Of a DNA stretch of 28,447 bases, positions 1 to 28,447 are shown piece by piece (the first letter of the stretch is position 1; the number at the start of each line of letters is the position of its first letter). The stretch is from IMG/VR virus record IMGVR_UViG_3300024431_000023, positions 1 to 28,447 of that record; one strand, written 5' to 3'. The notes beneath the pieces are model-generated. The model ran no database searches, was not told where the DNA came from, and was given only the letters and a program-made list of their open reading frames with translations. A program made the position numbers and the translations under genes. The stretch is from a virus.

Positions 1-29
1 TCTTTTACTTTTGTGCTTTTTCTTTCCAT
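1..29 (-). CDS. Start of an unknown gene, cut by the window edge
   Basis: An ATG at 27-29 opens a reading frame that runs off the left end of the window; nine complete codons are visible and read MERKSTKVK. The start lies 9 nt after the stop of the preceding gene, which fits the tight packing of this small-gene cluster. The visible residues are strongly basic. Nothing can be said about function, and so few codons could be an accident. Confidence 0.4.
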
Positions 30-38
30 GGTGCTTTT

Positions 39-254
39 TTATTTAATGTATCGTGTTCTGAATATTGCTGAACCCCGCCAATCAATCCGAGGCTTTAACT
101 TCTTTACAAACATACTCCGGCCCTCTTTGTGAGTAAATGAATTTGGAACAAATGCCACAATAAAAGGTCTGGATTCGTAGTAATAAAGGTTTCCGTTTTG
201 ATCGATTGCCCTCCATTTAACCCAATTTGGCGCGCCTTTAAATAGCTTGTTCAT
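39..254 (-). CDS. Small hypothetical protein, 71 aa
   Basis: The protein has 71 residues, is basic, and is rich in aromatic residues (W12, W15, three tyrosines near 24-26, W59). The alternation of polar and hydrophobic residues suggests a small beta-rich fold, but no domain is recognised. The ATG lies 2 nt after the stop of the gene before it, so the two are probably translated together. It belongs to the accessory cluster transcribed after the terminator at about 1810-1837. There is no signal peptide or membrane segment. It is real by position and coding density; its function is unknown. Confidence 0.65.
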   Translation of the reverse strand: MNKLFKGAPNWVKWRAIDQNGNLYYYESRPFIVAFVPNSFTHKEGRSMFVKKLKPRIDWRGSAIFRTRYIK

Positions 255-256
255 GA

Positions 257-430
257 TTAGCTATTTTCATGCAATTTTATTTCCCTTTCAATTATTGCTT
301 TCCTTTGGTGGAGTTGTGCTAAATCCCCTGGCGGCACTTGCAAACCAACTTGCCCCAATCGGTACGCCTCATCCATGTATGAATTAATAAGGGTGTTTAT
401 GTCGGTTAATTCTGTTTGTAAATCGCTCAT
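257..430 (-). CDS. Small helical hypothetical protein, 57 aa
   Basis: I translated this frame by hand: it begins MSDLQTELTDINTLINSYMD and ends IKLHENS followed by TAA at 257-259. The ATG at 428-430 shares one base with the stop of the preceding gene (TAATG), a typical sign of coupled translation in phage operons. The product is acidic to neutral, mostly helix-forming, with a short Gly/Pro break around residues 27-35 (a VPPG turn) between two helices. This is the shape of a small helical hairpin. No family is recognised. It fills an otherwise empty gap, and its overlap pattern supports a real gene. Confidence 0.6.
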   Translation of the reverse strand: MSDLQTELTDINTLINSYMDEAYRLGQVGLQVPPGDLAQLHQRKAIIEREIKLHENS

Positions 431-600
431 TATTTAACATTGTTAGAAATATTGTTTCTAAGTTCAGCGATAAATGTTCTGTAGCATCCCGCCTTTACGA
501 CAAGCCTTGCCTCTTTAATTTCATCACCCAATCCGCAACCCTTTATTTCTGAGGTTATAGTCGATAATCTTCGGGTATAATCTTCAATCAAAGTTTTCAT
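430..600 (-). CDS. Small hypothetical protein with two cysteines, 56 aa
   Basis: This frame was read by hand from the ATG at 598-600 to TAA at 430-432; it begins MKTLIEDYTRRLSTITSEIK and ends RNNISNNVK. It has 56 residues, is basic and mainly helical, with cysteines at residues 22 and 39 on either side of a helix. The stop overlaps the ATG of the next gene by one base. The start lies 17 nt after the stop of the preceding gene. No homologue is recognised. The small size leaves some doubt, but the exact TAATG junction and lack of any competing frame support it. Confidence 0.58.
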   Translation of the reverse strand: MKTLIEDYTRRLSTITSEIKGCGLGDEIKEARLVVKAGCYRTFIAELRNNISNNVK

Positions 601-617
601 GGTGTGCTTTTTTAAAA

Positions 618-875
618 TTATTTTCCGTTATAAATGGCTTTCACATTATCAATGTATTCCAATTTCTGTTCATCGGTATGGAGTTTTTCCTTTGGCACAA
701 CCCACGTTTTTTTGTCAACCTGAATCATTCCCGTTATTGATGGGCTTTTGATTCCCTGCGCTTTTAAAAGAGTCCTTGTTCTTGTTCCCGAGTTCCCCCA
801 AATTGGGTCAGCTGCAAATATTTCGTTTTTGAGCCGGTGTAATGCTCTGCCATTTTTCTTTTTTGGTGTTACCAT
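618..875 (-). CDS. Small basic hypothetical protein, 85 aa
   Basis: The 85-residue protein starts MVTPKKKNGRALHRLKNEIF and is clearly basic. The N-terminal third is Lys/Arg-rich, and the middle has a TRTRTLLKAQGIKSPS stretch that could form a helix-turn-helix-like element, but I cannot assign a DNA-binding family. The C-terminal part (KLHTDEQKLEYIDNVKAIYN) looks helical. An 88-nt non-coding gap separates it from the gene upstream, so it may have its own control signal, although I see no convincing promoter there. Its function is unknown. Confidence 0.62.
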   Translation of the reverse strand: MVTPKKKNGRALHRLKNEIFAADPIWGNSGTRTRTLLKAQGIKSPSITGMIQVDKKTWVVPKEKLHTDEQKLEYIDNVKAIYNGK

Positions 876-963
876 TTTATTTCGTGTTGGTGTTACTTAG
901 TATTGTTTTGTGGTGACGCGCGCTTAAATCGCATGAAACCGCGTTTGCTTTGCGCTTTTTCGG
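876..963. other. Non-coding gap in the left small-gene cluster
   Basis: This 88-nt gap lies between two small genes. I see no open frame longer than 13 codons, no terminator and no TAnnTTTG element. A weak ACGCG/CGCGT pairing with a 21-nt loop is the only structure noted, and it may be chance. Confidence 0.5.
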
Positions 964-1248
964 CTATTCTTCAACCGCCTCTTTTTCCTTCCAGCTTCCA
1001 TGTATGTATTCCTCACCGTTGCTATACGCATACATTATGCCTTTAATCTTGAATGTGGATTCGTTGCAATCAACCACCTCGGCCTCAAATATTAACAAAT
1101 CATCTTTGTACCCGCGCATGGTGCTTTCGCCTTTTCTCCATCGCAATTCCGATGCCCTACTAAATGCAGAAAATGCGCTGCCCATTAAGTCGGTCAGGTT
1201 TAGACATTGGTAGTCCTTTATTTCGTAGTCTATTATGGTTAGTTTCAT
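964..1248 (-). CDS. Hypothetical protein, 94 aa
   Basis: The 94-residue protein starts MKLTIIDYEIKDYQCLNL. The first and last thirds alternate hydrophobic and polar residues in the manner of beta strands. The middle (about 22-40) is Ala/Ser-rich and probably helical. Residues 47-76 (DDLLIFEAEVV then TFKIKGIMYAY) look like paired strands, as in small SH3-like or OB-like barrels, but no family can be named. It starts 4 nt after the end of the restored reading frame of the preceding frameshifted gene. An overlapping plus-strand frame (950-1213) is a shadow. Confidence 0.65.
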   Translation of the reverse strand: MKLTIIDYEIKDYQCLNLTDLMGSAFSAFSRASELRWRKGESTMRGYKDDLLIFEAEVVDCNESTFKIKGIMYAYSNGEEYIHGSWKEKEAVEE

Positions 1249-1252
1249 GCCT

Positions 1253-1485
1253 TTACTCCCCTTTTGCTTCGTTTAATTTATCAATACACTCATCAATTCC
1301 ATCAGTAGAATCTAACAAAGCGTCTGCCGCCTCCTGAATTGTTTCGCCTTTTCGGATTCCTGAAATCCTTCCGGCATATTGTCAAATATATCCTGTTCTA
1401 CTTCGTTTAAATCAACTATTCGCTCTTTAATAGTTTCTAATTCTTCTATAATAGTGTCGATTTGTTTTCTTCTGCTATTGTTCAT
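1253..1485 (-). pseudogene. Frameshifted small acidic helical phage protein
   Basis: From the ATG at 1483-1485 the frame codes for a small acidic helical protein containing FDNMPEGFQESEK. This closely matches a small family widespread in phages of several host phyla, whose core reads DNMPE-x-LQGSE-x-(G/Y)-E followed by an acidic helical tail. In the annotated frame the protein derails after ESEK into a basic tail ending QTLC at TAG 1312-1314 (57 aa). Adding one G to the GG at 1347-1348 restores KGETIQEAADALLDS and a second acidic helix ending NEAKGE at TAA 1253-1255, giving about 77 residues. So a one-base deletion, a sequencing error, or a programmed shift is present. The family's role is unknown. 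Confidence 0.7.
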
Positions 1486-1491
1486 ATCTAA

Positions 1492-1725
1492 TTATTTAAT
1501 TCTGGTTATAATTCCCTTTGATTTGTTATCGTCACGGTTAGGCTGAAAATACATTGACTCGCCTTGTTTTAAATCAAGAACTTCGTCTATTATTTCGGCT
1601 AACGCATTGTATAACTCGTCTGGGTCTTCTTTTTCAAACTCTTCGGCTAAATCTTGAATGTTTGGACAGGTTACTTCTGAATTCCACGGGGTTTGAATTT
1701 TAAATTGTCTTTCTGAATGTTTCAT
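1492..1725 (-). CDS. Acidic hypothetical protein, first gene after the terminator
   Basis: The 77-residue protein has an acidic helical centre (about residues 25-52) and a C-terminal segment, GESMYFQPNRDDNKSKGIIT, that looks like a beta hairpin. It is the first gene after the intrinsic terminator at 1810-1837. A promoter candidate at 1749-1779 would start transcription about 17 nt before its ATG. This makes it the likely leading gene of a separate transcription unit running towards position 1. I recognise no named family. The N-terminal TPWNSEVTCPN segment carries its single cysteine. Confidence 0.68.
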   Translation of the reverse strand: MKHSERQFKIQTPWNSEVTCPNIQDLAEEFEKEDPDELYNALAEIIDEVLDLKQGESMYFQPNRDDNKSKGIITRIK

Positions 1726-1748
1726 GGCTAATTGTTTTTGTTCACTGG

Positions 1749-1779
1749 TAAAACTAAACCTTTATGATTTATTATGCAA
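1749..1779 (-). promoter_or_regulatory. Putative Bacteroidetes-type promoter
   Basis: On the minus strand a TTG (1777-1779) is followed after 20 nt by TAGTTTTA (1749-1756), which matches seven of eight bases of the Bacteroidetes minus-7 element TAnnTTTG. Transcription would begin near 1742, just ahead of the ATG at 1723-1725, and just behind the terminator at 1810-1837. The AT-rich background makes chance matches possible, so this is a candidate only. Confidence 0.4.
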
Positions 1780-1807
1780 GTTGTTTGGTTGTTTTATTTT
1801 ATTGGGC

Positions 1808-1840
1808 ACAAAAAAACCGAGGTTGTTGGCCTCGGTTATT
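1808..1840 (-). terminator. Intrinsic terminator ending the structural and lysis operon
   Basis: Read on the minus strand, the arms AACCGAGG (1830-1837) and CCTCGGTT (1815-1822) form a perfect 8-bp stem with a 7-nt loop. They are followed directly by a run of T (A at 1810-1816 on the plus strand). It lies 20 nt beyond the stop of the holin-like gene and is the only strong intrinsic terminator I found in the window. The weak U-run and opposite composition on the other side make it a one-way, minus-strand signal. Confidence 0.85.
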
Positions 1841-1856
1841 CCTGTTTTGTGGTAGT

Positions 1857-2087
1857 TTAATTATCCTTTTTCAAAGACTTAATTTCATTTTTCAGTCTCT
1901 TAATTTCTTCTTTGTCCTTTTCGGTTGGTGTTTTGAAAAAGTACGACCATACCGCCCTCATAATTAATGCGGCTAACGTTGTTATTGCGGCCAATAGAAA
2001 TTTATTAAAGGCATCAGACATAAATTCAGATGTAATAAATGCTGCTCCGTTAGCTACAATTACCGAGTAAAGGCTTCCTTTGTCCAT
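1857..2087 (-). CDS. Putative holin-like membrane protein, 76 aa
   Basis: The 76-residue protein has one hydrophobic segment at about residues 29-51 (FNKFLLAAITTLAALIMRAV and on to WSYFF). The C-terminal tail (52-76) is highly charged and Lys/Glu-rich, and probably forms a short coiled coil. One or two membrane segments plus a charged tail, small size, and position at the end of the late operon before a terminator are the usual marks of a phage holin. Residues 5-20 are weakly hydrophobic and could form a second membrane pass. No endolysin is recognisable next to it, so it could also be another small membrane protein. It starts 3 nt after the preceding stop. Confidence 0.55.
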   Translation of the reverse strand: MDKGSLYSVIVANGAAFITSEFMSDAFNKFLLAAITTLAALIMRAVWSYFFKTPTEKDKEEIKRLKNEIKSLKKDN

Positions 2088-2090
2088 GGT

Positions 2091-2273
2091 TTAAACAGTT
2101 ACGATATTATCAATTAACCAAATTTCTGCTTCATCCCACGTATCAAATGATTGTGAAAGGTAGCCGTTCGTTTGGTCTTTAGCGCAATCGTAGGAAGTGA
2201 CGACCCCGTCCAACACGTATAAAAACCGCATAGTTTCGTCTATGATTTCAAAGTCTGATATGTATTTTATCAT
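2091..2273 (-). CDS. Small acidic hypothetical protein, 60 aa
   Basis: The 60-residue acidic protein overlaps the preceding gene by 4 nt (ATGA), which implies coupled translation. The sequence alternates strands (MIKYISDFEIID, MRFLYVLDGVV) and ends in a helix (DTWDEAEIWLIDNIV). This beta-beta-alpha pattern is common in small phage proteins of unknown function, with an AEIWLID-type C-terminus. It sits between the LamG-like tail protein and the holin-like gene. No function can be assigned. Confidence 0.65.
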   Translation of the reverse strand: MIKYISDFEIIDETMRFLYVLDGVVTSYDCAKDQTNGYLSQSFDTWDEAEIWLIDNIVTV

Positions 2274-2953
2274 GCTTGTACGTTTGTGGGTATCTCTTTA
2301 AAGAATCTCCAATTGTTTAATAAAACGGTGTCGCCCCCGGTAAATGAAGCACTATCCGAGCCTGTAAACGTTGTCACCAAGAAGCCAGCAAGTGAATAAA
2401 CCTGAGTTGTTCCCATTTGAGACCACACATCTCCCGTGGCCGACCCGTGCCAAAACTTAATTTCAGTGCCCGTATTATTGTAGCTAACCATGTACCTTTG
2501 ACCTTTCGGTATTGTTGTTTCGAAATTATACACAAACGAACCGCCACTTTTAACCAATAACTTCAATTTTGCCCCGTCTGTCATATTCCTAATGCCTATT
2601 GCAGCGTAATTGTCAAAATCAAAAAGCAAACACATCTGAATATTTGAATTGTTGTTGGTTGGGTTTGTCCAATCAATATCTAGTTGATAGGCTACGGGGG
2701 TAACGGTGCTGTCAATTGGCACGAATTTACTAAATACCTCATTATCGAAAATTGAGAACCCCGGATTAATGTGCGGGTTGGTAATAATCAAAGAAGTTGT
2801 TTCCGAGAAAATACCATCAGGGGCGGTTTCCTTCCAAATGGACGGATTAAGCACACTATCATCAAGATCATCCGTTGCGAAGGGAACGACTATTGGATAA
2901 CTGATGCCCAAACCTGCAAATCCGATAAAATCGTCTGTGGAGTATCCGTACAT
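2270..2953 (-). CDS. LamG/concanavalin-like tail-tip protein (candidate receptor or glycan binder)
   Basis: The 227-residue protein is rich in beta-strand residues. A DDLDDSVLNPSIWKETAP stretch near residues 28-45 is the usual opening of LamG-like or DUF1349-like jelly-roll domains, where a few Asp residues precede a 'xSxW' motif. Later strands (LLFDFDNYAAIGIRN, LKLLVKSGG, IKFWHGSA, and a closing LNNWRFF) fit the two sheets of that fold. Such domains bind sugars or cell-surface ligands. Its place at the end of the tail genes, just before the holin-like gene, suggests a host-recognition or adhesion subunit. The fold is fairly likely; the role is inferred. Confidence 0.6.
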   Translation of the reverse strand: MYGYSTDDFIGFAGLGISYPIVVPFATDDLDDSVLNPSIWKETAPDGIFSETTSLIITNPHINPGFSIFDNEVFSKFVPIDSTVTPVAYQLDIDWTNPTNNNSNIQMCLLFDFDNYAAIGIRNMTDGAKLKLLVKSGGSFVYNFETTIPKGQRYMVSYNNTGTEIKFWHGSATGDVWSQMGTTQVYSLAGFLVTTFTGSDSASFTGGDTVLLNNWRFFKEIPTNVQA

Positions 2954-3252
2954 TATTCGTCAAATAAAATTACAGCTTGACCGCTAACAGTAAGCTTCCT
3001 AAATCTGCCGTTTTCTCCGGCTCCATCTGTTGCTGTAATGAGTACATCGCCAGCAAAAGCGGCTGCCGCTGAATATTTGGCTTTTACATCCGTTGCGCTG
3101 TCGTTGTCTTCTTGCAGTTCGTCTATTGTTGTTCCTGCGAATATTCTAAAGCCGTAAAATTTGGCTCCTACGATTGTTGCATCGTATGTTGTGGTAATCA
3201 TTTTCGTGCCTTCTTTTGCTACGATTTTTTCTAGTGGGCTTAATTGTGACAT
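2953..3252 (-). CDS. Small structural-type protein, 99 aa
   Basis: The 99-residue protein has a middle that reads like a set of beta strands (TTTYDATIVGAKFYGFRIFA, then VLITATD and KLTVSGQAVILF). I recall similar short proteins, with a TTTYD...GAKFYGFRVF pattern, among tail genes of Bacteroidetes phages, but no function is established for them. The start shares one base with the region of the downstream start (overlap at 2953), and it lies 2 nt after the stop of the 302-residue gene. It may be a small trimeric tail-tip or fiber subunit. That is inference from position. Confidence 0.6.
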   Translation of the reverse strand: MSQLSPLEKIVAKEGTKMITTTYDATIVGAKFYGFRIFAGTTIDELQEDNDSATDVKAKYSAAAAFAGDVLITATDGAGENGRFRKLTVSGQAVILFDE

Positions 3253-3254
3253 AG

Positions 3255-4163
3255 TTAGTTAAATTTTCGTCCTAAATAATTCTCTCGTTTACGTGTAAAT
3301 TTCAGGCTTACTACAACATTTGCATTGTCCTCGAAGTTTGTAATCTTTGTTTCTGGTTTTGGAAACACTGGTTCCTCTTTAAAGTCAAACGCGTTGCACT
3401 GGTTGTAATCTGAAATAAATATTTGGTCGGTTAATACGTTGTTCCGTGATAAGAACCTAAACATATCCCCGCTTATTAATTTTGAATCTACTGAATAATT
3501 CGGAACTGTTTGCATTTGAAAACCGTTCCTATCCCTGACCGTTGTTAAATAGCTATCAAAAGTTTCGTCTGGATCTATTTCGCTAACCCTGCCCGGCAGC
3601 CTAACCGATTGAAACCAATTTAAGCCAATATAGTTAAATTCTGAGGCTTCAATGTTAGAATTCATTATTGTATCAATTCTTACACTTCCATCAGCGGCAT
3701 AGCTTGAGTATTGCATTACGCGGTATTCGGCACTATCGGATGTTGTTAGGTTAGAAAGTATTGTTGCCTCGGTTACTACCTTGTATATGCCCCCGCCAAA
3801 CGCTAAAAACACTAAAGTCCAGTCTACTAAGTACCCCACATATAGCGGTTGTGGTACCGTTGTAGGGAAATATGTTCCGTATGCGTTTGTATTCAGTGTG
3901 GCTACTTCGACATCATCGAGGAAAAGCTTCATAACGATTGTATCACTTGCCAATGCTTTACGCCTTAAAAACTGTTTTTGGTCTTTGGTGAATGATGTGG
4001 CTGTTGGCGAAGTGTCGGCAAATTGGTCTTCTATAAATTTACACGAAAGGCATTCGTCAGAAACGACATCTACTGTAGGTGTGCTGAAATTGCCCAATAA
4101 TTCAGTATAGGAAATTTCCTCTAAATTTCCGGGTGTTAGATTTGTTAAAAACTGAATTATCAT
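3255..4163 (-). CDS. Putative tail-tip structural protein, 302 aa
   Basis: The 302-residue protein is beta-rich and acidic, with a clear C-terminal basic end (KFTRKRENYLGRKFN). A cysteine pair near residues 37-41 (DECLSCKF) is notable in an otherwise cysteine-poor protein. It overlaps the 784-residue gene by 4 nt and is followed 2 nt later by the 99-residue gene, so all three are likely made and assembled together. No domain is recognised. Its position after the tape measure and hub genes argues for a tail-tip or baseplate-periphery component. Confidence 0.62.
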   Translation of the reverse strand: MIIQFLTNLTPGNLEEISYTELLGNFSTPTVDVVSDECLSCKFIEDQFADTSPTATSFTKDQKQFLRRKALASDTIVMKLFLDDVEVATLNTNAYGTYFPTTVPQPLYVGYLVDWTLVFLAFGGGIYKVVTEATILSNLTTSDSAEYRVMQYSSYAADGSVRIDTIMNSNIEASEFNYIGLNWFQSVRLPGRVSEIDPDETFDSYLTTVRDRNGFQMQTVPNYSVDSKLISGDMFRFLSRNNVLTDQIFISDYNQCNAFDFKEEPVFPKPETKITNFEDNANVVVSLKFTRKRENYLGRKFN

Positions 4164-6514
4164 GCCAGTCTATACGTTAATTCGTAACCTTGTCCGGGCA
4201 CGACTTTCGTGTGGTCTACTTCAAACTCGAAAATAATATCATTTGCATTTATTGTAACATCGATAAACGATGATAATGGTAATGGTATTAGTGCCGAATT
4301 TGGAGAGCCGGGCTTGCTTGTATGTATCCAACTTATTGCCCCCCCGCTGCTTTGTTCTGGTTGCATTGCGGCCCAACCATCAATTGCGAGTAAGCCGTGA
4401 CCGGCCTTTGTAAATGTGGCTTCGACTACCGTGTTTTCGGTGTCGTTTTGGTTTAATAGGTTTTTCCCTATATCAACGCCTGACTGATTTTTATAAATGG
4501 TAGTAACCACCCAACCCGTGCCGCCTAGTGCAGAATCAAATATCAGGCAATCGGCAGATATTCCACGATAAGCAGTATTCGAAATTCCATTAAATATTAC
4601 CGCGTCCACAAAAAACACAATGTTATATCCGTTTAATGCTGAGTAATTGGAGGCTTTAAAATTTAGATTGTTGTTAGGTTCTGCATTGTCATAAAATACC
4701 GAATCTACATTTGGATTAGGGATAAAATCTTCAAACCTAATCACAAACGGAATTGTCGCTTCGTAAGAATACCCGGTAGCAAATAGGTTATCGTTTGCCA
4801 ATGTGATAATATTTAAGGGGTCTGAAACATCTAAATCAAAGCCGCCTAATGTGTTAATATTCCAATTCTGGACAATAAGTCCGCCCTGAGTATTAATAAC
4901 CTGTGACGACAAATCAAAAGTGTAAGTATCTAAAATAAAGCTGTCGCCCGTTGTTGAGTTATACACTGCCAGGCTAACCGATAAGCTTTGCAAAATAGCC
5001 CCAATCGCCTGATGAAGAAAGAACGGTAAATAACACTGTACTAAATCTCTATTCCATCCCGGAAAGTCAGATGTTCCGGTAAATGGTGGAACGGTTGCCC
5101 AATTGCGAATTTCAAATTTATCATCGATAAGAAATAAATTCTGTACATCGGGCGATTCCGTGTATTTGGTATCATCGGCCAAAACAGGCACTCTGTCGGA
5201 TGTTTCGTTTGTTAAAAGGTGGTTTTCAATTGTAACCCACAATAGATAATCCCGTAAATTGGTTAGTATCTGTTGATTTTGAACCGAGTAGCTAATCCTC
5301 GCCCGTATGGTCATTGATGAAGTGGAGGCAAATGTGGTTTCAAGGTCTTTTATAATGCTACTGCTTACGGGTGCCGCCCCTGCCGTTTGCAGTTTTTGGT
5401 CAAACCGCCATATTCCTTGAAAGGTGTCGATACTCGGCCCCATCTCCACGGTTGTAGGGAGAAAAGAATGGTTTAATACAAACTTAGTATTCGTTACGTT
5501 AAAGGTTGAGTCCGCTGAGTTTATTACAATTCTTATATATGTATCCGCGCTTACTTGTAAACTATCTACCGGGTTAAGAAATGCGGCATCTTCATAATAT
5601 TCCATTGTTGTGATAGAATACTGACTATTAAGCCCGTTGAACCTTTCGCCAAACCCGCCAACATCCCCAAAATAATTCCTTTCTTTTGCTTTTATTTTAC
5701 TGTTCTGATTGTTGAACACCCTTAAAAACCCTGCATCGAACTCATATTTCAAACTGTTTGCCCCGCTTAAAATTGCGGGTTGTTGTCCTATTGAAATCGT
5801 TGGCAGGTCGCCCTCCAAAAAGAACGGCAAAACGATAAATTCATGTTCTATTTTGAACGTTTGTGTGTATGGTGATGCGTTAAATGTTACGGTGTCTGAA
5901 ACGAAACTAACGTCAACGTTTCCCGTTACCCAACTTTGATTGACGCCTAATCTTGTTGCTGTAACGGTTGCGGGTGTTCGTCCGCCAAATATGCCGGGGC
6001 TTATTCCGTCAGCTTGATACCTTTGGTCGCTGCCGTCTATTTTTGAAACAAAATTAAATGGTTGGCTGTTTTCAAGTATCCCGAAATCAAATTCAAATGC
6101 CGTTAATGGGGTTTTATATTGTACCCACATATTTATCGATGTAACGGAAGATATCGGTAATCCGCTGAATTTCAATTCCCCGCCATTCAGGCCGAAACCT
6201 GTAATAGTCCGTCCGGTGGCTAAGGCTGTGTATGTTGGCACCAAATCAATAACATCAATAGTATCACCAACATCAAATTTATCAGCTATAAAGGAACCCG
6301 ATTGCCTAAAAACCGAGTTGCCTCCGGCCGTAAATACGGAACCCGAAGTAGAGTGGGCTGAATTAAACACCTCCACTTCAAATACTGCCTTCATTCTTTC
6401 GCCAATACTACAAGCCAGATTTAACGTGAAATCATTTGGGTTTAAAGTAAAGTCAGCCCCGTTCTTTAGTTGGGTATAAAACTTTCTCGATACTATGTTA
6501 AAATCTTGCGGCAT
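4160..6514 (-). CDS. Large beta-rich tail protein, candidate receptor-binding or baseplate component
   Basis: The 784-residue protein is the second largest in the window. It is dominated by alternating beta-strand patterns with many Asn, Asp, Ser and Thr, and has almost no predicted helix, coiled coil or membrane segment. This composition is typical of phage tail-fiber, tail-spike or baseplate proteins made of stacked beta domains. Internal segments such as VSDPLNIITLANDN and the C-terminal VDVTINANDIIFEFEVDH-like strands suggest several Ig-like or jelly-roll units, but I see no exact repeat. It lies between two small beta-rich genes and the 302-residue gene. The specific function is not shown. 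Confidence 0.6.
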   Translation of the reverse strand: MPQDFNIVSRKFYTQLKNGADFTLNPNDFTLNLACSIGERMKAVFEVEVFNSAHSTSGSVFTAGGNSVFRQSGSFIADKFDVGDTIDVIDLVPTYTALATGRTITGFGLNGGELKFSGLPISSVTSINMWVQYKTPLTAFEFDFGILENSQPFNFVSKIDGSDQRYQADGISPGIFGGRTPATVTATRLGVNQSWVTGNVDVSFVSDTVTFNASPYTQTFKIEHEFIVLPFFLEGDLPTISIGQQPAILSGANSLKYEFDAGFLRVFNNQNSKIKAKERNYFGDVGGFGERFNGLNSQYSITTMEYYEDAAFLNPVDSLQVSADTYIRIVINSADSTFNVTNTKFVLNHSFLPTTVEMGPSIDTFQGIWRFDQKLQTAGAAPVSSSIIKDLETTFASTSSMTIRARISYSVQNQQILTNLRDYLLWVTIENHLLTNETSDRVPVLADDTKYTESPDVQNLFLIDDKFEIRNWATVPPFTGTSDFPGWNRDLVQCYLPFFLHQAIGAILQSLSVSLAVYNSTTGDSFILDTYTFDLSSQVINTQGGLIVQNWNINTLGGFDLDVSDPLNIITLANDNLFATGYSYEATIPFVIRFEDFIPNPNVDSVFYDNAEPNNNLNFKASNYSALNGYNIVFFVDAVIFNGISNTAYRGISADCLIFDSALGGTGWVVTTIYKNQSGVDIGKNLLNQNDTENTVVEATFTKAGHGLLAIDGWAAMQPEQSSGGAISWIHTSKPGSPNSALIPLPLSSFIDVTINANDIIFEFEVDHTKVVPGQGYELTYRLA

Positions 6515-6516
6515 TC

Positions 6517-6852
6517 CTACAAATTTCTAAATCCATTAACTAATATTCTAACCTTGCTTTCTGTTCCTTGTGCTATGCTGCATTTTATTTTCAAAAACGA
6601 AAACCCGGTGCATGGTAAAATTATAAATCCTTCGCCTGTTAAGATTAAAGTTCCTTTAATAAAATCTCCGCTTGTTTCGTCTTCTTTAGAGCCCGAAACA
6701 AAGTTAATTAATTCATGCGTTGTGTGCTCCCCATCGGTTCCAAAAACAAAAACACTTACTAATTCGCAAGATTTTAAATCAATTTCAAGCGAAACGCTAT
6801 TGGTGTCGTTTACATCAAAATCATTAATTTCTACCGTTAAATATTTTTGCAT
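6517..6852 (-). CDS. Small beta-rich virion protein candidate, 111 aa
   Basis: I place the start at the ATG at 6850-6852, which overlaps the preceding stop by one base (TAATG), rather than at a TTG 27 nt upstream. This gives 111 residues starting MQKYLTVEINDFDVND. The protein is all-beta by pattern (LTVEIN, VSLEIDL, LVSVFVFG, GTLILTGEGFIILP, FLKIKCSIAQ, KVRILVNGF), like a small beta sandwich. Two cysteines lie near the last strands. It neighbours another beta-rich protein of similar length, and both may be small tail-tip or decoration subunits. Function unknown. Confidence 0.6.
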   Translation of the reverse strand: MQKYLTVEINDFDVNDTNSVSLEIDLKSCELVSVFVFGTDGEHTTHELINFVSGSKEDETSGDFIKGTLILTGEGFIILPCTGFSFLKIKCSIAQGTESKVRILVNGFRNL

Positions 6853-7217
6853 TAGCTTAAATCGTAAACAACCCCCCAAAGGGTAATTGTACAGTTCGTA
6901 TTTGACACCTTCACCCCTACTGATCCCGTGCTGTTGTTCATAAATATTGTTCCAGCACTCGCCCGTCCAGTCTCGTCCCGGCTAATACTTCCTTTTCCGA
7001 TTGTTGTTGAATCATCATAAGTGGTTCCGTCATCATCTTGATAGAGCACAAAATCAATGTCTTGGTTATTATAATTTACCAAACTTGCTAGTGTTATATG
7101 AACCTCTTCGTTGGCGTTGGGACTAAAAACAATCTCGGGCGCGTTGGCTACCGCTGGTACAACTTGCGCTAAAAGTTTGTACACTCCAAAAGCTTCTTTA
7201 TCTGGTATGTAGCTCAT
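6852..7217 (-). CDS. Small beta-sandwich-like structural protein, 121 aa
   Basis: The 121-residue protein has a beta-sandwich pattern. Strand-like segments such as EVHITLASLVNYN and DIDFVLYQDDDGTTYDD are followed by GTIFMNNSTGSVGVKVSN and a closing CTITLWGVVYDL. Small phage proteins with an SxVNYNxxxxxxxLYQDDDGTT-type core occur among tail genes as surface or fiber-associated subunits, though I cannot name the family. It overlaps both neighbours by one base, consistent with coordinated translation. The LYQDDDGTTYDD loop is acidic and could bind metal, which is speculation. Confidence 0.6.
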   Translation of the reverse strand: MSYIPDKEAFGVYKLLAQVVPAVANAPEIVFSPNANEEVHITLASLVNYNNQDIDFVLYQDDDGTTYDDSTTIGKGSISRDETGRASAGTIFMNNSTGSVGVKVSNTNCTITLWGVVYDLS

Positions 7218-7720
7218 TAGTGTGTAAAATAATTAGATCCATCACTTTTAAATGTGAAGGATGCGTTCCTTTTTTTTATGTTGAAGACAAATAAATCGTC
7301 TATTGTTTCGCCTGTAACTACCGAAAGCACAATTTTGTTTTGGTGCGTTACTATTTTCTTAATAAAGAACTCACCTGTAAATGTTGTCGGGTCGGGAAAT
7401 TTCAACGGTACATCTCCGCTTGTTGTGTCCACATAGTAGGCAATTTTACCAACTTTCATATTCGTGCTCGCGGTGATTAATTCAATGGAATCGTAATTGC
7501 CCATTAAAAGCCTGATTAGTTCCCCGTGCAATTGCGCCTGTTCTTCTGTGTCGTTATCCTGCATTGCCCGGCCAATTTTTGCATAAATAACATTGAAAAA
7601 ATCCTTTCCGCCCGGCACATTTACAATTTGATCTTCAATGTCATTTAGAGATAATACGCCCTGTTCAGTTGTTTGCTGAATTAAATCCTGACTAGGTTGT
7701 GCTAAATTTATGAGGCTCAT
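7217..7720 (-). CDS. Putative tail-tip protein with helical N-terminus, 167 aa
   Basis: The 167-residue protein has two parts. Residues 1-80 are helical (LINLAQPSQDLIQQTTEQGV to about QLHGELIRLLMGNYDSIEL). Residues 85-167 are beta strands (KVGKIAYYVDTTSG, EFFIKKIVTHQNKIVLSVV, FVFNIKKRNASFTF). A helical assembly part plus a beta C-terminal domain is common in tail-tip connectors. It overlaps the gene before by 4 nt and the gene after by 1 nt. No named family is recognised. Confidence 0.58.
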   Translation of the reverse strand: MSLINLAQPSQDLIQQTTEQGVLSLNDIEDQIVNVPGGKDFFNVIYAKIGRAMQDNDTEEQAQLHGELIRLLMGNYDSIELITASTNMKVGKIAYYVDTTSGDVPLKFPDPTTFTGEFFIKKIVTHQNKIVLSVVTGETIDDLFVFNIKKRNASFTFKSDGSNYFTH

Positions 7721-7980
7721 TTTTTATGATTAGCTATAATTGATGTGACTTCCGCTTTAATTTCAAGTATCCTTTTGTGCCCTTTTGCTGCAACTTTTTT
7801 GTTTTTGCTCATTGACTGAGTCATCGCGGTTTTAAGTTCTTCGTGCAAATCCTTTATTTTAGGGGTAATATTTGGGGCTGTATTTAGTGCGTTGTGGGTT
7901 TCTTGCAACGTCCCTTTCTGCGCCTCTACCATTTCCAATATTGAATTGGTTTGCTTTACTATGCTATCGGATAAACTCAT
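7717..7980 (-). CDS. Small helical protein, 87 aa
   Basis: The 87-residue protein is almost entirely helix-forming, with a break at NTAPNITPK (about residues 33-41). Two long amphipathic helices would form a helical hairpin or coiled coil. The second half is strongly basic (MSKNKKVAAKGHKRILEIK). It starts inside the end of the LuxR-type HTH gene (4-nt overlap), so the two are translationally linked. It may be a partner or scaffold of neighbouring tail-tip proteins, or of the HTH protein. Nothing firmer can be said. Confidence 0.55.
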   Translation of the reverse strand: MSLSDSIVKQTNSILEMVEAQKGTLQETHNALNTAPNITPKIKDLHEELKTAMTQSMSKNKKVAAKGHKRILEIKAEVTSIIANHKK

Positions 7981-8174
7981 TTCTTATACTGTTTTGATGT
8001 CATGTAAATATAAACTGTTTGGGCTGTATTTTCAGCCCCTGTTTTCTGCTTGATGTTTCGGTTGTGTGCTTCAACGGTTCTTTCATTAATAAATAGCTTT
8101 TTCGCAATGCTTTTAGTGCTGCGCCCTTTCATGCGCAATTCAATAATCTCTATTTCTCGCTTGCTTAATTGCAC
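7977..8174 (-). CDS. Stand-alone LuxR/GerE-type helix-turn-helix protein, 65 aa
   Basis: The 65-residue protein is essentially only a LuxR-family DNA-binding domain. LSKREIEIIELRMKGRST at residues 3-20 is the first helix and turn; KSIAKKLFINERTVEAHNRN at 21-40 covers the scaffold and recognition helices; IKQKTGAENTAQTVYIYM at 41-58 is the dimerisation helix region. These match the family pattern LTxRExEVLxLxAxGxSxKEIAxxLxISxxTVxxHxxNIxxKL. There is no receiver or sensor domain. The start is GTG at 8172-8174, overlapping the TAG of the preceding gene by one base; no ATG precedes the domain. It sits between tail genes, an unusual place for a regulator. DNA binding is likely; its target is unknown. 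Confidence 0.85.
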   Translation of the reverse strand: MQLSKREIEIIELRMKGRSTKSIAKKLFINERTVEAHNRNIKQKTGAENTAQTVYIYMTSKQYKK

Positions 8175-8521
8175 TATTCGCTTTTTTTTAATTCTTCTCC
8201 TGTTAATTCGTAGTATAAGTTTTGGAGTTTATGTACTGGCAATGTTTGCAAATGATCAACCAAAAGCGCAACATTATCAATTAACGGAACTTTTGATTTT
8301 TCAATTAAATCTGTTGCTAATTCCTGTATTGCCTCATATCCAAATCCTAGTATATGTTGTTCGGTTAATGGGATTGTATCAAAGTCGTTTAGGGCGTATT
8401 CTGAACTAGTGTCGTTGAATATTGCACTAATTATTTCCTCATCAAATATGGTTTCTGTATGGCCTTTGCCGTGCTTGCGATTGTATATGTTTCCGACATT
8501 TAACCCTTTTGCTTCTATCAT
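8174..8521 (-). CDS. Bacteroidetes-phage small protein with IPLTE and LQNLYYELTGEEL motifs
   Basis: The 115-residue protein has two motifs shared by a very common small family in Bacteroidetes phages and prophages: an IPLTEQHILGFGYE motif near residues 50-63, and a C-terminal VHKLQNLYYELTGEEL at about 95-110. The N-terminal part (LNVGNIYNRK) matches the usual 'R-x-GN-x-VY' opening. The family's molecular function is, to my knowledge, not established. Usually these proteins are about 110-150 residues, so this one is complete. It overlaps the hub-like gene by 4 nt and the LuxR-type gene by 1 to 3 nt. Confidence 0.75.
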   Translation of the reverse strand: MIEAKGLNVGNIYNRKHGKGHTETIFDEEIISAIFNDTSSEYALNDFDTIPLTEQHILGFGYEAIQELATDLIEKSKVPLIDNVALLVDHLQTLPVHKLQNLYYELTGEELKKSE

Positions 8522-10248
8522 GCTGCTGTTTTAGTTTCTTTTAATGTTGCATCGTATGGGCGTTGTATTCTGTACTTAATTTTTGCTTTGTCTTTTCCTA
8601 CTTCCCATTCAATAAAATCTACTCGGCCTTGCTCCCCCGTGGGCAATACAAACCGATTATAATCAATCAAAGTTAAAAAATCTTGCATTCCGAATGGAAT
8701 TTCTGCCTCATATAATTCAAATTGACCCGATCTTCCGTTGTCTACAAACGATTTTTCTACATGGTACGTGTCCCATAAATACTCCGAGCTCCATATTTGT
8801 CGGTGATTAGCAGGAATTTTCCCGGCTGCATTTAGTGGTATTATTTTGGCCGTGTTAAATGTGTCCTCCGATAAACGCAACATTCCAACCCGTCCAGATA
8901 TTCCGCTTGCTAAATCAGAATCCCCGCCAAAGAAATTAACCACGTTGTCAATAGCGGTAGCAACTTGTAATACAGCCAACTCAATGTCGGTTAGCCCGTT
9001 CTTTCTCGCCCCCCTTGCAATGCCGAAATCAATTATATCGGTGCCTTTTATGTCCACATCTTTAGGGTTGGTCACAGATACGTGCGTGGTTACAACATCA
9101 AAACCCGTTCCATCGTATTGCCTTATTGTGTATTTATCTGATTGGTCGGATGCAAAATTTAGGCTATTGAGCATTTTCAACTCATCCGAATTCCCAACCC
9201 ATGTTTCATTTAATACATCCGGTTTAACCCAACTGGCTTGCTGATTCCAAAATGCAGTATTAATAAGTGGTTCTAAATGAAATTTATTTCCTAGTACAAC
9301 GGTTTTAGCATAGCCTATTTTACCCATTAATTGCAACATGGTAAAGACCGTTTTTCCTACGTCCTGTTGCTTTGTTGGTATGCCTACCCCTGGTTGTCCT
9401 GTTTGCTTGTTGCCTTTGGCGTCCTTTGACGGGAGATAAATATAATCCAATTCGGGCATCGACCCCTCAAACTCATAGCCGAATTTAGTCATAGCTACCT
9501 CGAGCGCGGTTCTAATTTTTATGCCTTTGTGGTACCGGACATCGGATATAATGAACGCGATAATGTCTTTGCCCAACTGAACAAGGTAAATAACCTGTAA
9601 GGCCGCGAGAGCAACATTTAAAAGCAGTATGGCACCCGCTTGGATTAATGCAGCAAGCGAACCCGTTATCCCGCCTCCTAATGTTGCCGCAATTGAAACG
9701 ACTTGATTTGCAATTTTATCAGCGGTTTGAATTAATTGCTGTATCATTAAGTAAGCCGAAATAGACAGCATCAACAACTGAATAAACTCTTTGTCGGGGT
9801 CTTCTACAACGTAGGGAACGTCCGTATACATTGAGTTAGGGAATAACCCTTCGTCCGCCAACAGGCTAAACGTGGTACCCTTTGCGCGTTCGTTTATTGT
9901 GAATACATTGTCGTCCCGAATGATTTTGGCTTCTACTTCTACCGGGCTTATTTCCTTGTATCCTTCCGTTTGGCTTATCCTGCCCCTAAAAGCCGAGAAG
10001 TTGCTTGTCGGGTCGGTTAAATTCATTTCAAATGGCAGCCCAACAAACACCCCCGGAGTTGAACCATTGGCCCCGCCTATTCTGTTGGCCCGTAGCTTTT
10101 CCGCTGCATCTTCAACAAACGTCATTGTCGTTGTTGATATTTGGGCCTGAACGTTATCGTTGGGCCATGTGGCTAAAAGGGTTGTGTTAATCCAATCCTT
10201 TACGCCTTCGCTTGGCTGCCCGTCTATTTTAAAACTAACGTTGTTCAC
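8518..10248 (-). CDS. Putative baseplate-hub/distal tail protein with long hydrophobic stretch
   Basis: The 576-residue protein directly follows the tape measure gene, where phages usually encode distal tail or baseplate-hub proteins. Residues 1-130 are beta-rich, as in distal-tail N-terminal domains. Residues about 155-235 are strikingly hydrophobic and Ala/Leu/Ile-rich, with at least two membrane-length segments. The rest mixes alpha and beta. The C-terminal 60 residues (GRVDFIEWEVGKDKAKIKYR) look like a small beta domain. The start is GTG at 10246-10248, overlapping the tape measure stop as GTGA. A hub that touches or inserts into the host envelope during DNA ejection fits, but that is inference. 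Confidence 0.6.
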   Translation of the reverse strand: MNNVSFKIDGQPSEGVKDWINTTLLATWPNDNVQAQISTTTMTFVEDAAEKLRANRIGGANGSTPGVFVGLPFEMNLTDPTSNFSAFRGRISQTEGYKEISPVEVEAKIIRDDNVFTINERAKGTTFSLLADEGLFPNSMYTDVPYVVEDPDKEFIQLLMLSISAYLMIQQLIQTADKIANQVVSIAATLGGGITGSLAALIQAGAILLLNVALAALQVIYLVQLGKDIIAFIISDVRYHKGIKIRTALEVAMTKFGYEFEGSMPELDYIYLPSKDAKGNKQTGQPGVGIPTKQQDVGKTVFTMLQLMGKIGYAKTVVLGNKFHLEPLINTAFWNQQASWVKPDVLNETWVGNSDELKMLNSLNFASDQSDKYTIRQYDGTGFDVVTTHVSVTNPKDVDIKGTDIIDFGIARGARKNGLTDIELAVLQVATAIDNVVNFFGGDSDLASGISGRVGMLRLSEDTFNTAKIIPLNAAGKIPANHRQIWSSEYLWDTYHVEKSFVDNGRSGQFELYEAEIPFGMQDFLTLIDYNRFVLPTGEQGRVDFIEWEVGKDKAKIKYRIQRPYDATLKETKTAA

Positions 10249-13200
10249 ATCATTTCGTTTTTGTCGTTAGCAGTAAGCGGCCTGAGTGGGTAATGGGTGT
10301 TGTGCAATTTGTTGCCCATTCTTTGGGATTCAATCCATGCTTTATTCCTTGCATCAAAATCTCCCCCCGCATAAAATGGCTTGTTTTTAATTTCAGTCGC
10401 AACATTTACCAAAAGCCTGGAAGTTGTTTTTTCCAAACTTGCTATTTTTTGCTCTAAAATATATGTTCCCGATGGTGCCGATTTTGGAACACCTATCATT
10501 TGTGTGACAGGAATATTAAAGTAATTGTTAGGGTCGAAAGTATCGTTGTTGATGTCTTGGAGTATGTCGGGGTGCTTTGCCGTGCCTTGCGCATTAACTA
10601 CAAACTCCGGCCCCTTTTCATTAACCCGTATAACTTGCTCCCCGCCTGTAACTTCACCGCCTTTTTCAAACGCCCCAATTGAATCAATAAAGGCGAACAG
10701 CGCGGTAATGTCGCGTATTGTTGTCGTTAATGGTTGGGCATCGCCTGATTCTGATGCCTGTGTAAACCTTTGCAGTGCAGCAAGCCCGGCCTCAATCTTT
10801 TGCCGCTTCTTTTGTTCTTCAATTTTTTTGGCTTCAAGTTCTGCCTCGCGCCTTCTTTCAACTGCTAAACTATCGGCAGCATCCGCATTTCCAGCCTCAA
10901 ACAATCGCTTTAATTCTTCCTGTTGACTTTGTGAATCTGATATTTGTTTATCAATTAGTGCCTCACGTTCTTCTGATCGCTTAGTTGCTAAATCAGCCTC
11001 AAATTGTGCTATTTCATTTAACGCATTTCGCCTGTCTTCTCTGGCATCATCTTCTGCTTGTTTTATTTTTGCTATTCGATCTAATTCAATTCTTTCAATC
11101 TCAGAATTTTTATCTCTGGCTAATTCTGCAAGGTCATTTTCTAACTTTATATTAATGGTTAAAATCTGATCTGCTGTGAATCCCTCTGCCAATAATCTAG
11201 CTTCTGATTCGCGTATCAAGGCTTCGGCTTTCATTTCGAATCGAGCATCTATTATGCCTTGGAGATTGGAAAGGTTGCTTTCAATATCAAGCCCCGCCTG
11301 TTGGCGTTCTTCTATCATTTCCAACTCGGCATCAAATGCCTCGTCTAAAAATGCAAGCCTACCCCTTTCGGTTTCCTCCAAAAGTTCGCGCTCATCGTCT
11401 GCTTTTGATCTTAGGATCTCGATTCGTTCTTTACGGTTTTTGTCTTCTTCTTCTTCTGCCTTGGCTTCAAATTTATCCCTTACCCCCTGTATGTCTTCGG
11501 CTAGTTTTTCAGCTATTTCAATACGTAAATCTTTTTCAACTTGTGCGTTGCCTTTAATTCGCGCTAATTTATCCGATGCCTTTGCCTCAATGAATTTGAT
11601 TTCTTTTTCTTCTCCATCTTTTAGCCGGGCAATTCTAAGGTCTCGCAGTTCTCGCTCGATTTGCGCAAGGTCTGTTCCTGTTTTTCCTGCTGCTTGAAGC
11701 TTCTTTTTATTCGCCCCTAATATGGCTTCAAGTTCAATGTTCAATAACTTAATTCGTTCTTTTATCTCGTCTGCCTCGGCTTTGGTGGTGGCCTTTTCTA
11801 TCCTTCCTTTTTCGGCTGCAATATCGGCTCGTATTGCTGCAACGGTTCGCCCGGATTCCTCCTCTAATTGAACACGGGAATTCAATTCGCCCTCAACAAG
11901 AGATATGCTAACAACCAGGGCGTCTCTGTCTATTTTTAATTTGTCGGATTTGGCTTGTGTTTTTAGACTAATTTCTTTTTGTCCTGCTTTTTGTAATACC
12001 TCGAAAGCCTCGTTTTCTATTTTCTTAATTTCATCAATCCTTCCCTGTTCTCTGTCTATTTTCTTTTGAAGGAATTTCTTTTGATTTTCATCTTCTGAAT
12101 TCGCTTGTGCTTTACGCAAACTTGCAGCAACCTTTTCTATCTTGTCTATCTTCTCTTGAGCAATTTCGTTGAATTGTATTTTATTTATCGAAATTCTTTG
12201 TTCACCGCCTATAATTTTACTTTCCTGCTCATCAATTAAAGCAAGTTCTTCCTTCAATCTGTCTTTAAGACTTTGGAGTTGTTGCTCGTTTAGTTTTTCA
12301 CGTGCCGCAACCTCATCCTTGATATCTTCAACCCGTCCCGCGCGCTGATCTTCTGCTACTTTTAACTCTTTAATTAATTGGAGTTCACGCTCTAATTCTT
12401 TGTTTCGCTTTTTCTCGGCTACGGTCAATTGCTCCACCTCACCTCTAAACAGGACAAATGCCGTAACCAACGTTACTACCGCTGAAAGAATTGCAGCAAA
12501 AGGAATTGCTTTCAAGGCTGCGCTAAATCCTTTTATTGGGTTCTTTGCTATTTTAAAAGCTGTCGCCACTCGCGTTATACTTCTGCGAAACAACTTTAGC
12601 GATACGACACCACGCCTAAGAACTTTGCTTAGAATTCCATTTTCTTTATTGAAAAGCTTTTGTGTAATCCTAAACGTGGCAAATGCGGTTCCGGCAATAA
12701 CCAACACTTTAACCAGTGCTTTAAATGCCTTACTGTTTCTTTGCACGAATTTCACCATACTGATGAAAGCTTGCTTAACGCTGTTTAAAACAGGTGCTAA
12801 CGAACGCCCTAATTCGATGGACATTACTTTTAATTCACCGTTTAGCCTTTTAGTTTCTTGTGCTGCACTTTCTTGCTTCAACTCAAACTGTTGCAATCTG
12901 CTACTAGCTTCGCCTGTATCTTCGGTTACTTTAAGTAAAATCTCATCGTATTTGTCTAACCCTTCCGCTTGCAGTGCATTCGCTGCGGTTAACGCCTTTA
13001 TATTCGGTAGAATCTTAGCGATAGCATCTTCATTTTCTTCGGCAGCAATGCTAATATCTCGCAAAGCCTTACCCAACCCAACCTTTTTCAACTCACTAAT
13101 ACTTGTCGGGATGTTTAAGCCTAATTCTTCATTTAGACTCTTGATAGCTTCTACGGCCGAATCTGTTGGTTTTTCTAATGAGAAAATAAGCCCTTTAAGT

Positions 13201-14372
13201 GATGTTGTTGCCTCTGCTGTAGATAGCCCCCCTAGCGTTAGTGCTGATTGTGCTGATAATAATTCCTGAAATGAAACACCAGCTTTAGACGCGATAGGCG
13301 CGATAGCACCAATTGCCCCGGCTAATTCCGCTACATTTGTTTTACCCTCAACTTGAGCCGTGAAAAACGCGTCCTGCACTCGTGTTAGGTTGTCTATCCC
13401 ATCAACAACGTCTAAAGCCTGTAATCCGTAAGCATTCAGGATACTTGTAGTGCCGTCAACAATTACCCCTAAATCTGTATTTCCTGCAATAGCTGTTTTT
13501 GCAGATTCGTTCATAAACGCAATCGCATCTGCTGCGGGAATACCTGCTGATACGGTATCAAATAAAGCCTTGTTTACATCTTCAATTGAAAATCCATAAT
13601 CCTTAATTAAATCTAACGCTCCTTGCTCGAAAGATGATCCGAATTCTTTTACCTCATCGGAAGAAAGCAGTCCAAAAGTATCGGTTAGTGTGGCGTTGAA
13701 TTCATCGAAATCAGTCGCGGCTTGCCTACCTACTTGCATCGCCTTATTTACCCCAACCATCGCTACCGCTGTGGCGATAAGCTGACCTGTAAACCTTTTT
13801 AATGAGGCTGTGGCCTTTTGTAAAAATTTAGGATATCGACCTGTGGATTGGTTTACTTTGTCTTGTCGTGCTTTTAAGTCTTCGAATGTCTTTAGGGCTG
13901 CACGGCCTTGCGCTGTGTTGGCTTTGCTTGATGCTGCTAAGTCTTGGTATTTCTTTCTGGCATCTGCTACTGATTTAGTGAGTTTTTCAAACGCGCCCAC
14001 CAATCCCAGTTCTGTTTTTGCTTGCTCTTTATTGGCCTTGATTCGCTGCGCTGTTAAAACCTTTAATGTTGCTTGCTGCTTTCCTTGCTCGGAATTTGCA
14101 ACTGATAATTGTTTCATTAGGCGCAACCTAGTTTTTTCGGTTTCGCTTAAATCGTCATTTGCTTTTTTAAGTTTCTGCTTTCCGGCAGCCATCTTATCAA
14201 GGTCGGAAGATGGCGCGTTGAATTTTATTTTACTAAGTTCTTTTGCAAGTTCTCCCGTTTCCCGCTTGATTTCATTTATCTGCTTTCTTGTCTCGACTAA
14301 ATCAGCTATAAGGTCGCGTATAGGCTTGTTAACCGCCCCTTCAAAAATGCTATCTTCATTAACTTTGCTCAC
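10245..14372 (-). CDS. Phage tail tape measure protein (TP901 type)
   Basis: The 1375-residue protein is the largest in the window and sets tail length; at 0.15 nm per helical residue it would span roughly 200 nm. Residues 1-190 are coiled coil. Residues about 215-490 carry the TP901 core with motif KALFDTVSAG (268-277), DAIAFM and a repeated GTTSILNAYG-like pattern. Hydrophobic, probably membrane-active segments lie at about 552-570 and 622-643. A long charged Glu/Lys coiled coil follows (650-1190). The C-terminus has the conserved FEKGGEVTGGEQVIRVNEKG motif. The start is GTG at 14370-14372, supported by AAGGGA four bases upstream; no ATG fits. Confidence 0.92.
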   Translation of the reverse strand: MSKVNEDSIFEGAVNKPIRDLIADLVETRKQINEIKRETGELAKELSKIKFNAPSSDLDKMAAGKQKLKKANDDLSETEKTRLRLMKQLSVANSEQGKQQATLKVLTAQRIKANKEQAKTELGLVGAFEKLTKSVADARKKYQDLAASSKANTAQGRAALKTFEDLKARQDKVNQSTGRYPKFLQKATASLKRFTGQLIATAVAMVGVNKAMQVGRQAATDFDEFNATLTDTFGLLSSDEVKEFGSSFEQGALDLIKDYGFSIEDVNKALFDTVSAGIPAADAIAFMNESAKTAIAGNTDLGVIVDGTTSILNAYGLQALDVVDGIDNLTRVQDAFFTAQVEGKTNVAELAGAIGAIAPIASKAGVSFQELLSAQSALTLGGLSTAEATTSLKGLIFSLEKPTDSAVEAIKSLNEELGLNIPTSISELKKVGLGKALRDISIAAEENEDAIAKILPNIKALTAANALQAEGLDKYDEILLKVTEDTGEASSRLQQFELKQESAAQETKRLNGELKVMSIELGRSLAPVLNSVKQAFISMVKFVQRNSKAFKALVKVLVIAGTAFATFRITQKLFNKENGILSKVLRRGVVSLKLFRRSITRVATAFKIAKNPIKGFSAALKAIPFAAILSAVVTLVTAFVLFRGEVEQLTVAEKKRNKELERELQLIKELKVAEDQRAGRVEDIKDEVAAREKLNEQQLQSLKDRLKEELALIDEQESKIIGGEQRISINKIQFNEIAQEKIDKIEKVAASLRKAQANSEDENQKKFLQKKIDREQGRIDEIKKIENEAFEVLQKAGQKEISLKTQAKSDKLKIDRDALVVSISLVEGELNSRVQLEEESGRTVAAIRADIAAEKGRIEKATTKAEADEIKERIKLLNIELEAILGANKKKLQAAGKTGTDLAQIERELRDLRIARLKDGEEKEIKFIEAKASDKLARIKGNAQVEKDLRIEIAEKLAEDIQGVRDKFEAKAEEEEDKNRKERIEILRSKADDERELLEETERGRLAFLDEAFDAELEMIEERQQAGLDIESNLSNLQGIIDARFEMKAEALIRESEARLLAEGFTADQILTINIKLENDLAELARDKNSEIERIELDRIAKIKQAEDDAREDRRNALNEIAQFEADLATKRSEEREALIDKQISDSQSQQEELKRLFEAGNADAADSLAVERRREAELEAKKIEEQKKRQKIEAGLAALQRFTQASESGDAQPLTTTIRDITALFAFIDSIGAFEKGGEVTGGEQVIRVNEKGPEFVVNAQGTAKHPDILQDINNDTFDPNNYFNIPVTQMIGVPKSAPSGTYILEQKIASLEKTTSRLLVNVATEIKNKPFYAGGDFDARNKAWIESQRMGNKLHNTHYPLRPLTANDKNEMM

Positions 14373-14829
14373 TTAATCCCTTAACATAGGTGTAAAACAT
14401 TTTAACGCTTGTGCGGTGTTGATCTACAACAACTTTCCGGTGTCGCTCAACCAAGTCGACTATTTTTTCATACCTCATCTTCTCTGTAGGATCTTCTGAA
14501 TCCATTTGGTTCTGTTTGGCTCTAATGAGGTTTTTAATTGTCCTGTCGCCTGTTTGCAAGAGGCGACACTCCATAATTAAAATAGCCCTTTCTTGCCTTA
14601 GCATCCTTTCAAATTCAGGAGAAAACCCAAAGAAATCTAAAAACTCCCGGTTAAGCTTTTCCCAAACAGCCCCGAAATCCGGTTCTTCTTTAATATCATA
14701 GTAATCGAGTGGGTCGGCTGCATACAGATATTTAAAACTTTCGGTTTCTTTTACCTGGTTGTAATTCCAAATAGGGAGCGTTTCAATTGACCTATGGTGT
14801 TTAAAGTTGCTCAACTTGCCTATGTACAA
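14359..14829 (-). CDS. Putative tail assembly chaperone-position protein, 156 aa
   Basis: The 156-residue, largely helical protein lies immediately before the tape measure gene, overlapping its start by 14 nt; phages normally encode a tail assembly chaperone here. It has aromatic-rich N-terminal third (LPIWNYNQVKETESFKYLYA) and a helical charged C-terminal half (FERMLRQERAILIMECRLL onward). No family is recognised. No ATG is near: the first in-frame start-like codon is a TTG at 14827-14829, and the frame is open back to about 14888 inside the preceding gene. It could start at TTG or be made by ribosomal frameshifting (+1 or -2), so the start is unsure. Confidence 0.6.
   Translation of the reverse strand: MYIGKLSNFKHHRSIETLPIWNYNQVKETESFKYLYAADPLDYYDIKEEPDFGAVWEKLNREFLDFFGFSPEFERMLRQERAILIMECRLLQTGDRTIKNLIRAKQNQMDSEDPTEKMRYEKIVDLVERHRKVVVDQHRTSVKMFYTYVKGLSEQS
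14377..14382 (-). promoter_or_regulatory. Shine-Dalgarno-like site for the tape measure gene
   Basis: On the minus strand, AAGGGA ends 4 nt before the GTG at 14370-14372. It is one of the few Shine-Dalgarno-like sites here, and it supports that GTG as the tape measure start; no ATG fits the frame. Confidence 0.5.
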
Positions 14830-15256
14830 AGTTTTGGGCTTCTGTGATAAACCTATTAATAAACCTTTGAAAGTCCTTTTCAGGTATACCTACCACGTCT
14901 TCACCGTAAATGTCAAATAGGTTTTTATCATCCTTATCCCCGTCTGCAAATAGCAAAAAATAACTACCATCAGGAGCAACAAAGACACGCCATGTTTTGT
15001 AAAAATCTCCCTCATTAAACAGTGTTACGTGTCCAATGGGGAGATTTGGCTTAAACTTCTTTTTTAATTTAACGGTAAACGGGGAGTAGGTACCTAAAGA
15101 AACTCCTTTGGTATCCGTTCCTGTCTTAAAAAGGTGCAATTGATTTAATTCAATCACAAATTCCTGCATATCAGGAACCAACATTACCCCTTTAAGAATC
15201 TCCCGGTTGCTCGTTTTTGCCGCTAGTCTTTTTAGCCGCTGTTCTAATTCCAGCAC
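14801..15256 (-). CDS. Tail-completion-like virion protein, about 151 aa
   Basis: The core reads IELNQLHLFKTGTDTKGVSL, then GTYSPFTVKL, and later HVTLFNEGDFYKTWRVF. I recall small virion-associated proteins of Bacteroidetes phages with an LYxKGxDxKGxSLGxYSPxT...DTGDFYxSF pattern; they lie in neck or tail regions, and their exact role is not established. Length is typical. No ATG fits the full-length form: the frame opens at GTG 15254-15256, 65 nt inside the preceding gene. An ATG at 15182-15184 preceded by AGGGG two bases away would give about 127 residues. I prefer the GTG because the extra N-terminal helix fits the family pattern. Confidence 0.6.
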   Translation of the reverse strand: MLELEQRLKRLAAKTSNREILKGVMLVPDMQEFVIELNQLHLFKTGTDTKGVSLGTYSPFTVKLKKKFKPNLPIGHVTLFNEGDFYKTWRVFVAPDGSYFLLFADGDKDDKNLFDIYGEDVVGIPEKDFQRFINRFITEAQNFVHRQVEQL

Positions 15257-15389
15257 TTTTTCCAGTTATTTCCTTGTACGCCTTTTCCAAAGTCATTCCG
15301 AAGGGAACGTTGCCACACGAGGCAGCGAACTCTTCGAAAGTTAATTCTTTGATGGCTTCTTCGTTTACGTGTGTTTGTCCTATTTTCAT
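15192..15389 (-). CDS. Small acidic-to-basic tail-region protein, 65 aa
   Basis: The 65-residue protein follows the putative tail tube gene with a one-base TAATG overlap. Its first part (VNEEAIKELTFEEFAASCGN, then MTLEKAYKEITG) is helical. The tail (KSAGIRTAAKKTSGKNEQPG) is basic and flexible. A small protein of this kind between tail tube and tape measure often belongs to the tail-assembly chaperone group. Its last 65 nt overlap the next gene in a different frame (+1 or -2 relative), longer than other overlaps here. Function is inferred from place only. Confidence 0.62.
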   Translation of the reverse strand: MKIGQTHVNEEAIKELTFEEFAASCGNVPFGMTLEKAYKEITGKSAGIRTAAKKTSGKNEQPGDS

Positions 15390-16339
15390 TACGGCATGGT
15401 TTGAGTAATCGGTGTAGGGGTTTCGAACCCGTCTTTAGATGTCTTAATCCGGATTATGTTTGTAGTTGGTTGTGCTACAAATGTCAGCAAATAACTCACC
15501 ACGCTTTCGGTTGGCGATACAACAACAAGTGTCTCGGTTACTGTTAACACGGTCACAGCGGCAGGCGTATTGGTATTGAATAAGTCCCAATCTGTAACCT
15601 GATCAAATCCCTCGGCTGCGTCCGGTGTTGAAAAGTTGCCTATTGGTGCGGTTGCATCAACTGATACGCTTGTAAGTGTTGGCGCAACTGCCGGGGTTTC
15701 AATTAACGTAATATCCAATAACCCGGTAATAACTGTTAAATCAACTGTTGGAAATGATGCAGCACTTTCTACGCGGATTGTGGCATCATCCAATTTACGG
15801 TCGTAGTTGAATTTAATCATGTTTTTAGGTACGGTTGATCCCGTTGGTGCCATCCATCTAACATCTAGCGTGTTTCTGGCAATCGGGAGGGGGCGTAGTT
15901 TTTTTATGACTATCGAATACCCGATAAGGCTTGAGCACACATCTACCCAATAAATCGACATTGTAGGGCACTGGAATGACCTAACTTTCCCATAAAATGC
16001 CGGGTCGTTTCCTTCTTTCATTAACTGAAATTCAGCCGCCCTTTTCCCTAGTTGCACTCTGAAGTCTTCATTTTCTGCCGAAGTTTCAAAGGTAGATTCT
16101 TCCCGTGCATCTACTACGTTTGAAATGGCTGGCAGCGGAAACCATCGTTCAAATTTATCCGGGTTGTTGATTTTTGCAAGGATGAAAGCCGGATCAATGG
16201 TTTCAGAGTTAAAATCAATTTCATTAAATGATCCGTCCCTTTTGAAGGTTGAGACCAATATCGGAATAAGGGCAATATCTTGAACTAAGACACACCCCGT
16301 TCCCGTTCCTGTGTTTTGTAATGAGTTACCTACTGACAT
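15389..16339 (-). CDS. Candidate major tail (tube) protein, 316 aa
   Basis: The 316-residue protein is mostly beta, with an N-terminal domain (residues 1-200, including a REESTFETSAENEDFRVQLGK segment and an adjoining helix) that fits a tail-tube monomer. Residues about 205-316 form a separate Thr/Val/Ser-rich part (LTSVSVDATAPIGN, then VLTVTETLVVVSPTESVVSYLL), like an Ig-like or surface-displayed domain. Position after the candidate tail terminator and before the tape measure is the standard place of the major tail protein. No motif is diagnostic. An upstream AT-rich stretch and no Shine-Dalgarno site are seen at the ATG. Confidence 0.55.
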   Translation of the reverse strand: MSVGNSLQNTGTGTGCVLVQDIALIPILVSTFKRDGSFNEIDFNSETIDPAFILAKINNPDKFERWFPLPAISNVVDAREESTFETSAENEDFRVQLGKRAAEFQLMKEGNDPAFYGKVRSFQCPTMSIYWVDVCSSLIGYSIVIKKLRPLPIARNTLDVRWMAPTGSTVPKNMIKFNYDRKLDDATIRVESAASFPTVDLTVITGLLDITLIETPAVAPTLTSVSVDATAPIGNFSTPDAAEGFDQVTDWDLFNTNTPAAVTVLTVTETLVVVSPTESVVSYLLTFVAQPTTNIIRIKTSKDGFETPTPITQTMP

Positions 16340-16352
16340 AATTGTTAAATTT

Positions 16353-16901
16353 TTAGCATTTTAAATTGTATACGAGTTCTGTTTCTATGCTGAAAATAAA
16401 TTTCGGGTGCATATCAATCAGAGCATCAGTTATTTTAAAGTTATAATTTGAATAAACGTTTTGAACGCCCCTTTTATAGCCTGTAAGTTCCCAACCATGG
16501 TAATAGCTGTTAATTACATTTTCAACGCTTTGGATGGCTTCTCGTGCCGCCCTGTGCGTTATGTTTGGGTATGCCCTGGAAAGGTCAACATTGAAAATTA
16601 TGTTAATCTTTGTCTTATACTTCTGCAACGCTTGATTAAATACAGCGGTTTCAGGCATATCGAAAAAGCAAAAGTTTGCTTGGTCATCGGGCAACACTTC
16701 CAAATATTCGTTATTGCCGAAATATACTTCCGGTATGTAATCGCCTTTTTTGGTAGGGTTCCGATAAGCAAGACCAAACGCCAATTTCAACCATGGCACT
16801 TGTGCCATTAAATGAATTTGCAACGCCTGTACTTTGGCATCTTCACCGACAGGGTTTACTAATTGTATTTCAGAGAACGCTATGTCTTTTATCTGCTTCA
16901 C
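16353..16901 (-). CDS. Candidate tail terminator or neck protein, about 182 aa
   Basis: I place the start at GTG 16899-16901, which overlaps the preceding stop as GTGA, the same junction type as at 10245-10248. A TTG 21 nt upstream is the only alternative. The product is about 182 residues, mixed alpha/beta, with a conserved-looking middle (FCFFDMPETAVFNQALQKYK then INIIFNVDLSRAYPN) and a C-terminus ending FSIETELVYNLKC. An alpha/beta protein of this length between connector-region and tail-tube genes fits a tail terminator. The function rests on synteny only. Confidence 0.5.
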   Translation of the reverse strand: MKQIKDIAFSEIQLVNPVGEDAKVQALQIHLMAQVPWLKLAFGLAYRNPTKKGDYIPEVYFGNNEYLEVLPDDQANFCFFDMPETAVFNQALQKYKTKINIIFNVDLSRAYPNITHRAAREAIQSVENVINSYYHGWELTGYKRGVQNVYSNYNFKITDALIDMHPKFIFSIETELVYNLKC

Positions 16902-18112
16902 ATCGTTGTCACTTCGTACCAATTGCCCTTATTAACCCGTAAGGCCGAATCGGTTTGGGCAATCCTATTAAGCGCGGCCTTTAGCTTCTTGTATGCAGAT
17001 TCAAGCCTTTTTGCTAGTGTGTAATTGGTCAAGTCTACCAATTGGAAATTTATTTCGTCAATATGCTCCTCGATGTTTATGGCACGTTGATTCCTGTTTG
17101 ACCTAATCCCGGCATTTACTTTCATGCTTGTAAGCAAATCAAAAGCCGCTTGCAGTTGCCAAACCTCTTTAAAAGAACGTTTGTTTTCAATTACAAATTC
17201 GGTTAGGTCGTATCCAATGGTAAAATTCAGGTTGATACCGAAATTAGTATCCCATCTGAAACTCGATTCATCCAGCGTATTTAAGTCAGTACCAACCGGA
17301 GCCTCAAACGCTATTACATCAAAATACTTGTAAAAGCATTTTTGCAAATATGCGTTTGTGCCTATTGATTGCTCGGTGTGGTTTGTTTCATCATAAAACA
17401 CATACCACGAGCCCGGTTCATTATCAATTAGCCAATCAGTTGTCGGTGTAGACCATTCGAAATTGTTTGACGTTATGTTAAACGTTTCCGAAAGTTTAGG
17501 CGTGTTTTGATTGTATAATTTAATCGTAACCGCTTGCGCTCCGGTAAACCTTAAACCAATTTGATTGAACCTAATGTTTAGGTAATCGCTTGATTTTGGT
17601 GTTATACGTAGGCCGCGCCATTTAGCTTCAATTGGTACCGTTTCGTCAAGCTTGCCTATTTTCATAAGCTGTTTTGCATCGACTAACGGGTTAACTTCGA
17701 ATTGGGTGCTTAGAATCGTGTCCAATGCCCCCCTAGTGTATTCGTTTAAGTACTGACTAAGTAGTGTTGTCGGAAGCCAGTTTGTTGTGTTCGATGTTGT
17801 GTTACCACTGTTGGCGTTGGTTAGGCTTTGAAAATAATTTCCGCTACTTGCAGCATCCTCAACAATGTCCTGTTTAGAATACGTTACGGCATTATCCCAC
17901 GCCTGAACCGTCCATCCCGTGGTATCATTGGCCATGGCTTTCAGGTTGTCGAAATTTTCCAAAAACGGATGTGTTCCCCGGTTAAAGTATAGTCCGGAAA
18001 GGCTGTCACCCGAAACCCTTTCATCAAGAGTTCCGGGCGATTGCATTCCCTCCTTAAACGTTACAACGCCAGCGGAGGCAAAATCATCCTGTATGGAAAT
18101 CCTATTAAGCAA
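16898..18112 (-). CDS. Connector-region structural protein with carbohydrate-binding-like module
   Basis: The 404-residue protein lies between the small head gene and the candidate tail terminator. Residues about 72-112 read WDNAVTYSKQDIVED, then GNYFQSLTNANSGN and TTNWLP. This is the layout of CBM5/12-like small modules (W-x(4)-TY-x-x-x-D-x-V, Y-x-S, N-x-GN, x-NW). Residues 160-260 are beta-rich; 300-390 are helical with a YDLTEFVIENKRSFKEVW-type segment. No known connector family is recognised. The start is TTG at 18110-18112, with an 8-nt overlap of the preceding stop, so the start is uncertain. It may be a head-decoration or neck-fiber protein. Confidence 0.6.
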   Translation of the reverse strand: MLNRISIQDDFASAGVVTFKEGMQSPGTLDERVSGDSLSGLYFNRGTHPFLENFDNLKAMANDTTGWTVQAWDNAVTYSKQDIVEDAASSGNYFQSLTNANSGNTTSNTTNWLPTTLLSQYLNEYTRGALDTILSTQFEVNPLVDAKQLMKIGKLDETVPIEAKWRGLRITPKSSDYLNIRFNQIGLRFTGAQAVTIKLYNQNTPKLSETFNITSNNFEWSTPTTDWLIDNEPGSWYVFYDETNHTEQSIGTNAYLQKCFYKYFDVIAFEAPVGTDLNTLDESSFRWDTNFGINLNFTIGYDLTEFVIENKRSFKEVWQLQAAFDLLTSMKVNAGIRSNRNQRAINIEEHIDEINFQLVDLTNYTLAKRLESAYKKLKAALNRIAQTDSALRVNKGNWYEVTTM

Positions 18113-18446
18113 CGAAGTGGAATCTTACAATTTTATTGCTACCCAATTTATTCTCGACCTTATATTGGTCGGTATCGAAAGCCACGTTGATTTTACTCGC
18201 AGTAGTTAGCGTGTCCGAAAAATTGGTATTTACCTGAATTGCAATAAGTGTATTTCCCTCGACTGCCCAAATGGCAATTTCGTCATCCGTTTCGTTGATG
18301 ACGGTTAATACGCCTGTTGGTTCGTTTTCCCCGGTGTCGACTACTGCATCGTTAGCAATAGACCCCAAAGATTGAGACATTCTTAGGCGTCCCGTTATTG
18401 ACCTAATGGCGTCTTTTAATAGTGAATTTGGTTTACTGTACCACAT
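18105..18446 (-). CDS. Small head-proximal protein, 113 aa
   Basis: The 113-residue protein starts 5 nt after the end of the capsid gene. Residues 1-30 are basic and helical (LLKDAIRSITGRLRMSQSLG); the rest is beta-rich (TGVLTVINETDDEIAIWAVE, TLIAIQVN, NIKVAF-like strands). A small beta protein right behind the major capsid gene is often a capsid decoration or head-tail adaptor protein. I recognise no family. Coding in the middle of a continuous operon supports a real gene. Confidence 0.6.
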   Translation of the reverse strand: MWYSKPNSLLKDAIRSITGRLRMSQSLGSIANDAVVDTGENEPTGVLTVINETDDEIAIWAVEGNTLIAIQVNTNFSDTLTTASKINVAFDTDQYKVENKLGSNKIVRFHFVA

Positions 18447-18451
18447 AGTTT

Positions 18452-19543
18452 TTAAGTTAAGAGGTTTTTAATTTTAACGATGTCGTTTACTCTGCTTGTT
18501 AAATCCGAGTTAAACGTGTGCAATATGAAGTACTGGTCTACGTACAAGTACTGGTCGGCAATAGTTGCGGTCAGGCTTGGAGTGGTTGCTCCAAGAGCCG
18601 AGGCATCAATTGCGGCAGTTCTGAACAATAGGTTCGGGCTGCGGCCTAAACGTGGCAATGCAACTGCACCCTGTTTCCATTGCCAGCCGTCACCGGATGA
18701 AACTTGCATTCTGAATTCCCATGTGTTGTTGTCAACAATGGCTAACGCTCCTTTTTTAAATACGTATCCGATTCCTTGGTCGGAAGTGTTTACAATGTTG
18801 GAGCTAGTCATAAATTGAATTACGCGGTTGAAGTCGTTTTGTTGGTTTTGACTGTTGTTTGATCCGAATTTAGACCGTTCTTCTTCAACAACTGTCATAG
18901 CCAATTCAGAATTCACGCCAATCATATCGCTGGCTTCCATTCCGAAGGTTCCGTTTTTCTTCAACAACGAACCCATTAATCCGTAGTAGTTATTCCTTTG
19001 GGCCACACGTTTGACTTCCAAATCATCGTTTGTGGTGTTGAAATTCCAATCTCCAGCGGTTGGCGATACAAGCGTATCTCCTGCCAGAACTTGCGTTCTA
19101 CGGTTGTTCAGTACGTTAACGACATTCACTTCCCTTGAATTGGCAAATGCTCGGTCGAGTTGTACTAAACGACTCAACTGGTATTCGTCCATAGCAATGA
19201 CATTGTTCTCAAACTGAGATGGAACAATCCAGAAAGATCCTGTTGTGGTTATTTTACTAACTGCGTAAAAGTTAGATTTCCCGAAGTTGGGGTCAATGCT
19301 AAAGGTAATTGCGCTGCTTGTTGCAATGGGCGTTTCTTCCATTACTGGTATTTGAAACGACTGGTCTGTAGGTAGTGTGGCGAGCTTTTGGCTAATTGCG
19401 GCAGTTAAAAAACCCCCGGCCTTTGCTGCCGCTGTACTTATTTCCATTGCTCTTAGAACGCCATATAAGGGGTCTTTTTGAACTTCCCCTTTTGCTCCCA
19501 AAAATTGGGTCGCCACTAAAGGCGTATTGTCGATATAAGGCAT
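18452..19543 (-). CDS. Major capsid protein (HK97-fold candidate)
   Basis: The 363-residue protein directly follows the scaffold gene and is of the right length for a major capsid protein. Its N-terminus is a helical arm (residues 20-55, rich in Ala). A segment VIAMDEYQLSRLVQLDRAFA (about 113-132) looks like the long spine helix region, and TTTNDDLEVKRVAQRNNYYG resembles a P-domain strand-helix part. The C-terminal region has the acidic loops and a QYLYVDQYFILHTFNSDL strand pattern typical of the A-domain. It begins at ATG 19541-19543, right behind a promoter candidate and hairpin leader. Fold is inferred from place and pattern. Confidence 0.75.
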   Translation of the reverse strand: MPYIDNTPLVATQFLGAKGEVQKDPLYGVLRAMEISTAAAKAGGFLTAAISQKLATLPTDQSFQIPVMEETPIATSSAITFSIDPNFGKSNFYAVSKITTTGSFWIVPSQFENNVIAMDEYQLSRLVQLDRAFANSREVNVVNVLNNRRTQVLAGDTLVSPTAGDWNFNTTNDDLEVKRVAQRNNYYGLMGSLLKKNGTFGMEASDMIGVNSELAMTVVEEERSKFGSNNSQNQQNDFNRVIQFMTSSNIVNTSDQGIGYVFKKGALAIVDNNTWEFRMQVSSGDGWQWKQGAVALPRLGRSPNLLFRTAAIDASALGATTPSLTATIADQYLYVDQYFILHTFNSDLTSRVNDIVKIKNLLT

Positions 19544-19547
19544 AATT

Positions 19548-19634
19548 AAAGCGTGTTAAGTGAGTAAACAATTTATTTATTTTCGGCAAGTCCCTTTACC
19601 TTCCGAAAACGTTGTTAGTCCCTTAACACGCTTT
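19548..19634 (-). promoter_or_regulatory. Nested hairpin leader of the capsid gene
   Basis: A perfect 13-bp inverted repeat has arms at 19548-19560 and 19622-19634 (CTTAACACGCTTT and its complement). A second inverted repeat, TTTTCGG (19580-19586) with CCGAAAA (19603-19609), extended by AAG/CTT, lies inside it. The segments between (19563-19571 and 19612-19620) are also roughly complementary. The 87-nt stretch thus folds as one long imperfect hairpin. It fills nearly the whole 5' leader, and its base ends 4 nt before the capsid ATG. It may protect the mRNA or control initiation; no U-run follows, so it is not a terminator. Confidence 0.75.
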
Positions 19635-19646
19635 CAACAATATGAA

Positions 19647-19676
19647 CAAAACTATAAAATAATTTTGTTTTTTCAA
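19647..19676 (-). promoter_or_regulatory. Promoter of the major capsid gene (Bacteroidetes consensus)
   Basis: On the minus strand, TTG (19674-19676) is followed after 19 nt by TAGTTTTG (19647-19654), an exact match to the TAnnTTTG minus-7 element of Bacteroidetes primary sigma promoters, at the expected spacing from the minus-33 TTG. Transcription would begin near 19640, just ahead of the hairpin leader and about 97 nt before the capsid ATG. It lies in the only sizeable gap between scaffold and capsid genes, which supports a dedicated capsid transcript. The surrounding AT-rich arms (19645-19651 and 19663-19669) form a weak inverted repeat over the same bases. Confidence 0.65.
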
Positions 19677-19682
19677 AAAATA

Positions 19683-20579
19683 CTATTTCTGCATGAAGTG
19701 TTTTAAGTACTTAGCGTCCCAATCCGTGTCGCTTGGCTTTGCCCCGGTTGCGAGTAGATGTTTTGTTATGGCATCGACTTTTTCTTGCCCGACAAGCTTT
19801 GCAAACCCGCTACCGTCTCCGCCTTCACCTTCACCTGATCCGCCACCACCACCTTGTCCATCGCCTTTAAATATGGCGTCTTTGTATTCCTCGGCTGATT
19901 TAATAAGTTCGGCCAACGGTTTTGTGTTTATTGGTATGCCGTCCTTTGATTGTGTTGCCATTGCAACGCCCTCATCTGTGTATGAAATGTCCCAATCTTT
20001 TTCTATTCTTTTGATGGCGACAGCTTGTTTTTGTTCTAACCAAGACTTTTTGAATGGGTCATCTGTGTATTCCTGCTTAAACCTTGGCATTGCGTCCTGC
20101 ATATCAGAACTTAATCGATGTTTGAAGTTGCCATCCTGCTCGGCTTTAAGCTTAATCCCCCATTCATCATCTTTGGTCTTTAGCAACCCCGGCACTTTTT
20201 CTAATCCTTCTTTTGCTACTCGCAACTCTTCTTTCAATGTTTCGTCACCACTGGAATCGGCTACTGCTTTCTCTAAATCCGAAACCTTTGTTTTAAGCCC
20301 CGAAACAACAGATGTGTTTATAGCCCTGAATAAATAATCACTTTCTTTTTCACCATCTGTTTTGGCAAAATCCTTGATTTCAAATTGACCAAGTACGTTA
20401 CCAATAACACCGTCAACGATGCCCATGGCGTTTTTGTTTGCAGCATTGTTTAATTCTGTCGCTTGTCCTGACTTCCAAGCAACGGCCTCGGTGTTTGATA
20501 AATCAACAATTGCTGTTACTTGGTCTGCTGGTAATTCTTTTAGGGCATCAATGGCTCCTATTTGCTCTTTTGTTAACAT
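19683..20579 (-). CDS. Capsid scaffolding protein
   Basis: The 298-residue protein is acidic and highly helical, with coiled-coil at about 95-150 (SDLEKAVADSSGDETLKEEL and on). It ends with a Gly-rich flexible linker (239-258, with five G in a row) before a short basic C-terminal helix (AKYLKHFMQK) that can bind capsid protein. This layout and the place right before the major capsid gene are typical of phage scaffolds. The ATG at 20577-20579 is preceded closely by AAGGGACT. No protease motif is visible, so scaffold removal would need another enzyme. Assignment rests on composition and position. Confidence 0.8.
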   Translation of the reverse strand: MLTKEQIGAIDALKELPADQVTAIVDLSNTEAVAWKSGQATELNNAANKNAMGIVDGVIGNVLGQFEIKDFAKTDGEKESDYLFRAINTSVVSGLKTKVSDLEKAVADSSGDETLKEELRVAKEGLEKVPGLLKTKDDEWGIKLKAEQDGNFKHRLSSDMQDAMPRFKQEYTDDPFKKSWLEQKQAVAIKRIEKDWDISYTDEGVAMATQSKDGIPINTKPLAELIKSAEEYKDAIFKGDGQGGGGGSGEGEGGDGSGFAKLVGQEKVDAITKHLLATGAKPSDTDWDAKYLKHFMQK

Positions 20580-20603
20580 AGTCCCTTATGTTTTTAAAAT
20601 TAA

Positions 20604-20918
20604 TTATGTTGTTAATTGATAAAATTTCCAAAACCTTTTTCTCCTGAATGGTTTTCTGTTTTGGTTAAAACGCCCTACCCTGTGATAAGATAACTCTACG
20701 TGAATTTTCCAGAAACCAAACAGTAATGATCGCCTACAATTATTTGATGTGTTCCAAATGGGGAAAATCTGCCATTTGTCCGACCACCTTATGCCGTATG
20801 CGATGCATATATGCTGCCAAGATTTCTTTTCACCTTGCCAAATTATTTTATACCCATGGTATTTGAAGCCTGTTCCAGCTTTTTTACTTTTCCTCGCCTT
20901 AATAATCCAGTGTATCAT
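20604..20918 (-). CDS. Small basic, Trp-rich protein of unknown function, 104 aa
   Basis: The 104-residue protein is strongly basic and unusually rich in Trp, Phe and His. Segments include KYHGYKIIWQGEKKSWQHIC (about residues 19-38) and a C-terminal basic tail RKPFRRKRFWKF. Its ATG is 15 nt after the stop of the preceding gene, and its stop is 24 nt before the scaffold ATG, so it fills an otherwise empty 355-nt gap. It does not look like any head protein I know. The skewed composition could also mean a non-coding stretch read by chance or a nucleic-acid-binding protein acquired by insertion. Coding status is only moderately sure. Confidence 0.5.
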   Translation of the reverse strand: MIHWIIKARKSKKAGTGFKYHGYKIIWQGEKKSWQHICIAYGIRWSDKWQIFPIWNTSNNCRRSLLFGFWKIHVELSYHRVGRFNQNRKPFRRKRFWKFYQLTT

Positions 20919-20933
20919 GTTCTTTGTATTAGG

Positions 20934-22007
20934 TTACTTGTTGAACTCTTTTTGGATAATAATTCTAGCTAACTTTTCTTTGTATTTGACGCTGCTTGCC
21001 CGGCCTCTGGTTGGTATTTTATACTCCTTTTCTTTGAATTCGGCAAGGATGTTGTCAAGGTCGCGTTTAACGATTTGATTGAACATTATATCCTTTTCGT
21101 CCTCAATTTTATTTCGTTCAAACAATTCGATGTTCCTTTGGTTTAATAAAGTGCATGTTTCGTTTTGCTTGTCGCCTACGCTGATTTCAATGCAATGGTT
21201 GATCATGTTTTGTGCTAAATCATGTTTACCCATGTTGGTTAATTCGGTTGCCTCGATAGCGGTCTTGTCGAATTCGTCTTGCTGTTTCTTTTCTGCTTGT
21301 TGTCTAGTTTCTACAACACTCCCGGCATTGGCACTGGCTAAACCTTTGTCTTTTTCGGCATCCATGGCGCCTATAAGGTCGCGGTTAAGGATTCGCACTA
21401 CATTCTCTTGGATGATACCTACATGAATATCGCCTAAGTGCTTGATTGTTTCCTTTGCAAATTCAAAATTTCCTGATGCTATTGCTTTTTCAGCGGCATC
21501 GAATCCGGTTTCAAATTGCTTTATTTGGGTTTCATCCATACCCTTTCCCTGTCCGTCTCCTTGTGTTCCTTTGGCTGCGTCTTGCTGTTTCTCCATTTCT
21601 GCCATCTTGATAACCATGGCTTCCATCTTAGTTGCCATTTCCTTGGTAGACATTGGCTTTTTAACTTCTTCTTTGTGGAATAGTTTGTTAGCCCGTGCAA
21701 GCAATTCGGGGTCGTCAAGTACTTTGAACCCTTTGCCGTCTTGTTCTACAATATCCTCGACATAAATTTTACAAATGCCGGCCGAAAGGTATCCAGCGTT
21801 ACCCTTTCCATCAGGTATTAACATGTGTAATTCGTGGTTCTCAATGCTGTTTTCTACATTGACTGTTCCGGGGAATTTAACTAACTCGTTTTGGTTTGTC
21901 ATTCCCTTAACGCCTGTTTGTCCCTCTTTGAAGTTAATTACGGGTTTACCATTTGGCCCGACAATCCCCATAATTTGTCGAACTCGGTACGTTACTTTTT
22001 TGCTCAT
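20934..22007 (-). CDS. Helical head-region protein of unknown function, 357 aa
   Basis: The 357-residue protein lies between portal and scaffold genes, where phages often carry head-maturation or internal virion genes. Residues 1-85 alternate strands (TYRVRQIMGIVGPNGKPVIN, CKIYVEDIV). Residues 100-300 are helical with a Met/Lys/Glu-rich coiled coil (KEMATKMEAMVIKMAEMEKQ) and a Gln/Gly-rich linker at about 141-156. The C-terminus is basic (YKIPTRGRASSVKYKEKLAR). I see no protease catalytic pattern. The helical repeats DAAEKAIASGNFEFAKETIK and IEATELTNMGKHDLAQNMIN resemble each other and may be TPR-like. Function unknown. Confidence 0.6.
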   Translation of the reverse strand: MSKKVTYRVRQIMGIVGPNGKPVINFKEGQTGVKGMTNQNELVKFPGTVNVENSIENHELHMLIPDGKGNAGYLSAGICKIYVEDIVEQDGKGFKVLDDPELLARANKLFHKEEVKKPMSTKEMATKMEAMVIKMAEMEKQQDAAKGTQGDGQGKGMDETQIKQFETGFDAAEKAIASGNFEFAKETIKHLGDIHVGIIQENVVRILNRDLIGAMDAEKDKGLASANAGSVVETRQQAEKKQQDEFDKTAIEATELTNMGKHDLAQNMINHCIEISVGDKQNETCTLLNQRNIELFERNKIEDEKDIMFNQIVKRDLDNILAEFKEKEYKIPTRGRASSVKYKEKLARIIIQKEFNK

Positions 22008-22033
22008 CTTTATTTTTGTTAATGGTTAAAATT

Positions 22034-23827
22034 CTATTGTGCTACTGGTGTTGGCTCTGGTTCCGCTTCTACTTTTGGCACTGTTACAAAATCGCCTATA
22101 ATTAGTTGAATGGTTTGTATTGCCGTCCGCATGGTTGGCTCGCCTGGTAATGTGTTTATGAATACCAAAATGTCACCGTGCTCGCCCTCAAACATTCTGA
22201 TGTACTTAGCAAAGTTATTTCGTAGTTCCCTGTCTTCTGGCGATACGGTGGCATTATTAAATTGGTCGTCCGTCATTCCTCCGTATGGGTACAGCCTGTC
22301 GATTATTTGCTTTTTAGCCAGCGAGCGGCTGTCGTTCCTGTATTTGGTTTTGTCGATACGGTCTTGGATTACTGTCCGCTCCAACGTGTTGTCGGCCTTG
22401 CCTTTTAATTCCAGTAATTGCATTTCGCTTTCCAGTAGGAAGTCGTCCCCGTTGTTTATGGATGAGCCTCGGTATATTTGGCCGAATTTCAATTTCAATA
22501 CGTGGTTGTCGGCCTTTGTTCTAACCTTAGCTAAGTCGTTGCCAAAATCAGTTAATACGTCTTTTTGGGTTTGTATGATTTCGCCTATTTGTTTTAGGTT
22601 CTTGGCTTGCCCGTTGTCGTCTTGGCGTTTGCCTATCATTCCGACAACAATATCCACGGCCCTAAATTTAAGGTTTTTCTCCCACCATTCTAAAATCTCG
22701 GGTGGCACGAAATGGAACTTAATAAAGTTGTCGTTTAGGTCGATTACCTTTTGCGATGAGTCGGTCGCTACCGGGGGTTCAAATGTGTGTATACTTCCGG
22801 CCTGTATGGTTGGCGCGGCATTACATGCAGCACACGGCAATAGGTTTTCCCGGTTTGGTGTTAGCCTAAACGTTCCCGATGTGTCCGTCAAGTATCCCCC
22901 GTTACATATTTCGCCCGTGTTGAATGTTTTACCACACGGTTCCTTTGCCTGTTTGTACATGGTGACAATTGGCATGGCCCCGTTCGGTAATAGCATATCG
23001 AATAAAGCTTGATACACAACAAACTTTTTGAATTCGTCAAGCATTGTGCTTGCTATGTGCTTGCGTAAAAAGAATCGTTTGCTGTTTAATGGCTCTGGTG
23101 ATAAAAATACAGCGGGGCATTCTTCTAATTTGTGGTCTGCGTGGCTTATTTGTATATAATCTCCTGCGCCTCCTTCTGTTTGTTCCCTTACGTGTGATGA
23201 GAAAAATAAATCGGTATAGTAGTAAAACACCTCGACCATTTTGTCCTCAACCGTGAATGTTTCGGTAAATACTAAGCCTTTAATTTGCTTGTCCCGGCCT
23301 TTTTTTATTGCCAGCACTTGTCCGGGCCCAACTATGTGACGGTATGGCTCGCCTCCGTTTACGGGTACGTCTGTAATTATAATGGCGTTGTGGTTGTAAA
23401 GGAAGTCATTAAAATTGTCTTTGAACCAAGTGTCCAGCCCCTCGTCCCGCATAAATTCGGTTCCTACTTGCCTTTCTTCTTCCTCTGTGTACACATAATC
23501 ATAGTTACTGTTTTGGCCATCGTGTACCTTTTTTAAGTGTGGGTAAATTGATTTCTGGAATATCTTGGACGATGGTAGCGGGTAATTTATCCACTGCTTA
23601 ATTGACTTTAGGTTGTCGGGGCGCATCCAGCTTTTTAGCCAACGTATTAACAAGTTGTTGTCCTTGAATATGTTGGAAAATATATCGTTGTTGGTGTCGA
23701 GAAAAGTCTTGTTATAGATGGTTTGGGTGAATTGTGGCTCGATGTAAAAGCTGATATGGTTCTGGTAAGTTACCGCCTCATCCCTCTCGGTGTTGGGGTG
23801 CTTTTCTATGAATGTTTTAATGTCCAC
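22034..23827 (-). CDS. Portal protein
   Basis: The 597-residue protein directly follows the terminase large subunit with an 11-nt overlap, the standard portal place, and its length fits. Mixed alpha/beta N-terminal wing (residues 1-260) is followed by segments typical of the stem and crown, including a helix at about 378-420 (VPPEILEWWEKN to DIVVGMIGKRQDDNG with NLKQIGEIIQTQKDVLTDFG) and a long helical part to 520. An unusual insertion at about 298-335 holds four cysteines (C298, C308, C332, C335) in a zinc-ribbon-like layout. The start is GTG at 23825-23827; no ATG is near. Confidence 0.82.
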   Translation of the reverse strand: MDIKTFIEKHPNTERDEAVTYQNHISFYIEPQFTQTIYNKTFLDTNNDIFSNIFKDNNLLIRWLKSWMRPDNLKSIKQWINYPLPSSKIFQKSIYPHLKKVHDGQNSNYDYVYTEEEERQVGTEFMRDEGLDTWFKDNFNDFLYNHNAIIITDVPVNGGEPYRHIVGPGQVLAIKKGRDKQIKGLVFTETFTVEDKMVEVFYYYTDLFFSSHVREQTEGGAGDYIQISHADHKLEECPAVFLSPEPLNSKRFFLRKHIASTMLDEFKKFVVYQALFDMLLPNGAMPIVTMYKQAKEPCGKTFNTGEICNGGYLTDTSGTFRLTPNRENLLPCAACNAAPTIQAGSIHTFEPPVATDSSQKVIDLNDNFIKFHFVPPEILEWWEKNLKFRAVDIVVGMIGKRQDDNGQAKNLKQIGEIIQTQKDVLTDFGNDLAKVRTKADNHVLKLKFGQIYRGSSINNGDDFLLESEMQLLELKGKADNTLERTVIQDRIDKTKYRNDSRSLAKKQIIDRLYPYGGMTDDQFNNATVSPEDRELRNNFAKYIRMFEGEHGDILVFINTLPGEPTMRTAIQTIQLIIGDFVTVPKVEAEPEPTPVAQ

Positions 23828-25307
23828 TTATGTTGTAATTAAATTGTCCGGTTAAATAATACGTATGGACGGCCGCTGTAAGGTTGTCCAGTTGGTCGTC
23901 ATAGTTACCATTCGGAAACGTTGAAACCTCGTTAACAAATTGTTTATTCCACCCCCCTATCACAAGGTAAACGTGTCCGGCTTCAATTGTTGGGCTTGAA
24001 TCCTCGGCCCTTGAATATTTGCCTTTTTTTACAATCGAATTGGAAACGGGTACTGCATTATATCCCTTAACTGTTAGCATCGAGTCCAATGATTTGCCGC
24101 TTGCCTTGTGCTCAATGTATACTGTTCCTTTGCGATTATAATCAACTGACTTAGCAAATTTAGGAAAATATAATAAAAATTCATGCAGCTTCAACCATTT
24201 TTGTGTCGATAGCAGTATGTATAAGTCATTTCTAAAGTTGATACAGGCCATTAATGCACTTGGGTCGTTCTTGGTTTGGTCTGTATACGCGCCATCAATG
24301 AAAATATCAATCTTTACCTCGGATAGTTTAAATGGTAAGGCTGATTTTTGTATGTAATTAAACCACGCCTTTTTGATTAAGTCGCCTTCCTCGGGTGCCG
24401 GGCGTTGTTGGTTAAGTGATGCGTGTGTGCGTGGCCTTGTACGTGCTTCCCTTTCGAATTTAGCACGTGCATGTTTTTCTTCCCATAATGCCTCACCTAT
24501 TTCGCGGGGGTCTTCGGGATCTAAATCATCTTCCTTTAATGCTGGTATTTTTATTACAGTCCATTCGGCTGCTTCATCTGCGTCATAATGTGGGTTGTTT
24601 GGGTCTAGTATACGCCCTGCCGGGTCGTCCTCGTGCCATCTGGTAAACAGTAGCAATTGTCTGCTTTTGTTGTGTAGCCGCTTTACAAATACGTCTGTGT
24701 AGAAGTCCCAAAATGCGTCCCTTTGAAGTTTGCTTTCTGCTGATTTCCTGTCTTTGAATGGGTCGTCAATAATTCCTAAATCAACGCTAAAGGATGTGAG
24801 CGAACCCTCAACGCCAACGGCTTTAAGATAGCCCATGTGGTCGACAATTTCAAATATTTTAGAGTTGCGTAACACACCCCTCTTCATGTCTGTGGACGTG
24901 TTTTTGCCGTTTAGCTTTGTGCCTGGGAATAAATTAGCATAGTCTGGATGGTCGATTATTTGTTGTACGTTCCTATTAAACCCCTCGGCTATTGTTGCAC
25001 CATACCCAACCAATGCTATTTTTTCGCGTGGTAGGCGACCTAATGCGTATGCAGGAAAGTGTCTGGAACTTAATTGGCTTTTGCCGTGCTGAGGTGGTAT
25101 GAAAATCATCAGCTTTTTTATTACACCCGCTAACAATTTATCCAAGGCGTCACAAATGCGCTTATGGAACCACTTCATTTGATATTCCGGCATTGTGTAT
25201 TGCACGAAATCGGCCATGGTGTTCCGTGCCTTTTCTTTCCTTATGGCATCGTCAAGCAATATTTCATACTTTACCGCTTCTATTTGGTCAAGCTCGCCTA
25301 AGGCCAT
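23817..25307 (-). CDS. terL: Terminase large subunit
   Basis: This 496-residue protein is the DNA-packaging motor with ATPase and nuclease. Counting from the ATG at 25305-25307: the Walker A-type loop IPPQHGKSQLSSR is at about 70-82; Walker B with catalytic acid is VDLGIIDDP at about 175-183; the coupling motif LLLFTRWHEDD is at about 218-228. The RNase H-like nuclease follows, with acidic residues in FIDGAYTD (about 337-343), YIEHKAS (397-403) and NYDDQLDN (468-475). The frame is open 37 codons further upstream, but that stretch is Cys-rich, unlike the family, and shadows the small subunit's end. I chose the start that overlaps the small subunit by 20 nt. Confidence 0.95.
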   Translation of the reverse strand: MALGELDQIEAVKYEILLDDAIRKEKARNTMADFVQYTMPEYQMKWFHKRICDALDKLLAGVIKKLMIFIPPQHGKSQLSSRHFPAYALGRLPREKIALVGYGATIAEGFNRNVQQIIDHPDYANLFPGTKLNGKNTSTDMKRGVLRNSKIFEIVDHMGYLKAVGVEGSLTSFSVDLGIIDDPFKDRKSAESKLQRDAFWDFYTDVFVKRLHNKSRQLLLFTRWHEDDPAGRILDPNNPHYDADEAAEWTVIKIPALKEDDLDPEDPREIGEALWEEKHARAKFEREARTRPRTHASLNQQRPAPEEGDLIKKAWFNYIQKSALPFKLSEVKIDIFIDGAYTDQTKNDPSALMACINFRNDLYILLSTQKWLKLHEFLLYFPKFAKSVDYNRKGTVYIEHKASGKSLDSMLTVKGYNAVPVSNSIVKKGKYSRAEDSSPTIEAGHVYLVIGGWNKQFVNEVSTFPNGNYDDQLDNLTAAVHTYYLTGQFNYNISGH

Positions 25308-25869
25308 GAATAGCGAAATCGGCTCGCATGTCGAGCAGTTCAGGCAAAGACTTGCCGTCAAACAAATCAGCCACTTTTTGTTTATTATCCTCTTCATAAA
25401 ATCCAATGTGTCGGGCAATCATGTCGATTGCTTTTTCCTTGCTTACAAAGGTTAGTTCAATGGTGTCTATTGTTTCAACCACTTTGCCTTTGTCGTTCCT
25501 TATTTTGCGCTGTGTGTGCTTGTATTTATTGATTAAACGCCTGAATTCCTCCGGCATGTTCTTTAATTGTTCAATGGTTAGGTTTAACGCTTGGGTAATG
25601 TCTGAAAATGCCCAATTATGCAACTCCCTCAACAGGGTTTCGTTGTTAATGCTAAACTTTTTATCCGCAATTTTCCTTTTGATTGCCTTTAATTCCTTAA
25701 TCCTTGCCGCGACCTTGGGGTTTGTCATTAATCGGCTTGCTTGCTGCCATATTGTAGGGTTGGACATCTTTTTAGCGTTGTACGCTGCCCGGTACGCTGC
25801 CGATTGGTCGTCATTGGTTGCGACCCCTTGGCTAAATTTTTCTTGTTTATTTGTTAACCCTTTTTCCAT
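25288..25869 (-). CDS. terS: Terminase small subunit
   Basis: The 193-residue protein binds the packaging site and brings DNA to the large subunit. Its N-terminus has the small-terminase pattern LTNKQEKFSQGVATNDDQSA, then AYRAAYNAKKMSN and WQQASRLMTNPKVAARIKEL (about residues 5-60), which is the helix-turn-helix DNA-binding domain of the Terminase_2 family. The middle helices (74-130) are likely oligomerisation, and the C-terminal part would touch the large subunit. Length is normal. The ATG lies 1 nt before the end of the preceding gene's stop region, so it is probably coupled. It precedes the large subunit as usual. Confidence 0.92.
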   Translation of the reverse strand: MEKGLTNKQEKFSQGVATNDDQSAAYRAAYNAKKMSNPTIWQQASRLMTNPKVAARIKELKAIKRKIADKKFSINNETLLRELHNWAFSDITQALNLTIEQLKNMPEEFRRLINKYKHTQRKIRNDKGKVVETIDTIELTFVSKEKAIDMIARHIGFYEEDNKQKVADLFDGKSLPELLDMRADFAIHGLRRA

Positions 25870-26163
25870 TTAATTAGGCGTGATGCTTTTAAATGATTCG
25901 TTAAGGCTGTTGACGTTTTGTTGCCCGTTGGCGGCTGCTTCTGCAAGATAATCAACAACCGTTTTACCTTTTAGCGTAACTTTCTTTAAGAATTCTATTG
26001 CGTCCCCTGGGTTTACTCCTGCTGAAATGGTATCGAACAAACCCTTTTCCAGTTTAGGCATAGGTATATTTAGCTTTTGAGACATCAATGCTACGCTAAC
26101 CGAGAGGTGCGCTTTATACATATCTAATTCATTATGGGTTAATAAGGCTAATACATCTTTCAT
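25870..26163 (-). CDS. Mini-protein carrying a tape-measure-core motif, about 97 aa
   Basis: The frame opens at GTG 26187, but ATG 26161-26163 is more likely and gives about 97 residues. Residues around 40-60 read KGLFDTISAGVNPGDAIEFL. The tape measure at 10245-14372 has KALFDTVSAGIPAADAIAFM at residues 268-287, so 13 of 20 positions are identical without gaps. The preceding helix also fits (ALMSQKLNI against ALDLIKDYG). This pattern is a hallmark of the TP901 tape measure core, and the DNA has diverged at synonymous sites, so it is not a recent copy. The stretch continues helical to the C-terminus. It is the first gene before the terminase small subunit. Function unknown. Confidence 0.7.
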   Translation of the reverse strand: MKDVLALLTHNELDMYKAHLSVSVALMSQKLNIPMPKLEKGLFDTISAGVNPGDAIEFLKKVTLKGKTVVDYLAEAAANGQQNVNSLNESFKSITPN

Positions 26164-26195
26164 TTGTTTTTTGTTGTTTATAAACACCCAATGAC

Positions 26196-26258
26196 CCCGC
26201 GTCCCTCATTCAATCCTTCTACATAAGGACTAGAACACGTCTTGGCGAGGGGCACGGG
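26196..26258 (-). repeat. GC-rich inverted repeat in the gap before the packaging genes
   Basis: Arms at 26247-26258 and 26196-26207 pair over 11 of 12 positions on the minus strand (one G-U pair, one C-A mismatch; arm CCCGUGCCCCUC). Inside, AGTCCTT (26226-26232) pairs with AAGGATT (26213-26219) around a 6-nt loop. The 26188-26286 region has no reading frame of note and is much more GC-rich than its surroundings. Position just ahead of the terminase small subunit makes a packaging (pac or cos) or RNA regulatory element plausible. No U-run follows the 3' arm, and it does not fold as a tRNA. Confidence 0.65.
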
Positions 26259-26286
26259 ATAATGCAGTTTTTTCATTGGTTGTTAA

Positions 26287-26841
26287 TTAATTTATTGTTT
26301 GGCATTTGAAGTAATCCGTTTTGTGTGCGGTTGGCGTGTGTTCAATTCGCATATACCATAACTCAATATAATCATACCGCTTCCTGTTGTTCCATCCCCA
26401 CCTTTTTTCGTTTTCTGAAATAACCGTTTCTACCTGTTTAAATTGGCTTTCACTTATTATAAGCCCAACAGTTGCGGGTTCTGATCCGTTTTTAATTTCG
26501 GCTAATTTTCTATTAAATATTTTATCCACATCTTCTACCGATAACGATGATTCGCCCATTGCGCATTTCCTCATGGGTTTCTTTTCTTGTTTAGTGGTGT
26601 CACCGAAATTAATCTTTTCGACATCAACCCACGGTTGAGGCTTTGATATTTCGCCCTTAAAATTAAGCTTATTCTTTTGGCATATTTTAAGTATTGCTAC
26701 CATTGCGCAATTCAATGCTTCTAAACTGCTATCGTTCAGCATTTCGTGTCCCGTTACCGCTACATTAGCCATAAAAGAACCTGATTTACCCACGGCAGGG
26801 GGGCGGTACATTAATACTGTATTTACTTTTTTTATAGGCAT
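26287..26841 (-). CDS. Hypothetical protein, 184 aa
   Basis: The 184-residue protein is mixed alpha/beta. Residues 28-65 form a likely helix (VTGHEMLNDSSLEALNCAMV on); the middle (75-120) is charged and flexible (TTKQEKKPMRKCAMG); and the C-terminal third has strands with aromatic residues (RYDYIELWYMRIEHTP). The MYRPPAVGKSGS loop near residues 11-22 resembles a phosphate-binding Gly-Lys-Ser turn but lacks the rest of a P-loop. It starts 3 nt after the preceding stop and is the last gene before the non-coding gap. No family recognised. Confidence 0.65.
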   Translation of the reverse strand: MPIKKVNTVLMYRPPAVGKSGSFMANVAVTGHEMLNDSSLEALNCAMVAILKICQKNKLNFKGEISKPQPWVDVEKINFGDTTKQEKKPMRKCAMGESSLSVEDVDKIFNRKLAEIKNGSEPATVGLIISESQFKQVETVISENEKRWGWNNRKRYDYIELWYMRIEHTPTAHKTDYFKCQTIN

Positions 26842-26844
26842 AGG

Positions 26845-27072
26845 TTAAGAATCCGTTTCGTTTACGAAGATAACAAAATCAAAAGTCTTATCTGGTCTTT
26901 CATTCATAGGCGGCATTTTGTGCCAACCTTCTTTAACATCGAACCATTTGGTGATAATTGGCATGGACTTAATGTCTTTGTAACGTATGATGGTGGCTGT
27001 AGCCTCTACAACTGGATGTGGTGTTTCCTTGTTGCATTGGCATTGTTTGGGTGTTGGTTGGTCTTTAGGCAT
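26845..27072 (-). CDS. Small hypothetical protein, 75 aa
   Basis: I place the start at ATG 27070-27072, overlapping the preceding gene by 8 nt; a TTG two codons earlier is also open. Residues begin MPKDQPTPKQCQCNKETPHP, a Cys-Xaa-Cys and Pro-rich flexible stretch. The rest shows strands (VVEATATIIRYKDI, FDFVIFVNE) around a helical turn with KWFDVKEGWHKMPP. Two closely spaced cysteines could bind metal with H18 or so, but no known zinc motif is complete. Function unknown. Confidence 0.58.
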   Translation of the reverse strand: MPKDQPTPKQCQCNKETPHPVVEATATIIRYKDIKSMPIITKWFDVKEGWHKMPPMNERPDKTFDFVIFVNETDS

Positions 27073-27277
27073 ATTCAATGAATTCTGTACAATGTTCGTT
27101 TAGTGCTTCCAATGTGGAAAATACTTTTTTTCTGTTAACCAATGTAGGTTCTCCCGTTTCTGAATCTTCAACCTCTTTTCTTTCGGTGTAATACCTGTTA
27201 CCTTCTTTGAATATTCTTGTGCCGTTACCTGTTCTGATGGGTAGGTGGCTGTCGGTTATTAATATGTTAAATCCCAT
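27065..27277 (-). CDS. Small hypothetical protein, 70 aa
   Basis: The 70-residue protein has beta-strand patterns in the first part (GFNILITDSHLPIRTGNG, TRIFKEGNRYYTERKEV) and a helical C-terminus (FSTLEALNEHCTEFIEYA). It overlaps the following gene by 8 nt. The RYYTERKEVEDSETGEPTLV segment reads as a short beta hairpin with a charged loop. No family is recognised. The 15-nt gap to the preceding gene is consistent with one operon. Confidence 0.62.
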   Translation of the reverse strand: MGFNILITDSHLPIRTGNGTRIFKEGNRYYTERKEVEDSETGEPTLVNRKKVFSTLEALNEHCTEFIEYA

Positions 27278-27292
27278 AGGTGGCTGATTTGT

Positions 27293-27772
27293 TTAGGCGT
27301 TTTTGATGGTAATGTCTGAAATTATGTAGTGGAAATGCTTCTTTTTTGTGTTTAGATTGGCTTTACAAGTGTTTAGCCGTGTTAGCGTGTGTTCATCCCA
27401 ATGTTTATTTTTAGCAAGTATGTAAAAATCCTTTCCCTGCATATTTACGTTAATTCCGTTCATTTTGTTTTTGAACCCTTTTATCGCGGTTAGTATTTCG
27501 CCAATGCTGCCTACTCCTGTCAGCTGGTTTACTGTTGGGCCAAACCTTTTTATTAAGTCATATGATAATTCTGGCATATATCGCTTCATTGTGGTTGCGT
27601 ATGCCATTAATGCCCTTCGGCTTGCTGCAATGTGATGCGGGTCGAATCCGCCATCGTCAAGCCTTAATACAAAGTACTCCGCGTTTTTATCAACTGCTTT
27701 GCCGTCAATTTTTTTTAACTGGAAACGTTTATGGTACCCGTTAGGGTTTTGCTTTTTGGTTGGTGTTGCCAT
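27293..27772 (-). CDS. Conserved-type phage protein, 159 aa
   Basis: The 159-residue protein contains DKNAEYFVLRLDDGGFDPHH and then AASRRALMAYATTM (about residues 28-61). I recall this 'YFVLRxD...DPxHxxASRxALxxYA' pattern from conserved small phage proteins of unknown function in several phyla. The first 30 residues are basic and flexible (ATPTKKQNPNGYHKRFQLKK). The C-terminal part has TNKNKHWDEHTLTRLNTCKA-type helices. The usual family members are similar in length. Its role is not established, and the accessory cluster before the packaging genes gives no further clue. Confidence 0.68.
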   Translation of the reverse strand: MATPTKKQNPNGYHKRFQLKKIDGKAVDKNAEYFVLRLDDGGFDPHHIAASRRALMAYATTMKRYMPELSYDLIKRFGPTVNQLTGVGSIGEILTAIKGFKNKMNGINVNMQGKDFYILAKNKHWDEHTLTRLNTCKANLNTKKKHFHYIISDITIKNA

Positions 27773-27774
27773 GG

Positions 27775-28245
27775 CTATTTTTTTTGATAGTGTTGCTGTA
27801 GTTTTTTATCTATTTTGTCTTTTAACCATTGTGCTCGTTCGTAGTTTTCGTTACTTACTGCTATGGCTAATTTCCCTTCCAGGCTTTCGACTGTATCCTC
27901 AAATTTACGCTTTTTTAATTTTTCCGTTAAATTTCTGTAATTACCCTTGTGCTTTGGGGTGTTAGATGAGCAATTACATCCGCTTTGTAGTGCGTTTAAA
28001 ATACGATCGGTTGCCTCGCTTATTGATACGCTTTCCTCTCTCATATAAAGGCGTATAGGCCAAAACAATTTGAACGCATCTTTAATGAATATCCCGGCAG
28101 CCAATATGCTGAACAGCGATTTGACCCAATCCTGATTCATTACTAAAATGAAACATTTGTAGTCTGCCCAATCGCAAGGGTGCATAATTGCCCGTACTTC
28201 TAGCATTTCGGTTGTGAAGGCTTCGTCTTCTGTTGAATTATCCAT
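27775..28245 (-). CDS. Protein with a C-terminal UVR motif, 156 aa
   Basis: Residues about 118-150 read VESLEGKLAIAVSNENYERA then QWLKDKIDKKLQ. This matches the UVR motif (LExxLxxAVxxExYExAAxLRDxI), a helical hairpin that mediates UvrB-UvrC contact and also occurs in ClpC and McsA. Residues 40-65 are hydrophobic (VKSLFSILAAGIFIKDAFKL) and could be a short membrane or buried helix. A CNC pair at 90-92 lies between. Nothing else is recognised. The protein overlaps the preceding gene by 8 nt. Its function could be a protein-protein contact module; the motif itself is clear, the role is not. Confidence 0.65.
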   Translation of the reverse strand: MDNSTEDEAFTTEMLEVRAIMHPCDWADYKCFILVMNQDWVKSLFSILAAGIFIKDAFKLFWPIRLYMREESVSISEATDRILNALQSGCNCSSNTPKHKGNYRNLTEKLKKRKFEDTVESLEGKLAIAVSNENYERAQWLKDKIDKKLQQHYQKK

Positions 28246-28447
28246 TTTTCTGATTTATTTGTATCATAAGCTTATCCCGTAGCTGCCTAAGTTTTTTTAT
28301 TTCTTCTGCCTGTGCTTTTATTTTCTTGTTTTTTATTCCGCACAATTCACTTTTTCTGAATTCAACCTTTGCATCTCGGTTTGTTTGCTTTTGGCTTTCG
28401 TTGAATTTGTATTTTAGTTCGCCTAATTCAGAGTTTAACTTGCCATT
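28238..28447 (-). CDS. C-terminal part of a coiled-coil protein, cut by the window edge
   Basis: Reading the minus strand from the right end, the frame stays open for 69 codons to TAA at 28238-28240. The visible part is strongly basic and helical, for example NGKLNSELGELKYKFNESQK and KIKAQAEEIKKLRQLRDKLM, with heptad-like spacing of hydrophobic residues. It overlaps the ATG of the UVR-motif gene by 8 nt. The other two frames stop within 20 nt of the edge. The N-terminus lies outside the window, and the function is unknown. Confidence 0.65.
   Translation of the reverse strand, partial: NGKLNSELGELKYKFNESQKQTNRDAKVEFRKSELCGIKNKKIKAQAEEIKKLRQLRDKLMIQINQKNG

Follow-up and report, generated by a model that had tools for sequence, protein, structure and literature searches.

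A gene adjoining that of the small terminase in a phage very probably encodes a free-standing relative of the tape measure protein core

The small gene that immediately precedes the terminase genes of a phage from the IMG/VR database very probably codes for a protein that is related to the core of tape measure proteins (TMPs) of the TP901/PhageMin_Tail kind but is free-standing, shorter and strongly diverged, as judged from its sequence and predicted helix pattern. The TMP-core domain is known, and so is the slot beside the terminase genes; what appears new is the presence of a free-standing TMP-core mini-protein there, as our literature and database searches found none located beside the small terminase gene. 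It is possible, although we regard it as doubtful, that the phage has turned a piece of the TMP core into a free-standing decoy against TMP-targeting inhibitors, at the head of its packaging genes.

The phage record and the mini-protein gene

The window, i.e. the whole stretch of DNA analysed, corresponds to an entire, linear IMG/VR record of 28,447 bases. All the genes that we interpreted are on the minus strand, namely those for the small (terS) and large (terL) terminase subunits, the portal, capsid and tail proteins, the TMP and the distal tail proteins. The full-length TMP (1375 aa, 10245..14372, minus strand) is of the TP901/PhageMin_Tail kind (PF10145, E=1.5e-26; TIGR01760, E=5.5e-26). 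The terS gene (25288..25869, minus strand) was recognized with phrog_51 (E=1.4e-21) and PF03592 (E=7.7e-14), and terL (23817..25418, minus strand) with phrog_38 (E=1.4e-86). The closest terminase relatives are those of Flavobacterium phage 1/32 and of metagenomic contigs (50-52%), and by eye the leaders of the window appear to be poor in Shine-Dalgarno sequences, which together make a Bacteroidota host likely. Two other small ORFs of the minus strand have unusual features. The 104-codon ORF at 20604-20918 has a coding score of 0.004 in its own frame versus 0.101 in another frame, and this absence of coding signal suggests that the ORF may be spurious or may conceal a frameshift. The product of the ORF at 27293-27772 weakly resembles PHROG 9572, 'sulfatase-modifying factor enzyme' (E=2.5e-8 over 73 residues), which is unusual in a gene of this small size located ahead of the packaging genes.

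The mini-protein gene (25870..26163, minus strand) codes for 97 residues from an ATG at 26163 or for 105 residues from a GTG at 26187. An ORF of approximately 97 residues directly ahead of the terminase genes, at 26187..25870 on the minus strand, is present as an earlier note on this DNA had described it. Its TAA stop codon (25872-25870) directly adjoins the ATG of terS at 25869; the gene is thus beside terS and co-directional with it, and it is separate from the TMP gene, which is 12 kb distant. The coding score is 0.276 bits per codon in frame, versus -0.18 and -0.16 in the other two frames, and its synonymous codon choice, which is phage-like, beats 99% of composition-matched random choices. 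As a product of 97-105 residues encoded beside terS, the mini-protein has neither the length nor the tail-module location of a functional tape measure protein.

Upstream of the GTG codon, the 99-nt intergenic leader (26188..26286, minus strand) has a strong predicted RNA fold, with an MFE of -38.1 kcal/mol and a z value of -4.0; none of 200 shuffled sequences was as stable. The folded RNA, of approximately 100 nt, is closed by a CCAATGA/TCATTGG pairing. The leader had no Rfam match at the gathering score, the sole sub-threshold match, to tRNA, being outside of it. No relatives of the leader RNA were found, as a 16-mer scan yielded scattered exact matches without further similarity. The predicted fold makes this region a candidate leader RNA or packaging-site dyad.

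Homology to the tape measure core

The relationship was initially noticed in a 20-residue stretch, KGLFDTISAGVNPGDAIEFL in the mini-protein and KALFDTVSAGIPAADAIAFM in the TMP, with 12 identical positions rather than the 13 agreeing positions first counted. BLASTP aligned the mini-protein with the TMP of the same phage at 35.0 bits (E=4e-7), and none of 1000 shuffled mini-proteins matched its alignment score. In an all-against-all comparison of the 38 genes of the window, these two proteins are the top non-self pair, with 35 bits versus 25 for the next one.

All the TMP-core profiles that we cite as independent evidence were built without the TMP of the window. A broad profile, made of the TMPs of named phages plus those of a small number of viral contigs, detected the mini-protein among 3,598 ORFs at 20.4 bits (E=5.5e-5), whereas no shuffled sequence scored above 6.5 bits. 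Using the mini-protein/TMP pair as a scan query, we collected nine full-length metagenomic TMPs of the same subfamily (L097-L105), in frames of 738-1259 aa. A subfamily profile built from seven of these nine gave 39.0 bits (E=1.7e-10 among 5,735 ORFs), as compared with 8.5 bits for the best of 3,000 shuffled sequences. The alignment is ungapped over approximately 65 residues, with residues 4-69 of the 105-aa form (25981..26178, minus strand) corresponding to TMP residues 224-289 (13506..13703, minus strand), and it contains a loop that exceeds the one in other TMPs by two residues, which is a mark of this subfamily.

Searches of the curated databases were negative for the mini-protein, with no tape measure match in Pfam (no PF10145) and none in NCBIfam (no TIGR01760). 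In PHROGs, the tape measure family phrog_991 came up for the 97-aa form with a non-significant E value of 0.087 and was not listed for the 105-aa form. The TMP family is therefore a significant hit in profile searches with our custom TMP-core profiles and not with Pfam, NCBIfam or PHROGs. At the sequence level, the mini-protein is a remote relative of the TP901/PhageMin_Tail core that lies below the curated Pfam and NCBIfam cut-offs.

Helix-[SA]AG-turn-helix motifs are found in unrelated families, and a second protein of the window is a weak look-alike (E=0.5), so that the mini-protein might merely resemble the TMP core by convergence, as a generic helical hairpin that happens to have an 'SAG' turn; we consider this very improbable given the 39 bits obtained over 65 ungapped residues with a profile devoid of window sequences, and the scores of the look-alike itself, 0.1 and -2.2 bits, with the TMP profiles. 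On the basis of those scores, this 156-aa protein (28245..27775, minus strand), which harbours the motif SLFSILAAGIFIKDAFKLF, was rejected as TMP-like.

The similarity may extend further towards the C terminus. Residues 75-104 of the mini-protein (25876..25965, minus strand) probably match the next conserved TMP motif, 'rvadalftaqk.GKTTVeEL..sigkvaP'. With long-core profiles, the last 30 residues scored 7.1-9.3 bits in the correct order, and between 0 and 3 of 3000-5000 shuffled sequences equalled these scores. This match is absent with the subfamily profile alone, and the result, which is profile-dependent, is suggestive. If it is correct, approximately 32 residues of the TMP core are missing from the mini-protein, which suggests that it is a TMP core with an internal deletion. 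In the alignments, the segment without counterpart comprises TMP residues ~300-331 (13380..13475, minus strand), which include a predicted helix (residues 107-120 of the modelled construct).

Predicted structures

AF2 modelled the mini-protein from its single sequence with low confidence (pLDDT 48). The model of the TMP core, based on four sequences, is fair, with pLDDT values mostly of 70-87 in the relevant part. For the first 70 residues, the two separately predicted structures agree in secondary structure at 61 of 70 positions at offset 26, which is the offset derived from the sequence alignment and the best match among all offsets. Helices 18-39 and 43-55 of the mini-protein coincide exactly with helices 44-65 and 69-81 of the TMP-core construct. 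The structure predictions that had been suggested as a check on both proteins thus yielded coinciding helix patterns, within the limits of the low-confidence mini-protein model. The predictions indicate that the mini-protein retains the helices around the 'kaLFDTiSAGv...dAi.Fl' hairpin.

A fold search of the PDB with the TMP core returned no match at E<=0.001, the best being a designed alpha/alpha toroid (E=0.039). In BFVD, the TMP-core model retrieved TMPs, as expected. This search also returned a 162-residue viral protein, A0A1J0MDH7, which aligns with the model along almost all of its sequence (TMt 0.67, E=3.8e-4). Given this nearly full-length alignment, A0A1J0MDH7 is a possible second free-standing TMP-core protein, and further small proteins of this type may exist.

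In summary, the mini-protein shares with TP901-type cores (PF10145, TIGR01760; L097-L105) an ungapped homologous region, the same predicted helices and, probably, the following GKTTV..P motif, a 'GkTtv.eL...vaP' segment before which the ~32 residues would have been lost. In contrast, it is devoid of the remainder of the TMP, and its 97-105 residues are the product of a separate gene rather than part of a frame of 738-1259 aa.

Origin of the mini-protein

In a tree based on 72 columns, the mini-protein clusters with the TMP subfamily (UFBoot 99) as a long-branched sister, with a branch length of 1.54 substitutions per site, and it is not placed beside the TMP of its own phage. It is 33% identical to the metagenomic TMP L097 and 26% identical to its own TMP. 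These sequence comparisons place the mini-protein and the TMP of the phage in the same subfamily, the mini-protein having split off at its base. The long sister branch and the closer identity to L097 point either to an ancient split or to a copy that has evolved very fast. The 26% identity and the tree speak against a gene that arose recently as a duplicate of the TMP gene of this phage, and the same low identity led us to reject duplication during assembly. Profiles, predicted structures and phylogeny thus all bear out the kinship with the TMP core that the earlier note had proposed, as well as its view of an old relationship with no recent duplication. The likeness that it had seen to the TMP of the same phage holds as kinship with the TMP core and not as a special tie to that protein, L097 being closer.

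That the frame is intact and codon usage phage-like despite 1.54 substitutions per site argues for selection on the mini-protein. These features also bear on the possibility that the gene is a functionless TMP fragment, derived by recombination and on its way to being lost. Such a relic would fit with a gene known in one phage only, in a slot that relatives fill with unrelated small genes. Nevertheless, an equally diverged neutral fragment is expected to carry stop codons or frameshifts, whereas the frame of 97-105 codons, the phage-like codons and the helix pattern have been kept after more than 1 substitution per site. We infer that a relic is improbable.

Distribution

Single-sequence searches of phages, IMG/VR and GTDB found no relatives of the mini-protein. 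No TMP-like gene is present upstream of terS at 24 loci of TerS relatives or in TerL relatives, and in these terminase relatives the slot ahead of terS is occupied by unrelated small genes. When ~690 Bacteroidota genomes, 50 virus records and 13 phage records were searched with TMP-core profiles, every matching frame was 598 aa or longer, and none was a free-standing mini-protein. Many of the records searched are fragments, and the nearest relative by TerL is at 52%, such that no close relative was sampled. Among these genomes and records, the free-standing copy of the TMP core is seen in this phage alone.

Possible roles

The simplest reading of the likeness to the TMP core is that the mini-protein would bind partners of that core. 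It would be expressed from the beginning of the packaging/late gene block and would mimic the TMP, binding whatever normally binds the TMP core. In the decoy version of this proposal, it would titrate a TMP-binding inhibitor of tail assembly, perhaps one of the Tab or Rta type, produced by the host cell, by a prophage residing in it or by a satellite. With the inhibitor soaked up, the genuine TMP would be free for tail building. Such counter-defence by target mimicry is our tentative choice as the single most likely mechanism, with a role in assembly nearly as likely.

The location of the gene is in keeping with a decoy. The earlier note could name no known role for a free-standing piece of the TMP core next to the packaging genes; however, the counter-defence genes anti-Tab and AtiEcA occupy the same slot (PMC10884400, PMC11364771). 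Tab of the Pseudomonas aeruginosa phage JBD26 acts via the TMP to block the assembly of tails, and tab genes are always found between the small and large terminase genes (PMC10884400). Anti-Tab, which binds Tab, is the product of JBD26 gene 30, a late-operon gene that immediately follows the one for the small terminase (PMC10884400). AtiEcA (phi80 orf64) is encoded before the packaging module and counters the tail-assembly inhibitor Tai (PMC11364771). Like anti-Tab and anti-Tai genes, the mini-protein gene is small and is located beside the terminase genes; it abuts terS in the same orientation. By position and description, it resembles anti-Tab as a late-operon gene adjoining terS with a link to the TMP, and AtiEcA as a late-operon gene just ahead of the packaging module. 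A mini-protein produced together with terS would suit a decoy role. Nevertheless, anti-Tab follows terS rather than preceding it and is not described as TMP-like, and AtiEcA, for which no TMP likeness is reported either, is directed at inhibitors that act on the central tail fibre or tail needle rather than on the TMP. A decoy in this slot is therefore without direct precedent.

The regions of the TMP that inhibitors target give a mixed picture. Tab acts via the C-terminal portion of the TMPs that it targets and not via the core, which counts against a decoy. Rta, encoded by the satellite PLE11, targets the TMP of ICP1, with escape changes in residues 314-387 (PMC12987554), and this escape region falls within a match to the TMP-core domain PF20155 (TMP_3). 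Judged by motif order, however, the strongest match of the mini-protein immediately precedes the presumed counterpart of this escape region; our custom TMP profiles had no match to ICP1. Rta resembles the mini-protein in its small size (80 aa) and in its connection with a TMP core region, that of ICP1; unlike the mini-protein, it is a satellite-encoded inhibitor of the TMP with no reported TMP likeness. PADLOC returned no match for the mini-protein and, which speaks against a decoy, no recognizable inhibitor gene in the stretch upstream of terS.

Alternatively, the mini-protein might be a tail-assembly factor that binds the tail-assembly chaperone or TMP oligomers, thereby tuning tail initiation or coordinating it with packaging; the genes at 14359-15389 are candidates for the chaperone of this phage. 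A fragment of the TMP could bind the partners of the TMP, and the gene is collinear with the structural genes, abuts terS and codes for a TMP-core-like product. However, a core role predicts wider conservation, whereas the gene is absent from ~60 other phage records, including nine of the same subfamily, and it is beside terS rather than the TMP gene. We regard this role as rather unlikely in its own right, if close behind a decoy.

A TMP piece could also interfere in trans, and a blocked TMP leads to tailless particles, as the cases of Tab and Rta demonstrate (PMC10884400, PMC12987554). The mini-protein might accordingly be a dominant-negative blocker that poisons the tail assembly of competitors of the same subfamily through TMP oligomers or by occupying the chaperone. 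Yet tab is encoded on the other strand and has a promoter of its own, which serves expression from the prophage (PMC10884400), whereas the mini-protein gene is co-directional with terS and tied to it, so that its product would be made when the phage needs its own TMP. Moreover, no lysogeny genes were recognized in the window. This makes a blocker about as improbable as a relic.

TMPs are a recurrent target of bacterial and satellite immunity, being recognized not only by Tab and Rta but also by SNIPE and Ltp (PMC13190303, PMC3952083). A small natural relative of the TMP in a counter-defence slot offers a case in which target mimicry can be tested directly. Should the mini-protein be an assembly factor instead, it would mark the part of the TMP core that suffices for partner binding. 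With either reading, it provides a natural fragment, ~100 residues long, of a core that is difficult to examine as part of the full-length TMP.
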